Below are positions 1 through 64,000 of a stretch of DNA of 64,000 nucleotides, one piece after another. The stretch covers positions 6,535,814 to 6,599,813 of the forward strand of contig NZ_CP118164.1 of assembly GCF_028748185.1 (NCBI RefSeq), in the 5' to 3' direction. The DNA comes from Bremerella sp. P1 (GTDB taxonomy: Bacteria > Planctomycetota > Planctomycetia > Pirellulales > Pirellulaceae). Position 1 is the stretch's first letter. Every line of letters starts with the position of its first letter. Position numbers and translations under genes: made by a program. The notes below the pieces were generated by a model. It saw only the letters and a program-made list of their open reading frames with translations, was not told where the DNA came from and made no database searches.

Positions 1-1
1 C

Positions 2-1120
2 TGGGCCTACAAACGACACGCCAGCGTCTACGCAGGGACGCAGCGGTACTTCGATGAACAAGGCTGGGAATCGGTCATCGACGAATACGCACTCGATTCG
101 CTACCGACGCGTCGCGGAAAGACGATCCCCTACGATGGCGTCATCGCGCGGGCGTCTAAATCGTTAGCCGAGCGATGCTCTCAACTGAAAGTTCCTTTGG
201 TGAACGTGTGGAGCAGTTCGCCCTTGCGCGACGAGCTTCCCAGCGTATACCCCGACTACCAGGCCTCAGGGAGATTACGAGCCGAGCACTTGCTTGCCCG
301 TGGGCTCCGCAACTTTGCGGTTCTTGGCTCCCGTCGAGACTCTGCCGACTACCTCGAGTTGCAGGCTTTCGTCGAAACCATCCGCAGCAAGGGCTACGCG
401 TGCGAAGTCGCTTGGATGTCGCGATTGTTCTCAGACACGCTGGACCAGTGGCGGAGTTTCAACCAAACAATCACAACGTGGATGGATAAGTGGGAGTTGC
501 CCATCGGCACGTTTGTCGGCGCAGATAGCGTTGGCCGAATCGTCGTGCAGAAGTGTAAAGAACGAGGCTGGCGCGTTCCTGAAGACGTAGTGATGATTGC
601 CGGACGAAACGAGGAGACGCTTTGCGAAAGCCCTCGTCCTTCCATCACGAGTATGGAGATGGGTTACGAACGCGTCGGATATGAAGCAGCCAAGCTCTTG
701 CATCGCTTGATGGACGGGGAGCAGCTGATTGAGAACACCGTATACATTCCGCCACAAGGATTAGTTGTCCGCGAATCGACCGACTTCCTAATCACAGAAG
801 ATGAGTTGATTGCCGCGGCTTTATCATTCATCGCGACCAATAGTCATCGTCGAATTGGACAAGATGACGTTTCCCGAGCGCTGAGCGTAGAGACGCGAAC
901 GTTACAGAATCGCTTTCGAAAGGTCTTGGACCAATCCATCGCGGGAACCATTCGCCGAGTCCGATTAGAGCGTGCCAAGCGAGAATTGGTTCAAAGCAAT
1001 CGATCGTTGAAGAATATTGCACGTGATGCCGGTTTCGGATCAGCCATGCGAATGTACGACCTTTTCAAACGTGAACTTGGCATGACCCCAACCGAGTTTC
1101 GAAAGCAACGACGCCTCTGA
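2..1120 (+). CDS. XylR-type transcriptional regulator (LacI-like sensor + AraC HTH), 5' end missing
   Basis: The reading frame is open to the left edge of the window, so the start codon lies outside. About 372 residues are visible. The first ~265 resemble a LacI/periplasmic-binding-protein sugar sensor, with an RAEHLLARGLRNFAVLG stretch followed by a VVMIAGRNEE-type segment near the dimer region. The last ~100 residues form an AraC-type double helix-turn-helix, including RLERAKRELVQSNRSLKNIA and FGSAMRMYDLFKRELGMTPTEFR. This architecture is that of XylR-like regulators, which bind a sugar and activate or repress pentose or other glycan genes. No target operon is visible in the window. Family call is firm; the ligand is unknown. 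Confidence 0.9.
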   Translation, partial: WAYKRHASVYAGTQRYFDEQGWESVIDEYALDSLPTRRGKTIPYDGVIARASKSLAERCSQLKVPLVNVWSSSPLRDELPSVYPDYQASGRLRAEHLLARGLRNFAVLGSRRDSADYLELQAFVETIRSKGYACEVAWMSRLFSDTLDQWRSFNQTITTWMDKWELPIGTFVGADSVGRIVVQKCKERGWRVPEDVVMIAGRNEETLCESPRPSITSMEMGYERVGYEAAKLLHRLMDGEQLIENTVYIPPQGLVVRESTDFLITEDELIAAALSFIATNSHRRIGQDDVSRALSVETRTLQNRFRKVLDQSIAGTIRRVRLERAKRELVQSNRSLKNIARDAGFGSAMRMYDLFKRELGMTPTEFRKQRRL

Positions 1121-1358
1121 TCATGCACTTCGCTACTTGGAATATCACAACACGCAAAACATCTGCCTAGGCGATTCGAGGATGGCATCGCAGATGTCTG
1201 GTCGGTATTCAAGAGGACTGTCTAACATCACCCAGATCCCTCGTGGCCGAAACGGCGCTCGTAATCCACGTCCGTTGGAATTACACGAACGATTGCTGTT
1301 TTTTGCTCGGGCTATGTCCTCTATTTCTGGATGCGAGGGAAGCCCGCAACCTATATGC

Positions 1359-2015
1359 TTAAACCGGCTGTTCTAACCAGAATGTCCCGGCGAACAGTTC
1401 CCTACCATCCGCTGCGGTAACGACGTCAATTCCCCACCATACCTGTTGGTTCTGTTTACCACGAAGATGTTCGGGAATTGTAAAGTCGTGTTTGACGTTC
1501 ATGTGCTCGCGGGCTGCGACAAACCCGATCCGTTCTGTGTGACAATCGGCCCAACCGCGTTCCCAGTCACTGGAAAACAATTCTCCAAAATAGACCGTCA
1601 AAGGTGCGTTACCTGAACGGGAACTATGCGGACCTTCTCGCCGTCGCTGACACAATTCAATGAAGATCGTCACGTTCCGCAAAGACTCGCGAGATCGGCT
1701 TTTCTGTTGAATCTCCACAAGCAAGCGATTGCCTTCTTGGGAATCACTGCCGCTCACTCGCACTTCCGGTACCGATACTTCGTATCTCGGTCGACTCAGA
1801 AACGCAACGCAGCCGGGTGCAAGCATAAGAACGCCGATGGCGGGAAAGATCACAACAAACACGTACAACACGGTTGGAGGGTCGCCATTGGAGAACGCAA
1901 CTGGAAAGATAACCGCGCACATTGCCGTCCAGAGGCAACCGAATGCAGTGAGGCCACAACTGTCCGAATCCGGCATCTTCAGTAGCCGCAATCGCATAGC
2001 ACGATAATTTGCCAT
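1359..2015 (-). CDS. Hypothetical two-TM membrane protein
   Basis: I do not recognise this 218-residue protein. Two hydrophobic segments lie near residues 22-42 and 49-74, followed by a soluble domain of ~140 residues rich in beta-prone sequence and ending in WWGIDVVTAADGRELFAGTFWLEQPV. The ATG at 2015 is preferred over an upstream TTG because GGAG sits ~11 bases upstream and the sequence then starts directly before the first membrane helix. It shares strand with the next gene (2163-4751), also a membrane protein of unknown role, with ~150 bases between them. Function unknown. Confidence 0.65.
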   Translation of the reverse strand: MANYRAMRLRLLKMPDSDSCGLTAFGCLWTAMCAVIFPVAFSNGDPPTVLYVFVVIFPAIGVLMLAPGCVAFLSRPRYEVSVPEVRVSGSDSQEGNRLLVEIQQKSRSRESLRNVTIFIELCQRRREGPHSSRSGNAPLTVYFGELFSSDWERGWADCHTERIGFVAAREHMNVKHDFTIPEHLRGKQNQQVWWGIDVVTAADGRELFAGTFWLEQPV

Positions 2016-2162
2016 CACCAACTTGTCTCCGTGCAAACGGCGAAGATCTCTGGTTTGTCGATCATTTCAACTTGCGTCTACGCATCGGATGAGGTCTTCC
2101 AGCTTCGGCTCCTAGTTTACATCGCTACAATCACGCAAGGGTCGCCCTATGGAAGCTTATCT

Positions 2163-4751
2163 TTAGTCCGCATAGGCCTCGAACTCCGCGATCAGTACCG
2201 GCGATGCGCATGCTTCATCAATGATCAATCCGACTTGGGAAGTTGTTACAGGTTCCGGCAGCAGAAACTGGTACTCGATCATGGAAAGAGCTTCTACACC
2301 TACGTCGCGATTTGACGTATACACTTCCAAAGGCTGACCATTGACATATACCATGCCGGCTACGCTGCGAAAGGCGGTTGTCTCACCTCCCTGATTCAGT
2401 TGCCCCAGGTTGCGATACAATCGAGCATGGACGTAAGTTGCCTTCTCGCTAGTATCTCCCGTTGTAATGCGGAATCCGTAAAGTCGGTCCTTGGGATGTC
2501 GAATAACTATGCGACGAATTGTTACTTCGCCCTCAAGCTCTGCGTTGAGCTTTCGACCCGCTGTCCATGATGTCGTATCATCACCGTCCAACGCAGCATC
2601 GGGGTTGCCACCACCCTCGGTTGATTCAGAACTCGCGTTCAATAGCAAGTTCGGACCTTTAGGTGGATAAAGCGCCGGAAAGGTGCGACTCGTTTCTCGC
2701 CTGCGTACCACCGGTACTCGTGACTTCAGGTATAAAGGGAATTCCGTAACCGGCGACGTTTCTTGTCGTCTCAAGTTTGCGGTGACGACGTTCCACTTCC
2801 CTCGCTCGCCCCGCCACCGCCACGTTTCCATACAAGTCGTATCCGTGCCGAAGTTCCACTGAGCCGTAGCGGTGGTCTCGGCATTCGCTGGGGTCCACGG
2901 CACATAGGCCAAGTGCTTGTATTCACCATCAAGCTCGCTGACATGACCGTTGCGGCCGAAATTCCAGTAACGAAGTTTCTCAGACGACTCGTCATGCATC
3001 GCAATAGAGTACTGGCGTTGTGCCGACTCCGAGGACATCCGCTCTGTCTCTAAGAACTTGCCCCCTAGCACCCATGTGGAGGATTCATCGTAGTCGTACC
3101 ACTTTGCCTCTGACTGAACGAATTCCCGGCGTTTCCAATGACCTGCATGTTTCACCAGAAATTTCATACCGTTGGTCAGTCGTTGTGGCTCGTCATTCGC
3201 TCCCCATTGGGATTGAACATCAATATCGTTCTTGCGATCGAGCTTCATGTGGAAAGTAATCTTCCGTTCGCCCCCGAGAATCTCCAACTCCGATTCGATG
3301 TGACCGCCGGTACCGCATTTTACAACGACTCGCTGCTTCTGATCCGAAACGTCTGAATAGAGATCGAACTGCTGTTTGCCGTCGTCCCATGACCCTTCAA
3401 ACCTCATTGCCGCTCCACGACTGGAAAACCGCCACATACGATAGCGATCAAGTGTCGCATCGTACGTCCAGTACATAACTGCCTTGACAACGAGCGAATC
3501 CTCCATCGCCGGAGAACTCTGGGTTTCGATAACTCGCAGAAAGTGTCCATCGGTGACCATCTCGGCATCGCGTTTCACAACACGACGCGACTCGTCTATC
3601 CCAATGATTTCACCATGCCAACGACCGACCATACGCTCGAGTTCACCTCGATCAATTGGAGGTGGGACAACTCGCCGAAAGATCGAATACCCTCCCAAGC
3701 TACCGGCCACTCCGACTATCAACACAATGGTGACGATTGCTATATTTCGGCGCCGCAGATTCGGCAGCATCGAAGATGTGGGTCGCAATATCGCAGGTTT
3801 CCTGCGTTCGTTCGACCTATCTTCAGACCGTTTCGGTGCATCGCCCCTTTTCTGATCCTTCCCCGGAAAGACGAACTCTCGCAACGTCACTGCAGCGTTG
3901 CCATTCGAGTTGTCGCACATTACGTGGAGGCGAGACTTGGCCTTGTCCCGAATGCAAAGATTGATCGACCGATATCTGACGGTTCGATAGCGTCCTGTCC
4001 CTCGGCCCTTACTATCTTTGATTTCAACATGATCTTCGCGATGCTCTGATTCCACCCGCTCGAACATCGACAATGGCAATTCGTACTTCCGAAACCAATT
4101 CCAAATGCGAACACTACTCTTCCGACGATCAAAGTCGAAACGCCATGCAGACAGCAGCGGGAGCAGCCCCACCGAACCGAATGCGATGCCACCAATGGCG
4201 AACACGACCCCCATGGTCCAGGCCGGTGCAACCTCACTTCCATGTCGGTTGCGTATCATGTAGGTGGCATCAAACAAAGCGGCAATCGCCACCACCATGA
4301 AACCGATACCAGCTAATACAGCCAGCAGAAGAAAGCTACTGAAAACACCACTAAGTCGGACATGCAGAAAGCCAGGATTGGACTGAAGCAGTACACGATT
4401 GCGGCCGCTTCCCAGCGACCGCCCACCAAAGACAAAGCCTTCGTCTACCTGCTGTTCCAGTTGCTTAAAACGAACGAGGTTGATGCCCATACCCAACCCA
4501 GACACGAACGTCATCGCGAAACAGAGTCCGAACCAGGGAAGCGCGTCACCGACGACCGCGTTCAGCAACACCGGCAAGAAAAGCAGCCCGAAGCCAAACA
4601 GGAACATTCCGCCGCCAAAGACAAACATGAGCTTTTCCGCCTGCTTCATCCGCCACTTCATTCGCTTACGGAGGTCGCGCAGACTACTATCCCAATCCGG
4701 CGGCAATTCGTCAGCGTGTGATTTGTCAGAAGAGCGTGGAGGCCTGCTCAT
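2163..4751 (-). CDS. Large membrane protein with duplicated lipocalin/DUF1579-like domains and a discoidin-like C-terminus
   Basis: An 862-residue protein with no family I can name with certainty. Hydrophobic segments lie near residues 41-67, 72-95, 137-160, 178-202 and 336-356. A soluble loop of ~130 residues separates the fourth and fifth. After the fifth there appear to be two successive beta-rich modules, starting around ERMVGRWHGEIIGIDESRR and around LVKHAGHWKRREF, each with W-Y-D and 'G..E' patterns like DUF1579/lipocalin-type barrels. The last ~135 residues (NPDAALDGDDTTSWTAGR onward) resemble an F5/8-type (discoidin) beta-sandwich. ATG at 4751 is chosen over a GTG ten codons upstream. 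Domain naming is by eye only. Confidence 0.75.
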   Translation of the reverse strand: MSRPPRSSDKSHADELPPDWDSSLRDLRKRMKWRMKQAEKLMFVFGGGMFLFGFGLLFLPVLLNAVVGDALPWFGLCFAMTFVSGLGMGINLVRFKQLEQQVDEGFVFGGRSLGSGRNRVLLQSNPGFLHVRLSGVFSSFLLLAVLAGIGFMVVAIAALFDATYMIRNRHGSEVAPAWTMGVVFAIGGIAFGSVGLLPLLSAWRFDFDRRKSSVRIWNWFRKYELPLSMFERVESEHREDHVEIKDSKGRGTGRYRTVRYRSINLCIRDKAKSRLHVMCDNSNGNAAVTLREFVFPGKDQKRGDAPKRSEDRSNERRKPAILRPTSSMLPNLRRRNIAIVTIVLIVGVAGSLGGYSIFRRVVPPPIDRGELERMVGRWHGEIIGIDESRRVVKRDAEMVTDGHFLRVIETQSSPAMEDSLVVKAVMYWTYDATLDRYRMWRFSSRGAAMRFEGSWDDGKQQFDLYSDVSDQKQRVVVKCGTGGHIESELEILGGERKITFHMKLDRKNDIDVQSQWGANDEPQRLTNGMKFLVKHAGHWKRREFVQSEAKWYDYDESSTWVLGGKFLETERMSSESAQRQYSIAMHDESSEKLRYWNFGRNGHVSELDGEYKHLAYVPWTPANAETTATAQWNFGTDTTCMETWRWRGERGKWNVVTANLRRQETSPVTEFPLYLKSRVPVVRRRETSRTFPALYPPKGPNLLLNASSESTEGGGNPDAALDGDDTTSWTAGRKLNAELEGEVTIRRIVIRHPKDRLYGFRITTGDTSEKATYVHARLYRNLGQLNQGGETTAFRSVAGMVYVNGQPLEVYTSNRDVGVEALSMIEYQFLLPEPVTTSQVGLIIDEACASPVLIAEFEAYAD

Positions 4752-5036
4752 GGCGAATGGTCTCCAATTAGGTATCCCCACATGTTACATAGACTTACTC
4801 ATTCAGGCGGCTGGGGAATCGATCAACTATGAAGATAACAGAGGAGACGCGATCTTACATCTGAGATTACCCCGAGCTTTGTTAGAAAAGCACAAACACG
4901 GGGCTCTTACTCTCGTCGTCATTTGTTAACCCGACCATCTGCGGAAATGGAACCGGAACTATTGAGCCGGACCTCGGGACGGAGTACGTTGATCGAAAGA
5001 AGTTTTGCCCATTTCATGTCCCCAATTTGATTCTGG

Positions 5037-5744
5037 ATGGCCATCATGTTTCGATCGATCGCGTTTTCTATTGGGTTGAGTACCGTTTTGCTGGCGTTTA
5101 CAGCAATGGCAGAGGACGCGGATTCTTCAGCCAGTCCGCTCGATACTCTCATGTGCGAGCGTGGCAAGCTTCTGCTGAGCGACTCCTTTGAAACTGGGCC
5201 CAGCAAGGCTTGGCGAATCGCCAAGGGAAAATGGGAAAGCGTCGACGGCGCGACGCAGGGAGCGGAGCTTAAGGAAGACAATCATGGTGCGGTCATTCGC
5301 GTGAATCGACCCGTTCGCAATTGCGTGATTCAGTATTCCTTCAAACTGGATGGCACCAAGGGAACGACATTGAGCATCAACGACGCCAAGGGGCACAACT
5401 CGCGAGTCATTATCAATGAAAGAGGTTTTTCTGCTCGCAAGGACGATCACGACCACGCCGGACCAGACAAAGCCAAACTACTTCAGACCGTCAAAACGAA
5501 GATTACGCCCGGCCAATGGCACACCTTGGTCGTCGAGTCCAACGGGCCTGAGTTCCTGGCTCGTCTGGATGGGAAACAGGTTGCCTATGGTTCCCACGAA
5601 GCGATCGACGTCGACAAAACCAACTTCGGCCTGACGGTTGGCGGCCAGTCCGCGTCCTTCAAGAATTTGAGCCTCTGGGAAGCGAAGCCCAAGAGCGACT
5701 GGTCGGCCACAAAAGCAAAGATGATCTCCCAGTCGACCAAGTAG
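5037..5744 (+). CDS. Secreted LamG/DUF1080-like hypothetical protein
   Basis: A 235-residue protein with an N-terminal signal peptide (hydrophobic core IAFSIGLSTVLLAFTAMA, likely cleaved after AMA). The rest looks like a concanavalin-type beta-sandwich of the LamG/DUF1080 (3-keto-disaccharide hydrolase-like) kind: a DSFETG opening, KGTTLSINDAKGHNSRVIIN, a GQWHTLVVESNGPEFLARLDGK strand pair, and NFGLTVGGQSASFKNLSLWE at the end. Such proteins are abundant exported products of planctomycetes, and most have no proven substrate. ATG at 5046 is an equally possible start. It converges with the next gene across ~60 bases. Confidence 0.75.
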   Translation: MAIMFRSIAFSIGLSTVLLAFTAMAEDADSSASPLDTLMCERGKLLLSDSFETGPSKAWRIAKGKWESVDGATQGAELKEDNHGAVIRVNRPVRNCVIQYSFKLDGTKGTTLSINDAKGHNSRVIINERGFSARKDDHDHAGPDKAKLLQTVKTKITPGQWHTLVVESNGPEFLARLDGKQVAYGSHEAIDVDKTNFGLTVGGQSASFKNLSLWEAKPKSDWSATKAKMISQSTK

Positions 5745-5804
5745 GTTGCCCGGGAAGTCGCCTAGATCACGGCAACGGCTGGCTAGTGTCTTTCGCGCCG
5801 TTGA

Positions 5805-7205
5805 CTACGTCAGGCTGGCCAGCATCGTTTTTGCCGCTTTCGTCAATTGGCGACCCGTGGTGGGCAGAAAGTAGGGGCGATCAAGGATCTTGGGACCCAC
5901 GATCGCTGCGTAGTCATGCTGTTTGTACGCGTTAGGATCGGTCACGTAGCCGACTTCATCGTCCGAGTAGCCTACGACAAACGTATGCTCAAACGGCGAT
6001 GTCTTGCGAATTTCGATCCCGTAATAGCTATAAAGTTCGGTCGGCTGAAATAGCATGCCGATTGGGCCAAGGGAAATAGCGGACATCGGTGCGGCGAGCC
6101 CCTTGGGTTCGGTGCTCCAATCTTTTGCGGCGTGGTACCAATCAGCGGCGAACGTTGGATCAACCCAAATTCCACTGCTGCAAGCATCCGGTTTGGTGCG
6201 GTATGCCTCGACATCTTGAGCGACTCGCTGGTGATCATACGGTAGGAGGACCTCGCCGCTGACCGGCCGAATTTCTCGGACAGGGACAGAGACCGCCGAG
6301 CTGAGCGAGTCTTTGAAGGCAGCATAAACGGCGTTCGCCGACTGATCGGGGGCACCAATCCATCGTTTGCCATCGCCAGGGTTCACGTCACCAGCATGCC
6401 CTTGCCAGAAGCCCGGCTCAACTCCTTCGGAATCCTTCACCATGTTCACGACCATGCCTACCCAGTCTGGCCCGGAAAGGGTGTCGGTGTAGCAGACTGG
6501 ATGCGAAGAAAAGTGGTACCAGACGATATCTGGCTTTCCGCCTGTCCGCTGAAAACGTAGAGTTTGCAAGAGCGTGTCGACCCAACGCTCGTCGTCCGTT
6601 GCATTCTGATCGAACTCAAGATCGGTCCGATAATTTGGTGTGGTTCGATTGAAGTTCGCCCCTTTAGCTTGAGCCTTTCCTAGATACAGCTCCGCCGGAG
6701 CGAGATCGGCGTGGGCTAATTCAATCGAACGTACGACCGCATCGATCGTCTTGGCCATGTAAGCTTCTGGGATCTTACCCCACTGCCGCAGATGAATGAA
6801 TGACGGAGTCGAGTGCGTGTGCGTCGCCGTGATGTGGACATTATTCGCAGGTATGCCGAGTTGGCGCTGTACGCGAGCTTGTACCTTTCGGGTGAAATCC
6901 GAGGAGACGGCCAGAGCGTCGAGCGAAACGAGAGCGACTTCGACCTCGCCACAGCGCAATGCGATCGCCCGAGACGCGGTCGACTGACGAACGCCTGTTG
7001 CAACACGTGGGTTATCCGGCGGTCGATGGAAGCCTCCCAATTCAACGCCATTAGGAACGGTAGTATCGACGATACCTTGTCCAGCCTTGAATTCCGGCGA
7101 AGTAGATGAAGCGAACAACGGAGCAGTACTTGCAGCAATTCCCCAAGCAACGCTACTGCCGAGCGTAGCGCCGAGAAACGAGCGACGGTCAATTGGGCGG
7201 TTCAT
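5805..7205 (-). CDS. Neutral/alkaline non-lysosomal ceramidase-domain protein, Tat-exported
   Basis: This 466-residue protein starts with a twin-arginine signal (DRRSFLGATLGSSVAWG), so export in folded form is likely. The body matches the N-terminal domain of neutral ceramidases. It has GIVDTTVPNGVELGGF near the start, the metal-binding segment ITATHTHSTPSFIHL, and the WQGHAGDVNPGDG loop corresponding to the family's GD.NP motif. In eukaryotes and some pathogens the family hydrolyses ceramide. Planctomycete members often lack the C-terminal domain, as here, and their true substrate is unknown. The N-terminal domain call is solid; the ceramidase reaction is inference. Confidence 0.85.
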   Translation of the reverse strand: MNRPIDRRSFLGATLGSSVAWGIAASTAPLFASSTSPEFKAGQGIVDTTVPNGVELGGFHRPPDNPRVATGVRQSTASRAIALRCGEVEVALVSLDALAVSSDFTRKVQARVQRQLGIPANNVHITATHTHSTPSFIHLRQWGKIPEAYMAKTIDAVVRSIELAHADLAPAELYLGKAQAKGANFNRTTPNYRTDLEFDQNATDDERWVDTLLQTLRFQRTGGKPDIVWYHFSSHPVCYTDTLSGPDWVGMVVNMVKDSEGVEPGFWQGHAGDVNPGDGKRWIGAPDQSANAVYAAFKDSLSSAVSVPVREIRPVSGEVLLPYDHQRVAQDVEAYRTKPDACSSGIWVDPTFAADWYHAAKDWSTEPKGLAAPMSAISLGPIGMLFQPTELYSYYGIEIRKTSPFEHTFVVGYSDDEVGYVTDPNAYKQHDYAAIVGPKILDRPYFLPTTGRQLTKAAKTMLASLT

Positions 7206-7568
7206 GAGCGTTTCTGCAGGGAGGAGGAGAGTTGGCAGGCAAGATTATCTATTAGCAATTGTGGCGCAACATGGAAGCATTTTAAAGAATTCCGCGTCAT
7301 TCCCTTCGCGTATTTCCCCATAAGGTCAATTGTCGATTCTAGGCATATGAGGGGGGAGGCGTTGAATCCGACCTTCCCAGAATTTTCCGATGGACAAGCC
7401 AACGGCGTCTCCTTTTAATTGAAACTGGGAACGACGAATGGACCATCGCTGTACGCGAAAGTTCGCCTCCCCACTCCAAGCGTGGTCAGGCTGAAGCGAC
7501 TTTCATATGTCGTCATATGTCTAGACGGCGCTTCCCGCCAAATGACTCCACTCAAAAGACCTTCCGCC
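7206..7568. other. Divergent intergenic region, no gene seen
   Basis: About 360 bases separate the divergent ceramidase-like gene and the 1559-residue fusion gene. An open frame extends upstream of the chosen start at 7569 (to 7419), but its 50 extra residues look non-coding and lie ahead of a clear signal peptide. I see no RNA gene, terminator or recognisable operator. It presumably holds both promoters. Confidence 0.5.
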
Positions 7569-10500
7569 ATGTTGCGATTTCATTTATTCGCTGCGTTCTT
7601 TCTATTCTTGGCTTGTGGCCAGTCCATTGCCGGTGACGCGAATCGCCTAACCTACCTCGACGAATTCTGCGATCCCTACTATGTCGGCCGCGACTTTCCC
7701 AAGTTGACGACCCCGCAATGGATCGGGGAAGAGGGCGTAGAAGGGGTGGTCGTCCTGGCGATCGACGATTTGCGCGACACGGCGAAGTATGAAGCGTATC
7801 TGCGACCGATCTTCGAACGTCTGAAGGAGATCGAGGGCACCGCCAGTGTCAGCATCATGACGAACTCGGTCGATGTGGACGATCCGCTGTTGCAAAAGTG
7901 GTTGGCCGAAGGCGTAGCGCTCGATGCTCATACGGCGACACACCCTTGCCCATGTCTTCAGAAAGGGGACTTTGAAGCAGGAAAGAGCTCCTACGAAGAT
8001 TGCGTCGACATGCTGTTTTCCATTCCGAATAATCGACCGGTCGCGTTTCGTTTTCCCTGCATGGACTCAAAGAACACCCCTAGTCCACGGATGATCGCCG
8101 AAGTTCTGGCCAACGTCACCGCCGACGGCAACTTTCTCCAGATCGACTCGTCGGTCGTGATCGCACATACAGCGGATGATCCGGAGCTTCCACGAGACCT
8201 AGTTACCGATGCCGACGGCCAGGGACGTTTTACCAAGTACATTCCCTTTCCCTCGTTTGTAAACAAGGTTGAAAACTACCCCTATCCCTACGTGATCGGC
8301 CGCAAGATTTGGGAATTTCCGTGCACCATTCCTGACGATTGGCAAGGGTTCCATCTGCAGCAACCTGGCAATCCCAAGACCGTGGAAGATTGGAAAGCAT
8401 CGATGGACGCCGCCGTCTTAAAGCAAGGAACGGCTTCGTTCGTCTTTCATCCGCATGGCTGGATTCGTGCGGAGCAAATGGTGGAAATCGTAAACCATGC
8501 CGTTGACCGGCATGGTGATCGGGTCGCATTCCTGCAGTTCTCGCAGTGCCTGGATCGAGTGAATGAGCACCTATTGGCTGGGCAGCCATTGCGAGATGCA
8601 AAGGGAGAAGACAACGGCGTTCGACTGCTCGATTTGAATGACGATGGCTACATGGACGTCGTGATTGGCAATGACCAGTTGCAAATGACTCGAATTTGGC
8701 GGCCAGTCGAACGAAGTTGGTTGGAAGTTGAGTTTCCCGCAAAGCTGGTAACGACCGCTGAAGATGGCTCGCCACGAAAGGAACGGGTCCGGTTTGGTAT
8801 TCAGAACGGCGAGGTCATCGCCTTAGCGTCCGATGAGTCAATTCGTTCGGCCTGGCGTTTCCGCAAAAATGCCTGGACAGAAGATCCGGAATTGTTGCAT
8901 GGCTTGGAGCTTGATGGAAAGCCAGTACAAATTGCCGCGGGGGGAATTGATCAAGGCGTACGACTTCGCGATCTCAACAATGACGGGAACTGCGAATTGA
9001 TCGTCGGAGCGGCCAATAAGCAGGCAATTTTCCAGTGGAATCGTCAAGAGCGAGTCTGGAAGCATCTTCCGTTCGTGTTGCCTGAGGATACGGAGATTAC
9101 TTTTAGCGCCGGACTAGACGCCGGGCTGCGATTCGTGGATGTGGATGAAGATGGCTTCGACGATGTCGTCTTCTCTGACGAGATTCGTTATTCGCTGAGT
9201 CTGTTCCAGTCCATGGAAAAGGGATGGTCACGCCAGGTCTCATCGGGCTTGCGCAATGATGCTGGGGCGATCCCCATGATCTCGCGTCTGGGGAAGAACA
9301 ACGGAGCCTGGTTTGCCGACAATTCCATTTGGGTTCAGAACGAGGACACTTCGCGTCTACCTGACGGAGTCGAACGGATGTCGTTCGTGGACATGCTTCG
9401 CCCTATCGAGACCCAGCCGAAGTCACCCACTGCTTCGCACAACACAATTCGCGTGCAGCCTGGATTTCGGATTGACCAGGTCGCCACCGAACCGCTGGTA
9501 ATGGATCCGGTTTCGTTCGATTGGGGACCGGACGGAAAGTTCTGGGTTGTGGAAATGGCCGACTACCCTCTGGGCATTGATGGTAAGCCGGGAGGTCGCG
9601 TCCGATACCTGCAAGACACTAATGGCGACGGAACCTATGACGAGTCGGTACTATTTTTGGAAGGTTTGAATTTCCCGACCGGTGTGATTGCTTGGGGCAA
9701 GGGCATTATCGTGTCGGCGGCGCCTGAAATCTTCTATGCGGAAGATACAGACGGAGATGGCACCGCGGACAAACGCGAGACGCTGTATGTCGGCTTTCAT
9801 GAAGGCAATCAACAGCACCGCGTCAACGGCTTTTGGCGTGGCCTCGATAACTGGATCTACGTCGCCAATGGCGATAGCGGGGGAACCGTCCGTGCAGTGA
9901 AAACGGGAAAGACACTCAACATCAGCGGCCGCGATCTTCGGATTCGCCCCGATACCGGGGAGATGGAGGCGGTGACCGGGCAAAGCCAATATGGCCGCGC
10001 ACGGGACGATTGGGGAAACTGGTTTGGGTGCAACAACTCACACGCAGTCTACCACTTTGTCACCGATGACCATTACTATCTGCGGAATCCAAGCGTTGCC
10101 GTACTGAGACCGATTCAGCGTATCGCCTCGGTCGACAATACGCCGATCTATCCCCGAAGCCGCGTTCTGAGTCATTGGTCTGGATATCTTCCGCCCGCTC
10201 CCGGAGAGCCAAGTCGCTTTACCTCCGCCAATGGAATCTGCATCTATCGTGACGAACGGTTTGGCCCAAGCTTCGACGCCACCGCGCTGGTTAGCGAACC
10301 GGTTCATAACCTGATTCACCGACATCAACTGATTCCGCAGGGAGTCACCTTCGCCGGTCGCCGTGCACCGGGCGAGGAGCGCAGCGAATTCGTCGCCTCT
10401 TCGGACTCGTGGTTTCGTCCGGCGGCAATTCGCACAGGTCCCAATGGCGCAATCTGGTTTGCAGATATGTATCGTTTGGTCCTGGAACATCCCAAGTGGA

Positions 10501-12248
10501 TCGATGATGAGGAAGAAAAGCGACTCGATTTGCGAGCAGGCCATGACAAGGGTCGCATCTATCGCATCTTGCCAATCACGGAGTCAGCGTCAGCACTTCC
10601 TCGCTTCGATAAGTTGTCCAATATGGAATTGACCGAGCAGTTGGCAAGCCCCAATGGATGGCGTCGTGACATGGCGCAGCACCTATTGATTGAACGCAAC
10701 GCCAGAGATGTCATTCCGGCACTGGCCAATTTGGCACAAACGTCCGAGAGTCCATTCGGACGCCTGCATGCCCTGTGCACGTTGGATGGTTTGAACGCGC
10801 TCTCAAGCGATGTTGTCGCCTCGGTACTTGCCGATCCTCATGCAGGCGTACGACGTCATGCAATTCGACTGGCTGAATCGAAGCTTGACACCGATGCCTC
10901 ACTCTATGAGCCGTTGGCGGCGCTACTCGACGACCCAGACCCGTTGGTAGCTCTTCAACTCGCCTATTCACTTGGCCAATGGCACAGTTCAGCTTCAGGA
11001 CAGTTGCTGGGCCAATTGACGATAGCATATCACAATGAGCCGCAGATCGTCTCGGCCGCGCTAACTTCGATGAACTCGGATAACTTCCTCTCCGCCTACT
11101 CCATAATTCTTTCTTCCAGCGAGTCCACTGAGCTGTCGCCGGAAACACTGGTCGAAGTGTTACGCGTCGGCGCGGCATTCAAGCGGCCGGAAATCGTGGA
11201 AACGATGGCAGCATCTCTGATGCAGGAGGACGCTTCGGCGGTGCCTGTGTGGAAAAGAACAGCACTCGCACAGTTGCTCGGGGCTTTGCGAAAGAACGGA
11301 GTCGCCTGGGAAGACTCGCTCAGTGCCGATACTCTCGCCAAGGTGTCGGCTCTCTTGGATGCAGCGCACGATCGACTGAAGGGCTTGGAATCGAACGACG
11401 AAGATCTTAGAAGCGATATCAACCTGGTCCTGCAGGCAGCAGGGAATTCCAAAGACGAGATCCTGTTGGTCACATCGCTGCTTGAACCGCGGAATCGATC
11501 AAGCCTACAGATTGCAGCAATCCAGGAGTTAGCAAAGGTCAATTCGGAACTTGTTGCTCAAGAATTGATTGCAGGCTGGTCAGGTTATACACCAGCGGTT
11601 CGAGCTGAATTGTTAGAGGCCGTATTGGCCCGCACCTCTTGGTGCAGAATGCTACTCGCGGAAATAGAGAAGGGAAGAATTCATGCCTCCGATCTTGGCT
11701 CGACCGCACGAAAACGCTTGACGGAGCATCCCAATAAGGACATCGCCGCGCTTGCCAATACCCATCTCGCACACGGTTCGACGGCATCCCGAAACGAGGT
11801 TGTGCAGCGTTATCAATCCGCGTGGCTAAAGAACAAAGGTGACGTCCACAAGGGACGCGAGCTATTTGCAAAACATTGCAGCGTCTGTCATCGCCTGGAA
11901 GGAAACGGCTTTCTCGTGGGGCCTGATCTGGCTGGCCTGACGAACAAATCTCCCGAAGCGCTGGGGGTAGCGATCCTTGATCCGAATCGTGCTGTGGAAG
12001 ACAAGTTTCTCGAGTACGCGGCCATGACGGACGATGGTCGTACTTTCATAGGAATGCTTGCATCAGAAAGTGGTACGAGCGTCACGTTACGCGGCCAAGG
12101 CGGCAAAGAGGAGACGGTATTGCGCGAGGAAATTGAACAACTACGCAGTACCAGCCGATCGCTCATGCCGGAAGGATTCGAGAAGGTAATGGACCCGCAA
12201 GCACTGGCCGATTTGATCCGATACGTCGCAGAGGCCAAAGCGGAATAG
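7569..12248 (+). CDS. Giant fusion: polysaccharide-deacetylase-like + FG-GAP + PVC-type dehydrogenase domain + HEAT + cytochrome c
   Basis: The 1559-residue exported protein starts at the ATG preceding a signal peptide (LRFHLFAAFFLFLACGQSIAG). In order it has: a polysaccharide-deacetylase-like fold at ~55-270, with IDD at 65-67, an HTATHPCP motif and FRFPCMD; FG-GAP-like calcium-loop repeats (DLNDDGYMDVVIG, DLNNDGNCELIVG, DVDEDGFDDVVFSD) at ~330-560; the PVC-type membrane-bound dehydrogenase beta-propeller domain at ~630-1000 (DWGPDGKFWVVEMADYP, NGAIWFADMYR); HEAT-like helical repeats at ~1010-1400; and a C-terminal cytochrome c with CSVCH at 1437-1441 and a likely LMPEG Met ligand. The dehydrogenase-HEAT-heme order is common in planctomycetes. 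The N-terminal deacetylase addition is the unusual part. Likely periplasmic or surface electron-transfer enzyme on carbohydrate. Confidence 0.9.
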   Translation: MLRFHLFAAFFLFLACGQSIAGDANRLTYLDEFCDPYYVGRDFPKLTTPQWIGEEGVEGVVVLAIDDLRDTAKYEAYLRPIFERLKEIEGTASVSIMTNSVDVDDPLLQKWLAEGVALDAHTATHPCPCLQKGDFEAGKSSYEDCVDMLFSIPNNRPVAFRFPCMDSKNTPSPRMIAEVLANVTADGNFLQIDSSVVIAHTADDPELPRDLVTDADGQGRFTKYIPFPSFVNKVENYPYPYVIGRKIWEFPCTIPDDWQGFHLQQPGNPKTVEDWKASMDAAVLKQGTASFVFHPHGWIRAEQMVEIVNHAVDRHGDRVAFLQFSQCLDRVNEHLLAGQPLRDAKGEDNGVRLLDLNDDGYMDVVIGNDQLQMTRIWRPVERSWLEVEFPAKLVTTAEDGSPRKERVRFGIQNGEVIALASDESIRSAWRFRKNAWTEDPELLHGLELDGKPVQIAAGGIDQGVRLRDLNNDGNCELIVGAANKQAIFQWNRQERVWKHLPFVLPEDTEITFSAGLDAGLRFVDVDEDGFDDVVFSDEIRYSLSLFQSMEKGWSRQVSSGLRNDAGAIPMISRLGKNNGAWFADNSIWVQNEDTSRLPDGVERMSFVDMLRPIETQPKSPTASHNTIRVQPGFRIDQVATEPLVMDPVSFDWGPDGKFWVVEMADYPLGIDGKPGGRVRYLQDTNGDGTYDESVLFLEGLNFPTGVIAWGKGIIVSAAPEIFYAEDTDGDGTADKRETLYVGFHEGNQQHRVNGFWRGLDNWIYVANGDSGGTVRAVKTGKTLNISGRDLRIRPDTGEMEAVTGQSQYGRARDDWGNWFGCNNSHAVYHFVTDDHYYLRNPSVAVLRPIQRIASVDNTPIYPRSRVLSHWSGYLPPAPGEPSRFTSANGICIYRDERFGPSFDATALVSEPVHNLIHRHQLIPQGVTFAGRRAPGEERSEFVASSDSWFRPAAIRTGPNGAIWFADMYRLVLEHPKWIDDEEEKRLDLRAGHDKGRIYRILPITESASALPRFDKLSNMELTEQLASPNGWRRDMAQHLLIERNARDVIPALANLAQTSESPFGRLHALCTLDGLNALSSDVVASVLADPHAGVRRHAIRLAESKLDTDASLYEPLAALLDDPDPLVALQLAYSLGQWHSSASGQLLGQLTIAYHNEPQIVSAALTSMNSDNFLSAYSIILSSSESTELSPETLVEVLRVGAAFKRPEIVETMAASLMQEDASAVPVWKRTALAQLLGALRKNGVAWEDSLSADTLAKVSALLDAAHDRLKGLESNDEDLRSDINLVLQAAGNSKDEILLVTSLLEPRNRSSLQIAAIQELAKVNSELVAQELIAGWSGYTPAVRAELLEAVLARTSWCRMLLAEIEKGRIHASDLGSTARKRLTEHPNKDIAALANTHLAHGSTASRNEVVQRYQSAWLKNKGDVHKGRELFAKHCSVCHRLEGNGFLVGPDLAGLTNKSPEALGVAILDPNRAVEDKFLEYAAMTDDGRTFIGMLASESGTSVTLRGQGGKEETVLREEIEQLRSTSRSLMPEGFEKVMDPQALADLIRYVAEAKAE

Positions 12249-12477
12249 TTCGACATTCTCCCCTCAAGTCCGCACTTACCGGGCACGACCTGATTTTCTA
12301 AATGGGTGCCGCCAATGGACTGGGTGCTAGACATTTCACTTTGACGCACCGTCATTCACTGGGTACTTACTGGACAAAAACTTTAGGAGTACTCAGGGGA
12401 GTGATGTATTATTGGGTTAGGGATGAAACTCGCTGCCTCGGACGGAATCTTGCTTTTCTCTGTCTTGGGTGTGTTCG

Positions 12478-14214
12478 ATGTTTCGTTTTCCAAAAGTCAG
12501 TGCAGAACGAACTCGTGAAATTGTCCGCGAGGTTTCCCACGGCTCAAAGGCTCGTGGACGATTCTTTGTATTGCTAATCACCGCATCGATGATTGCATCG
12601 TTTGGGTTGATTGCCAACAGTACAGCTGTCATTATTGGTGCGATGCTGGTGTCACCACTGATGACACCTATTTTCGGGGCAGCATTGGGAATCTTACGGG
12701 GCAATCCACGCTTGTTGGGCTGGTCGCTCTGGAGTGAAGCAATCGGAATCACTCTGGCAGTGGGGGCCGCATATCTGGTCGGGATTCCACAGCTTTCCTT
12801 CGGTGATGCCACACCGGAAATGCTCGCACGCACCCAACCAAACCTGCTTGACCTGCTTGTCGCTGTGTTTGCTGGCTTCGCCGGTGCCTATGCGATGCTC
12901 GACGAGCGTGTGAGCCCGGCGCTTCCTGGTGTCGCTATTGCGACTGCGATCGTTCCGCCACTTGCGACTTGCGGACTTTGCCTGTCGTTAGGGGCATGGT
13001 CAGGCGCCGGTGGAGCGATGCTTCTCTTTCTCGCGAATTTCGTGTCGATTCTTTTAGTGGCATTGGCAGTGTTTTGGGCTGGCGGATTGGCCCGCAAAGG
13101 CATGTACTCCCGGAGACGAGTGTTCGGCCATATTGGATTGACGACGACTGCGTTTGTAGTCGTTGTTGTGATTTTGACGAACTCTTTGCTGCGAATCACA
13201 AAGGACAGAGCTCTTGAGAGCGGGATTCATAAGACCCTCGAAGAAGAATTAGCGCTAAAGCATGGAACAGACCTAGAGGAACTCATGCATTGCCGTACGT
13301 CGAAAGGTGTACAAGTATTGGCGACAGTACGGTCGCACAGCACGATCTCTCCTAGATGGGTTACAGCGATCGAAGACCGTCTTGAGTCTGCGCTTGGCGA
13401 ACCAGTTGACTTAGTCGTTCGGACAATTCGATCTCGCGATGTATGCGCCCTCGGTGCGTCGCTTCAGGTGGTCCACCCTAACCTTGATGGAGATTTCCTG
13501 GTTGAGATGTCTGACGACTTTGAAGCCCGTGAATCACTAGCCTCTCAGGTCGTGCGCGAGTTCTTTGAGGATGAACCAGGGTTTGAACTAACCCGAATTG
13601 AGTACGGAATCTCCAATAACCATGAAGGCGTGATCGTTGCCTACGCCAATTCCATTCGTCGTCTATCCAAACAAGAGTTCGGTGCCTTGGAGTCTGTTCT
13701 GCAAGAGAGATTTAATGACCCGGCTCTGCACTTGTTTGTAAGCATGAATGTGGCGAGCCTGCAGGGTCGAGATGGCCCTCAGCTAGTCGAATGGAGCAAT
13801 GTTCAATCAGCGGCGCCCGAGAGGGCGGGGGAACTACCCGGCATCAGAGAGGCGATTCGCATCGCAGTCAAGCATGAGACAAACAACGAGCCCATTCGCA
13901 TGCACTTCAATTGGACAGGTGATCACTGGAGAGCTTTGGTCGAGGTATTTGGCGGTGAGGGATTGTCACCATCCGCAGTCGCCAAGATACGAAGCGAATT
14001 GCCTGAACAGCTTGCTCAGCGTGTAGAACTGCTAATCTGGCGCAAAAGTGATTTCGTTGTGACTGAAGAGGGTTATTCGGACTACGACACACTCGTGGAT
14101 TCGGACCTATTGCAACGTAGCGAGCAACTCCGTGGGCTATTTCAGGTATCGACATTGCCGTCAACAACCACCTCGCACAAAGATGCTGCAGATTCCTTGT
14201 TATTGGATGAGTAA
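12478..14214 (+). CDS. DUF389 family membrane protein (TIGR00341-like)
   Basis: A 578-residue protein from ATG 12478; a GTG at 12469 would add three residues. The first ~230 residues are a DUF389 membrane domain. The hallmark AVIIGAMLVSPLMTPIFG follows the first helix, and PALPGVAIATAIVPPLATCGL lies in a later one, with about six hydrophobic segments in all. The remaining ~350 residues are soluble and mixed alpha/beta, unusually long for the family. The molecular activity of DUF389 is not established. The stop is followed three bases later by the start of the cyclic-nucleotide-binding/patatin gene, so the two are almost certainly co-transcribed and may act together at the membrane. Confidence 0.9.
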   Translation: MFRFPKVSAERTREIVREVSHGSKARGRFFVLLITASMIASFGLIANSTAVIIGAMLVSPLMTPIFGAALGILRGNPRLLGWSLWSEAIGITLAVGAAYLVGIPQLSFGDATPEMLARTQPNLLDLLVAVFAGFAGAYAMLDERVSPALPGVAIATAIVPPLATCGLCLSLGAWSGAGGAMLLFLANFVSILLVALAVFWAGGLARKGMYSRRRVFGHIGLTTTAFVVVVVILTNSLLRITKDRALESGIHKTLEEELALKHGTDLEELMHCRTSKGVQVLATVRSHSTISPRWVTAIEDRLESALGEPVDLVVRTIRSRDVCALGASLQVVHPNLDGDFLVEMSDDFEARESLASQVVREFFEDEPGFELTRIEYGISNNHEGVIVAYANSIRRLSKQEFGALESVLQERFNDPALHLFVSMNVASLQGRDGPQLVEWSNVQSAAPERAGELPGIREAIRIAVKHETNNEPIRMHFNWTGDHWRALVEVFGGEGLSPSAVAKIRSELPEQLAQRVELLIWRKSDFVVTEEGYSDYDTLVDSDLLQRSEQLRGLFQVSTLPSTTTSHKDAADSLLLDE

Positions 14215-14217
14215 ATA

Positions 14218-14436
14218 ATGAACGACAAGCCCACATCCAATGGCGACGATACTTTGAAATACATGAGGTCGCACTCGTACTTTCATGGTCTAAGTGATGA
14301 ACTCCTTGAGAGAATCTCTGGGTGTATTTCTGTCAAGCGATTCGCGACAGGGGATATAATCTATCGTGCAAATCAAAGAATTGCAGAAGTCGGATTCATC
14401 GTCGGAGGTCGGCTCAAAGGTGTGATCAACGATTAG
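14218..14436 (+). CDS. N-terminal half of a cyclic-nucleotide-binding domain, ended by an in-frame amber codon
   Basis: A 72-codon frame that reads as the first half of a CNMP_binding (CAP_ED) beta-barrel: HSYFHGLSDELLERISG, then VKRFATGDIIYRANQRIAEV and FIVGGRLKGVIND. It stops at TAG (14434-14436) in the middle of the barrel. The downstream frame continues in the same phase with GGVERLFRF and the second half of the same domain. I therefore read it as the 5' part of the gene at 14443-16074, broken by a nonsense mutation (a C-to-T change from CAG would suffice), by readthrough, or by a sequencing error. Alone it cannot fold as a complete cNMP domain. Confidence 0.6.
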   Translation: MNDKPTSNGDDTLKYMRSHSYFHGLSDELLERISGCISVKRFATGDIIYRANQRIAEVGFIVGGRLKGVIND

Positions 14437-14442
14437 GGCGGC

Positions 14443-16074
14443 GTGGAGCGATTGTTTCGTTTTGCAGAACGAGGCGAGTCTATCGGCCTGATCTGGGCAG
14501 CGATGTCGGAACCCTTACCGATGTCGGCCGTGGCAGTCGAGCCTTCGACCGTTCTCATGCTGGACTATGAAAAAGCCTTGGAGTTAACAGCACAATCTCC
14601 CGAACTACGTTCGCACTGGAATCAAAAATTAGCTGGCTCAATCCGATCACACTTGATCGGTGATTCAAAGATTTCAGACACGTCAATCGTCGTTGTTTTC
14701 CATCAATCGGAACAGACTCGCCCGTTAACCAAGCGGCTCATCAACAGGCTATCGAAGGCAGGTGAGACGCTTGGCATATTTAGTGACAACGAGGTCCACA
14801 ACTACGACGATTGCACGAAGGTACGCAGTCTATACAACAATGAGCGTTTGATATCCGAAGGAGAAATCCACGAGCAGATTGGAGGTTGGGGAAATCCAGC
14901 TCGAATCATCGTCGATTTGAAGGCTACCATTGACGACGACGTTGCATCCCGTCTTATTGGCCTCAGCCAGCACATCTTGTGGGTGGCTGATGAGAGTAAT
15001 TGGCAAGAAGCGATACAGCGTTTGAGGGAACTCGAGGCCGATTCACCGGCTGTACGCGACAAAGTTGCCTTCATTTGGAATCTACGTAGCGGCCCTACGG
15101 CTCCATTTGCACCGGAGATTGCGTCTGTTGCCCAAAGAGATATAAAGACCCCAGCGGACGACTCTAGCTCCGCGACAAACACGCTTGATCCGGGAGTCGA
15201 GGGGGTAATTCACCATCTTCGCGGGATCAGTGTTGGGTTGGCGCTCGGCGGTGGTGCGGCTTTGGGCATGGCCCATCTAGGAGTTTTGCGTGCACTTGAA
15301 CAGGCAGGTGTCGTCGTCGATCGAATTGCAGGCACGAGTGCCGGAGCAATGGTCGGACTGCTTTGTGCGGCAGGTCATAGTCCAGACTACCTTGTCGATC
15401 GATTTACCGAAGACTTGCAACCAGGTTGGTTATTTCGAATGCTGCCAAGGGGCGGTTACTGGTATCTGACTTACAAGTATCGACGTGGGAAGTTTGATCC
15501 AATGCTGCGCAAATACTTAAATGATTTGTGCATCGAGCAGCTGCCGGTTCCAGCCTCTGCAGTGACTGTTGACCTGGTCAGTGGCGATGTAATTGTCCGC
15601 AATGTCGGCGACGCTGTACACGGCATACTGGATAGCATCAATCTGCCCCTGTTGTCCAAGCCGATCCTTCGAGACGGTCAGGCACTGATTGATGGAGGCT
15701 GCGTGAACAATGTTCCTGCGGATGTGTTGGTGTCTCAGGGGTGTAACCTCGTCATTGCCGTTGATGTTCTTGCAAAAATCGACAAGGAATTCGCTGGCCT
15801 CCGACCAGATACACCGGTGAGCCAGGGTAAGCCGCCGAATTCAGTACAGACTTTACTGCGTGCTTATGCAGTACAGAGTTACAACATGAATTCGGTAGGC
15901 TCGCTCCCAGCTGATGTGCGAATCGAACCTGATACGAGTGGATTCAGCATGTCTGAGTTTACCAGTGCGTCGGAACTTGCATCGATCGGCGAACAAGCTA
16001 CTCGCGAAAAGCTCTCAACAATTCAAGCCCTTCTCAAACGCCTGGGAAGTACGCCTCATCTTGATCCGGTTTAG
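14443..16074 (+). CDS. Patatin-like phospholipase (NTE-like), C-terminal part of the cNMP-patatin gene
   Basis: The 543-residue frame begins at a GTG two codons after the amber stop and carries the second half of a cyclic-nucleotide-binding barrel (RGESIGLIW to LMLDYEKALEL), a ~190-residue linker domain, and an intact patatin domain. The oxyanion-hole loop is LALGGGAALGMAHLGVL, the nucleophile elbow is IAGTSAGAMVG, and the dyad aspartate is in LIDGGCVNNVPADVL. The full reconstructed protein (14218-16074) matches neuropathy-target-esterase-like bacterial lysophospholipases that join cNMP sensors to patatin. All catalytic motifs survive, so the fragment could be active if translated by reinitiation. 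It follows DUF389 with 3 bases between and ends at a strong terminator. Confidence 0.85.
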   Translation: MERLFRFAERGESIGLIWAAMSEPLPMSAVAVEPSTVLMLDYEKALELTAQSPELRSHWNQKLAGSIRSHLIGDSKISDTSIVVVFHQSEQTRPLTKRLINRLSKAGETLGIFSDNEVHNYDDCTKVRSLYNNERLISEGEIHEQIGGWGNPARIIVDLKATIDDDVASRLIGLSQHILWVADESNWQEAIQRLRELEADSPAVRDKVAFIWNLRSGPTAPFAPEIASVAQRDIKTPADDSSSATNTLDPGVEGVIHHLRGISVGLALGGGAALGMAHLGVLRALEQAGVVVDRIAGTSAGAMVGLLCAAGHSPDYLVDRFTEDLQPGWLFRMLPRGGYWYLTYKYRRGKFDPMLRKYLNDLCIEQLPVPASAVTVDLVSGDVIVRNVGDAVHGILDSINLPLLSKPILRDGQALIDGGCVNNVPADVLVSQGCNLVIAVDVLAKIDKEFAGLRPDTPVSQGKPPNSVQTLLRAYAVQSYNMNSVGSLPADVRIEPDTSGFSMSEFTSASELASIGEQATREKLSTIQALLKRLGSTPHLDPV

Positions 16075-16225
16075 TCTCGCCGGCACTTTGATCAAGTCCG
16101 ACGCAATTCGGCAGTCTACGAATCTCGTCCTGAAAACTTGCGTTCATACTGTTCACAAACGAGCGCCGAAACAGCCCAGAACAGAGGATCTGGTGAGACG
16201 ACTTCGCGTAACAGATAGCGCATAA

Positions 16226-16260
16226 AAAACGCCGCGAATCAAACTGATTCGCGGCGTTTT
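16226..16260. terminator. Bidirectional intrinsic terminator between patatin gene and tRNA-Arg
   Basis: A perfect 15-bp inverted repeat (16226-16240 with 16246-16260, loop AAACT) has a GC-rich core flanked by A runs on the left and T runs on the right. It therefore works in both directions: for the patatin gene from the left and for the minus-strand tRNA from the right. Confidence 0.9.
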
Positions 16261-16267
16261 CGCTCAG

Positions 16268-16341
16268 CGTGGGTGGAAGGGCTCGAACCTTCAACCTTCG
16301 GTTTCGTAGACCGATGCTCTATCCAATTGAGCTACACCCAC
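16268..16341 (-). tRNA. tRNA-Arg (anticodon ACG)
   Basis: On the minus strand the sequence folds as a full cloverleaf. The 7-bp acceptor stem is GTGGGTG/CACCCAC, followed by a D arm with TAGCTC..GAGC. The anticodon stem TCGGT/ACCGA encloses loop CTACGAA (anticodon ACG, read as inosine-CG after deamination), and the T arm is GAAGG-TTCGAGC-CCTTC. The discriminator is G and no CCA is encoded. The 3' end runs into the shared terminator at 16226-16260. Confidence 0.97.
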
Positions 16342-16517
16342 AAGTAATTGGTTTAAGTGAATTACCTTATCGGCTATTCTCTCTCACGCAAGACCCTGGA
16401 TTATAGGGACGTGATTGGTTCCCGTAAAGACGCCACCAGGGAACTTAGGTTCAGGATCGTGAAAAAATGTCTGTTCAGGCCCTAAACTCCCACGACTTCT
16501 AAGTCGTTGCGGTCTTA

Positions 16518-17096
16518 TTACTTCGGCATTTTCCGGAAATTACTTTTCTGCGGCATCTTAAAATCGGTGGGTCCGCCAGCTTCCAGGTCTAGCAGTCGCT
16601 TTTTCAGGCTGATTCCCTGCGGGCTGGTGAACCCGCCGATCTTGTTGCCGGCTGAAATGACGCGGTGACAGGGGATGATCACGGGGATGCGATTCTGCGA
16701 CATAGCGGTTCCAACTGCTCGGGCTGCGCCAGAGCGACCAGCAAGCGTGGCAAGTTCCCCGTAGGTTACGACTTCGCCATAGGGAATACGCTGGCAGGCC
16801 TCCCAAATCCGCTGCTGAAAAGGGGTACCATGCGACAGGTCTGTGGGAACATCCGCAAAATCGATACGGATGCCAGCAGCATAGTCGACGACGTCTTGGA
16901 TCAAGTCCCGCTGGGCTTCTGTCAGATCATCCGGAAGCCGAGATCGCTTTCGCTTATCGCGTTTGGCAACCCAGGCGAATCGGCTCAGTTTTTCGCCAAT
17001 CCAGCTGATTTCCGCGGGGCCCAGAGACGTTTCCAGCTGAACCGTTCTCAGGGAAAGACTGTCTTCTTTAGAAGTTACGGCATATTGAATCGTCAC
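16518..17096 (-). CDS. ogt: Methylated-DNA--[protein]-cysteine S-methyltransferase
   Basis: The 192-residue protein repairs O6-alkylguanine by transferring the alkyl group to its own cysteine. The active-site motif is IPVIIPCHRVISAGNKIGGF, with the cysteine in PCHR. The preceding helix-turn-helix contains FQQRIWEACQRIPYGEVVTYGELA, the usual substrate-binding signature, and RAVGTAMSQN follows. The N-terminal ~80 residues form the small Ada/Ogt-like domain. Translation starts at GTG (17096). There is a C-terminal extension of ~25 residues after LLDLEAG. A monocistronic gene between the tRNA and a divergent gene. Confidence 0.95.
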   Translation of the reverse strand: MTIQYAVTSKEDSLSLRTVQLETSLGPAEISWIGEKLSRFAWVAKRDKRKRSRLPDDLTEAQRDLIQDVVDYAAGIRIDFADVPTDLSHGTPFQQRIWEACQRIPYGEVVTYGELATLAGRSGAARAVGTAMSQNRIPVIIPCHRVISAGNKIGGFTSPQGISLKKRLLDLEAGGPTDFKMPQKSNFRKMPK

Positions 17097-17225
17097 GGGC
17101 GGTGTCCTTCACCTAGCGTGGCACCTTTGACACTTTTGTGACGGTCATTCTATACTTGCAAGTGGGTTGTGCCACTCCTGCCAGCCCCGTGGTTCGCCGC
17201 GCACAAACATCATAAGGAGGATTGG

Positions 17226-17969
17226 ATGGTCGATATCCGCTCGCTGACTGACGATTTTTACATCAACATGAATCTCAATACGGAGATGGATTTACCTAGC
17301 GGGCGAGACACGGTTCTTCACTTTTTCGAGCAGGTCCGCAAACGTTATCCCAAGATGCGGAATTTCTACTCGCGCGATCGCAACGAGTTCGTTCTCGAAG
17401 AAGATAAAGATGGCGGCAGCTACCGCTGGACGTCCGTTGAACCCAAACGAATCCTATCAGGCTACGTCAATCCAAGCTCGTTTGACGACGCAGTCGAGCA
17501 GCACCGGTTTGTTCTCGACCAGATCCCATACGCGCTCTCGATTAGTCCGCTGGACTGCGAGTCGCTCAACGCGATGTATGGCTTCGACTTCACCTACAGC
17601 GGCAACCACAACCAGCTGGTCGCCGACGCCCTTGGGCTTCCGCCAGCGCTGGAAAGAATGGTGCAGGGGAGTGATAACCGAATCATCGGTTTCGAGCCAG
17701 CAATTCAGTGCAGTCTCGACGACGAATGTCGAACCCAATTCCGACTCAGCATCGAGACACGAACCTCCGCTTATCACGTCCGCACCGGCGAGTTCCCTGA
17801 GGAACAGCTAAGCGTTTACCTGACCGTTCGTCGTTTCGGCAGCTTGGACGAGAGCGAAACGTACGTCACCGCGTTCGAGCGTCTGCACGATCAAGCAGTC
17901 GGCCTGCTGGAACAGTATGTGATTGGTAACATCCTGGAACCACTCAAACAGGCGATCACCATTCGCTAA
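17226..17969 (+). CDS. Conserved hypothetical protein (unrecognised)
   Basis: A 247-residue soluble protein that I do not recognise. ATG 17226 is chosen because AAGGAGG sits 7 bases upstream (17213-17219), an unusually perfect ribosome-binding site for this window. The sequence is acidic, with no signal peptide or membrane helix. A notable patch is DRNEFVLEEDKDGGSYRWTSVEPKR. It ends ~60 bases before the convergent rnc gene. No function can be assigned. Confidence 0.8.
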   Translation: MVDIRSLTDDFYINMNLNTEMDLPSGRDTVLHFFEQVRKRYPKMRNFYSRDRNEFVLEEDKDGGSYRWTSVEPKRILSGYVNPSSFDDAVEQHRFVLDQIPYALSISPLDCESLNAMYGFDFTYSGNHNQLVADALGLPPALERMVQGSDNRIIGFEPAIQCSLDDECRTQFRLSIETRTSAYHVRTGEFPEEQLSVYLTVRRFGSLDESETYVTAFERLHDQAVGLLEQYVIGNILEPLKQAITIR

Positions 17970-18030
17970 GCGATGGCGGAAAGATTTTCCAATCGGGAAA
18001 GATGTTAGGGCTCAGCGAACTCAAGCAGAG

Positions 18031-18789
18031 TTAGCTGGGCTCCATGTCTTCCGTGTAGGGAGGACTTTCCCCTTGTATCTCGTGAAGTGCATTCTTGGCC
18101 GCCCGCTGTTCGGCTTCCTTCTTGTTGGCACCCCACGCCGATGTGTATCGGCTGCCTTGGAGAACAACCGCCACATTGAAGAACTTGCTGTGATCGGGAC
18201 CCTTTTCGGCCACTAGCTCGTATGTGGGCGTCGTGCCGTACTCGCGTTGGGCGAATTGTTGGAGCATCGACTTATAGTTGCTGCCCACTTCGCCGGCAGA
18301 AGCCTGGTCGATTTCGTCTTCGAGGACATTCGCCAGAAAGCCGTTTACCGCTTCATCGCCGCCATCCAGGTAGATCGCTGCGATGATTGCCTCGAACACG
18401 TCGGCTAGTAGCGACTTGGGGAGAGACTGCGTCGAGGCCATCCCTTTGCCCAAAATCAAAAACGGCTCGAGCCCCATTTGATCGCTCAAACGAGCACACG
18501 TGCTACGGCTGACAACAATCGACTTGATTCGAGTAAGATCCCCTTCCAGGTAGTTCGGAAACATCCGAAAAAGGGTTTCGCAGACGAACTTGCCGAGAAT
18601 GGCGTCGCCGAGAAATTCGAGTCGCTCGTTACTACCCAGCCGATGGTTGGCTCCTGACGCGTGTGTCAGGGCAGACTGCAGAAGTTCACGATTCTTGAAC
18701 GTGTACCCGAGCTTCAGTTCGCACTGGGAGAGTTGATCTTCACCGGTTGCCGGCGAGTCTTGACCTCGTAGCATATCGAACGGATCCAT
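18031..18789 (-). CDS. rnc: Ribonuclease III
   Basis: The 252-residue protein cleaves double-stranded RNA in rRNA, mRNA and small-RNA processing. The catalytic domain carries the family signature NERLEFLGDAILGKFV with the metal-binding E and D residues, and a second acidic pair near LADVFEAIIAAIYLDGG. A C-terminal dsRNA-binding domain begins at NYKSMLQQFAQREYGTTPTYEL and ends with GANKKEAEQRAAKNALHEI. Start ATG 18789 gives the usual length, whereas an upstream extension to 18864 would add 25 residues ahead of the normal N-terminus. Convergent with the unknown gene at 17226. Confidence 0.95.
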   Translation of the reverse strand: MDPFDMLRGQDSPATGEDQLSQCELKLGYTFKNRELLQSALTHASGANHRLGSNERLEFLGDAILGKFVCETLFRMFPNYLEGDLTRIKSIVVSRSTCARLSDQMGLEPFLILGKGMASTQSLPKSLLADVFEAIIAAIYLDGGDEAVNGFLANVLEDEIDQASAGEVGSNYKSMLQQFAQREYGTTPTYELVAEKGPDHSKFFNVAVVLQGSRYTSAWGANKKEAEQRAAKNALHEIQGESPPYTEDMEPS

Positions 18790-19088
18790 TTTGTAACGTT
18801 CGATATTTTCTTCGTTTCGTTGGAGTGGCCAAAACCCTACCAGCAAAACGAAGGAAATACCCAACTATTGGTAATATTTGATACGTAGAGACTACTTTCA
18901 GGGGGCAGGAAAGTCAATCACTTACCACTACCCCTTTGCACATCCTTAATGGAAATCGCCCTGAAGTTCTTCTAGTGGATGGATTTATGCGGCCAAGGCA
19001 TCCCTCCCACGAAACGCTCAGATTAGTAAGATAGTACCTGAATCCCGTGATTCCTGAGCGAATTTGACTAATTCATCCAAGGACACCC

Positions 19089-20438
19089 ATGATCAACACC
19101 CTGTACCTGCCGGAACTTCGCGAGATGCTGGTCGAACACGACTCGGACGGACTCCGCGAGTTCTGTACGGCCCTGCATCCGGCGCGCACAGCCGAATTCA
19201 TGGAAGGTCTGTCCCCAGAAGAGGCCTGGGGAGTGCTCGATCATGCCGATCTGAACTTGCAGGGTGAGATCCTCTCGTACTTCGACCACCACCGACAAGC
19301 GGAAATGCTTGAGGCACGGCCTCCTGAATCGGTCGCCCCGGTGGTTGCCACAATGTCGGCGGACGACCAGGTCGACCTCCTGGGTGAGGTTCAAGAGGAA
19401 ACGGCCGAGCAGATCCTGGCTTGTTTTTCCGTCGACGATCGCCGCGATGTGCTCCGTCTTTCGAATTACGAAGAGGGAACCGCTGGTGCCATCATGACGA
19501 CGGAGATGGCCCGCTTGAGCGAAAACCTCACGGCCCGCGAAGCCCTGAGGGAACTGACCGACCAGGCCGAGAACTTGGAGACAATCTATTACTTGTACGT
19601 CGTCGATGACTTCGGGAGTTTGCATGGCGTCGTTTCGACGCGTGATATTGTGTCGGCGCTAAGCAAGCCACAAATGCATTTAAGCGAGATCATGGAGACC
19701 GAGGTCATTCACGCCAACGTGCTGGACGACCAGGAAGACGTTCTCCGCAAGATGGCCGACTATGACCTTCTCGCGATTCCCGTGGTCGATGAAGAGCTTC
19801 GGCTGGTCGGCATTATTACGCATGACGATATTCTCGACGTGGTCGTTGAAGAAGCCGCCGAAGACGCCTACCGCGCGGCGGCGGTCGAGCCCCTGGAAGA
19901 GACCTACCTACGAACGTCTGTACTGACGCTCAGCCGAAAACGGGGCGTCTGGCTCGCCGTGCTGTTCGTGGGAGCCTTCCTCACGACATTCGCCTTAGAA
20001 CAGTTTGAAGCGGACCTGGCACGAATCCCGTGGCTGGTCATCTTCATTCCACTGGTCATCTCGACGGGCGGGAATTCAGGCAACCAGTCGGCTACGCTCG
20101 TGATTACGGCCCTGAACAAGGGAGAAGCCAGCGTTCGTGACTGGTGGATCATCATGCGCCGCGAATTGGCGATGGGCCTGATCTTAGGATTGATCATGGC
20201 ATTTATGGGGATGCTACTGGCACTCTTTAAATCCCCAACACCCTATTCTGCGCTGGTGGTGCCAGCGACGCTGGTTTTGGTGGTGATAGCCGGAACTTTA
20301 ATCGGTTCGATGCTGCCCTTGTTGTTCAAGAAGATTGGGCTCGATCCGGCTTTGATGAGCAACCCGTTTGTGGCCGGGCTGATCGACCTCTTCGGTATTG
20401 TGATTTACCTGAAGGTCGCACTCTTACTGCTCGAGTAG
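19089..20438 (+). CDS. mgtE: Magnesium transporter MgtE
   Basis: A 449-residue homodimeric Mg2+ channel. The N-terminal superhelical MgtE_N domain (~1-130) is followed by GTAGAIMTTEMARL, the usual link to a CBS pair (~130-255, with YVVDDFGSLHGVVSTRDI and IPVVDEELRLVGIITHDDI). Five membrane helices follow, with the conserved pore region PLVISTGGNSGNQSATLV and NPFVAGLIDLFGIVIYL at the end. Cytosolic Mg2+ binding between the N and CBS domains closes the pore in the family. AGGA lies ~7 bases upstream of ATG. I see no M-box-type leader. Length is normal and it appears monocistronic. Confidence 0.96.
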   Translation: MINTLYLPELREMLVEHDSDGLREFCTALHPARTAEFMEGLSPEEAWGVLDHADLNLQGEILSYFDHHRQAEMLEARPPESVAPVVATMSADDQVDLLGEVQEETAEQILACFSVDDRRDVLRLSNYEEGTAGAIMTTEMARLSENLTAREALRELTDQAENLETIYYLYVVDDFGSLHGVVSTRDIVSALSKPQMHLSEIMETEVIHANVLDDQEDVLRKMADYDLLAIPVVDEELRLVGIITHDDILDVVVEEAAEDAYRAAAVEPLEETYLRTSVLTLSRKRGVWLAVLFVGAFLTTFALEQFEADLARIPWLVIFIPLVISTGGNSGNQSATLVITALNKGEASVRDWWIIMRRELAMGLILGLIMAFMGMLLALFKSPTPYSALVVPATLVLVVIAGTLIGSMLPLLFKKIGLDPALMSNPFVAGLIDLFGIVIYLKVALLLLE

Positions 20439-20446
20439 GAGTGGAT

Positions 20447-20788
20447 TTAGACGTCGATCAGCGGATGCCCGACGTACATCTGAAGAATCTGGCTTTGGAC
20501 CTTGATCGCTCGGATCAAAACCCAAATCTGTTCAGGCGAGAATTTTCGCGGGTCTGAGTTCGCCAGTTCGTCCAGTTCATCGGTCATAGCCGCATGCTGG
20601 TCAGTAGCAGCTTGCAGACGCAGGCCCATTTCTTTCCATGCAGCCGTCAGCAGGTTATCGTCGTCGAGTTCTCCAATGTTCTCGACGCAGTTCGAAAGCA
20701 GCAAACAAAGCCGGGCAACATCCCGTGGTTCGGCATTGGGCTGCATCCGTTCGATGCGGCTGGCAAGTTCCTGGCAAGACATGCTCAT
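20447..20788 (-). CDS. Small hypothetical protein
   Basis: An unrecognised 113-residue, probably all-helical soluble protein (SMSCQELASRIERMQPN near the start, YVGHPLIDV at the end). ATG 20788 or 20782 are both possible. It converges with mgtE, stop to stop, 8 bases apart. No membrane helix or signal peptide. Function unknown. Confidence 0.6.
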   Translation of the reverse strand: MSMSCQELASRIERMQPNAEPRDVARLCLLLSNCVENIGELDDDNLLTAAWKEMGLRLQAATDQHAAMTDELDELANSDPRKFSPEQIWVLIRAIKVQSQILQMYVGHPLIDV

Positions 20789-20916
20789 GGCAGACCTACA
20801 TTGCGAATTGACAAGGCTCTTCAGACGAGAATGACTGACCGGGCACAATCCGCCTATCGAATTCGCTCCGGTCACATAAACCTAGCTCACAATACGTGTC
20901 ACTTCTGTCTCTTGAA

Positions 20917-22017
20917 TCAATTCACGGTGCCCCGTAGCACTTTTCGATAACGCTCGGCCAGTTTATCCGCATAATCGTTAATGTCGAATTGTTCGATCCG
21001 TTTCCTTGCGGTCGTTCCCATCGATTGGCGAAGTGCCCGCGACCCGCACAGCTTCCCAATCGCTTCGGCAATGGCAGGCGGATCATCGACAGGTACCAAG
21101 CACGCCTCTTTGCCTGAATACATTTCGCGGGTACCTCCCACATCGGTCGCGATGATAGGCAGCCCGCAAGCACCGGCTTCAAGCAAAACACGTCCCCATG
21201 GTTCCTGCCGGGCCGCATGGACCAATATGTCCGCCTGTTGCAAAATCTGGCGAGCGCGATCCGTTCGTCCGCGAAACCGAACGCGATCATTTAGCTGAAA
21301 CCGTTCAACGAAGCGTGTTGCGTCCGCCAGGTACTGCTTCGCTTCTTCTTTGGTGGAATGACACTCGCCGTAGAGATCGAGCGTGACGTCTGCTCCGGCA
21401 TCGAGGGCCAGGCGAAAACCTTCCAGCAAGACGTCAATGCCCTTTCGCATGACCAACTGTCCCACATAGACCAATTGCAAAGGGGAGCGATCTGCCTTGG
21501 TATCGAGCGGAGCGAATTCTTTTAGGTCGATGCCATTGTGCAAGACCAATGACTTGGCCGCATCGAGTCCTTGATCCAAATGAAAAAATCGTGTCGCATC
21601 CGAAACACAATAGATTTCGTCCAGCGACGAGATGTCGGTGACGACGCGACGATTCAGTTTGATGATGTCACGCAGATGGCCGACAAACTGGGACCCGTGA
21701 GGCCGCTGTACCGGCCCTAGGATCCGTGAGACCGACAAGCTATTGGCATGGACGATATCGGCCTTCCAAATCGCCGTCATGTCGGCGAGATCGTTGCGCA
21801 GTTGCTCCAGCGGTAACCGCTTTCCCTCACCGTCAGTCCATAAGAACGGCAGATCAAGTACATCGAGCTTGGCTAACTGCCCAGCCAGCGGACCTTTTGC
21901 AGGACACGCCACGGCGACATCAAAGCCGCGGCGCTGCATAGCCTGAAGTCCGCTGAGCATGGAGTTCTCGCCACCATAGATCGTCCCATATTCGCAAAGA
22001 TAGACGACCAGCGGCAT
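20917..22017 (-). CDS. Glycosyltransferase family 4 protein
   Basis: A 366-residue GT-B glycosyltransferase. The N-terminal domain opens with YLCEYGTIYGGENSML, the donor-side glycine loop. The C-terminal Rossmann domain has LVYVGQLVMRKGIDVLLEGF, and the GT4 E-x7-E motif appears as EPWGRVLLEAGACGLPIIAT. It would transfer a sugar from a nucleotide-sugar to a polysaccharide, lipid or protein; donor and acceptor cannot be read. It is the last gene of the minus-strand run that starts at 29738, 31 bases after dapA, and may simply share the transcript. Confidence 0.9.
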   Translation of the reverse strand: MPLVVYLCEYGTIYGGENSMLSGLQAMQRRGFDVAVACPAKGPLAGQLAKLDVLDLPFLWTDGEGKRLPLEQLRNDLADMTAIWKADIVHANSLSVSRILGPVQRPHGSQFVGHLRDIIKLNRRVVTDISSLDEIYCVSDATRFFHLDQGLDAAKSLVLHNGIDLKEFAPLDTKADRSPLQLVYVGQLVMRKGIDVLLEGFRLALDAGADVTLDLYGECHSTKEEAKQYLADATRFVERFQLNDRVRFRGRTDRARQILQQADILVHAARQEPWGRVLLEAGACGLPIIATDVGGTREMYSGKEACLVPVDDPPAIAEAIGKLCGSRALRQSMGTTARKRIEQFDINDYADKLAERYRKVLRGTVN

Positions 22018-22048
22018 GATAGCTTCAGCGATTTATCCAGAACGAGGA

Positions 22049-22936
22049 TTAGAGCAAGCCGTAATCGGTCAGCACCTGGGCCAGACGCTTTTCGCCGTTC
22101 TCGCACAGCGGCGTCATCGGTAGACGCAATTCGCCTGAGTCGCGGCCCAGCATTTTCATCGCGCCCTTGATTGGAATCGGGTTGGTCGAAAGACCAAGCA
22201 TTTCGCGACAAAGCGTGAACAGCTTGAAGTGCATCTTCTGAGCTTCGGCGTAGTTACCTTCAGCGGCGGCCTTAACCAGCTGGAGCATGTCCTGAGGAAC
22301 GATGTTTCCGACCACCGAAATCACCCCTTCGCCGCCAATCGACATCAGCGGAAGAGTCATGCTGTCGTCGCCACTGAGAAGCGTCAGGTTGGTTAATTCC
22401 AGCGTCTGCGATGCCTGATCCATCGAGCCGGTAGCTTCTTTGACCAGCTGAATCTGCGAAAGCTCGGACAGCCGGGCAATCGTTTCGGGTTCGATGTTCT
22501 TGCCGGTTCGACCTGGAATATTGTAGACGCAGATCGGAATCGACGAGTCTTCGGCCAGGGCCTTGAAGTGCTGGTAGAAGCCTTCTTGGGTTGGCTTGTT
22601 GTAGTAAGGAGCGACCACCAAAGCGGCGTCCGCGCCCTCAGCAGCAGCCCAACGGGTTAGCTTCAGAGCTTCGTGGGTGCTGTTCGAGCCGGTCCCAGGC
22701 ATCACCTTCGCACGACCTGCAACCGTTTCGATTACCACGCTGATGACGCGTTCGTGCTCATCGTGTGAGAGGGTCGGCGATTCACCCGTGGTTCCGACCG
22801 GGCAAAGGCAGTTCACGCCTGCTTCAATCTGGAATTCGACCTGTTGTTTCAGCAAGTCGTAGTCCACCAGGTCTCCCTTGAAAGGAGTCGTGATTGCTAC
22901 CGATACGCCTGCGAAGTCGCTACCTTTGCGAGTCAT
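22049..22936 (-). CDS. dapA: 4-hydroxy-tetrahydrodipicolinate synthase
   Basis: The 295-residue TIM-barrel aldolase condenses pyruvate with aspartate semialdehyde in lysine/diaminopimelate synthesis. Visible motifs are [20 protein letters not shown], the [14 protein letters not shown] phosphate-loop region, [14 protein letters not shown], with the tyrosine of the catalytic triad near VVAPYYNKP, and the Schiff-base lysine in [16 protein letters not shown] 22936 begins directly before the conserved N-terminus. Upstream pdxJ is 99 bases away, so a separate promoter is possible. NAL-subgroup activity cannot be excluded, but the motifs favour DapA. Confidence 0.92.
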
Positions 22937-23035
22937 GCTGAAACACCAAGAGTTTGAAAACGAATTAACTAAGAACAAAAACCTGTCTTGGACCGGCCTA
23001 TAATACGATACGCATGAAAATTTGGCCAGTAGCGG

Positions 23036-23749
23036 CTAGAGCGTGATCAGCCGTTTCATTTCGGCCACCGCGTCGCGAAAACCGACGAAAACGGCCCGCG
23101 AAACAATGCTGTGGCCAATATTAAGTTCGGCCATTTCGGGGATCTGTGCAATTGGCTGAACATTCGTATAAGTCAGCCCATGCCCGGCCAACAGTTGCAT
23201 GCCCGCCTTGTGGATCTGTTCCCCGGCGATGGAGAGGCGGGTTAGTTCTTTTTGCTGTTCACGCCCGCTGGTAAGAGCATACTGCCCCGTATGTAGTTCG
23301 ACCGCGTCAACTTTCAGCTTGGCCGCCATGTCGATCTGCTTCGGTTCCGGGTCGAGAAACAGACTGACCGAAATGCCGGCTTCGCGGAACTGGTCGATCG
23401 CCCGGGTGATCGCTGCTTCGTGGGTGACGACATCCAGGCCACCTTCGGTGGTGACTTCTTCGCGGCGTTCCGGCACCAGGGTCACCTGATCTGGTTTCAC
23501 GCGACAGGCAATCGAAACCACATCGGCTTCCGCGGCCAATTCCAGGTTCAGTTTCACTTTGACCGTCTGCCGCATGACTTCCAGATCGCGATCCTGAATA
23601 TGGCGACGATCTTCTCGCAGGTGAAGCGTGATACAGTCAGCGCCCCCCAATTCGGACAGAGCCGCGGCCCAAACCGGGTCAGGTTCATTCGTATTGCGAG
23701 CCTGGCGAATCGTGGCAACGTGATCGATATTAACGCCCAAATGAGGCAT
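23036..23749 (-). CDS. pdxJ: Pyridoxine 5'-phosphate synthase
   Basis: The 237-residue enzyme closes the pyridoxine ring from 3-amino-1-hydroxyacetone phosphate and deoxyxylulose phosphate. Family signatures are clear: [20 protein letters not shown] at the N-terminus, [37 protein letters not shown], and [14 protein letters not shown] at the end. Length is typical. It lies 26 bases after the beta-RFAP synthase gene, in the same transcript direction. Confidence 0.96.
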
Positions 23750-23775
23750 GAACTCCGATTCCTCTCAAATGCTAA

Positions 23776-24777
23776 TCAGCCGTCATGCGAGGCCCACTCG
23801 AGTTGGACACCGCTATTATTCGGCTGGGAAATCTCCAGATGTAACTGGCTTTCAGAATACCGCTCTCGTAGTTGAGTGCAAAGTGCCTCGGCTTGCCGGC
23901 CATCTTCACATAAACCAAAGATGGTCGGGCCCCATGAACTTTGCCCTACGCCTGCGATCCCGTAGCGACGCATCCGCTGGACAAGATCAGTGCACGTTGG
24001 GTTCGCGTAGCGGCCACCTTGAAGCGAAGCATAGCAGTCGCCAGCCAGACAGCCGTACTCGTAGACCGACTCTCCAAAGCGAGCAATATCGGCTGCTTCC
24101 AGGCTGGGAATCATTTCTCCTTCGACCAATTGTCGAAGCCGCGCCGTCGTAGGAGCCGGTACGCGGTCTAACTGGCGGAAGCCTTCCTCTTCATCCTCGC
24201 CATGCCGCCCGTGCACCTCATGCTGGGTCGCCAGAACGAATTGCCACTGCGGAGGAACCTCCCCTCGGAAGGCCAGCTGCGGAAAGCTGTTGTCATGATG
24301 GCCTGTCTCAAAAAGAAAACCGCCCAGCAGAAATCCATAACACCCAATCGCCGACCGCTTCGCTCGATCGACCGTAGAGGCCAACGTCGGGATGTCTGGC
24401 AAAGGGAAGCCTGCCAACTTGGAAAGCAGCGTCCCTACGGCCAGCCCCAGCTGAGTACCACAGCCAAGCCCGACATGATCGCGTAGCTGCCCGCGAGTCG
24501 CCATGCGCACTGCGGGAAGGTCCAGATCGGTTGACTGCTGCCACAACCTCGCGAAGGCCTCGATCCGGTCCGCCAGAGGTCCTGTCGCGGCGAAATGTTC
24601 CGCCTCACTTGCATGAACTTCCAGCCCTGGGCGATCGATCATCACACCGACACCGCCAAACGAGGCTTCGTCCGAATCGAACGCCAACAGGCCGAAATGG
24701 AGGCGCGCACCCACGGTCAACTTCGCCAATTGCGAAGACGAGGATCCTACCAGGGGTGATGGCTTGAAGAGGGGCAT
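23776..24777 (-). CDS. Beta-ribofuranosylaminobenzene 5'-phosphate synthase (beta-RFAP synthase, GHMP-kinase fold)
   Basis: The 333-residue protein belongs to the MptG family, which joins phosphoribosyl pyrophosphate and p-aminobenzoate (or 4-hydroxybenzoate in methanogens), with loss of CO2, to make beta-RFAP, the first committed step of (tetrahydro)methanopterin side-arm synthesis. The opening LTVGARLHFGLLAF with FGGVGVMIDRPG is the family N-terminus. The GHMP glycine-rich region appears as LRDHVGLGCGTQLGLAVG. Upstream and overlapping neighbours include pabA/pabB and a DHPS-like gene, which fits the reaction. The gene starts 26 bases after DUF447. Confidence 0.9.
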   Translation of the reverse strand: MPLFKPSPLVGSSSSQLAKLTVGARLHFGLLAFDSDEASFGGVGVMIDRPGLEVHASEAEHFAATGPLADRIEAFARLWQQSTDLDLPAVRMATRGQLRDHVGLGCGTQLGLAVGTLLSKLAGFPLPDIPTLASTVDRAKRSAIGCYGFLLGGFLFETGHHDNSFPQLAFRGEVPPQWQFVLATQHEVHGRHGEDEEEGFRQLDRVPAPTTARLRQLVEGEMIPSLEAADIARFGESVYEYGCLAGDCYASLQGGRYANPTCTDLVQRMRRYGIAGVGQSSWGPTIFGLCEDGRQAEALCTQLRERYSESQLHLEISQPNNSGVQLEWASHDG

Positions 24778-24803
24778 CCCAGCAGTTTACCGAACTTCCG
24801 GCC

Positions 24804-25403
24804 TCAGGACGATTCCCTGCCCGCGATTCGCCGCTCTTGAATGGTCGATTGCAGGAATTCCCAGGCCCTAACTTCCGCGTTACCGCCGGTTTTCTCGACC
24901 CAAGAAGCCATCGTGGCGATTGCCTGATCGATTTCTTCCGTCGACAGAAGATGCACGCGCGTGGCCAAAATCGCCAATTCCAAGACCGCATGCTTTGCGC
25001 GATTCAGCCCGAAGTAGTCACGGATATGGCCCTGCCGGATGACGCGGCAAGTCAATGCGGCCCGCTCACCGGACGTATCGATCTGGGCCGCTTCCAACTG
25101 GTACCAGCGACAACATCCAGCGAGGATGTGATAACCCTCGTCGCTTTCCGCAAGGTATTCTGGCGTTTGATGCAAGTCTCCGACGGCAGCCTGAGCAATC
25201 ATCTCGACGTCGTCAGTCACGTGAAAAGTTGCCTGACGGGTTCGCAGCAAGTTTTCGTACGTGCGTGAACCAGGAAACGGTCGCAATAGAAACTGCGTGA
25301 TCTGGTCGTCGACACGGGGTCCCATCGGAGCGACATTCACCGTGCCATCGGCGTTCTGCGTCGTGAGCATACCCTCGACGATTCTCAATCGAGGATCACT
25401 CAC
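24804..25403 (-). CDS. DUF447 family protein
   Basis: A 199-residue protein of the DUF447 family, with a split-barrel flavin-binding-like fold: IVEGMLTTQNADGTVNVAPMGPRV and FHVTDDVEMIAQAAVG. GTG 25403 overlaps the pabA stop by four bases (GTGA) and has GGAG ~10 bases upstream, so I prefer it to the TTG at 25418. From recollection, the family is found in archaea and in bacteria that carry tetrahydromethanopterin genes, and its role is not defined. Its position between pabA and the beta-RFAP synthase supports a role in the same pathway. Confidence 0.85.
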   Translation of the reverse strand: MSDPRLRIVEGMLTTQNADGTVNVAPMGPRVDDQITQFLLRPFPGSRTYENLLRTRQATFHVTDDVEMIAQAAVGDLHQTPEYLAESDEGYHILAGCCRWYQLEAAQIDTSGERAALTCRVIRQGHIRDYFGLNRAKHAVLELAILATRVHLLSTEEIDQAIATMASWVEKTGGNAEVRAWEFLQSTIQERRIAGRESS

Positions 25404-26068
25404 AACTCTTGACTCCAATAAAGGTCCCCCTCGGCCAGCGCTGGACCGCCGGGGATCACAATCTTGGGCATGGCAATGTCCACCTTGTTCGGTGCCGCTA
25501 GACCCGCCATCTGTAGAAAGTTAGCCAGCAGCCTGTAGCCGTGTTCAGTCAGAACAGACTCAGGATGAAACTGAACCCCCACAACTGGTAGCGACTCATG
25601 CGAGACCGCCATGATGGTTCCGTCATCGGTTTGGGCGTTGATTTGCAGGCATGCCGGCAGCGAGTCTCGCTCCGCAATCAGCGAATGATACCTGCCAACT
25701 TGCATGGGCGACGGCAGTTCACGAAAGACACCCAATCCATCATGCGTGATGTTTGAGGCCTGGCCATGCATCGGCCGGTTCGACCGAACGACTCGGCCAC
25801 CCAACGCTTCGACAATCGCTTGATGTCCCAGACAGACTCCCAAGATAGGCACCGCCGCTTGAAGGTGCCGCACCACATCCAGACAAATGCCAGATTCGGT
25901 CGGTGTGCATGGCCCCGGTGAAAGGACGATTGCGTCGGGCTGGACCTGCTTGATCTCTTCGATCGTGATGGCATCGTTGCGGCGCACGAAAACCTCTTGC
26001 CCCAACTGGCGAAAATACCGCGCCAGGTTGTGCACGAAGCTATCGTAGTTGTCGATGACCAATATCAT
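25400..26068 (-). CDS. pabA: Aminodeoxychorismate synthase glutamine amidotransferase subunit
   Basis: A 222-residue class I glutamine amidotransferase that feeds ammonia to PabB. It has ILVIDNYDSFVHNLARYF at the N-terminus, the nucleophile elbow ILGVCLGHQAIVEALGG, and the catalytic His-Glu in GVQFHPESVLTEHG. Typical length for PabA/TrpG is ~190, and the extra ~30 residues are a C-terminal tail. Start ATG overlaps the pabB stop by four bases (translational coupling), and there is no separate trpG/trpE context. Hence PabA rather than TrpG, although dual use cannot be ruled out. Confidence 0.92.
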   Translation of the reverse strand: MILVIDNYDSFVHNLARYFRQLGQEVFVRRNDAITIEEIKQVQPDAIVLSPGPCTPTESGICLDVVRHLQAAVPILGVCLGHQAIVEALGGRVVRSNRPMHGQASNITHDGLGVFRELPSPMQVGRYHSLIAERDSLPACLQINAQTDDGTIMAVSHESLPVVGVQFHPESVLTEHGYRLLANFLQMAGLAAPNKVDIAMPKIVIPGGPALAEGDLYWSQEL

Positions 26069-27492
26069 TCGTCGAGCACCGCGTGGAGAAGTCCCAATGC
26101 TTTATGCCACGTTTCCTCGTATTCCCGCAAGGGGTGGGAGTCGGCCACGATGCCCCCGCCCACGGGAAACTGCCACCAACCACCCGAAGAAATCACGGTC
26201 CGAATCAGGATATTCCAGTCGATTGAACCGTCGAAACCAAAATACCCGAGCGATCCACAATAAGGCCCTCGAGCCGTGGGTTCGAGTTCCGAAATGATCT
26301 CCATCGCCCGAATCTTCGGGGCTCCGGTGATCGAACCGCCGGGGAAGATCGCCTCCAGAATCTCGCGGATGCCCACTTCCTCTTCCAGCTTCCCCACGAT
26401 GATCGAAACGAGGTGCTGTACCGTTTGATAAGTTTCCAGTCCGCAGAGACTCGTTACCTCGACGCTCTCAGGCTTACAGATCCGCGACAAGTCGTTCCGC
26501 AGCAGGTCGACGATCATCACGTTCTCGGCCCTGTCCTTTTCGCTGCGGATCAGTTCGTCGCCCCAGAACATATCGAGTTCCGGGCGACCGCTGCGACGCC
26601 TGGTTCCCTTGATGGGTCTCGATTCGATCATTCGATCACGAACCGAAATAAATCGTTCAGGCGAAGCCGACACGATCTGCCCCATTCCGAAGTCATAGTA
26701 TCCGGCAAACGGGGCAGGGTTCTTTTCTCGTAGCTTAAGATATAGCTGTGGTGAAGATGACTTGGCTTCGACAATGAGCCGCTGAGCCAGATTAACTTGG
26801 AAGATGTCTCCAGCGTGAATGTACTCGACCGATCGACGCACGGCTTCCAAGTAGTCTTCCTTCGGGAAGTTGCTCATCACGCCGGGAAACTCTGCACAAG
26901 CAAAGCAGGGGGCTAGTTCCGATGCAGGAACCACCCTTCCAGGAGTAGCCTCTTCGCAGTTGACCGCATCACTCGCAAACATCGCCAGAATCGCGTCGGC
27001 CCTTGTCTTAGCCAAAGCTTGTCGCTTCTCGGGCTCGACTTCAGGAAAGCCCGTTGAGAACAACCAACCTTTCCCCTGTACATGATCCCAGGCGGCCACC
27101 CAGTCGTAGACGCCAAAGGATAGCAGCGGGAGATGAAACTCATTGAACTTCGTCTCTGGCACCTTTTCAAAGGCCCGGTTCAGGTCATACGAAAAGTAGC
27201 CTGCGGCGCCGCCTTGAAATGGTGGAAGATCGGCGATGCTATCCAGCCGAAATGTCTTCTCCAGTTCCGACAGCCGCGCCAGGGCATCTTCCATCTGCAG
27301 CGGCCCGGCCTGGATGACCTCGAGAGGATCCGCCATCAGAAAGCTGTAGCGCGCGAGCTTCTCGTCGTGCCGCGCACTGTCCATCCACAGCACGTGCGGC
27401 AACCTTGCGAGTCGCGTAAAGACGTCCTCAGGCTGAATGCCATCGTCCAGCGGGATGACAAGCGGAGTTCCCAAAGCCGGGCTACGATTCAT
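26065..27492 (-). CDS. pabB: Aminodeoxychorismate synthase component I
   Basis: The 475-residue chorismate-binding enzyme makes aminodeoxychorismate, the precursor of p-aminobenzoate. The signature IESRPIKGTRRR has the PIKGT lysine that marks PabB (anthranilate synthases have PIAGT). Other conserved parts are FQVNLAQRLIVEAKSS, GQIVSASPERFISV, DRAENVMIVDLLRNDLSRI and PGGSITGAPKIRAMEIISEL. The gene overlaps the DHPS-like gene by 11 bases and pabA by 4. No pabC (aminodeoxychorismate lyase) is in the window, so that step must be encoded elsewhere. Confidence 0.94.
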   Translation of the reverse strand: MNRSPALGTPLVIPLDDGIQPEDVFTRLARLPHVLWMDSARHDEKLARYSFLMADPLEVIQAGPLQMEDALARLSELEKTFRLDSIADLPPFQGGAAGYFSYDLNRAFEKVPETKFNEFHLPLLSFGVYDWVAAWDHVQGKGWLFSTGFPEVEPEKRQALAKTRADAILAMFASDAVNCEEATPGRVVPASELAPCFACAEFPGVMSNFPKEDYLEAVRRSVEYIHAGDIFQVNLAQRLIVEAKSSSPQLYLKLREKNPAPFAGYYDFGMGQIVSASPERFISVRDRMIESRPIKGTRRRSGRPELDMFWGDELIRSEKDRAENVMIVDLLRNDLSRICKPESVEVTSLCGLETYQTVQHLVSIIVGKLEEEVGIREILEAIFPGGSITGAPKIRAMEIISELEPTARGPYCGSLGYFGFDGSIDWNILIRTVISSGGWWQFPVGGGIVADSHPLREYEETWHKALGLLHAVLDE

Positions 27493-28906
27493 CGTCGGGC
27501 TCCCCGGGCTCTTGGAACTTGCGACGATTTTTATGCGGGTTGATACGATGCGACTCTTCGGCGTGCGTCAGGTAGCCCCAGTCGAGTGCTTCGTCCTGCC
27601 GGTATTGTTTCCCGAGATGAAACGCCGTCATTGCCTTGCATAACTCGAAGCCAAGATAGAACGCGTGTGACGGGTTCAAATTGCTGGGATTGGTCGCTTC
27701 TAATTTCTCGAAAAGGGAGAATGGATCTTCGTCCTGCAAATGGAGGTCACTGCAAATCAAGTGCAGCATCTGCTGGGCAACGAAAAGGCGGTAGTTTTTA
27801 TCCTTTAACTGCTGTGGCAACTGAGCTAGTTCTTCTTCAGTCGGCTCACTCAGTTTCGGATCACGCAGCGTAACCAGCTTGGGTTCGATCCGCTTGGGAA
27901 GGGTTCGATGCTCTAGTGCGTATCGCATCAACCGCCGAGCCAGGTCGCACTCGCGAACGCTCGTACGGGCCCAATTGATGACCTGCGTGGTCAGCACGCT
28001 ACGAATGCCTAGTTCCTGGCAAACGCCTAAGAGCATCACGTTGATGCCGGCAGAATCGGCATCAGTCAGTTCGGTCAGGTTACCGATTCCCATCATCATC
28101 TCGGCATCGGGATAACGTCGCCGCGTTTCATGGTAACGGACGATACTCTCGGTAAAGCCAAACGAGATTGGCTCGAGAATCGGATCCAAGCGAAAGGGGA
28201 CGTTCTTACCTACCAGGTAGTTGATCGTCTCGTCGAATCCTTTGAGAGTTTTCGGATCATCCGGGATCACGACGACTTCGCAACCCCAATCGGCGGCATA
28301 CTCGCGATTGCTTGAATTCACCGACAATACCAGGCCGGCCCCGGCTTTCACGGCAGGAGCGATCTCTTGCGGCTCAAGGCTATCGACCGACACGTTCAGA
28401 CCTTCGTCACGGAGGGCTCTCACGCAATCGGCAACACCCGTCCAGATACTGCCTGGATCGCAACCCACATCGATACGATCTGCACCAGCGGCGCGGAGCT
28501 CGCGAGCCTCGGCCACAATCTCTTCCAGAGTAAAGCTCGGCGCGTGATTGATCTCGGCGATGATCTCGATATCGTACTGGCCGTAGTCATCGGCCAGCGA
28601 CGGCTGATCAAACCAGTCCGGCAGTTGCCGCAGATCCTTAGGGCCGCGTTCAACTGGAACCTTGGCGACTTCTTCGATCAGCTTCAAGTCGCCACGACAG
28701 TAGCCTGTGACCATCACCTGGGTCGCCTCAGCCGGCACCTGAATGCGATTGGCAATCCAGTCGGCCGTCATCAAGGCAGCTACGGTAATGTTGAGAACCT
28801 GGACCGAGTACTCAAAACCTGCCTTGGGCGCCAATTGGCCCAGGACACTTCGCAGAGACGATTCGGCCAGCTTCCCGGTAACGAAATGAATGTGAGGCTT
28901 TGGCAT
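27482..28906 (-). CDS. DUF6513 / dihydropteroate-synthase-like protein
   Basis: A 474-residue protein with an N-terminal DUF6513-like region (HFVTGKLAESSLRSVLGQL) and a DHPS-type TIM barrel from ~140. The latter shows AEINHAPSFTLEEIVAEARE, GADRIDVGCDPGS, LNVSVDSLEPQEIAPAV and AGAGLVLSVNSSN. DHPS enzymes couple a pterin diphosphate with an aminobenzoate. In this cluster the natural partner would be beta-RFAP, giving a methanopterin precursor. This is a context-based inference. The start is 7 bases after the SDR stop. Confidence 0.88.
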   Translation of the reverse strand: MPKPHIHFVTGKLAESSLRSVLGQLAPKAGFEYSVQVLNITVAALMTADWIANRIQVPAEATQVMVTGYCRGDLKLIEEVAKVPVERGPKDLRQLPDWFDQPSLADDYGQYDIEIIAEINHAPSFTLEEIVAEARELRAAGADRIDVGCDPGSIWTGVADCVRALRDEGLNVSVDSLEPQEIAPAVKAGAGLVLSVNSSNREYAADWGCEVVVIPDDPKTLKGFDETINYLVGKNVPFRLDPILEPISFGFTESIVRYHETRRRYPDAEMMMGIGNLTELTDADSAGINVMLLGVCQELGIRSVLTTQVINWARTSVRECDLARRLMRYALEHRTLPKRIEPKLVTLRDPKLSEPTEEELAQLPQQLKDKNYRLFVAQQMLHLICSDLHLQDEDPFSLFEKLEATNPSNLNPSHAFYLGFELCKAMTAFHLGKQYRQDEALDWGYLTHAEESHRINPHKNRRKFQEPGEPDDES

Positions 28907-28913
28907 GGCGCCT

Positions 28914-29738
28914 TTAAGACTCCTTCACGTCTCGTGGAAGCTGACCTCCATGATTGAATCCGCCGTTGACCGGAATGACTTGCCCATTCACAAATCGTGC
29001 CGCTGGTGAAACGAGAAAGCCAACGGCCGCCGCGATATCCTCTGGCTTGCCCCATGTCTGTACGAGGGCCTCGCGTTGAGCCCTCGCTTGCCAGTACTCT
29101 GAGCTGTCTTCTCCCCATGCCGTTTGAATCCATCCCGGGGCCACGCAATTCACGCGAACGTTGGGGGCCAGCGACTTGACCAGGCTCTTCGAGAACGCCA
29201 TGATCGCGCCTTTCGAGGCGGCAAACATTTCGCCGCTATCACCTTCCATCCCATGCTCAGCTTGATCCCAGCCAATGTTCACGATGCTGCTACCTGGGAT
29301 TTCCTTCATGCGGGTTCCGAGTGTCCTGCAAATTCGAATCGTGGAAACGACATCAACGCGATAGACGAGTTCCAGCTTCTCCTCGAAGGTTAGCTGCGCG
29401 GCCTCACCTGTCAGCACATCAACACCGGCGTTATTGACCAGAATGTCGATACCTTCGCTCCAATCCCAGGCCTGTTGGCAGAAGCGGTCTTGCTGCAGTG
29501 GGTCCTGGAAGTCTTCGATTAAAAGGTCGACTTCAATCTCGGGACAGATAGACTGAGCCAGGTTGGCGGTCTCGCGGAGACCGTGATCATTGCTGCGGGT
29601 GTGCAAGACAAGCGAAGCCCCCTGACGGGCCAATTGCAGAGCAATCGCTCGACCGATTCCGCTAGCAGCACCCGTCACGGCCGCGACTTTTCCTTTTAAA
29701 CTGAAATCGGCTGTTGCTGATTCCGGGGTGGTTTCCAT
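28914..29738 (-). CDS. SDR-family protein with degenerate active site, first gene of the H4MPT cluster
   Basis: A 274-residue short-chain dehydrogenase/reductase with an intact cofactor site: VTGAASGIGRAIA at ~22-33, an HTRSN arginine after strand beta-2 (suggesting NADPH), and DILVNNAGVDV at ~98-107. The catalytic tetrad is not canonical. The helix Asn is Asp129, no Ser is at the expected site (GWDQ at 156-159), the Tyr is Phe172 (FAASK), and only Lys176 remains. The C-terminal RVNCVAPGW and GQVIPVNGGF are normal. It may be a pterin reductase, another H4MPT-pathway enzyme, or a non-catalytic SDR. Adjacent to the DHPS-like gene by 7 bases. Confidence 0.85.
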   Translation of the reverse strand: METTPESATADFSLKGKVAAVTGAASGIGRAIALQLARQGASLVLHTRSNDHGLRETANLAQSICPEIEVDLLIEDFQDPLQQDRFCQQAWDWSEGIDILVNNAGVDVLTGEAAQLTFEEKLELVYRVDVVSTIRICRTLGTRMKEIPGSSIVNIGWDQAEHGMEGDSGEMFAASKGAIMAFSKSLVKSLAPNVRVNCVAPGWIQTAWGEDSSEYWQARAQREALVQTWGKPEDIAAAVGFLVSPAARFVNGQVIPVNGGFNHGGQLPRDVKES

Positions 29739-29862
29739 GGTCGTCTTGTCCTACTTTCCACATTGATGCTACCTGCATTGTATATTGTCGATAGGCAATA
29801 CGGGATGCCACGCCCCGCGCATGAGCTTCCCATCGACACGCAACTTGGCGACGACAACCATC

Positions 29863-30993
29863 ATGGCGGATCAGATCACTGGGCAACTGAGTACGACCGC
29901 GTTCGTGTTTCGCGGCTACAACGTCACGAATTTGGGACGTACGCCTGAGTTATTGAATCATCCACGGTTTGGTGGATACGCCGCCAAAAGACTGGAGCAA
30001 TGCGGTCAGATTGCCTCCGACGTGTTGCATCGACCGATCGATCTGCTGGGCCGCGTAAGTCGGGCCGAGGAAACCGACCTGGATACCTACCCCGACGCCA
30101 TCGCGCTGATTATGGCTGTGGAAATGGCACACGTCGATATTCTTGAACAGGAATACCACGTGCAGTTGTCCAAGGCACAGTACCTAATGGGCTACAGCCT
30201 CGGAGAGTTAACTGCTTTGGTCGCGGGGAAATGCCTGAGTCTAGAAGACGCCCTCACTATTCCGCTTTCCTTGTCCACCGATACTGCCAAGTTGGCCCCC
30301 ACTTGTACGCTGGCGGTCATCTTTTGTCGCAAGACAACGCTCAGCGCCGATCGTGTCCATCACCTCTGCCAAGAGATCAACGCCGAGGGTAATGGGCTGA
30401 TTGGCATCTCGGCAATTCTTTCCCCCAACTCGTTGATTGTCATCGGCGAACACGAGACGACGACGCGGCTTCACAAGCGGTTGCAGGAAATGATTGCTGA
30501 TCGTGTTCACGTGAAGAAGAATCCTCACAAGTGGCCGCCTATGCACACGCCGATCGTGTGGCGAGAACATATCAACTCACGGGCCTCATTGCTGATGAGC
30601 CAAATGAAGAGTGGGTTCACGGCTCCGAAGCCACCGGTGCTTTCCCTGGTGACCGGCGAATGCAGCTACAACGACTCCAACGTCCGCGAACTCATCTGCC
30701 AGTGGGTCGACAAGCCGCAGCATCTGTGGCAAGCGGTCTACCATACACTTAGTAGCGGTACCGAGTCCCTGATTCATTTGGGCCCCGAGCCAAACATCGT
30801 GCCGGCGACTTACAGCCGTCTCGCAGAAAACGTCGCAGCCCAGGTGAAAGCCAGCATCAGTACGCGGGCACTGTCCACGCTCGTTTATCGTCCCTGGCTG
30901 AATGCCCTGATCGGCGAGCGTGCCTATTTGCTACGAGCGCCGACCATCAAGCAAACGAATCTCGAAGACTGGCTGATCGACAGCGCGACTTAG
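29863..30993 (+). CDS. FabD-like ACP acyltransferase domain protein
   Basis: A 376-residue alpha/beta-hydrolase-like acyltransferase. The nucleophile elbow is LMGYSLGELTALVAGKCLS, with Ser112 in GYSLG where malonyl transacylases normally have GHSLG. The likely dyad histidine is in PMHTPIVW. Size exceeds ordinary FabD (~310 residues), and no ketosynthase or acyl-carrier gene is adjacent. Start ATG 29863 is one choice; ATG 29821 is also in frame. The gene is divergent from the SDR/H4MPT run with ~125 bases between, so the two share a promoter region. Activity on malonyl-CoA is likely but not certain. Confidence 0.8.
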   Translation: MADQITGQLSTTAFVFRGYNVTNLGRTPELLNHPRFGGYAAKRLEQCGQIASDVLHRPIDLLGRVSRAEETDLDTYPDAIALIMAVEMAHVDILEQEYHVQLSKAQYLMGYSLGELTALVAGKCLSLEDALTIPLSLSTDTAKLAPTCTLAVIFCRKTTLSADRVHHLCQEINAEGNGLIGISAILSPNSLIVIGEHETTTRLHKRLQEMIADRVHVKKNPHKWPPMHTPIVWREHINSRASLLMSQMKSGFTAPKPPVLSLVTGECSYNDSNVRELICQWVDKPQHLWQAVYHTLSSGTESLIHLGPEPNIVPATYSRLAENVAAQVKASISTRALSTLVYRPWLNALIGERAYLLRAPTIKQTNLEDWLIDSAT

Positions 30994-32726
30994 TCTTTCG
31001 TGGGTAGCTTATAACAGGCGGCTTCCTCGGCGTTTCGCACCAGCAGCAGATCGCCATATAAACAGAGCGGGTTCCAGGTGGGTGCGATTTCGCCCGAAAG
31101 CGCTTTGATACGTGCGAACTCGTGATAGTCTTCCGAGGCGGTATCAACCGCGGCAAGATCACCTTCTTCTCCCATGACCAAAAGCACGTCGCCCACGAGC
31201 AAAACCTGGCCGTGACCAAAACCACGTTCCCGCCACTCGGGACGCTTGGCTTCCAGCTGAACCTTCTCCAGGATGCCATCATTGAGTCCAAAGACATCAT
31301 CATCGAGGATCGCAACGTTGGTGAACTTGGTCTTCAAGACGCGGGCATTGCTCCATAAGACTTCGGTGGTGTATTCATCACCGTCGGCTTTGACCTCGAA
31401 CGTACTCGCGCCTTGCCCATAACCCTTCGACACAAAGAAGCGATTGTTTCCCAGCGAATGCACTTGCGAGCAGGTCGCGTTGCCACTGGAACTACCCGGC
31501 CAATCAAAGGACCACAACTGTTTGCCGGTCGCCGGATCGTGTCCCGTGATGGTCGATTCGTTGATGCTGATAATCTGGTCCTTGCCATCAACCTGAGCGA
31601 TGCTGGGTGAAGCGTAGCTGATTTGTTCGTGCCCGCCTTCCCAAACAGTCTCTCCCGTTTCCGCATCGAAGGCCACTAGCGAGACCATCGCCTCCTTGTT
31701 CGTTTTCTCAGGACCGCCGGCAGGAATGATCACAAGTTGGCGACCTTCTAGCTCATAGTCCAAAGGACTGTTGGCACGACCCCAGGCAATGTTCTTGGCT
31801 TCGACATCCGGCGAAACGCCATACATCTCTAACAGATCGTGCTGCCAAACGACTTCGCCAGTGCGTTGATCCAAGCATCGAAAGACTCCCGTCGCCCCGA
31901 GCGCATAAACTCGACCATCCAAGAGCAGGGGAGTGCAGCGCGGACCGACGTAGCCCATCACCGTGTAGTGACGTGCCTGGATGCCAGTTCCCCAGATAGG
32001 CTTACCAGTCTTCATGTCGTAGCAGGTCACAAGCTCTTCGTTGTCACGCTGCTCCATCGTGTAGATCCGACCATCCAAGGCCGAGAAGCCGGACCAGCCG
32101 GCACCAATCGGCATCCGCCAGAGTTCTTCCGGCGGATTGGCGGCCCAATCGGTCTCAAGCTGCGGACCAGCCAGGCGACTGTTTCGATCAGGCCCTAAGA
32201 ACTGCGGAAAGGCATTCGGATCGTCTTCCAGCGTAAGCGACTGAGCGTCCTCCGAGTCACTTGCTTCCGCGGTAAACTCACCCAAACGCTGGTCGGGAGC
32301 CTTACCAAACCGGTAGCCAAACCGGGGAACCATTTCGCCTGAGACACCTTGGATCTCGAAGATCGAGAAGAAACATACGACCGCCAAACCGATCAAGGTG
32401 ATTGGCGTGAATCGAATGGCAACAGGCCACTCGCTGGCGAAAGTGAACCAGATGAGCGGGATGAAGCAGGCAAAGAAACCGCCAATCAACGCCATCACAT
32501 TGCAAATCGCCGGATCACGGAAAATCCAAATGGCATCGTACAAACCAGCCAGTGGTCCGTTTCCGAGAACACGCCCGAAAAACCCCACAATTCCCAAGAG
32601 CAAAAACAACGTGCCCACCACCCAAATCCAGCGCGGAGGAAGGAGATGCGGGTGATCGCCAGTAGCCGCTTCTTTGGCCGTGGACTGGGATGCTTCTGGC
32701 TTGTCTTGAAAGCGTTCGCTACTCAT
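30990..32726 (-). CDS. Membrane-anchored PQQ-like beta-propeller repeat protein
   Basis: A 578-residue protein with four predicted hydrophobic segments in the first ~150 residues (IWVVGTLFLLLGIVGFF; AICNVMALIGGFFACFIPLIW; and two more), followed by PQQ-like propeller blades. WRMPIGAGWSGFSALDGRIYTMEQ, GEVVWQHDLLEMYG and TGETVWEGGHEQ are recognisable blade repeats. Planctomycetes carry many such outer-facing propellers, and most appear to act as scaffolds rather than quinoprotein dehydrogenases. The gene is convergent with the FabD-like gene, and their stop codons overlap by 4 bases (30990-30993). Confidence 0.85.
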   Translation of the reverse strand: MSSERFQDKPEASQSTAKEAATGDHPHLLPPRWIWVVGTLFLLLGIVGFFGRVLGNGPLAGLYDAIWIFRDPAICNVMALIGGFFACFIPLIWFTFASEWPVAIRFTPITLIGLAVVCFFSIFEIQGVSGEMVPRFGYRFGKAPDQRLGEFTAEASDSEDAQSLTLEDDPNAFPQFLGPDRNSRLAGPQLETDWAANPPEELWRMPIGAGWSGFSALDGRIYTMEQRDNEELVTCYDMKTGKPIWGTGIQARHYTVMGYVGPRCTPLLLDGRVYALGATGVFRCLDQRTGEVVWQHDLLEMYGVSPDVEAKNIAWGRANSPLDYELEGRQLVIIPAGGPEKTNKEAMVSLVAFDAETGETVWEGGHEQISYASPSIAQVDGKDQIISINESTITGHDPATGKQLWSFDWPGSSSGNATCSQVHSLGNNRFFVSKGYGQGASTFEVKADGDEYTTEVLWSNARVLKTKFTNVAILDDDVFGLNDGILEKVQLEAKRPEWRERGFGHGQVLLVGDVLLVMGEEGDLAAVDTASEDYHEFARIKALSGEIAPTWNPLCLYGDLLLVRNAEEAACYKLPTKD

Positions 32727-32848
32727 GATCTTCTCGTCGAAATAAATGTTCCGCCTAGACTCGCAGCATCAGTATAACGCTTGATCCACTGGAGAACCGA
32801 CAGGGCCTCTGGTGAATTCACACACAATTCATTCCTGGCGCAATGAAA

Positions 32849-32873
32849 AAGGGAAAGCCCTGAGCTTTCCCTT
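32849..32873. terminator. Intrinsic terminator
   Basis: Stem GGGAAAGC (32851-32858) with GCTTTCCC (32864-32871) and a 5-base loop, flanked by AA/TT extension. A run of A on the left reads as T on the minus strand (towards 32841), so it suits the minus-strand lipoprotein gene at 32908. Confidence 0.75.
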
Positions 32874-32907
32874 GGTTTTGTTTTCCATCTTACGGAATGG
32901 GTGTCGA

Positions 32908-33516
32908 CTAATGTCCGACGGTGATGCCCCAGTGTACCCCAGGTCGGTGGTGGTAGTGCCGGCGATGATGCCAATGCGGGCCGTAATAAGGAGCTGGTCC
33001 GTAGTGATGTTCTTCGACGATCACCCGTTCGCGAACGGGAGCCGAAGCGACTTCGACCGGCGGATTCTGCATTGTGTTGATCACGGCATCGCTTACGCCA
33101 TTGTTCTTCAGGTAAATCAGGTCCGGTGCGGATGGCACCTGGGCGACGCCATGCCGGCGAATATGCGTGGTGATCACTTGGTCACTGAGACCAGCCTTGC
33201 TCATCGCGATGACATCATCAAAGCTCGTTTGTCCTTCCAGACGACGCCCGAGACGCTGCTGAAACAGGGCCTGATTCCGAGCTTCTACTTCGTCCATGTG
33301 CGCGCCGACGGCCGATCCGGCGGTGGCTCCGACCAGGCCGCCAATGATGGCACCACCTGCTGTATGCCCCGATGCACTACCAATCGCCGCACCAGCCAAA
33401 GCACCGGTACCGGCCCCCAAAGCACCCAGTTGGTCCTGATGGTAGGGCGAACGGCAACCCAGCGAAGCGACCGATACGAGAACAGCGACGTAAATGATTG
33501 GCGCGACCTTGCGCAT
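32908..33516 (-). CDS. Glycine-zipper lipoprotein
   Basis: A 202-residue exported lipoprotein. The signal peptide RKVAPIIYVAVLVSVASLGC ends in a lipobox-like SLGC. AGGAGA lies ~7 bases before ATG 33516. Residues ~35-80 are a glycine-zipper (GALGAGTGALAGAAIGSASG, then AGGAIIGGLVGATAGSAVG), a motif that packs membrane or oligomer interfaces in outer-membrane 17-kDa antigen-like proteins. A histidine-rich C-terminus with HHRRHYHHRPGVH follows after a 'VSDAVINTMQNPP' helical section. Envelope structural role is inferred. Confidence 0.85.
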   Translation of the reverse strand: MRKVAPIIYVAVLVSVASLGCRSPYHQDQLGALGAGTGALAGAAIGSASGHTAGGAIIGGLVGATAGSAVGAHMDEVEARNQALFQQRLGRRLEGQTSFDDVIAMSKAGLSDQVITTHIRRHGVAQVPSAPDLIYLKNNGVSDAVINTMQNPPVEVASAPVRERVIVEEHHYGPAPYYGPHWHHRRHYHHRPGVHWGITVGH

Positions 33517-33650
33517 GACTTCTCTCCTAAAGCGATAGCGTGCTTTTCTAAGTATCGTCCATGGCACGCCAGGGCGCTACTCAAAAACACGTCGCGGGAT
33601 CATGCCAAGTTCAGAGAATCAGGTCAATCCAAATTGCCAGCACGCTAGCA

Positions 33651-34871
33651 TCACTTTTCGTCTGACTTGGACTGCTGAGCCTTTTCCCATTTCTGGAAGG
33701 CCTGCTCGCGCTGCTCTGGCGTGGTGAAGCCGATCGAGCGGATGTTGTATAAGAAGTTGGGATCGGTCGAGATGCGCGGATAGCCAAAATCTTTAGGATT
33801 CTCGCCGGAAAGATGCAACACAGCGACGAGCGCGACATCCTTGAGTAGCGTGTTGAAGTGATCTCCCTGAACGGTCGGCAGCGAGACTTCGGTTTCGTCA
33901 TCGAAGTACTTGCTGAGATACTCGATGTCTTCCTTGTCGCCGAGCTTGGCGATGGCGAGCATCGCGTACATCATCTGTTGGGTCGCGTTGATTGCACCGA
34001 ATTGGCCGAAGCCATTTTGATAGACCGGACTAGCCCTCTCGTCGAGCATCTGTTTGGCGACGATTTTGCCGCTCTTGATCCCTTCTCGCAGGCAAGTCGT
34101 CAACACGACAAACCGCATCTCCTGGGTAAAGCGGCCCGACTTCAAATTAGTTTCCAGCCATTGATCGAACACGCTCAACAGCGGACTGGCACTTTCCGGA
34201 TCTTGCAAGCTGGTGGTGACCTGCGGAGCAGCTAGCAGGAATTTGAGTTGATCCATGGTCGGATCGGTAATCCGAATGTCCTCGAAGGAAGTCGCATGCA
34301 GCATCGCGGCTGCGGTCCCCTCGGAAATCTGAATATGATTCGGACCATACAGGTCTTCGCGGATTTTGTTGGCTCGCTGAAACAACAGGTAATCGATCAT
34401 CTGCGGCTGCGTCTCGAGCGCCACGATCACGTCCCACTCATTTTTCAATATCGACACATAGAGCTTCCGCGTTGCCCGCGTATCGCCATGTCGCTCTTGA
34501 AATTGCTTCCATCCCGGCAGGTCGACATCCTTGGCCATGTCGGCAAACCGATTGAAATTGTCTCTTCGAACCTGATCGCTCAGTTGCTGGTAAAGCGAAG
34601 CGGCCCGCAGGCGGACTTCGGGATCGGGTGACCTTCGGGCTTCACGAAGCAGAGGAAGCATGCCGGCTCCTCGCTTCATGATCTGATCTTCCGCTGCTTC
34701 GCGAACCAGGTACTGTTCGTTTCCCAACTGCGCGATCAATTCCTCGTTGGTGGAATCACCAACCGTTTCATCCTGAGCCAGCAGATTGCCGGCGGCACCA
34801 AAGATGATCGAGACGATCAAGAATGCGGCAAGGCAAAGCGAGCGACGATCGAGTGTCGAGTTCTCCAACAA
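33651..34871 (-). CDS. Secreted helical-repeat (HEAT-like) hypothetical protein
   Basis: A 406-residue protein with a signal peptide (LCLAAFLIVSIIFGAAGNLLAQ). The start is TTG 34871, supported by an AAGGAG site 9 bases upstream; no ATG precedes the signal peptide. The mature part is alpha-helical with repeats such as LGNEQYLVREAAEDQIMKRG and LPLLREARRSPDPEVRLRAASLYQQL, typical of HEAT/ARM solenoids seen in many planctomycete exported proteins. No enzymatic motif. Function unknown. Confidence 0.75.
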   Translation of the reverse strand: MLENSTLDRRSLCLAAFLIVSIIFGAAGNLLAQDETVGDSTNEELIAQLGNEQYLVREAAEDQIMKRGAGMLPLLREARRSPDPEVRLRAASLYQQLSDQVRRDNFNRFADMAKDVDLPGWKQFQERHGDTRATRKLYVSILKNEWDVIVALETQPQMIDYLLFQRANKIREDLYGPNHIQISEGTAAAMLHATSFEDIRITDPTMDQLKFLLAAPQVTTSLQDPESASPLLSVFDQWLETNLKSGRFTQEMRFVVLTTCLREGIKSGKIVAKQMLDERASPVYQNGFGQFGAINATQQMMYAMLAIAKLGDKEDIEYLSKYFDDETEVSLPTVQGDHFNTLLKDVALVAVLHLSGENPKDFGYPRISTDPNFLYNIRSIGFTTPEQREQAFQKWEKAQQSKSDEK

Positions 34872-35496
34872 GACGTAAGGCTCCTTGGCCTGGCGAGACA
34901 GATGGAAGGCGAGCGAACAGTCGTTACCTATTCTAGTGACTCCTTAGGCGAAACGTCCACGAATAGTTACCTCTCGATAACCGCCCAGGCTAGTAGGCCG
35001 CCCGTCGAATCCAAATGACCCGCATCGCTTCGAGTTTTTTCGCTTGGCGCACCGATTGTCTTCCAGGGCCAAATTGGCACTCCAGAATCAGCAGCAAGGT
35101 TTCTAAGGAGGACTAGGCCGCCTAAGATCGCAACAGTCCTCAAAATACACCAAATCACCACCCTGCCGATCTAGACATTGCCACTCTTTAGTGGTGATAA
35201 TTCGTTACATTTTTGCAATTTCAGGGTTACAAATTGGCAATTTGCGTCACTTTCATGTCCTGGGCTGCCACAGCACTACTCATCCGGAATAGGAAATATA
35301 TCTCAATTCCAGCCTAGATAAATCCCCACAACGGTTGTATAATCCAGTCCACCGCAACCAAAATCTTTTCCATTTGGTCGTTTTTTCTGCCTATCTACTG
35401 TGTTTTGGAGTAGCACGGCGTGCTCCGCCAATTGAGCACAGACTCGATACGTAATACCAATTCTTTTTCCTTACTATTCTTCGAAAGCTGCCAACT
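34872..35496. other. Intergenic region upstream of DUF1559 gene
   Basis: About 625 AT-richer bases between divergent genes, the longest gap in the window. It holds a TATAAT sequence at 35338-35343 without a matching -35 element, and no tRNA, hairpin with T-tract, or credible small ORF that I can see. Probably the promoter region of the DUF1559 gene and of the TTG-started minus-strand gene. Confidence 0.4.
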
Positions 35497-36441
35497 ATGC
35501 GAACTACCTCACGGCAAGGCTTCACCCTCGTCGAACTTTTAGTCGTTATCGCCATTATCGGGGTGCTCATCGCGCTACTGTTACCGGCGGTCCAACAAGC
35601 CCGTGAAGCAGCACGCCGCATGCAGTGCACCAATAACTTGAAGCAGTGGGCATTGGCCTCCCACAACTTCGCAGACATCAACAAAGGGTTCATGCCACTG
35701 GCTGCGATGAACAGCGGCGGGACGGTTGAAAACGGACAACACTACGAACGAATCACGTTCGCCGTATCCCTGTGGCCCTTCATCGAACAGTCGGCCCTGT
35801 ACGATCAGTACAACATTGCTAATCCATTCTACGTATCCGGCAACATCGAAACCCACCGCGTGTTTGTCCCTGGCTACTACTGTCCTTCGGACAAGGTGAA
35901 CGTCACCCAAGCCCAGTCCGATACTTACTGGCGCGTGATGGGCAACTATGTCACCAACATGGGCAATACCCACTTGCACCAGAACGCGGCCGACCAGGCT
36001 ATTTACAGTGGGTCGCCTTTCGGGGTTCGTCACATGTATCGCTTCGCCGACCTGACCGATGGTACGTCGAACACGGCTGGCTTCTCTGAAATCTTGATCG
36101 CTTCGCCGAACCAACTCGATGACAACCGCGGCGACATGCTCAACGACGAAGGAAGCCCCGGCTTCATGTCGATCAACACGCCCAACTCGCGTGTTCCGGA
36201 TCAGTGTCGTCAGTGTAAAGATACTACCGAAGATCCATCCCACGCCGATTACCGCCGGATGCCATGCACCCAGGTCGGTAGCAACCAGGAATACCAGATC
36301 GCTGCCCGCAGCAATCACCCAGGCGGCGTGAACGTAAGCATGATGGATGGCTCGGTCCGATTCGTTTCCGAGACCGTTAATGACAGCGTTTGGACTGCTG
36401 CGTTGTCGGGTCGCGGTGGCGAAACGCTGCAGCTCCCATAA
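35497..36441 (+). CDS. DUF1559 domain-containing protein (pilin-like N-terminus), copy 1
   Basis: A 314-residue protein whose N-terminus is a type IV pilin-like methylation segment: [20 protein letters not shown], then [16 protein letters not shown] prepilin peptidase would cleave before F. The rest is the DUF1559 domain with the terminal H-x9-DG motif ([21 protein letters not shown]). These proteins are greatly expanded in planctomycetes and are thought to be surface-associated; direct function is unproven. It is followed 115 bases later by a small lipoprotein (36557), a pairing repeated twice more in the window. Confidence 0.93.
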
Positions 36442-36556
36442 CCAAGTTGAACTGAGAAAAAGGCATCGCGCATCCCATCCGGCGCGATGCCTGACGTTTC
36501 TAGCGAAGCCGCGACTCCCTCACATTCTTTTCCAACTGCCAAAAGCGACGCTTGTT

Positions 36557-36991
36557 ATGAAATACTCTCCACGACTGGCCGTACTGCCAGCTCTTTGTTC
36601 GATCTCCCTCTTGCTCGGGTGCGGCGGCCAGGCATCGACTGCCGTTCCCGTTAGCGGTACGGTCACGGTTGAAGGCCAACCGGTTGAAGGAGGCCTGATC
36701 ACCTTCATTTCTGCCGATGGAGCCACACAAGCCGCAGGTTCTCCGATTAAAGACGGAGCCTACGCCGCCGAAGTGGAACCAGGCGCTAAGAAGGTCATGG
36801 TTCTGGGTACCAAGGTCGTCGGTGAAGAATACATTCTGAAGGGCGTGCCTGATAGTGGTACCCGTCAGAAGCTGGAAACGATCACTCACCCAAATTACAA
36901 CGCGAAGCACCTGACGCCACTAACGGCCGAGATCTCGGGTCCTAGCGAAGACATGAACTTCGACCTGAAGAAGAACGGCAAAGGAAGCTAG
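36557..36991 (+). CDS. Small carboxypeptidase-regulatory-like lipoprotein, partner of DUF1559 copy 1
   Basis: A 144-residue lipoprotein (SISLLLGCGGQ lipobox) with an Ig-like beta-sandwich: STAVPVSGTVTVEGQPVEGG, ITFISADGATQAAGSPIKDG and EVEPGAKKVMVLGTKV. This resembles the carboxypeptidase regulatory-like/transthyretin-type domain seen next to DUF1559 genes in planctomycetes. The ATG at 36557 precedes the signal peptide; the frame extending upstream to 36347 lies inside the preceding gene and is not used. Confidence 0.85.
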   Translation: MKYSPRLAVLPALCSISLLLGCGGQASTAVPVSGTVTVEGQPVEGGLITFISADGATQAAGSPIKDGAYAAEVEPGAKKVMVLGTKVVGEEYILKGVPDSGTRQKLETITHPNYNAKHLTPLTAEISGPSEDMNFDLKKNGKGS

Positions 36992-37072
36992 ATCCGCCGT
37001 TCTGTCGAGTGTTCGAACAAGTCGTGACGGCTCGGTCTTCTTATCGACCGAGCCTAGGCGATCGATCTCTGA

Positions 37073-37387
37073 TTAGTCTTCAACAGGAACGTCTACCAAG
37101 ATACGTCCTTCTTCGACTTTCACCGGAAAGCAATCCAAATGGATTGAGCTGAGCTGGTGCTTTCCCGTCGTGACATCATACTGCCAACCATGCCAAGGGC
37201 AGGTCACGATGTTACCGCATAGTTCTCCCTGACCGATCGGGCCTCCCTGGTGGGCGCACATGCCATCGGTTGCGAAGTAACCATCTTTGGTGTGATAGAT
37301 GGCGACCATTCTTTTGGCGGCGACGACTTCCAGCGTTTGGCCCAGTTCGCAGTCCGCGGCGGCGGCAACATCAATCCAGTTCGACAT
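37073..37387 (-). CDS. Rieske [2Fe-2S] ferredoxin-like protein
   Basis: A 104-residue NirD-like Rieske protein. Cluster ligands are visible as C-x-H (MCAHQGGPIGQGELCGN) and C-x2-H (VTCPWHGWQYDVTTG). No signal peptide, so it is cytosolic and soluble, and probably donates electrons to an oxygenase or reductase that is not in the window. Adjacent minus-strand neighbours (an acetyltransferase and a hydrolase) give no pathway hint. Confidence 0.92.
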   Translation of the reverse strand: MSNWIDVAAAADCELGQTLEVVAAKRMVAIYHTKDGYFATDGMCAHQGGPIGQGELCGNIVTCPWHGWQYDVTTGKHQLSSIHLDCFPVKVEEGRILVDVPVED

Positions 37388-37422
37388 TAATATTCCTTCT
37401 TGGCTCGTTGACGAGTCTCACA

Positions 37423-37944
37423 CTATCCTTCGACCGGATTGGCCGGGGTTTGCAGCACCAATTGATAGAACCCCAGGTCTAACCAGCGGCCGAATTTGTA
37501 AGCGGCTTGACGGATGGTTCCTGAAAGTTCAAACCCCAGTTTCTCGTGCAGGCGAACACTTCCTTCATTGCTCAGATCGATGCCTCCGACAAGCACGTGC
37601 ACATCATGCTGCTGGGCCGTTTCGATCAGGCGTTTCATCAGAATCTCGCCAAGACCTTTGCCGCGATGATTCTTGTGGACGTAAACCGAGTGCTCGACGG
37701 TGTACTTGTAGGCAGGCCAGGGACGAAACGTGCCGTAACTGGCAAAGCCCATCAATTGGCCGGCTTCATCCACCAAGCCGATTACCGGAAAGTTACCGGC
37801 CTTCTTGCTGGCAAACCACGTCACCATGCTTTCCAACGGCCGCGGATGGTAATCATAGAGCGCCGTGGAATGGACGATCGCTTCGTTGAAGATCTCTAAG
37901 ATCGCTTCGGCGTGCTCTTCGTAGGTGCAAGAAACGAACTGCAT
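37423..37944 (-). CDS. GNAT N-acetyltransferase (phosphinothricin acetyltransferase/MddA-like)
   Basis: A 173-residue GNAT enzyme. The acetyl-CoA pyrophosphate loop is NHRGKGLGEILMKRLIE, preceded by EHSVYVHK and followed by HVLVGGIDLSNEGSVRLHEKLGF. The early part LYDYHPRPLESMVTWFASK and a 'GFASYGTFRPWPAYKYT' segment are characteristic of the Pat/YncA subgroup, which acetylates phosphinothricin, methionine sulfoximine or related amino acids. Physiological substrate is unknown. Start ATG 37944 is preferred to the upstream frame at 37977. Confidence 0.9.
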   Translation of the reverse strand: MQFVSCTYEEHAEAILEIFNEAIVHSTALYDYHPRPLESMVTWFASKKAGNFPVIGLVDEAGQLMGFASYGTFRPWPAYKYTVEHSVYVHKNHRGKGLGEILMKRLIETAQQHDVHVLVGGIDLSNEGSVRLHEKLGFELSGTIRQAAYKFGRWLDLGFYQLVLQTPANPVEG

Positions 37945-37986
37945 ATCGTGGTGGTCTCGAGGCAGATGGGAAGTCAATGGTTCCCA

Positions 37987-38655
37987 TCATACCACAACTC
38001 CACGGGGAGAAGCGGTTGGAGCCACGCGACGGGCACCTTCGGTGAAGCGACCATTCTTCAGGAAGTACAACGTCTCTTGCAGAGATTCCGGGTGGCGCAA
38101 GATGCGATTATGCCCACACGGCACCAGCACATGATCGGCCTGGTTTGCGATATAGGTGCTTTCCAGGTGAACCAGCAGATCCTGCGTCCCAGCAATCACA
38201 CCGGTATCGAGCGATTCCACCATCGGCAGGCGGTGCACCAGGCTATCCGGCGAAGTAGAAAGATCGGACAGGGCAGGGCAGAGGTAGTGCAGCCCCTTGG
38301 CAGCCAGATAAGCGACTCGCGACCCATGATTGGGCGGTGCCAACATGACGAGTCTGCCTGGTTGGTGCCATTTCATATCCGCGAGCACGGCCCGCAAGAT
38401 AATGCCTCCCATGCTATGCGTGACGAAATGCAACGGCTCAGGCGAATCGGCTTCACTTTCTAAAAACGCACGCAGTCGCTGGGCGTGGTTCATCACGCTG
38501 TTTCCCACGCTGCGGTAACACCACCGTGTCGTCTGGTAGTTGTTACGCTTTAGAAATCGATTGAGCGACCCCAGCACCCACCGGTTGCCTGACAGTCCGT
38601 GAATCAAGATAACCCGCTGCTTGCGATCGAACTCTTGATGGTCTCGTGCTTCCAT
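37987..38655 (-). CDS. Alpha/beta hydrolase, lipase-like
   Basis: A 222-residue cytosolic alpha/beta-hydrolase. It begins RVILIHGLSGNRWVLG (oxyanion loop) and has the nucleophile elbow THSMGGIILRAV (Ser in HSMGG), a helix after PPNHGSRVAYLA, and a probable catalytic His in VPCGHNRIL. Members of this small group are often called palmitoyl-protein-thioesterase/lipase-like esterases. No signal peptide is visible. Monocistronic as far as can be seen. Confidence 0.85.
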   Translation of the reverse strand: MEARDHQEFDRKQRVILIHGLSGNRWVLGSLNRFLKRNNYQTTRWCYRSVGNSVMNHAQRLRAFLESEADSPEPLHFVTHSMGGIILRAVLADMKWHQPGRLVMLAPPNHGSRVAYLAAKGLHYLCPALSDLSTSPDSLVHRLPMVESLDTGVIAGTQDLLVHLESTYIANQADHVLVPCGHNRILRHPESLQETLYFLKNGRFTEGARRVAPTASPRGVVV

Positions 38656-38931
38656 ATCACATAAATCTCCACAGGTCGAAAGTCCTCCGTTAGTAATTCG
38701 CGGAACTTCGACATTTTATGGGCAACCGATTTCCATTTTTCCCGTTAATTACGGAGAAGGCCCACAAAGACTCGCCTACCTGCTTCTACCCCCCACCTAC
38801 CGGCAAGGTTCGAGCAAATTTTCCTGAAAGGTTTTCTCGACTTCTGCCATTTACCTACCAGACAGCCGCTAGTGCGACCTCAATCGCTTTAGTTTGGCTC
38901 ATTCCAGGAACACCCTTTCGAAGAGGTTACC

Positions 38932-39522
38932 ATGTCTTCAGGCACCGCATTACCGCAAGAAAAGATCAACCAGATCGCGTACTTTTTACAGCACGGGGGG
39001 ATTGTGAAGAAGTTCAACTTCCCCCGACTGCATCTGCCCAACGTGGCCGGCTACAAGCCGAAGTACTACGAAGAGATCGGACAAAAGATCGCCAACAAGA
39101 AGATAGGCGTGTACGTGGCCGAAGGTGCCATCGCCGGTGCCAAAGCGTTTTACAACGTCGATTCCAATTGCCTGTACCTGACGTCCGCGACCAAGGCTCT
39201 TAACACTCCGGAACATTGGAGCACGATCGCCCACGAAGCGACCCACATGATCCAAGACCTGAAGAAATGGAAGATGAGCATGCAGGAGATGGAAGCCGAT
39301 GCCCACTTCGCCCAGGCCCTATTCCTGCACTATAAGAACTCGTTCCTCAGCGGCGGCACGATGCAAACCTTCAATATCGCCGCCAAGTACTTTGCCGAAG
39401 GCGATAAGAAGGAATTCAAAAAGAAGTGTCAGTCGATGATCGCCGAGGCCGGAGCCAAGTACCACGGCAAGAAGGGCTACGACGATCTGTACATCAAGAA
39501 GCGTCAGAACGGCATCCCATAA
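38932..39522 (+). CDS. Small HExxH metallopeptidase-like hypothetical protein
   Basis: A 196-residue protein without signal peptide. It contains a zinc-peptidase-type HEATH motif at 101-105 (STIAHEATHMIQDL), followed at ~118-124 by EMEADAHFAQ, which supplies a candidate third ligand Glu about 13-16 residues downstream, as in gluzincins. The remainder is basic, especially the C-terminus (KKEFKKKCQ, KKGYDDLYIKKRQ). I do not recognise the family, and the peptidase activity is inferred from the motif only. Confidence 0.7.
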   Translation: MSSGTALPQEKINQIAYFLQHGGIVKKFNFPRLHLPNVAGYKPKYYEEIGQKIANKKIGVYVAEGAIAGAKAFYNVDSNCLYLTSATKALNTPEHWSTIAHEATHMIQDLKKWKMSMQEMEADAHFAQALFLHYKNSFLSGGTMQTFNIAAKYFAEGDKKEFKKKCQSMIAEAGAKYHGKKGYDDLYIKKRQNGIP

Positions 39523-39694
39523 CATGCGAACCGGCGAATACGCTCCGATCATCCGCCGCCTGGCAGCGGATGATCTTAGGCCATCAACGTGGCATCCAGC
39601 AGAATCTGCGCAAAAACCGACAAACACCCCCAGCGGGGTGGCCGAATAGCCTTGACTTACGGGTTCTCAAGGACTTCAATCGAATAGTACCCAG

Positions 39695-40747
39695 ATGGTC
39701 TTTCGAGGAGTCCTCACTTTGCTTCGTCTTTCGCTACTTTCGATCGTCGCGCTGTTCTCTCTAACTTTGCCTAGACTGGCCTTGGGGCAGATTGCTGCTC
39801 CTGGCATGCAGATGGTCCCTGTCAAAAATGTCTCGATCGACGAAGCGCTAGCCGGCGTGCGTTGGCAGGGCAGGGTTCCGTCACCGGCATCGATTGGCGA
39901 CAAGACCCCGATCGTCATGGTCTATGCGTCGTGGTGTCCCAAGTGCAACGTTTGGTCGCCCGAACTCTTCGCTCAAATCCACGAAATGATTCGCGACCAG
40001 CCGGTTGTGCTCTTCGCCATCAATGCGGATGAAACCACCCGCGGCGTCAGCTACGCCGTAGAACGTAACTTGGTTGGGCCGAACATCTTTCATGGCGACG
40101 ATCCTTCAATCGTGCAACGGATGGGCTTTCAAAGCGAACTGTTTATGTACTCTGTCTTCCAAGATGGCGTGCAATCGGGGCGACGTTCCGCCGGCAGCTA
40201 CTACCCTAAGGACGATGGCTCGAAGGAGTTCTCGATTGTTCGCGACATGAAATCGGGTATGGGTGGCAGTTTCTCGATCCTGACATCGGATATGTCCCCA
40301 CGACTGCGGGAAGTTCTCTGGCCTGCGGAAATCGGTGCGAAGTTGGACGAGCGTTCGCTCATCTCTCTGCGTAAGAAAATGGACGACTCGCTGGCAGACG
40401 AGTTCAACACGGCCGTTAGCGACTACTTGAACCGTCAAGTTGAAACGATCAAAACCTCGCGTGAAGGATCCATTCCTGAGCAGATCAAAGGCTACGAGAT
40501 CGCCGAAATGGTGGCCACCGACTTCAAGTCGACGCCACAAGGGCGTGCCTGCCGAGAACTGGTCGACACGCTGGAAGAAGATGAAACCTTTCAGAATGAA
40601 CTGACCGCGAAGAAGCTTTACGATCAGGGCAAGCAGAAAGCAAATTCAGCGGTCACGCTCAAACGGATGATGGGTCGCGTCATCAGTCGCTACGCTGATA
40701 CCCACTATGGCCAGGAAGCCCAAAAGGCGATCGACGCCGTCCAGTAG
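39695..40747 (+). CDS. Secreted thioredoxin-like protein
   Basis: A 350-residue exported protein (LRLSLLSIVALFSLTLPRLALGQ signal). The thioredoxin-type motif is WCPKC at 80-84 in a VMVYASWCPKCNVWSPELF context. After it, a ~190-residue helical C-terminal domain has no recognisable motif. It may reduce or isomerise periplasmic disulfides or act in cytochrome maturation, but the Pro-Lys dipeptide between cysteines fits no single subgroup. No partner gene is adjacent. Confidence 0.8.
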   Translation: MVFRGVLTLLRLSLLSIVALFSLTLPRLALGQIAAPGMQMVPVKNVSIDEALAGVRWQGRVPSPASIGDKTPIVMVYASWCPKCNVWSPELFAQIHEMIRDQPVVLFAINADETTRGVSYAVERNLVGPNIFHGDDPSIVQRMGFQSELFMYSVFQDGVQSGRRSAGSYYPKDDGSKEFSIVRDMKSGMGGSFSILTSDMSPRLREVLWPAEIGAKLDERSLISLRKKMDDSLADEFNTAVSDYLNRQVETIKTSREGSIPEQIKGYEIAEMVATDFKSTPQGRACRELVDTLEEDETFQNELTAKKLYDQGKQKANSAVTLKRMMGRVISRYADTHYGQEAQKAIDAVQ

Positions 40748-40917
40748 CTTTAGTGCCACTTCTAAATAACGGGCCATCTCACCGAAGGATGGCCTCGGGG
40801 GCTGTTTCTGTTGCCCGTTTATCATGCGCGCGGACGCGATTACCTACTTGCTTGTTCCTGGTGAACCAATTACGGTCGGAGAATCCTACCCATTCTTCCC
40901 ACCGCAGGAACCACCCC

Positions 40918-42024
40918 ATGAGAACCCTTCCGACGCTCCTTTTCGTCGTCGCTATCGTCTCGCTCAGTTCGCTTCAAACGCTCGTCGCTCAAGACAAAAC
41001 CGACGAAAACATCGAGTGGTACGATGTTACCGAGTGGGGACTCGAAGGCCGCATTCTGCCTGAGCAAGAACGTGCTCGCTGGTTCGATCGCCTCCCGGCA
41101 TCTGCCGAAGGTAAGGTTACGTCGGCCGTCTGGGGTCTTAGTCGAGACAGCGCCGGCATGATGGCCCGCTTCAAGACTGATGCCACCGAGTTCTGGATCG
41201 ATTACACGTTGAAAGATGGTGGCATCGCCATGCCGCACATGCCAGCCACCGGCGTCAGCGGCGTCGATCTGTATGCTCGTGATAAGGACGGCCAGTGGAA
41301 ATGGGTTACTGTCACCAAGCCGACTGCCCAAACGGTAAAGACCAAGTGGATCAGCGGGCTGGCCCCAGATCACCGAGAGTATGCCGCCTACCTGCCGCTG
41401 TATAACGGCATTGAGTCCTTGAAGATCGGTGTCAAGAAAGGCACCCAGTTCGAAGGCCTGGCACCACGTGAGAAGCCAATTGTGTTCTACGGGACCAGCA
41501 TCACGCATGGGGCATGTGCCAGCCGACCCGGCATGGTGCACACGGCAATCCTTGGTCGTTGGTTCGATCATCCCGTCGCCAACCTGGGCTTCTCCGGCAA
41601 CGGACGCATGCACAAGGAAGTGGGCGATTACCTGGTTCAGGTTGATGCGGCTGCCTACGTGATCGACTGCCTACCCAACATGAGCGCTCCGGACGTTGCC
41701 CAGCGCTGCGTGCCGCTGGTGAAACAGCTTCGCTCGGCCAAGCCTGACACGCCGATCATTCTGGTCGAAGATCGTCGCAATACCAACGATTGGATTCTGC
41801 CGGCCCGACATCAGCATCACACGGCTAACCACGCAGCACTCAAGAAGGCCTACCAAGAGCTAACAGACGCTGGTGTCAGGAACCTGTACTACATCGAAGG
41901 GGACCACCTCTACGGCGACGATACCGAAGGTGCCACCGATGCTTCGCACGCCAGCGATCTGGGCTTCATGCGACAAGCGAAGATCTTTCAGCCGGTCCTA
42001 GAAAAGGCCCTCAGCTCGAACTGA
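40918..42024 (+). CDS. Secreted SGNH/GDSL hydrolase
   Basis: A 368-residue protein with a signal peptide (LPTLLFVVAIVSLSSLQTLVAQ) and an N-terminal beta domain of ~160 residues, then an SGNH hydrolase domain. Block I is PIVFYGTSITHGACASRPG, with catalytic Ser194 in GTSITHG. Block II is NLGFSGNGRMHKEV, a DCLPNM block follows, and the final DASHASDLGFM supplies Asp and His. Such enzymes de-esterify polysaccharides or lipids, and the planctomycete members are usually exported. Exact ester unknown. ATG 40918 is the start just before the signal peptide. Confidence 0.9.
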   Translation: MRTLPTLLFVVAIVSLSSLQTLVAQDKTDENIEWYDVTEWGLEGRILPEQERARWFDRLPASAEGKVTSAVWGLSRDSAGMMARFKTDATEFWIDYTLKDGGIAMPHMPATGVSGVDLYARDKDGQWKWVTVTKPTAQTVKTKWISGLAPDHREYAAYLPLYNGIESLKIGVKKGTQFEGLAPREKPIVFYGTSITHGACASRPGMVHTAILGRWFDHPVANLGFSGNGRMHKEVGDYLVQVDAAAYVIDCLPNMSAPDVAQRCVPLVKQLRSAKPDTPIILVEDRRNTNDWILPARHQHHTANHAALKKAYQELTDAGVRNLYYIEGDHLYGDDTEGATDASHASDLGFMRQAKIFQPVLEKALSSN

Positions 42025-42031
42025 TTCGCCC

Positions 42032-42895
42032 CTATCCTCGGATGATCGGCAAATTGGCGTGATCATTCTCATGTAAGTGAATTCCGAAATGCTCGGCCAA
42101 CAGTTCGAGCATTTCTCCTTGGGTATGAATCGGAGTCTTGGTCGCCTTGCCGCTGGCATCCCGGACCGAGAACTCATCATTGAGCATCGTCAGCCGAACG
42201 CCATTGGGCGCGGCCCTTGCGACCATCAGGATGTTCTTAAAGCGAGACTTGGGGTTGGTCGAGGTATACCAATTGGCCACCTCGCGATCGATCAGCGGCA
42301 TCTCCTCCATGGTCATCTGATACACATCCTCCCACTCGCCGGTTAGCAAGGCCTGATGGAAGTAAAGGTCTCCGTCACGCACGATCCGCCGCGTCTCGTG
42401 AGGTGTCGCTTGGTGTTGATCGAGTTCAAACTTCAAAGCAGCGGTAGGGCTGAGACCACCCACGCCCACATCGGCCAGCCACGAAGTACCATCCATCTCG
42501 ATCCGCAACACCAGGTGAGTTCGCGGAGTGATCTCTCCGCGTGGGTAACCGAGTTTAACCCGGGCACTGATGGGAGAGACCTCGTAGCCCATCGCCTCCA
42601 AAACCAGAAGCAGCAGGCCGTTCTGCTCGAAACAATAGCCGCCACGTCGATCGTGCACCAACTTCTTCTGTAGCGAAACAGCATCCAGAGCGATCGGACG
42701 TCCCAGCAAGACGTCCAGATTCTCAAACGGGATGGTGAGGACATGCGCATGCACGATGTCGCTGAGCACCGCCAGCGTTGGTTCACGAGAACCCTCGTAT
42801 CCAATTCGCTGGAAATAGGCGTTCAGGTCGACGTCATCCGAACCGTGTGCCGGCGTGCTTGCTACTTGATCCATCATCGTTTGTTTTTCCATCAT
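42032..42895 (-). CDS. nat: Arylamine N-acetyltransferase
   Basis: The 287-residue enzyme transfers acetyl from acetyl-CoA to arylamines and hydrazines. The catalytic triad is visible: Cys88 in RRGGYCFEQN, His127 in TPRTHLVLRI and Asp142 in TSWLADVGVGG. Length is normal for the bacterial NAT family. In-frame ATGs at residues 1, 2, 7 and 8 leave the exact start open. It is convergent with the SGNH gene across 7 bases. Confidence 0.95.
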   Translation of the reverse strand: MMEKQTMMDQVASTPAHGSDDVDLNAYFQRIGYEGSREPTLAVLSDIVHAHVLTIPFENLDVLLGRPIALDAVSLQKKLVHDRRGGYCFEQNGLLLLVLEAMGYEVSPISARVKLGYPRGEITPRTHLVLRIEMDGTSWLADVGVGGLSPTAALKFELDQHQATPHETRRIVRDGDLYFHQALLTGEWEDVYQMTMEEMPLIDREVANWYTSTNPKSRFKNILMVARAAPNGVRLTMLNDEFSVRDASGKATKTPIHTQGEMLELLAEHFGIHLHENDHANLPIIRG

Positions 42896-43040
42896 TCAGA
42901 CAGGGAACTCTCTTCCGATGCCGCTATTCCTTCGAAGATTCGCAGCGTCTAAACAAGCACTTAGGCGATGCACAATGCTACCATGGTGCACTGGCTAAGA
43001 AGTAGTAAGGCGGTAGAAGCCTGTGCTGCCAAGAAACAAA

Positions 43041-43072
43041 AAAGGCCCCTGATCGTTCAACCAGGGGCCTTT
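43041..43072 (-). terminator. Intrinsic terminator of the lipoprotein gene at 43087
   Basis: An 11-bp perfect stem (AAAGGCCCCTG with CAGGGGCCTTT, loop of 10 bases). On the minus strand it ends in a T-rich run (positions 43043-43037), just downstream of the minus-strand gene. Confidence 0.85.
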
Positions 43073-43086
43073 GCTCGTTGAGCAAA

Positions 43087-43476
43087 CTAACTCTTCTCGA
43101 GCGTAATCGGAATGTCGTTTTCACCCGATCCGACACTCACAGGGCTAGTCGGTGCCCGAAACTTTCGCCATTTGATTGGCGGTCCGATCGCTCGGCCAGC
43201 TTCGTCTTCGTTTTGATCCGGCGGCATGTACATCACCTGGTACTCACCAGGCTCAACGCCACCGTTGCCAGCGGTTACCAGAGAATACGCTCCATCCGGA
43301 TTGATCTTGCCGATCGCCGGCTTCACGCCTTCGCTCATGGGGCGAAAGACAATGCTACCCCCATTAACCTTTTCCCCACCTGCGGTGACCATTCCCGTGA
43401 CGCTCGCGCTGGCACCGCACCCTGTCAAAGCGGCCAACGCCAACACGCCGAATAATCCAGTCGTCCAATTCTTCAT
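43087..43476 (-). CDS. Small carboxypeptidase-regulatory-like lipoprotein, partner of DUF1559 copy 2
   Basis: A 129-residue lipoprotein (FGVLALAALTGCGAS lipobox) with the same beta-sandwich as the other two partners: SVTGMVTAGGEKVNGGSIVF, then NPDGAYSLVTAGNGGVEPG and YQVMYMPP. It follows DUF1559 copy 2 (43606-44571) on the minus strand, 129 bases apart, and is closed by the terminator at 43041. Confidence 0.85.
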   Translation of the reverse strand: MKNWTTGLFGVLALAALTGCGASASVTGMVTAGGEKVNGGSIVFRPMSEGVKPAIGKINPDGAYSLVTAGNGGVEPGEYQVMYMPPDQNEDEAGRAIGPPIKWRKFRAPTSPVSVGSGENDIPITLEKS

Positions 43477-43605
43477 AACCTAGTTCCCTATCAGTAGGAT
43501 ATCGCGTCGATATCAGATGCGTGCTCTTTTCTGTTCCGGCCCACGCATTTCTGCCGCAACCGCGAGCCCATCCAGCTCGCAGTTGTAGACTACAGATTGG
43601 GTCGA

Positions 43606-44571
43606 CTAGTAGTTACCGACGACGTCGCCATCGTTCATCTGACCAAGGTTATCGTAAGCATCCAGGTTGATCGTTTCGGCCAGGAAGTGCACCGAACCGT
43701 CACCGAACAGGAACATGGCTCCACCGGGATGCAAGCTACCGAAACCCTTGTCCCACGAACTCGGATCCCCAGCTGGGCCACCACCGTTGGACAGGTTGAT
43801 TGGCACGCCGTGCCATGCTTCACGAAGTGGTCCCCAGTGCGTCAGTGACGTACCCGATCCACCCTTCGGGCTGCCAGCCCAAACTGGGTACGTTGGGTTC
43901 TCACCATCCGGAGCACCAGCGAGACGTCCGCCACCTGCTTCACCAATGGCGATCGTGTTCGACAAACCATCGGTCACGTCACGCAGCGATCGAACCGAGG
44001 AAATGAACCGATTGAAGAAACCGTTGTCGGAGCCATGTCCGTGACCGAGACTACCAGCGTAGTTGGCCTTGCCGCATTGATGCCCCATGTCGGAACCGGG
44101 ACGAACTTCAGCAAGCGTATCGGAAGGACAAATGAACGCGTCCAGCACGGTCGATTCCGGCCCAGGCGTGGTCCACACGCCGTATTCGTGGCAACCGCAA
44201 TAGATCGAGCCCTTCTTACCCGTTGGGTCTGGAGGATAGTTGCCTGACTCTTCCAAAATAGCATCCCAAACGGCCGGTTGTTCGATGAAGGGAAGGATAA
44301 ACGTTCCCCAGGTATATCCACCATGTCCCGATCGGCTACCACCTGGTGGCAAGTTGCCGTAGGTATCGTGAAAGTTATGGAGAGCCAAACCGATTTGCTT
44401 CAGGTTGTTCGAGCACTGCATGCGGCGTGCGGCTTCGCGAGCTTGTTGCACGGCAGGCAACAAAAGGGCAATCAGAACGCCGATGATGGCAATCACCACC
44501 AACAGTTCAACAAGGGTAAAAGCACGTCGCGGATGAAACGATCGTCGTGAGGCAATGACGTCGTAGTTCAT
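43606..44571 (-). CDS. DUF1559 domain-containing protein, copy 2
   Basis: A 321-residue protein with the same pilin-like N-terminus as copy 1 ([20 protein letters not shown]), preceded by a longer basic stretch (IASRRSFHP). The C-terminal H-x-DG motif is [21 protein letters not shown]. It contains a distinct glycine-rich insert near 'PPGGSRSGHGGYTWG' and an internal Cys pair (YCGCHEYG). Surface-associated function is likely but unproven. Confidence 0.93.
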   Translation of the reverse strand: MNYDVIASRRSFHPRRAFTLVELLVVIAIIGVLIALLLPAVQQAREAARRMQCSNNLKQIGLALHNFHDTYGNLPPGGSRSGHGGYTWGTFILPFIEQPAVWDAILEESGNYPPDPTGKKGSIYCGCHEYGVWTTPGPESTVLDAFICPSDTLAEVRPGSDMGHQCGKANYAGSLGHGHGSDNGFFNRFISSVRSLRDVTDGLSNTIAIGEAGGGRLAGAPDGENPTYPVWAGSPKGGSGTSLTHWGPLREAWHGVPINLSNGGGPAGDPSSWDKGFGSLHPGGAMFLFGDGSVHFLAETINLDAYDNLGQMNDGDVVGNY

Positions 44572-44924
44572 AAATCTCTCCGGTAGAAAATACGGTGTGA
44601 ATAGAAGGAAAAAAGCATGTAGCCACGGGCAGCTGCTACACGACTAATTATACCTTTTAGAGGGAATTTACCTTGCACTTTCACCCCTCGTTTTGCGACA
44701 ATTGAAGGAATGGCACTTCGGTCTAGCGGGTGCCTGAATTGCAAACAATACGCCATATATCACCTACTATAGAGTTACTTTCGCGTTCTATGCGTTTAGG
44801 GCAGGCTTCTTGATTCTAGCGCTGCTTGGTATTTATTTACTCGTTTTGCGACACGCCATCGTGACAAACTTTGGAATTAAAATGATTAATCCTGGCACGT
44901 TGGTCGTACGAGAGAGACCGTAAT
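44572..44924. other. Divergent promoter region, DUF1559 copy 2 / AraC regulator
   Basis: About 350 AT-rich bases lie between the divergent DUF1559 gene and the AraC-family gene. No terminator or RNA gene is visible, and no clear operator repeats were found by eye. It is a candidate target site for the AraC protein beside it. Confidence 0.4.
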
Positions 44925-45869
44925 ATGGGGCCCGAAGAGAGTAGCTTCTTTCATTACTTGCCCATTTCCGACCAGGACATGGAGTTTGGCTTTTATGTCA
45001 CCGGTGGCGGTCGAGGGACTGTGCCGCCCAATGTGAACTATCCGCCAGGCCAGCACCCTGGGATCTATCACTTTTCCTGGGAACGCGGACGCGAGCTGCC
45101 CGAGTTTCAGATCCAGTTCATCAGCACTGGGCGTGGCGAATTTGAATCGACGCCAACCGGCCCCGTTTCGATCGAAGGAGGCACGCTTTTTCTCCTCTTC
45201 CCAGGCGTCTGGCATCGCTATCGTCCAATTCGTGCCAAAGGCTGGACCGAGCGTTGGCTATCGATCCATGGCGAGTTCATGCACCGCCTCTTGGAACAGG
45301 GAACCCTCTCACCCAACCGTGCCTTCGCGAAGTTGAACTCTGTCGAAGCGTCTTCCTTTCTGGAAACGTTTGATCGACTACTCAATCGCATTCATGCTGA
45401 CCCATTGCGTCATACGCCCACCGTGTGCGCTAACGCGATGGAGTTACTGACGTTGGCCCTGGAGCATCTACCGACGTCTGAACGACCCACGGCGTCGGCT
45501 TCCGCAGGCCGCACCAATCCGGTCGATGACCCCATCGTGAATCGAGCGCTTGATATCATCTGGACGCGCAGCGACCGCCCCCTCTCGGTCAATCAACTGG
45601 TCGCCTCTCTCCCGACAACTCGCCGCACACTGGAACGCAAGATGATGGCCAGCCTGGGGCACACGGTGCTTGACGAGATCAACCATTGCCGACTGCTGCG
45701 TGCCAAACGCTTGCTCACCGAAACGAGTCTACCGATCAAGTCGGTCGCCTACCTGGCCGGCTTTAGCAGCCAGGAACGTTTCCGCCGATTGATGGTTGCC
45801 GAAGAAGGATGCCCACCAGGTGAGTACCGCTATCGCGAGCGTTCTCAGGAACACGCAAAGCGATCGTAA
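44925..45869 (+). CDS. AraC-family transcriptional regulator
   Basis: A 314-residue regulator. The N-terminal ~170 residues are a cupin-type AraC_binding domain (FYVTGGGRGTVPPNVNYPPG, FQIQFISTGRGEFESTPTGP, GTLFLLFPGVWHRYRP). The C-terminal ~100 residues are the two-HTH AraC domain (RTLERKMMASLGHTVLDEI, LRAKRLLTETSLPIKSVAYL, AGFSSQERFRRLM). It likely senses a sugar or small acid and acts on a nearby gene; the divergent DUF1559 or the following cytochrome gene are candidates, but nothing proves it. Confidence 0.92.
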   Translation: MGPEESSFFHYLPISDQDMEFGFYVTGGGRGTVPPNVNYPPGQHPGIYHFSWERGRELPEFQIQFISTGRGEFESTPTGPVSIEGGTLFLLFPGVWHRYRPIRAKGWTERWLSIHGEFMHRLLEQGTLSPNRAFAKLNSVEASSFLETFDRLLNRIHADPLRHTPTVCANAMELLTLALEHLPTSERPTASASAGRTNPVDDPIVNRALDIIWTRSDRPLSVNQLVASLPTTRRTLERKMMASLGHTVLDEINHCRLLRAKRLLTETSLPIKSVAYLAGFSSQERFRRLMVAEEGCPPGEYRYRERSQEHAKRS

Positions 45870-45885
45870 GACATGGGAGCGGTTT

Positions 45886-47175
45886 CTACTGGCCCAGCTT
45901 CCAAAGCTCCGGCTTTGTTTCCGCAATTATCTCAGAGATGGCCTGACGATCAGCGCTGCTGAGGTGATCGAAGTCGCCGCTGGTGTCTTCGCCGGCAAGA
46001 ACCTCTCGCAGCCGCTGAGCGATGGTCGCCTGCATATTGAAGGGAAGCTGATCGAAGGTCTTCGAATAGATCAGATAGCTGCACGGATACTTGAACAATC
46101 GCGTCTTCAAGTCCAGGTCCCGCAACGAGCGGCCCTTGGAGTCCTTGATCCCTTTCGCCTGAAACTCTTCGGTGAAACGCGACGTTCCGGCGATGGCGTC
46201 GGTCAGTGGTGCCTCGTCCACCATCAACATGTGGCGTACGACTTTTTCGGCGGCACTTTGCACGCGGCGCTCTGTCGTTTCACTTACGTAGTCGGCAGGG
46301 CGTTCCAAGGCCTCGTTCATCACCTGGTCGTGATGCGCCGATCGCCGTGATTCGTGGCTGGCCAGCGTTAAGTAGTTCTGCATCTGCAACTGATGTTCAA
46401 GAACCATCAGCGCCACGATATCACTGTGGGGCGTCACGTACTTCTCGACCGCGAACAACTCGCTAAGGTCGGTCACGTTCGCCCCGGCTTCGCGGTCGAG
46501 CTGTTCTGGCTTGTAGCGATCGGTCGAGTAAACGTTCCCCATGTGCCGCATGTCTCCGTGCGTTCCAGTCACGTACCAACCGCCCCAACGCTCGGAAAGG
46601 GGACTCGTTTGATCTGTGTTGAATGTCCCGGACCCGTAGTGCGGCATACCACTCGACATGACAAACATCGAACGCACCAGCCCACCGGGAACACGCTGGG
46701 TGCGTGATGACGCATGGCACACGGTGCATTGTCCCTGATCGCGAACGAACTTGGGCTTCTCTTCCGGCTGTTGCTCAAGCGTGTAGAACACCTCGCCGCG
46801 GATTGGATCGGTTGTCATGATCTCCAGCACATCGCCGCGTTGCACCCACCCAACGTACGAGTCGTCGTTGAAGTAGAGGGCCCGCGGACGGCGCGGCGAA
46901 ATTTGCTGCAGTTGAAAACTCGATTTCGAGTAGACCAGCACTTGAGATTCCGGCGAAATCTCCAGCGCTTTCAGCACCGACTTGAGAAAGCCATGCTCGT
47001 CGTCGTAATCCAGACTCAGGTCTCCTTTGTCCAGTTGCTCCTGCACCCGGGCAATCGGATTGTCGACCGACTTGTCGCTGTAGTTGATGGGCTCTTCGTC
47101 GTAGGGCTCTTGAGCCATGATCGGTGCAACAGCGAGCACAATCGTTGCTACCATCAACGTTCGTGAGATTCTCAT
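45886..47175 (-). CDS. Secreted monohaem c-type cytochrome-like protein
   Basis: A 429-residue exported protein (LMVATIVLAVAPIMAQ signal). It has one haem-attachment motif, CTVCH at 150-154, in a QGQCTVCHASSRTQRVPGG context; later GGWYVTGTHGDMRHMGN and HMLMVDEAP offer possible distal ligands. The rest is helical, with no oxidase or peroxidase signature I recognise. It converges with the AraC gene with ~16 bases between stops and is divergent from the sulfatase. Electron-carrier or oxidase role is inferred. Confidence 0.75.
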   Translation of the reverse strand: MRISRTLMVATIVLAVAPIMAQEPYDEEPINYSDKSVDNPIARVQEQLDKGDLSLDYDDEHGFLKSVLKALEISPESQVLVYSKSSFQLQQISPRRPRALYFNDDSYVGWVQRGDVLEIMTTDPIRGEVFYTLEQQPEEKPKFVRDQGQCTVCHASSRTQRVPGGLVRSMFVMSSGMPHYGSGTFNTDQTSPLSERWGGWYVTGTHGDMRHMGNVYSTDRYKPEQLDREAGANVTDLSELFAVEKYVTPHSDIVALMVLEHQLQMQNYLTLASHESRRSAHHDQVMNEALERPADYVSETTERRVQSAAEKVVRHMLMVDEAPLTDAIAGTSRFTEEFQAKGIKDSKGRSLRDLDLKTRLFKYPCSYLIYSKTFDQLPFNMQATIAQRLREVLAGEDTSGDFDHLSSADRQAISEIIAETKPELWKLGQ

Positions 47176-47457
47176 AGCGAAGCCTGTTTTACAATTCCCA
47201 GACGACGGAGGGGGGCGATCCGCTGGAAGCGCCCGGCGATCTGAGCTGGTGTCCGTGGATGACAGGGGGGGATCTCAACAATATAGCATCCGTTTAATTC
47301 TGGATATTATTATCCACTTTTAGTGCTCTAACGTCAAATGGAATGGCCCCGGACGGCCAGATTTTCTGGCCAGTTGTTCGCCGGGCGGCTATACTCAGCG
47401 TCTCACATCGTTACTGGTTATTCCCGCCTGACTTACCTCATCTTCGTGACAGAACCC

Positions 47458-49020
47458 ATGATCCAACGCGATATTCACTGGTCATTTGTGTCAGCAATTG
47501 TTATCGGCCTGTGCCTCGCTGCCAGTAGCGTCCAAGCCGCCGAGCGTCCCAACATCATCATCATGATGGTCGACGACCTGGGGTTCTCTGATTTCGGTTG
47601 CTATGGCAGTGAGATCGAAACGCCCAACATCGACCGCCTGGCCGCCGATGGGCTCCGCTTTCGCAACTTCTACAACACCGGCAAGTGCCATTCGTCGCGG
47701 GTATCGCTGCTGACCGGTCTTTACTGTGATCAAGCCGGCAGTGAGTCCCTCAACCGAGGTGTCACCATCGCCGAGGTTCTTGGCGATGCAGGTTACACCA
47801 CGGCCATGGTGGGCAAATGGCATCTCAGCAAGCAGCCGACCGACTTTGGATTCCAGAAGTACTTCGGTCACCTTTCCGGGGCGACCAACTTCTTCACCGG
47901 GGACGAAACGTTTCGTCTCAATGGCAAGAAGTGGGACGACTTCGACGACGACTTCTATACCACTGATGCCAACGTAAAGTGGGCGAAGACATTCCTCGAC
48001 GAGTCACTCACCGAGCATCCCGACAAGCCATTCTTCCTGTATGTCGCTCACAACGCACCGCATTATCCGCTGCAAGCTCGCGAAGAAGACTTTCGCAAGT
48101 ACGAGAAGCGATACACGGACGGCTGGGACAAGCTTCGCGCTGCCCGATACGAACGACAACTTGAGATGGGACTGATCCCCAAGCAGTGGGCCTTGTCACC
48201 ACGGCCTGATCATGTTCCCGATTGGTCGTCGCTGTCCAAAGAAGATAAGGATTGGGAAAGTCGCCGCATGGCTGCGTTTGCCGGTATGGTCGATCGCGTC
48301 GATCAAACCACGGGCGAGTTGGTCTCCTATCTGAAAGAGAAGGGGGTCTTCGACAATACGCTGATTCTGGTCTGCTCCGACAACGGGGCTTGTCCCTTCG
48401 ACCGAACCCGCGGCAAGCAGTACGACACCTGGGATCCACGTTCCTATTGGTGCTACGACACCGGCTGGTCGCACGTCGGCAACACACCGTTTCGCCTGCA
48501 CAAGCAAAACCAACACGAAGGAGGCATCTCGTCTCCATTGATCGCCCATTGGCCCGCAGGGATGAAGACGAAGCCCGGTGCGATCACCGAGCAACCGGCC
48601 CATCTGATCGACTTCATGGCCACGTGCATCGATCTCGGCAAAACCAACTACCCCGACAGCTGGCCCAATCGCGAGCTTGAGCCGCTGCAAGGGATCTCGC
48701 TTACGCCGATCCTGGCCGGCGAAACGCGCCAGCCGCATGACTTCCTCTACTTTCACTTCGCAACCAATCGAGCCATCCGCGAAGGTAAATGGAAAGTGGT
48801 CACGCACCGCGCATCGCAGTGGGAGCTTTACGACATCGAGAAGGATGGGACCGAGCTGAACAATCTCGCCGATGAGTATCCCAAACGCGTGAAAGAACTA
48901 TCGCAACTCTGGCACAAGACGGCCGTCGAGACAGATCACCTGACGAAGAAACAGGCTCAACCTGTCTCAGGCAAAAAGCCGCCTCTGCTCAATAAGAACG
49001 GTACGCCAGCAAAGAACTGA
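47458..49020 (+). CDS. Arylsulfatase (sulfatase family S1)
   Basis: A 520-residue exported sulfatase (VIGLCLAASSVQAAE signal). The metal-binding start is PNIIIMMVDDLGFSDFGCYG. The formylglycine site is CHSSRVSLLTGLYC (C-x-S-x-R form, Cys converted to formylglycine). MVGKWHLSKQP, VAHNAPHYPLQ and VCSDNGACPFDRTRG are other conserved blocks. Such enzymes are abundant in marine planctomycetes for desulfating algal polysaccharides; the specific sulfate ester cannot be read. ATG 47458 is chosen because the signal peptide follows it; the upstream frame from 47338 is not used. Confidence 0.93.
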   Translation: MIQRDIHWSFVSAIVIGLCLAASSVQAAERPNIIIMMVDDLGFSDFGCYGSEIETPNIDRLAADGLRFRNFYNTGKCHSSRVSLLTGLYCDQAGSESLNRGVTIAEVLGDAGYTTAMVGKWHLSKQPTDFGFQKYFGHLSGATNFFTGDETFRLNGKKWDDFDDDFYTTDANVKWAKTFLDESLTEHPDKPFFLYVAHNAPHYPLQAREEDFRKYEKRYTDGWDKLRAARYERQLEMGLIPKQWALSPRPDHVPDWSSLSKEDKDWESRRMAAFAGMVDRVDQTTGELVSYLKEKGVFDNTLILVCSDNGACPFDRTRGKQYDTWDPRSYWCYDTGWSHVGNTPFRLHKQNQHEGGISSPLIAHWPAGMKTKPGAITEQPAHLIDFMATCIDLGKTNYPDSWPNRELEPLQGISLTPILAGETRQPHDFLYFHFATNRAIREGKWKVVTHRASQWELYDIEKDGTELNNLADEYPKRVKELSQLWHKTAVETDHLTKKQAQPVSGKKPPLLNKNGTPAKN

Positions 49021-49113
49021 CGAAATCATGGCTTGGTTGCCATAGCAGGGGCGCATCGGGTAACTTGTTCGACAAGCACCCCCAACCCTAGACGCTATCA
49101 GGCCAAGTACTCG

Positions 49114-50073
49114 ATGATCGTTACGGAAAAAGACAGCTGGCTGGGAATGATCTTCGCCGTTCATGGAACGACGATGGAATCGATTTGGCCACGCGTTGCC
49201 GTCGTGTTTTGCTGGTCAATCCTGATCACGACCATCGCGTATCTCTTTCCCATGCATGCCTACACGCTGACTATGGCGCCTTTTACCGTGGTCGGCCTGG
49301 CCTTGGCCATTTTCCTTGGCTTTCGTAACAACGCGTCGTACGATCGCTACTGGGAAGGGCGCAAGCTGTGGGGGCGGATGGTGAATGTCTGCCGAAGCTT
49401 TACCATGCAGATCAACACGCTCGTCGACGATACGACCGGCGAAGAAAGCACCGACCCCTCGGATGAAGTCAAACAGCAACGGCTTCACATGGTACGGCTG
49501 ATCATCTGCCATATCCACGCGCTGCGGCATCGCCTGCGGGATACGGACGCCCGAGCAGACCTGGAAGAACAGTTGCCTGGCGACCAGCAGCTTAAGCACG
49601 ACCTTGCTCAAGACAATGTTCCGGCCGCTATCGCCGATCGAATCTCGCGTCAGATCAATTCGGCTTGGCGAAGCGGACGACTCGATACCTACCACGTCTC
49701 GCTGCTGCACAATTGTTTGACCGAAATGATGGGCATCCAGGGCGGGTGCGAACGCATCAAGAGTACGCCCATTCCGTTCACTTACAGCGTACTGACCCAC
49801 CGCACGGTGTTCATTTACTGCATGGCCTTGCCGTGCGGACTGCACGATACGGTGGGCCTGCTAACGCCGGTGGTTGTCGCATTGGTTGCTTACTTCTTCC
49901 TGGGCCTGGACGCTGTCGGGGACGAAATCGAACAGCCGTTCATGACCGACGACAACGACCTGCCGCTTCTGCAGCTGACCACCATGATCGAGCGCAACGT
50001 CCTGCAACTTTCCGGTTGCCCAGACGAAGACCTGCCCGATCCGATCTGCCCGGTCGACCACTTACTGACCTAG
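49114..50073 (+). CDS. Bestrophin-like (UPF0187) membrane channel
   Basis: A 319-residue protein of the bacterial bestrophin family, probably an ion channel. N-terminal helices include SIWPRVAVVFCWSILITTIAYLF and LTMAPFTVVGLALAIFLGFRNN, followed by the family motif ASYDRYWEGRKLWGRMVN. The C-terminal helices include GLLTPVVVALVAYFFLGLDAVGDEIEQPF, with the family's ending DEIEQPF. The downstream DUF2625 gene starts 22 bases later, so the two are probably co-transcribed. Confidence 0.9.
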   Translation: MIVTEKDSWLGMIFAVHGTTMESIWPRVAVVFCWSILITTIAYLFPMHAYTLTMAPFTVVGLALAIFLGFRNNASYDRYWEGRKLWGRMVNVCRSFTMQINTLVDDTTGEESTDPSDEVKQQRLHMVRLIICHIHALRHRLRDTDARADLEEQLPGDQQLKHDLAQDNVPAAIADRISRQINSAWRSGRLDTYHVSLLHNCLTEMMGIQGGCERIKSTPIPFTYSVLTHRTVFIYCMALPCGLHDTVGLLTPVVVALVAYFFLGLDAVGDEIEQPFMTDDNDLPLLQLTTMIERNVLQLSGCPDEDLPDPICPVDHLLT

Positions 50074-50095
50074 CCCCCTGGCGACCCCCAAACCG

Positions 50096-50743
50096 ATGCG
50101 TTCGCTGGAAGAACTGCTCGATCACAACGATCCGGGAATCGAGCGAATTCGAGAGTGGATCGAAGCGTCCTCGGTCGATGTGGAACTCCTGCCTCCGTCG
50201 GCCCAGCGGGATCAGGTCTTACTGGACGTGCAGGTGACAACCCGCAGCACCATGGGCGCTATTGCCTATGAAACGGGAGGAATCGTCGTCGACCACGGCT
50301 GGTTGCGTTTCTTAGGGTCCGGCCATCCCGGCTTCACGCGAACGCTGCCCGCTTGGAATGAAAACCGCAGCAATGGATTTTACTTGATCGCGGACGATGC
50401 CGTGGGCGGGTTCTTTGCCATCAACGGAGGCAAGCTGGGGGATGACCTGGGCAACGTCTACTACTGGGCTCCCGATGATCTCGACTGGGAGCCCCTTGAA
50501 ATCGGCTATACCGACCTGTTCTATCAAGCCGTGAGCGGCGGATTGGACGACTTTTATACAGACCTGCGCTGGACATCTTGGCAGCCCGATACCCGGCAAC
50601 TTGCCCGAGATCGCTGCTTTTTCTTTTATCCTTTTCTGTGGACCAACGAAGGATCGATCGAAAAGAGTGCCCGCAACGAAATCCCCATATCGGAAGCTTT
50701 TGCCCTGAAAAACGACTTATATCAGCAGCTTGAAGGGAATTAG
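50096..50743 (+). CDS. DUF2625 family protein
   Basis: A 215-residue soluble protein that matches the DUF2625 family: RSLEELLDHNDPGIERIREW at the start, GAIAYETGGIVVDHGWLRFLG and YYWAPDDLDWEPLEIGYTDL, and an FALKNDLYQQLEG end. The biochemical activity is unknown. It follows the bestrophin gene by 22 bases and is followed by the cold-shock gene 170 bases later. Confidence 0.9.
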   Translation: MRSLEELLDHNDPGIERIREWIEASSVDVELLPPSAQRDQVLLDVQVTTRSTMGAIAYETGGIVVDHGWLRFLGSGHPGFTRTLPAWNENRSNGFYLIADDAVGGFFAINGGKLGDDLGNVYYWAPDDLDWEPLEIGYTDLFYQAVSGGLDDFYTDLRWTSWQPDTRQLARDRCFFFYPFLWTNEGSIEKSARNEIPISEAFALKNDLYQQLEGN

Positions 50744-50913
50744 CAGTCGGTGAAAGCCCAACTTGAGCAGCCAAATTTAAAGATGTTGAGGAAGTTGGCC
50801 AGTGTTCTATTCATCGGCGGAAATTCGTCGTAAAATGCTCTTTTATGCAATGACTACCGTTAAACAAAGTGTTTCCCGGCTGTCCTGCTAAATTTGCTCT
50901 CAAGGAATGGATC

Positions 50914-51111
50914 ATGCCGGAAGGTATCATCAAACGTCTCACCGACAAAGGCTTCGGTTTCATCGACACGGGTCAGAACAAGGACCTGTTTTTTCACCTC
51001 TCGAACTTGGACGGCGTACGCTTCGAAGAACTTCACGAAGGTCAGCGCGTCTCCTACACCGAAGGCCAAGGCCCTAAGGGTCCACGTGCCGAAAACGTGA
51101 AGCCTGTTTAG
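50914..51111 (+). CDS. Cold-shock-domain protein, short form
   Basis: A 65-residue RNA-binding OB-fold: PEGIIKRLTDKGFGFIDTG (RNP1 as KGFGFI), DLFFHLSNLDGV (RNP2 as DLFFHLS instead of the usual VFVHFS), and VSYTEGQGPKGPRAENV. AAGGA lies 8 bases before ATG 50914. Likely an RNA chaperone. The hairpin at 51141 is probably its terminator-like end. Confidence 0.9.
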   Translation: MPEGIIKRLTDKGFGFIDTGQNKDLFFHLSNLDGVRFEELHEGQRVSYTEGQGPKGPRAENVKPV

Positions 51112-51585
51112 TCACAGACTTCACCTCTAGGTTAAATGTCGGCGAAGAAGCGTCCCATTGTCGGACGCTTCGCCAAGCCGATTTCACGCCCCTCACTAGT
51201 TCACCACCGGTCTCCTGACAAAATCATTTGCGTCAGGAACCACGGATGCATACTAGTGGGATTGGCGCGCTAGCACAGAAGCAGCCGGCCGCTTCATTCG
51301 AGCCCATTCTGGGCTTTCATATGCTTTGGTTATACCGAAGCCATTCTTTGGCGAACGATCATTCGCCCAAAAACCCACGTCACAATCGACTTCGGCCACT
51401 CCGTCCATCTACTCAGATGTGTTAAGTCAGGTAATCTACCAAGGGCATGCCATATTCGTTGGCTCTGCGCTGCAAACGCATTAGAGGGGAATTTCCAATG
51501 AAATGCGTCGACTGCTTAATTAGTAACACACCATCTTTGATGGCGAGTTCGGACCAATCGCGCCCCCATTGGTTGCCCCCAAGCT
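51112..51585. other. Intergenic region between cold-shock gene and outer-membrane protein
   Basis: About 475 bases without a credible gene. It contains the hairpin at 51141-51174 and otherwise only short frames that look non-coding. No promoter sequence stands out beyond AT-rich stretches around 51330-51440. Confidence 0.4.
51141..51174 (+). terminator. Hairpin downstream of cold-shock gene, probable terminator
   Basis: A 9-bp perfect stem (GAAGCGTCC 51147-51155 with GGACGCTTC 51163-51171), with an outer GGC/GCC pair. There is no T-tract, so it may be an attenuating or 3'-end-protecting hairpin instead. Confidence 0.5.
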
Positions 51586-52575
51586 ATGACGCTCACTTTG
51601 AAACACCTCGGCCTGTCGATCCTTCTACTCACCTTTTGCCGCGTGAGTCTGTTGGCCGAAGATACGATGTTCCAACAGGCGTCGCACACCGTGGTCGCGG
51701 AAGACTATTCGGCGAGACTGGAAAGCATCGAAGCAGAAATCGCCCAGCTGCGATCGCAGGTCGACCTGAACTCTGCATCGACTGGCACGTCGTGCCAGCT
51801 CATCTCGGCAACCAATATCTGGCCCGACAGCAACTGCGGTCACAACGGGACCTTCGCCAGTGCCGAACTGTTAGTTCTTTCCTACACGCGCTCGGAAGGA
51901 ATCGTGGCTGGCGTCGATGACGATGAGTTCGGCGATAGTGAATTCAATGCCGGCTTCCGTACAACGGTCGGTTATCAAGTTGCCGATTGCGTTGGCATCC
52001 GCCTGCGTTATTTCGATTTCAACTTCACCGACAACAACGTCGGAACAGGCAACAACAGCCTGGGTGTCGATACTTCGGTGATCGATCTGGAACTATTCGA
52101 GACATTTCACCTGAACCAGTGCTGGACGGCCGAACTGAGTGGCGGTCTACGTTACCACGACTTCGTCGAGCAGATGGTTGACGTCTCAGGCACGCCTGAA
52201 GTTCGACGGATTGTCGTCAATGGACTGGGCGGCGTAGCCGGCATTGAACTGAAACGCACGATCCCTAGTGGAGCCCTGTACATCCGCGGTCGCGGGGCGA
52301 TGATCTACGGTGATCGCAATGTCCGCAACGACGAGTTCCCCGATTTCTTCGACCAGCGCGGTATCAATACGCTGATGCTGGAACTGGCTCTGGGCTACGA
52401 AAAGCAGTTCCAGTTGGGCCGTGGCTGGTCCGGTGCCGCACGCATCGGCTACGAAGCGCATCACTGGGGGAGCTACTCGCTTGGCTTTATTGACCCAGTC
52501 GACGTCGAGTACTTCAGCAACTCGACCGATGTCGGCCTGCACGGGCTGGCCATGTCGCTCGAATTCTACCGTTAA
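51586..52575 (+). CDS. Outer-membrane beta-barrel protein (Lpg1974-type)
   Basis: A 329-residue exported protein (LGLSILLLTFCRVSLLA signal) with a short coiled coil (ARLESIEAEIAQLRSQVDL). It is followed by alternating hydrophobic beta strands such as FGDSEFNAGFRTTVGYQV, IRLRYFDFNFTDNNVG and FHLNQCWTAELSGGLRYH, ending in an aromatic YR as outer-membrane barrels do. The layout resembles the Lpg1974-like pore-forming family of planctomycetes. Porin role is inferred. Confidence 0.8.
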   Translation: MTLTLKHLGLSILLLTFCRVSLLAEDTMFQQASHTVVAEDYSARLESIEAEIAQLRSQVDLNSASTGTSCQLISATNIWPDSNCGHNGTFASAELLVLSYTRSEGIVAGVDDDEFGDSEFNAGFRTTVGYQVADCVGIRLRYFDFNFTDNNVGTGNNSLGVDTSVIDLELFETFHLNQCWTAELSGGLRYHDFVEQMVDVSGTPEVRRIVVNGLGGVAGIELKRTIPSGALYIRGRGAMIYGDRNVRNDEFPDFFDQRGINTLMLELALGYEKQFQLGRGWSGAARIGYEAHHWGSYSLGFIDPVDVEYFSNSTDVGLHGLAMSLEFYR

Positions 52576-52698
52576 GCCTCGGTTGGTTCGCGATTGATCC
52601 CAAGAAAACGTGTCAGGCAGATGCATCCGATTGCCCGTTCGCGTTATAGTCAGATACATCTGCCACTGATCTGACTGCTTTCCCATGGGTTGCCATCG

Positions 52699-53985
52699 AT
52701 GCCGCGAACGTTACTTGCCCTGTACCTGATTTTCAGCTTTTGTTCACTTTCGCTTGCTGCCGACATCTACGTAACGCCCGATGGAGCAGGGGAGAAGGAC
52801 GGAACGAGCTGGGACTCTGCCACCGACGCGAACGCACTCAGCAAGGTCGTTGGTAACTTGAAACCAGGCGATACGCTTCATCTGGGCAGCGGCAATTACG
52901 CTGGGGTGACCCTGCAGCTTAATGTTCGTGGAACGGCTGACGCACCGATTACGATCCAAGGAGTTGATCGAGGCAGTGGCCTTCCCAAGCTGACGCATAC
53001 CTGGACGATCGAAAATCCCGGTAAGGGTGCCACGGCGATTCAGTTCGGCGACAAGGCTTCGTACATCACGCTTCAAAACGTGCGCCTCGACGGTTATCGC
53101 ACCGGGATCTTTGCCGACGACACTAGCGATGGAGAAGGCCGCACGCACCTTTCGTTGCACGATGTCGATGTGCAGCATTGCCGGTATGGGTTTTATCTGA
53201 ACGACTGCGACGATCTACTAATCCAAGACTGCGACCTGGTTCGCTACAGCAAACATGGCTTCCGCCTTGAACAGGGATGCGATCGAGTCACTTTCCGACA
53301 CTGCCTGGCGGACTGCTCAGAAGGGGATACTGAGTGGGAGAAGCATACCGAGCTTCTGCCGTTCGGCTTTAACGTCAATAGCGGCGGCCGGCCTAACAGC
53401 CAAATCGTTTTCGAGGACTGTACGGCGAAAAACAACATGATGCCGCTGCAGAAGAACCGCTACAAGAACGGCGATGGGTTCGTGGTCGAAGGAAACACCC
53501 AAGGGACCACTTTCGTTCGCTGCCGAGCCATTCGCAATCAAGATGCTGGCTATGACTTGAAGGTCGAAGACGTGCAGCTAAAAGACTGTGTCGTACTGGC
53601 CAATGGTCGCCAGGTGCGGATCTGGACGACGGCTACCATCGAAAACTGCTACTTCGGCTACGGTGGCACCGGCATCTGGTGCAACGGAGGACCGATCACC
53701 GTGAAGCGGTGCACCTTCTACGACCTGAGCGTGGCGGCAATGACGGACGACCGTGCCAAGCACAAGATCACGCTTACCAGTTGCTTGATCGCAAATTGCC
53801 AATCCACCAAGCGTCAAACGGCCAGCGGCGGTGGTGTCTCCCTGGAAGAAACAGACGTCATCGATCCGAAAGAGAAAACGAAGTCGACCGAGAAGCCTGC
53901 GACGCGCCCCATTCCCCCTTGGGACGCAGTCGGTCAGCCGCCAGCTCCCAAAGCCGTACCCGGTAAGGGCTACGTGGCGAGTTAA
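52699..53985 (+). CDS. Secreted right-handed parallel beta-helix protein
   Basis: A 428-residue exported protein (LLALYLIFSFCSLSLAA signal), starting at ATG 52699 rather than an upstream TTG. The pectate-lyase-like opening is ADIYVTPDGAGEKDGTSWDS and LKPGDTLHLGSGNYAGVTL. Beta-helix coils follow: YITLQNVRLDGYRTGIF, LHDVDVQHCRYGFYLND, DCDDLLIQDCDLVRYSKHG and similar, with paired Cys/Asn ladders. Such proteins bind or cleave polysaccharide; no catalytic residues could be assigned. It converges with the GT2 gene with a 4-base stop overlap. Confidence 0.88.
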   Translation: MPRTLLALYLIFSFCSLSLAADIYVTPDGAGEKDGTSWDSATDANALSKVVGNLKPGDTLHLGSGNYAGVTLQLNVRGTADAPITIQGVDRGSGLPKLTHTWTIENPGKGATAIQFGDKASYITLQNVRLDGYRTGIFADDTSDGEGRTHLSLHDVDVQHCRYGFYLNDCDDLLIQDCDLVRYSKHGFRLEQGCDRVTFRHCLADCSEGDTEWEKHTELLPFGFNVNSGGRPNSQIVFEDCTAKNNMMPLQKNRYKNGDGFVVEGNTQGTTFVRCRAIRNQDAGYDLKVEDVQLKDCVVLANGRQVRIWTTATIENCYFGYGGTGIWCNGGPITVKRCTFYDLSVAAMTDDRAKHKITLTSCLIANCQSTKRQTASGGGVSLEETDVIDPKEKTKSTEKPATRPIPPWDAVGQPPAPKAVPGKGYVAS

Positions 53986-54959
53986 GCCGCTTTCTGGTAG
54001 ACAACCGGCGGAGCACTCACCTTTTCGATTGCCGGTTGCTGTGAATTCATCGAGGCCAAGTACCGCAGCCGACCCTGTCGGATCGCGCCTTGCCAGTAAC
54101 GGCAAAACAAACGATACCGCCACTCACTCGGCAGCGGCAGATAGTTAATCGCGAACGCGCGGGCCCACTGCCGAATCGCTTCCTTCGATTGACGAAATCG
54201 GAGCCAGGCCGTGTTCTCTTGCAGTCGCTTTCGGTCCGACCATTCCTTGGTGTCGGCAATTCGCATATCTGCTGGGATCAATTGGCACGATCGGCACTCA
54301 TCTTCGCCGTATGCGATCAACTCTTCCGAAAGCGGTGCCAAACTCACCTGGTTACCGTGCGATACCTTCGAATTCTTGGCGAAGCCAATCTGTACCCCGA
54401 CCGCTTCCATCTGGCGACCAATCAGCATTTCGGAGAAGTGACCAAACTCGGCCTGAAAGCCACCGATCTCTTCCCACAATCGGCGTTCAATCAACGTGCC
54501 GCGGATCGCGATCTTGCACTTCTTGGCGCCCATCCAGCGATGAAAGTCTTCTTCAAAGATTCGCTGTTCGTACTTGGCGATAACGTTTGGATTGATGCCG
54601 TCGCTCGAGCTACAGGCAACCGGAAGACCAGACTCTTGGATGAATTCGTAAACCTGCTGCAGACAGTCATTCCGCGGTATGCAGTGTGACTCGGTGATGT
54701 AGACATACTCGCCCTGGGCGGCCGCAGCACCGACGTTGTAAAGGGCATTCATTTTCAGCCCAGGCCGATAAATCCATTGCACCTGCGGAAACTCGTCGAC
54801 CAGCCAGGCGATCTCGCTGGCTGACTCGGCATCGGTCGGTACGATGACCTCGTGAGCCACATTTAGCGTTTGCCGGGTGAAGCCCTTCAAACAGTCGAAT
54901 GCATATCCGCGGTCATCCGGCAGCGGTATCACCACAGAAATCACTGGACTCTCAATCAT
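53982..54959 (-). CDS. Glycosyltransferase family 2 protein
   Basis: A 325-residue GT-A glycosyltransferase. The N-terminal fold starts ISVVIPLPDDRGYAFDCLKGF, with EVIVPTDAESASEIAWLVDE and an ITESHCIPRNDCLQQ segment in the place of the usual DxD (here E-S-H). The C-terminus is basic and helical. Sugar donor and acceptor unknown. The DxD-equivalent is unusual, so activity is less certain. Confidence 0.8.
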   Translation of the reverse strand: MIESPVISVVIPLPDDRGYAFDCLKGFTRQTLNVAHEVIVPTDAESASEIAWLVDEFPQVQWIYRPGLKMNALYNVGAAAAQGEYVYITESHCIPRNDCLQQVYEFIQESGLPVACSSSDGINPNVIAKYEQRIFEEDFHRWMGAKKCKIAIRGTLIERRLWEEIGGFQAEFGHFSEMLIGRQMEAVGVQIGFAKNSKVSHGNQVSLAPLSEELIAYGEDECRSCQLIPADMRIADTKEWSDRKRLQENTAWLRFRQSKEAIRQWARAFAINYLPLPSEWRYRLFCRYWQGAIRQGRLRYLASMNSQQPAIEKVSAPPVVYQKAA

Positions 54960-55104
54960 TGCTAGCGTTCACCCCGAGATTTGATCGTTTCAATGTGCCT
55001 CGTCGTAAGTAAGTGGGGGAGAGGATAGCGACTGCTTGCATTCGGATCAATGTGTATATACCGACTATTTATTCCTGTCGAACTGAGGCCTTGGCCAACA
55101 AAAA

Positions 55105-55134
55105 AAGCCACACTCACCGAGGTGAGCGTGGCTT
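55105..55134 (-). terminator. Intrinsic terminator of the lipoprotein gene at 55165
   Basis: Stem AAGCCACACTCACC with GGTGAGCGTGGCTT, with one internal A/C mismatch, followed on the minus strand by a T run (55104-55098). Confidence 0.8.
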
Positions 55135-55164
55135 CCAACAAAGCATCTGCAATGAGAACGAAAT

Positions 55165-55605
55165 CTACTTCGACTGAAGGTCAAAATCGATCGTGTTGTT
55201 TCCGCTTTGGACCTCGGCCGTGAGAGTCGACTTGTCGTGGTACTTAGCTGGCAGAAGCTCTGGGCGAGCTTTGACAAACGGGCCGTCTCCTTCGCCGCCG
55301 CTTGAACCGCGGGCCGAAAGAATCCGCACAACGTGCGTGCCAACCGTAGCGCCGTTACGCGTACCGGTGAACTGCAACACGTAGTGACCGTTTTCGTCGG
55401 TAAAGGCAACCGAGGGACGTGCGTCCGATGGTTCAAACTGAACCTCGGCACCATCGAGTGGTTTGCCGTCCAAGGTGACGTTACCTTCGACATAGCCAAG
55501 CTCAGGGCCAGCGTTTTGCGAACAGCCCATGACCAGGCACAAAGCAATCGCAGCCAACGTGGCCAGCGACGCGTTAGGATTTAGAAGTCGAGAGACAAAC
55601 TGCAT
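55165..55605 (-). CDS. Small carboxypeptidase-regulatory-like lipoprotein, partner of DUF1559 copy 3
   Basis: A 146-residue lipoprotein (LATLAAIALCLVMGCSQN lipobox) with the shared beta-sandwich: YVEGNVTLDGKPLDGAEVQF, DARPSVAFTDENGHYVLQF and GTHVVRILSARGSSG. It follows DUF1559 copy 3 on the minus strand, 55 bases apart, and ends in the terminator at 55105. Confidence 0.85.
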   Translation of the reverse strand: MQFVSRLLNPNASLATLAAIALCLVMGCSQNAGPELGYVEGNVTLDGKPLDGAEVQFEPSDARPSVAFTDENGHYVLQFTGTRNGATVGTHVVRILSARGSSGGEGDGPFVKARPELLPAKYHDKSTLTAEVQSGNNTIDFDLQSK

Positions 55606-55660
55606 GAATCGTTTCTCCGATGGCGTTCAATCAGATAGCTACGGGGTAAGAAAGGTAGGA

Positions 55661-56674
55661 TTAATATTCGCCGATCACCTGGCCGTCTTGCATGTTGCCC
55701 AGGTATTCCATGATCGTGTCGGTCGTTCCAGTCGTGTTGCTATGAATGGTTTCCGTCAGGAAGCTGACCGAACCGTCGGCAAACACGGCCATGGCACCGC
55801 CTGGGTGCAGGCTGGAGATACCGTGGTTTCGAGCCTGGTTCTTCGAGGTCGTCGAACCGATCACGATGTTCGGTGAAAACAACGTCGTGCACAGCGTGCG
55901 GTACAAGCCTTGGTCGAAGTTGGCTCGGTCTGGGTGCTGGTAATGATCGGGACCCTTACCGTTCTTATCACGGGTAGCGAACAGTTCGCTCGATCCAAAC
56001 CATTCCCGATTAAGAATGTAGGCACGTTCGGCAACCATCAGCGTATTGCTCGTACCGTCGGTGATGTCACGCATCCGCGTGTCGCTGTCCTTGAAGAACA
56101 TACCCGTCGCTCCGGTCGTTCCGTCGCCAAAGTTGGTGGCTTGATTCCCACGGACGTAAGCCGAGCTGTTCACTCCAACGTAGTTCGTCTTGGAAAGTCC
56201 CAGATTCGTCCCACCAGCGTTCTCGATCGCACACCCGGCACATTCGCTGGGCTTACTGACTTCGGGGCCAGCATCGGAAGGGCAGAGGAATGGCTCGTAA
56301 GTTCCCTGCATGACAGCCTGATTGTTGGTCAGGGCCTGGCTGGGATTCACGGTGCCAATTTGCAACGCATCGGTCACATTGCCCAGTTCCATGAACGGAA
56401 GAATGAACGCGGACCAGGTCCAATGGCCTTGGTTGTCTGAGATGCTCAACTCGATGTAGCCCGAGGGAAACGACTGGAAGGTGTCGTGATAGTTGTGCAT
56501 CGCCAGGCCGATCTGCTTCAAATTGTTCGAGCACTGCATCCGGCGAGCGGCTTCTCGGGCTTGCTGCACCGCTGGCAACAACAGGGCGATCAGCACACCG
56601 ATAATGGCAATCACAACCAGCAGTTCGACCAGCGTGAAGCCACGGCGAGAGAATGGAGAGGTTCGTTTAGTCAT
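55661..56674 (-). CDS. DUF1559 domain-containing protein, copy 3
   Basis: A 337-residue DUF1559 protein: [20 protein letters not shown] at the N-terminus and [21 protein letters not shown] at the C-terminus. ATG 56674 precedes the short basic leader [12 protein letters not shown]. It has a Cys-containing loop ([12 protein letters not shown]) not present in copies 1 and 2. Confidence 0.93.
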
Positions 56675-57106
56675 GAGGCATCCAATAGAAACAAGGAATA
56701 AGGAAGGATAAGGACGGCACCGCAGCACCTAATCGGGGACCGGACAAAAATTGGACTCATTTGGGTAAGTCCGGCCTAATGGTGGAGCCAGCCAAGCAAT
56801 AAAAAACTGATAAGAACTGGCATTTAAACGCGTAAGGGAACTTAATCGTCCCTCTCCATGTTTCGTACGCCACCATTCCGGCTTACTATCAGATTCCCAG
56901 AAATTCGCAGGAAAAACCTGTCAAGGCATTCCATGCCACCCATTAGGACTGCAATGCGATTAGCAAGCTAAGTGGTTAGCCGTGCACGCCTCCGACCTAG
57001 GGCAAATCTCTACGCGACTTTGCCTGAACGGCGTGTTTCCTGGACCTGAATAGGCTTTCTCCGTCCTTCCTAGAATCCAAGCAAGCAATTCAATCAGGAC
57101 TAAAGC
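56675..57106. other. Divergent intergenic region
   Basis: About 430 AT-rich bases between DUF1559 copy 3 and the phosphatase gene. No RNA gene, repeat or clear hairpin with T-tract was seen. Confidence 0.4.
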
Positions 57107-57553
57107 ATGAAAATAGAGGTCAAGTCGCGTGAAGGAGCAAAGAGTTTTTCGGCTAACGTCCCCTGGGCAGCTATAAGCATTGCCACCTACAGCGACGAAT
57201 TCCCGGAATTGTCACGGATCAACCGCCGCGCCCTGCTCCAAATAGATTTTGCTGACGTGACGAAACCCGAGGATACTAAGCGAATTGATGCATTGGTCGG
57301 AAAGCAGGGCAGCAGATTTTTCAATGCCAATCACGCTCACAGAATCTTGGACTTCTATGCAAGAATGTGTGGAATTGACCAAATCCTTGTCCATTGCGAG
57401 CAAGGCTATTCACGAAGCCCTGCCGTCGCGGCTATTCTTCATAGAATCTCGGATGGCACTAGCGATCAATTATTCTTTCAAGACTTCGATCCCAACCGCC
57501 ATGTTTACAATCTACTGCTTGAAGTAGCCCGTGATCGTCAGTTATTGACGTGA
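57107..57553 (+). CDS. CX5R (dual-specificity-like) protein phosphatase
   Basis: A 148-residue single-domain phosphatase. The active site is ILVHCEQGYSRSPAVAAILH, with nucleophile Cys97 and Arg103 in HCxxGxxRS form. The general acid is probably Asp48 or Asp50 (IDFADVTKP). No signal peptide. Substrate (protein, lipid or nucleotide) cannot be read. The gene stands alone, and its base use looks AT-richer than the neighbours, which might reflect transfer. Confidence 0.85.
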   Translation: MKIEVKSREGAKSFSANVPWAAISIATYSDEFPELSRINRRALLQIDFADVTKPEDTKRIDALVGKQGSRFFNANHAHRILDFYARMCGIDQILVHCEQGYSRSPAVAAILHRISDGTSDQLFFQDFDPNRHVYNLLLEVARDRQLLT

Positions 57554-57568
57554 TGAAACGCCAACTTG

Positions 57569-57976
57569 TCACCACGGGCCGATTACCCAATCAAGCGTCG
57601 CCAGCATGAATAAGAGAACGAACGACGCGCCGATGGCCAGAATGCTCAGAATCAGCCGCTGCCGTGCTCGTGTTGAGCCAATTGCCCGGCCCACGGCTCC
57701 CGCGACGCCGCCAGCCATGGCCACCAAGAGATATCCTCCCAGAAAGACGCCGTACATCAGCAGCGCGATCATGGCCGCCACAAGGTACTTCGGCCCCGTC
57801 ACGATGCCGCCGAAGGGGATCGGAAACCGAAAGAAGCTCACCATCAGGGCTGCGATAGGAACGGTAGAACCAACCGACCAAGCCGCGCCCTCGAAAATGG
57901 CAGCGACCAAAGAAATCGTATCCCTACGCTCAGGCGGCGAGCCTTCTTCCAGAGGAGATTCGTAAGGGTTGTTCAT
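57569..57976 (-). CDS. Small hypothetical membrane protein
   Basis: A 135-residue protein with three to four hydrophobic segments, including YLVAAMIALLMYGVFLGGYLL and LILSILAIGASFVLLFMLATL. ATG 57976 starts MNNPYESPLEEG, an N-terminus common in planctomycete small membrane proteins; the longer frame to 58126 overlaps the divergent gene and is not preferred. Function unknown. Confidence 0.7.
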   Translation of the reverse strand: MNNPYESPLEEGSPPERRDTISLVAAIFEGAAWSVGSTVPIAALMVSFFRFPIPFGGIVTGPKYLVAAMIALLMYGVFLGGYLLVAMAGGVAGAVGRAIGSTRARQRLILSILAIGASFVLLFMLATLDWVIGPW

Positions 57977-58108
57977 GCCCGATCCTTCTTTCCGGTTCGC
58001 GAACCGATCGCGGCTGAGGCGGTAAACATCACAACGGGCTGCTGTTGCATTATCATAGTCTCCTGACCGCTCCTCCGTATTCTTCCTTCCACCGATAGGG
58101 TATCCCAC

Positions 58109-58774
58109 GTGAAATCCATTTCGCACGTTTTACTTATGCTGTTGATCGTTTCCTGCTGCATGGTGCCGAGCCATCTCGTAGCCGACGAACCTTCCTCGTG
58201 GAAGTCGCTGTTCAACGGCAAAGATCTCACCGGTTGGCAGGCCAACACCCATCCCGAATCGTTCACCGTTACCGAGGGTATCTTGAAAGCCCACGGCAAG
58301 AATGGGATGTCGCACTTGTTTTATGTCGGAGACACCGGCCACGATGTTCCCTTCAAGGATTTTGAACTGGTCGCTGTGGCCCGCAGCGAGCCGGGCTCGA
58401 ACTCAGGTTTCTTCTTTCACACCGATCGCGAACTTCGCGGCGGCAAGTATCTGAACAAAGGGTACGAGGTTCAACTCAATAGTTCCACGAAAGAAAAGAA
58501 CAAAACGGGCAGTCTTTATGCCGTCGTTCAGGTTGACCAGTCGCCCGTCGATGAAACCGAGTGGTTTACGATCCGCATCCGCGTGCAAGGAAAACGCATT
58601 CAAGTCTACGTCAACGACCAGCAGATGGTCGACTACACCGAGCCCGACAACCCCGAGCGTCCCGCCAGTCGGGCCAAGCGTCTGATCGATCCCAACGGCG
58701 GAGCCCTCGCAATTCAAGCGCATGACCCCGGCAGCGTTTTCTACTTCAAGGAAATCCGCCTGCGCGAACTTTAA
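58109..58774 (+). CDS. DUF1080 family secreted protein (3-keto-disaccharide hydrolase-like)
   Basis: A 221-residue exported protein (VLLMLLIVSCCMVPSHLVAD signal). The start is GTG 58109; an internal ATG at 58136 would truncate the signal. The DUF1080 fold is clear: SLFNGKDLTGWQANTHPESF, FELVAVARSEPGSNSGFFFH, KYLNKGYEVQLNSSTKEKN, and GALAIQAHDPGSVFYFKEIR. Family members include enzymes reported to act on 3-keto-glycosides; the role here is inferred. Confidence 0.9.
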   Translation: MKSISHVLLMLLIVSCCMVPSHLVADEPSSWKSLFNGKDLTGWQANTHPESFTVTEGILKAHGKNGMSHLFYVGDTGHDVPFKDFELVAVARSEPGSNSGFFFHTDRELRGGKYLNKGYEVQLNSSTKEKNKTGSLYAVVQVDQSPVDETEWFTIRIRVQGKRIQVYVNDQQMVDYTEPDNPERPASRAKRLIDPNGGALAIQAHDPGSVFYFKEIRLREL

Positions 58775-58831
58775 TCGCTTGGTGCCGGTCTATCGTGCGA
58801 CAAAGGTCCAGCAGCAACAAAGGAGAAACGC

Positions 58832-59419
58832 ATGGAGACTCCCGGTAGCCAGGCATGGCTCGACGCAATGGCCGCGACCGCGGCTTCGTATCGGCGCATG
58901 ATCGATGCCACGGTCGATCAACTCTCCGATGCGGAACTCCATACGCGACCGGCCGAAGGGATCAACTCGGTCGCGATCCTGCTGCGGCACCTGGGTGGTA
59001 ACCTTCGCAGTCGCTGGACCGATCTCTTCACCACCGATGGCGAGAAGCCTGACCGAGATCGCGACACCGAATTCGAAGACTGGGAAGGAGACCGCGCGGC
59101 GCTGCAGGCCCAATTCGATACCGGCTGGCAGGCGTTGACTTCAGCCATCGAACAAATCGACGAGACAAACATCGATCAACCGGTTTTCATCCGCGGAGAA
59201 CGCCACACCATTGCTCAGGCCTTAACGCGATCGCTCACGCACATCACTTATCACGCTGGTCAGATCGCCATCGTGGCACGTATGGTTCACCAGGGCCCAT
59301 GGCATTGGCTCACAATCGCCCCCGGTCAAAGCCAACAGCACAACGAGCGTACGTGGGGAACCGCATCCAGCCGCAGTGTTTTTGAAGATCCAAGCCAAGG
59401 TGGCGATAAACCGAATTAA
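58832..59419 (+). CDS. DinB-like superfamily protein (DUF1572)
   Basis: A 195-residue four-helix-bundle protein. It has a good RBS (AAAGGAG, 8 bases upstream). The typical DinB/DUF1572 pattern is NSVAILLRHLGGNLRSRW, with His ligands also in LTHITYHAGQIAIVARM. Members bind a metal and may act as thiol-dependent transferases; the true activity is unproven. Confidence 0.88.
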   Translation: METPGSQAWLDAMAATAASYRRMIDATVDQLSDAELHTRPAEGINSVAILLRHLGGNLRSRWTDLFTTDGEKPDRDRDTEFEDWEGDRAALQAQFDTGWQALTSAIEQIDETNIDQPVFIRGERHTIAQALTRSLTHITYHAGQIAIVARMVHQGPWHWLTIAPGQSQQHNERTWGTASSRSVFEDPSQGGDKPN

Positions 59420-59655
59420 CAAGCCCAGCGAGAAGCCCCCGCGTTTGGACCGCAGGGTAAATCACTAACGGCAGCTTCCTGTTTAGTAATCGTCGTTCAT
59501 CGGCGATGAAACCCTCAACCGGGGCATCTTCCTTTGCGACAGAGACCAGCAACACACTCCGATCAAAAGCTGCCTACCTTTCCGCTTAAGGACATTTGGG
59601 ATACGCTTACCAGTAAGACATCTAACATCCCCACTTCGCCGAAAATGTTGTTCTC

Positions 59656-60609
59656 TTGATCGTCGTTCGACCCTTTCTCAACAGCGATCCTCCCAAACTG
59701 GTGGAACTCTGGAACCATCAGCCCATCAGTCGGGGACTTGCCCAGCCGATGGCGGTTACGCTGTTGGAAGCTCAGGTTCTTGCCAAGCCCTATTTCCAAC
59801 CCAAGAATCTCTTGATCGCCGAGATCGAAGGGAAGCTGGCCGGTATGGCGCACTTGGTCCTGAGCGGACCACTGCTGCCAGAAGACCTTCGTACGGGCAT
59901 CGCCAACTTGCCGATTGTCCTAGCGGCGAACATCCCTGAAGCAGCTGAGGTGGAAGATGCCCTGATTCATGCGGCCGAGGGCCTCGCGCGAGAAACCTCG
60001 GCCACGTCAATCCTGCTGGGGGGAACGTCCGATCCGGGCCCATTCTATTTCGGACTCGCCAAGGGAAGTTGCAACCGCGGTGCCTTAGTGTCCGATACGC
60101 GGATGATCGAATTGGCCGCTCGCCATGGTTTCGATCGCGCACAAGGTTGGCGCGTTTACAGTCGCGCTCTGCGAGGCTTCCGACCACCGGTCGATCGCAA
60201 CCAGATTGCTGCCCGACGCTCGTTAAACGTGATGCGTGAAGACGATCCGCCATTTGCCAGCTACCGCGATGCGTGCATCTACATGCATCAGCATCGCACG
60301 CGGTACTCGCTGATCCAGAAGAAGGATAGCCAGGAGCTTGCGCATCTGACGGTCGTTCAGATGGAAGCGTTTAGTCACCTTCGCGGTGTCCGCATGAGTG
60401 GCATCGTCGATATGGATAGCTTGAATGCCTGCACGCAGGTTCAGGCCCAGTTCTTCCTGGCCGAAACGCTGCGGCAAATGACCGAAGAAGGAACGGCTGT
60501 CGTCGAAACCCAGGTTGCCGCCGACAATGAGGTGCTCACCCAGGTCGTCGATACGCTCGGATTCGAAGTGATCGACGAACTTCGCCTGATGAGCAAGCCG
60601 ATCGATTAA
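59656..60609 (+). CDS. GNAT-like hypothetical protein
   Basis: A 317-residue protein whose only in-frame start near the 5' end is TTG 59656. The first ~150 residues look like a degenerate GNAT domain (VRPFLNSDPPKLVELWN, LLIAEIEGKLAGMAHLVL), and the last ~120 a second (MREDDPPFASYRDACIYM, MSGIVDMDSLNACTQVQAQFF). No clear acetyl-CoA loop is visible in either. It ends with a 4-base overlap with the convergent nitrilase gene. Confidence 0.7.
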   Translation: MIVVRPFLNSDPPKLVELWNHQPISRGLAQPMAVTLLEAQVLAKPYFQPKNLLIAEIEGKLAGMAHLVLSGPLLPEDLRTGIANLPIVLAANIPEAAEVEDALIHAAEGLARETSATSILLGGTSDPGPFYFGLAKGSCNRGALVSDTRMIELAARHGFDRAQGWRVYSRALRGFRPPVDRNQIAARRSLNVMREDDPPFASYRDACIYMHQHRTRYSLIQKKDSQELAHLTVVQMEAFSHLRGVRMSGIVDMDSLNACTQVQAQFFLAETLRQMTEEGTAVVETQVAADNEVLTQVVDTLGFEVIDELRLMSKPID

Positions 60610-61580
60610 GACGTCTCTTCCGTCGAAGCTTCCGAGAATCGGGCCTCGCGGGGTGAGAGTGCGCCGCCCTGTTTCTTCGTCAGAATGTCATACAGTTCGG
60701 GACGTCGCCCGCGGATCCAGCGGCGGCCGGTGCATTTGTCTAACAAGCTCATATCCAAGTCGGCAACGACGAGGCTGTCTTTCGGCTCGTCCACTTCCGC
60801 CGCAATCCTGCCGTAGCAGTCCAGGATCATTGCGTTTCCGGTACGGACTTCATCGTCGTCGAGACCGATCCCGTTGCTAAACAGAATGAACATGCCGTTA
60901 TCGTGCGCGCGAGCCGGCAACCAACGCAGCAGCCACTCGCGACCTTTCGGCCCGTTGACCTCCGCGGCTAGTCGCTCGGGATCGGTATCGCGGGCATGCC
61001 ATACTTCCGGATCGATGCGTCCCATCGCGTGCGGACTACGCGAAGCGGTCCCGCCCGTTTGATGCGGGGCCAGTAAGATATCCGCCCCCAGCAGGGCCGT
61101 CGCTCTGGCATTCTCCACCAGGTTGTTATCCCAGCAGATCAACACTCCCAGCTTGCAGCTCAGAGGCGAATCGAAGACCGTATACCGATCTCCGCTGCTC
61201 ATGTGCTGACTGATGAAGCAGTGCAGCTTTCGATGCGCGTGCACGTTTCCGTCAGGCATGGCCACGACATACGTGTTGTAAAGTTGGCCGTCACTGGCCC
61301 GTTCGATTAGCCCGGCGCCAACGACTATCTGATACTTTTCCGCGAGCTGCACGAGCGCAACGGTCGAAGGTCCGTCAGGGACTTCCTCGGCGAGCGCATC
61401 GATGGCGTCGCGGTCGAGCTTGTGGACATGCCAGTAACCGCTCAGGCACATCTCAGGAAAGGTGATCAAACGAACGTCTTGCTCGGCTGCCGATGCGACG
61501 AACCTGGCAACCTGGGCCAGGTTGGCTTCTTTATCGCCAGGGGCATGCTGAAACTGAACGGTCGCGGCGCGGATGATCAT
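60606..61580 (-). CDS. Carbon-nitrogen hydrolase (nitrilase superfamily)
   Basis: The 324-residue enzyme has the E-K-C triad: Glu in ITFPEMCLSGYWH, Lys in HRKLHCFI and Cys in VLICWDNNLVENARATAL. It likely cleaves an amide or nitrile; the substrate cannot be read. The start overlaps the stop of the HExxH lipoprotein by 4 bases (ATGA), so the two are translationally coupled. Confidence 0.9.
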   Translation of the reverse strand: MIIRAATVQFQHAPGDKEANLAQVARFVASAAEQDVRLITFPEMCLSGYWHVHKLDRDAIDALAEEVPDGPSTVALVQLAEKYQIVVGAGLIERASDGQLYNTYVVAMPDGNVHAHRKLHCFISQHMSSGDRYTVFDSPLSCKLGVLICWDNNLVENARATALLGADILLAPHQTGGTASRSPHAMGRIDPEVWHARDTDPERLAAEVNGPKGREWLLRWLPARAHDNGMFILFSNGIGLDDDEVRTGNAMILDCYGRIAAEVDEPKDSLVVADLDMSLLDKCTGRRWIRGRRPELYDILTKKQGGALSPREARFSEASTEETS

Positions 61581-62404
61581 GGCAGACGTGGTTTGTCGGC
61601 GGGGTAGGTCGTGCTGACGTGGCTGGCCAGTTTGAGTTCCGCTTGAGGAATCGTGTTGCGGATGGCCAGCGGAATCGGATCGACAATTTGCTTATCGCGG
61701 CGAGCCACCAGGTAGCCGCGGATGATATCAGAGCGTTGATTCTGCATCAGGTAATGAACCCACAGCCACGATTCGGCGTAGTCGGTGCTGGTCATCTGCT
61801 CAGGCTTGGCCAACGTCGCCAACCGTTCCAGGTCCGGCTGCCACTTGCCGGTATGCATGCCATCGGCCAGCCAAGGCAGGTGTTCGCGATTGAGTCGTCC
61901 CGGCACGCCAGCCACTTCGTAATACTCGGCCAGGCCTTCATCCAACCACAAGGGCAGGGTACCGACCGACGAATTAAGATATGCGTGCGTCAGCTCATGC
62001 CGTAGATCGGAAAGCACGCTTTCCGACCAGATCGCATAGACGTAGTACTCACCGCGCTCGACCACAAACAAAGCTCGGCGTCCGTTGAGCTGTGGGAAGT
62101 GCTGACGCGTGAACTCGGCGAAGGTCGTCCCGTCGCGGAAGATGCGGACGTGAATTTTGTCGTTCGAGAACGGAATGCCCAGGTCGTCTCGCAACTCCAT
62201 CTTCAGATTGCGGACCTCTTGCAACACCTGGCTATCGTCTTGCAGATCGAAGTCCGCTTCGATTTTCAGCGGGACATCATCGACGAAGGTCGGTGGCGCA
62301 TCGTGGATCTGGTTGTTCCAAATCGTACAACCAACCGCGAGCGAGACGCAGCAACTGACCAGCAGTGCCAGGCGAAGTTCGACAAGTTGATTGAAGCGGG
62401 CCAT
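61577..62404 (-). CDS. HExxH gluzincin-like lipoprotein (DUF1570/peptidase MA-like)
   Basis: A 275-residue lipoprotein (LLVSCCVSLAVGCTIWN lipobox). The zinc motif HELTHAYLNSSVGTLPLW is followed by LDEGLAEYYEVAG, giving the third ligand Glu. This is the arrangement of peptidase MA-like/DUF1570 proteins. It overlaps the downstream nitrilase by 4 bases. Peptidase activity is inferred. Confidence 0.85.
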   Translation of the reverse strand: MARFNQLVELRLALLVSCCVSLAVGCTIWNNQIHDAPPTFVDDVPLKIEADFDLQDDSQVLQEVRNLKMELRDDLGIPFSNDKIHVRIFRDGTTFAEFTRQHFPQLNGRRALFVVERGEYYVYAIWSESVLSDLRHELTHAYLNSSVGTLPLWLDEGLAEYYEVAGVPGRLNREHLPWLADGMHTGKWQPDLERLATLAKPEQMTSTDYAESWLWVHYLMQNQRSDIIRGYLVARRDKQIVDPIPLAIRNTIPQAELKLASHVSTTYPADKPRLP

Positions 62405-62428
62405 CCGTGGTCCTTGCGGGGTTCGAGG

Positions 62429-63571
62429 TTAGCCGACCGTTTGAGCATCGATCAGCTGATCAAGCTCTTCCTTGAGTTTCTCGAGCACTTCTTCATAGCC
62501 AAACGCGCCGAGAGCTTCCCCTCCGCGTTTGAGATTCACAAAGTTGGGACCGCACCAGAGGCCCAGGTCGGCGTCGTCGGTCTCGCCAGGACCGTTCACG
62601 CGGCAACCCATCACGGCGATGGTGATCTTATGATCCTTCGCGTACTCGGTCAGCTCTTTTACTTTGGCAGCCAGGTCGACGAACGCTTCGTTCTCGACTC
62701 GCGAACAGCTCGGGCAGCTGATGATGTTGAGCGTCTGCAGCCCGTAATCGACCACCGTGCGAACGCGGCCGGCGGCGATGTCGTCCAGGATCTTGCGGCC
62801 TGCTTCGATCTCTTCTCCCTTGCGAGAGTTAGGAACCGTCAGCGAGACGCGAATCGTGTCACCGATACCGGTGCCGATCAACTGCTCAAACGCGATGCGT
62901 GTCTTGATGATGCCGTCCGGCGGCATGCCGGCTTCGGTCACGCCCAAGTGCAGCGGCACGTCGGGGCGTTTCTCGGCGAAGCGGCGATTCACTTCGATCA
63001 CTTTTTGCGGGTCGCTATCCTTCAGCGAAACACAGAAGCGGTGGAAGTCCAGGCTGTCGACCAGGTCGCAGTGCTCCCAGGCACTTTCCAGCATGGGCGT
63101 AATCGAGTCGTCTTTTTCGTAGAGGGCCAGCTTGGCCGGGTCGACGCTGCCGCAGTTCACCCCAATGCGAACCGCACAGTCGTTGTCCTTGGCGATGCCA
63201 ATGATGTACTCGACCTTTTCCTGCCACGGCTTTTCTCGCTCGTGGTGGTAAAGGTGCCCAGGGTTGTAACGGATTTTATCGACGTGGGGAGCGACCAGTT
63301 CGGCCAGTCGGTAGTTCTCTTGCAGGTCGACCGAAAGGTTACCGGAGGTCTGCTTGCGAATCTCGGCAAGCGCTTCGGCGTCCTTCTTATTGTCGACCGC
63401 AATCCGGATGACATCGGCGCCGGCTTTCTCCAGGTCGGTAACCTGGGCGACGGTGGCGTCAATGTCCTGGGTCTTGGTCGCCGTCATGCTCTGGACGGCG
63501 ATCGGGTGGCCAGAGCCGATGGTGATGCTGCCGATCGCGACACTACGCGTCGGATTGCGAACGATTTCCAA
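62429..63571 (-). CDS. ispG: 4-hydroxy-3-methylbut-2-en-1-yl diphosphate synthase
   Basis: The 380-residue [4Fe-4S] enzyme of the MEP isoprenoid pathway reduces MEcPP to HMBPP. The N-terminal TIM barrel begins [20 protein letters not shown]. The cluster Cys residues are visible in [18 protein letters not shown] and [20 protein letters not shown]. The start is TTG 63571 with GGGAG ~10 bases upstream. The 517-residue opposite-strand frame over this gene is a shadow. Confidence 0.96.
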
Positions 63572-63648
63572 CGTTGTAAACTCCCACGGTTGAAAGACTT
63601 TTGCTGTATTGTCTACAACCGCAGTGGTTTTGGCAACATCACGATTGG

Positions 63649-64000
63649 TTAAGCTTTTGGGCCGTCGTAAGTGATCGGGTAAGCATCCCGGACCACCTTG
63701 GTCAGCGCTTCGACGAAGAAGTATTCGCCGAACATCACCGATTCGTCCACGCCCAGGTCTTTCTCGGTGTGGTAGACACCGTGCTTGAGGATGCCTTCCC
63801 AGCCTTCGTCGTTCACGGCCAAGTATTCTGGCGTGACCAGGGCATCGAGCATTGCCAAGGCGGTTTCTTTATATTGCGCCGCTTTCGCAGAGTCCTTCGT
63901 CTGCCGGCTCAGATCCAACAGGCCTGACGCGGCGATCGCTCCCGCCGAAGTCTCTTTCTGGGCTCCCCATGGGGCGGGCTTGCTCAGGTCGGCATCAAAG
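63649..64000 (-). CDS. Unsaturated glucuronyl hydrolase (GH88-like), C-terminal part
   Basis: The frame is open to the right edge of the window, so the N-terminal part is outside. The visible ~116 residues have [36 protein letters not shown] and [19 protein letters not shown], the last blocks of the GH88 alpha/alpha barrel. Members hydrolyse unsaturated uronic acids left by polysaccharide lyases, usually in the cytosol or periplasm. Call is family-level. Confidence 0.85.

Follow-up and report, generated by a model that had tools for sequence, protein, structure and literature searches.

Proteins with a cNMP_binding domain and a patatin domain belong to the NTE/PNPLA6-like class. Animal NTE has a transmembrane segment and several cNMP domains. 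In planctomycetes, proteins of about 615–650 amino acids, such as that of Singulisphaera sp. GP187 (L161), share both Pfam domains and their order with the gene analyzed here. Each of these planctomycete proteins is encoded by a single open frame, whereas the gene analyzed here is interrupted, lies next to a DUF389 gene, and has a leucine in its oxyanion motif. Compared with the NTE/PNPLA6-like class, it has the full cNMP domain (read across the stop, with an X at the stop codon) and the Ser-Asp dyad, but it lacks the basic residue of the oxyanion motif, an uninterrupted frame, and the canonical phosphate cassette.

Among solved structures, the best match of the protein is PlpD (PDB 5fqu; 133 bits), with which it has the patatin fold in common as judged by sequence. 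The match to RssA (NF007623) reached 75.4 bits, which is below the curated cut-off of 272 bits. The relatives of our gene differ from PlpD and RssA in having an extra barrel and a long linker. Ordinary nonsense pseudogenes likewise contain one stop in a recognizable frame and have intact relatives elsewhere; our gene differs from them just in its apparent youth and its intact remainder. The SV_7m_r remnant (G204, L131) has the same DUF389 neighbor in the same orientation, is the sister of our gene in a tree, and is also a broken patatin partner. However, decay has gone much further in this remnant, which has several stops, lacks a patatin domain, and has a sense codon at the site of our stop.

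Our analysis indicates, with good though not full confidence, that the locus holds one ancestral gene of the cNMP-binding-type and patatin kind, the second member of a sporadic DUF389-patatin pair, which was recently inactivated by a single nonsense mutation. The stop most likely reflects a commonplace loss of gene function in the fairly recent past and not a new kind of genetic control.

The interrupted frame and its domains

The window is the whole stretch of 64,000 nucleotides that was analyzed. Its genome is a single contig (6.96 Mb, 99.68% complete) and encodes four further patatins. On the plus strand, the frame at 14218–16074 has a sole interruption, a TAG at 14434–14436. The N-terminal piece (14218–14436, plus strand) starts with ATG, encodes 72 amino acids that contain the beginning of a cNMP-binding-type barrel, and ends at this TAG; it is homologous to all of the 29 closest relatives. 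The C-terminal piece (14443–16074, plus strand) starts with GTG and encodes 543 amino acids, which comprise the second half of the cNMP-binding-type domain, a linker, and the patatin domain. ORF coordinates and translations confirmed the statement of the earlier note that two frames of the same phase are parted by this codon. The frame after the TAG is open for 545 codons and has no other lesion.

When the pieces were joined with an X at the stop, the product matched PF00027 with 41.9 bits (profile positions 2–88 of 89; cut-off 27.5) and PF01734 with 94.8 bits (profile positions 1–190 of 191). The PF00027 domain spans the TAG at 14335–14595 (plus strand; residues 40–126), is seen only with the X at the stop, and is the one cNMP match in the joined protein (Pfam). 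The patatin domain lies at 15238–15729 (plus strand). The N-terminal piece alone gave no match in the Pfam search, and the C-terminal piece alone matched PF01734 with 95.2 bits and PF00027 with 20.6 bits, which is below the cut-off and covers profile positions 39–88 of 89. The alignment of the joined frame was gapless across the stop in 29/29 relatives. Because the joined frame matches PF00027 and PF01734 in full length and the separate pieces do not, sequence comparison indicates that both frames are one gene by descent, not a chance juxtaposition. The earlier view of one complete protein, split by an amber codon inside the cNMP-binding-type domain and followed by a patatin frame that is otherwise open, is thus supported.

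The stop codon site and the decoding of TAG

We searched the genomes of the family with the C-terminal piece and found matches at E ≤ 0.001 in 99 of 241 genomes, many of which were short patatin-motif matches. At each of the 29 closest loci, the gene is one frame of 614–731 codons; the position of the TAG is taken by a sense codon, and the alignment close to it is gapless. Relatives with two separate proteins at this site, which had been named as a possible refutation, were not seen among these 29 uninterrupted loci. A wider set was obtained from 69 loci (29 + 40) by removing six broken or partial copies (L128, L130, L131, and L145–L147) and 12 repeats, which left 51 full-length relatives; because complete frames were selected, this set cannot count broken copies. 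The stop column of these relatives contains 14 residue types (I, F, S, R, P, L, D, V, G, E, M, N, A, and K) and one gap. Glutamine was found there in 0/51 relatives and in 0/28 named relatives, some genes being common to both sets. CAG is therefore unsupported as the ancestral codon, and the CAG-to-TAG transition proposed earlier was not borne out.

Other members of the family are broken at different positions. The copy in CA13 (L128, the same gene as L177; approximately L128:4603–6411, minus strand) has an in-frame TAG at another site; its GGG motif is shortened, and an AGTSAG-type repeat has expanded at its nucleophile elbow. Both this copy and that of SV_7m_r have a sense codon opposite the stop of the window. 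Two of 33 named loci (L186 and L187) matched in several segments with broken frames. The copies in CA13 and SV_7m_r together with these two loci indicate, at the level of sequence, that broken copies of the cNMP_binding and patatin family occur elsewhere through other lesions. The two genomes appear to be Planctomycetes bacterium CA13 (G147, SJPJ01000001.1) and Planctomycetes bacterium SV_7m_r (G204, CP036272.1). The CA13 genome also carries intact relatives of the patatin gene elsewhere.

Amber suppression or a programmed read-through would agree with the clean frame past the TAG, and the first in-frame stop is also TAG in the broken copies of SV_7m_r and CA13. However, no CUA, UUA, or UCA anticodon appeared in the ARAGORN results, which covered all 70 Rfam tRNA hits and listed 76 distinct tRNA genes; an unusual tRNA could escape such searches, and the initial look scored 150 of 217 candidates. 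The best PylS match was 24 bits against a cut-off of 178.15. Of the 44 long non-overlapping ORFs of the window, 16 end with TAG, and a stop at the same site was seen in none of the relatives examined. Since no CUA-anticodon tRNA and no PylS were found and TAG routinely closes genes of the window, suppression or read-through appears unlikely, and we regard a programmed or suppressed TAG as a very improbable explanation of this gene. The earlier suggestion of suppression or regulated read-through is not sustained by these results.

We also asked whether a TAG breaks another gene of the window. The three candidate stops (23036, 38 kb, and 49 kb) each separate neighboring genes, namely PdxJ and DHDPS, a sulfatase and a bestrophin, and an alpha/beta hydrolase and an acetyltransferase-like frame. 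At 37426–38655 of the window (minus strand), a distinct GNAT acetyltransferase-like frame lies, in phase, behind the stop of an alpha/beta-hydrolase-like ORF; the best model for this second frame is ArsN1 family B (108 bits, under the 210-bit cut-off).

Two tRNA arrays were observed elsewhere in the same genome. The larger has 22 tRNA genes in 5.4 kb (L086:5751–11135, about C1:1939750–1945134), many with low Rfam scores; it includes a tRNA-Cys call with anticodon ACA, contains no CUA anticodon, and looks like a mobile-element tRNA array. The smaller has 6 tRNA genes in 0.65 kb (L087:8306–8949, about C1:6297306–6297949), mostly with low Rfam scores.

Conserved residues and the age of the break

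It had been claimed that all patatin catalytic motifs are intact. This is correct for the Ser of GTSAG (GxSxG) and the Asp of DGG, which are present in the window and in 51/51 relatives. It is not correct for the oxyanion motif GGGAALG, in which joined residue 349 is L in the window, whereas the residue is basic in all 51 full-length relatives (47 R, 2 H, and 2 K). A motif check by eye may overlook a change of this kind.

The residues of the phosphate cassette (GE...R) are needed for cyclic-nucleotide binding. We compared the window by eye with the solved cAMP-binding protein 7pza and found that the E and R of its cassette face L and L. The canonical cassette is also absent in the relatives inspected (by eye, uncounted). 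Because this cassette is absent, a sensor role cannot be taken as given even for the uninterrupted gene, and the label of cyclic-nucleotide sensor is doubtful. The same holds for the idea that the loss disconnects a lipase from its sensor. A cNMP_binding match does not necessarily mean a cyclic-nucleotide sensor.

With the 29 nearest relatives as the reference, the protein of the window differs at 9 of 93 patatin columns that are conserved and at 7 of 20 such linker columns. Both counts lie beyond the range obtained by leaving out each of these relatives in turn, a pattern that would suggest decay, but the gene of the window is a distant branch. In a divergence-matched test, 4/53 highly conserved columns were changed, compared with 2–8 of 53–57 in ten intact lineages, and in the next conservation class 9/69 were changed, compared with 12–31 of 68–71. 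In the 51-relative set, the window was changed at 1/28 conserved columns, and the changed fraction was higher in 7 of the 50 other rows. The comparisons thus give a mixed picture of relaxed constraint, and the matched test and the 1/28 test speak against reading it as a sign of old decay. With its remainder open and no relaxation seen in the matched test, the break would, as far as these comparisons can tell, have to be recent, unless selection still acts on the patatin fragment, which may then still be used. The lesion-free frame after the TAG and the result of the matched test also speak against inactivation.

The same features would suit a functional split, in which reinitiation at GTG 14443 gives a working patatin lipase without the N-terminal half of the barrel. 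The GTG begins 6 bases past the TAG, the 543 codons are intact, the conserved columns are unrelaxed, and patatins without a cNMP-binding domain exist, as PlpD (314 amino acids) illustrates. However, the product would start within the barrel, since the match to PF00027 begins at profile position 39; none of the 29 relatives is split there; and the leucine in the oxyanion motif departs from a residue that is basic throughout the 51 relatives. We consider such a split unlikely.

Under the preferred reading of a recent inactivation, the single nonsense mutation would end the gene as a one-piece protein. Ribosomes leaving the DUF389 gene would translate 72 codons and then stop. Some of them may restart at GTG 14443 and produce a patatin fragment whose barrel is without its first half, and this fragment is possibly residual. 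As translation would be truncated and would yield at best a fragment without a complete barrel, the patatin gene would be in early decay and the DUF389 partner would be the part retained.

The DUF389-patatin pair and its occurrence

The DUF389 membrane-protein gene (PF04087, 134.4 bits; 12469–14214, plus strand) is intact, is co-directional with the broken gene, and ends 3 bases before it. Downstream of the broken gene, an inverted repeat bordered by runs of A and of T was noted by eye at 16228–16259; it is likely an intrinsic terminator and lies ahead of a tRNA-Arg (ACG) gene at 16267–16341 (minus strand).

We compared this locus with 8 other genomes of the genus, one of which is just 68% complete. 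A DUF389 relative at E ≤ 0.001 was found in 0/8 genomes, and a full-length relative of the patatin gene also in 0/8; G003 gave a patatin-motif match only (59 residues, 36%). The tRNA-Arg gene and the gene at 16518–17096 are arranged alike in all seven genus loci compared (all but that of G005), and the genes on the 3' side of the tRNA (window 12249–16266) differ in all seven. The gene at 7419–12248, on the far left, is common to G004 only (about 81% identity), and G004 has PSCyt/DUF1553 and DUF1501 genes between the common flanks in place of the pair. Third-position GC was 0.523 for the DUF389 gene and 0.486 and 0.514 for the two pieces, compared with 0.585–0.707 for five flanking ORFs. The absence in the genus, the variable side of the tRNA, and the third-position GC suggest that the slot is variable and that the pair in it occurs sporadically, as a cassette, and was probably acquired. 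The pair may possibly be mobile.

No integrase gene was noticed in the version of the variable slot (12249–16266) found in the window. We also looked for an attachment repeat derived from the 3' end of the tRNA and rejected it: the 40 bases at this end have no exact match of at least 10 bases in 5001–16260.

In the 241 genomes of the family, DUF389 relatives were found in 10 at E ≤ 1e-40 and in 3 at about 58% identity or above. These three closest carriers are the window's own genome, G144 (58% identity), and SV_7m_r (57% identity over 563 amino acids). In SV_7m_r, the DUF389 gene is directly followed by a patatin-gene stub, which is 53% identical to the gene of the window over 118 columns. 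This stub has a TAG nine codons beyond the stop site of the window and later TGA and TAG stops; no patatin domain was found in it. In G144, a match to the joined protein is absent from the remainder of the 9,861-base contig. Several near-identical short repeats, some of them head-to-tail, follow the stub of SV_7m_r at about 4000–4700 of L131 (plus-strand coordinates). These repeats may have helped to destroy the patatin gene.

No DUF389 match lay beside the other patatin loci (29 + 40, and 33 named) within the sequence examined, and an initial contig scan with a single protein as query gave no match. There were 95 plasmid records with a DUF389 match, none covering 80% of the query. In a phylum draw of 392 genomes, which is a sample, matches at E ≤ 1e-60 occurred only in the window's own genome; relatives do occur, however, in Isosphaeraceae and Gemmataceae. 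A literature search returned no paper on point, and the matching text in PMC12419801 concerns DUF3892, not DUF389.

In a quick tree of 67 rows without bootstrap, the gene of the window and the SV_7m_r stub, which fills 19% of the columns, were sisters (SH-aLRT 98). They adjoin a clade of the Isosphaeraceae/Gemmataceae type (SH-aLRT 94, where the program's star marks 95), away from the other Pirellulaceae copies.

These results also bear on a base-call or assembly error, or a polymorphism in the population. A one-base difference in an open, constrained frame is what such an event is expected to look like, a second genome of the species was looked for and none was found, and a base-call error is the main alternative to inactivation left by the sequence tools. 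However, the genome is complete as a single contig, and the sister gene was broken independently and the gene is absent from the genus, so the loss is a local trend. An error or polymorphism accordingly has, in our judgment, a low probability.

A recent inactivation remains the preferred reading of the locus. Tentatively, and with a rather small chance of being right, it may be one instance of a patatin partner that is repeatedly shed while DUF389 is kept, as the TAG of the window, the stub of SV_7m_r, and the missing neighbor in G144 would suggest. If this were true, an unregulated or orphan lipase would be selected against once the pair enters a new host, and DUF389 would work alone. As a mechanism the finding is minor: nonsense-broken genes in variable genome slots are common, and its use is as a dated example. 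In two genera, different lesions have disabled the patatin member of the same rare pair with DUF389 still open, which hints that the patatin is dispensable or costly.
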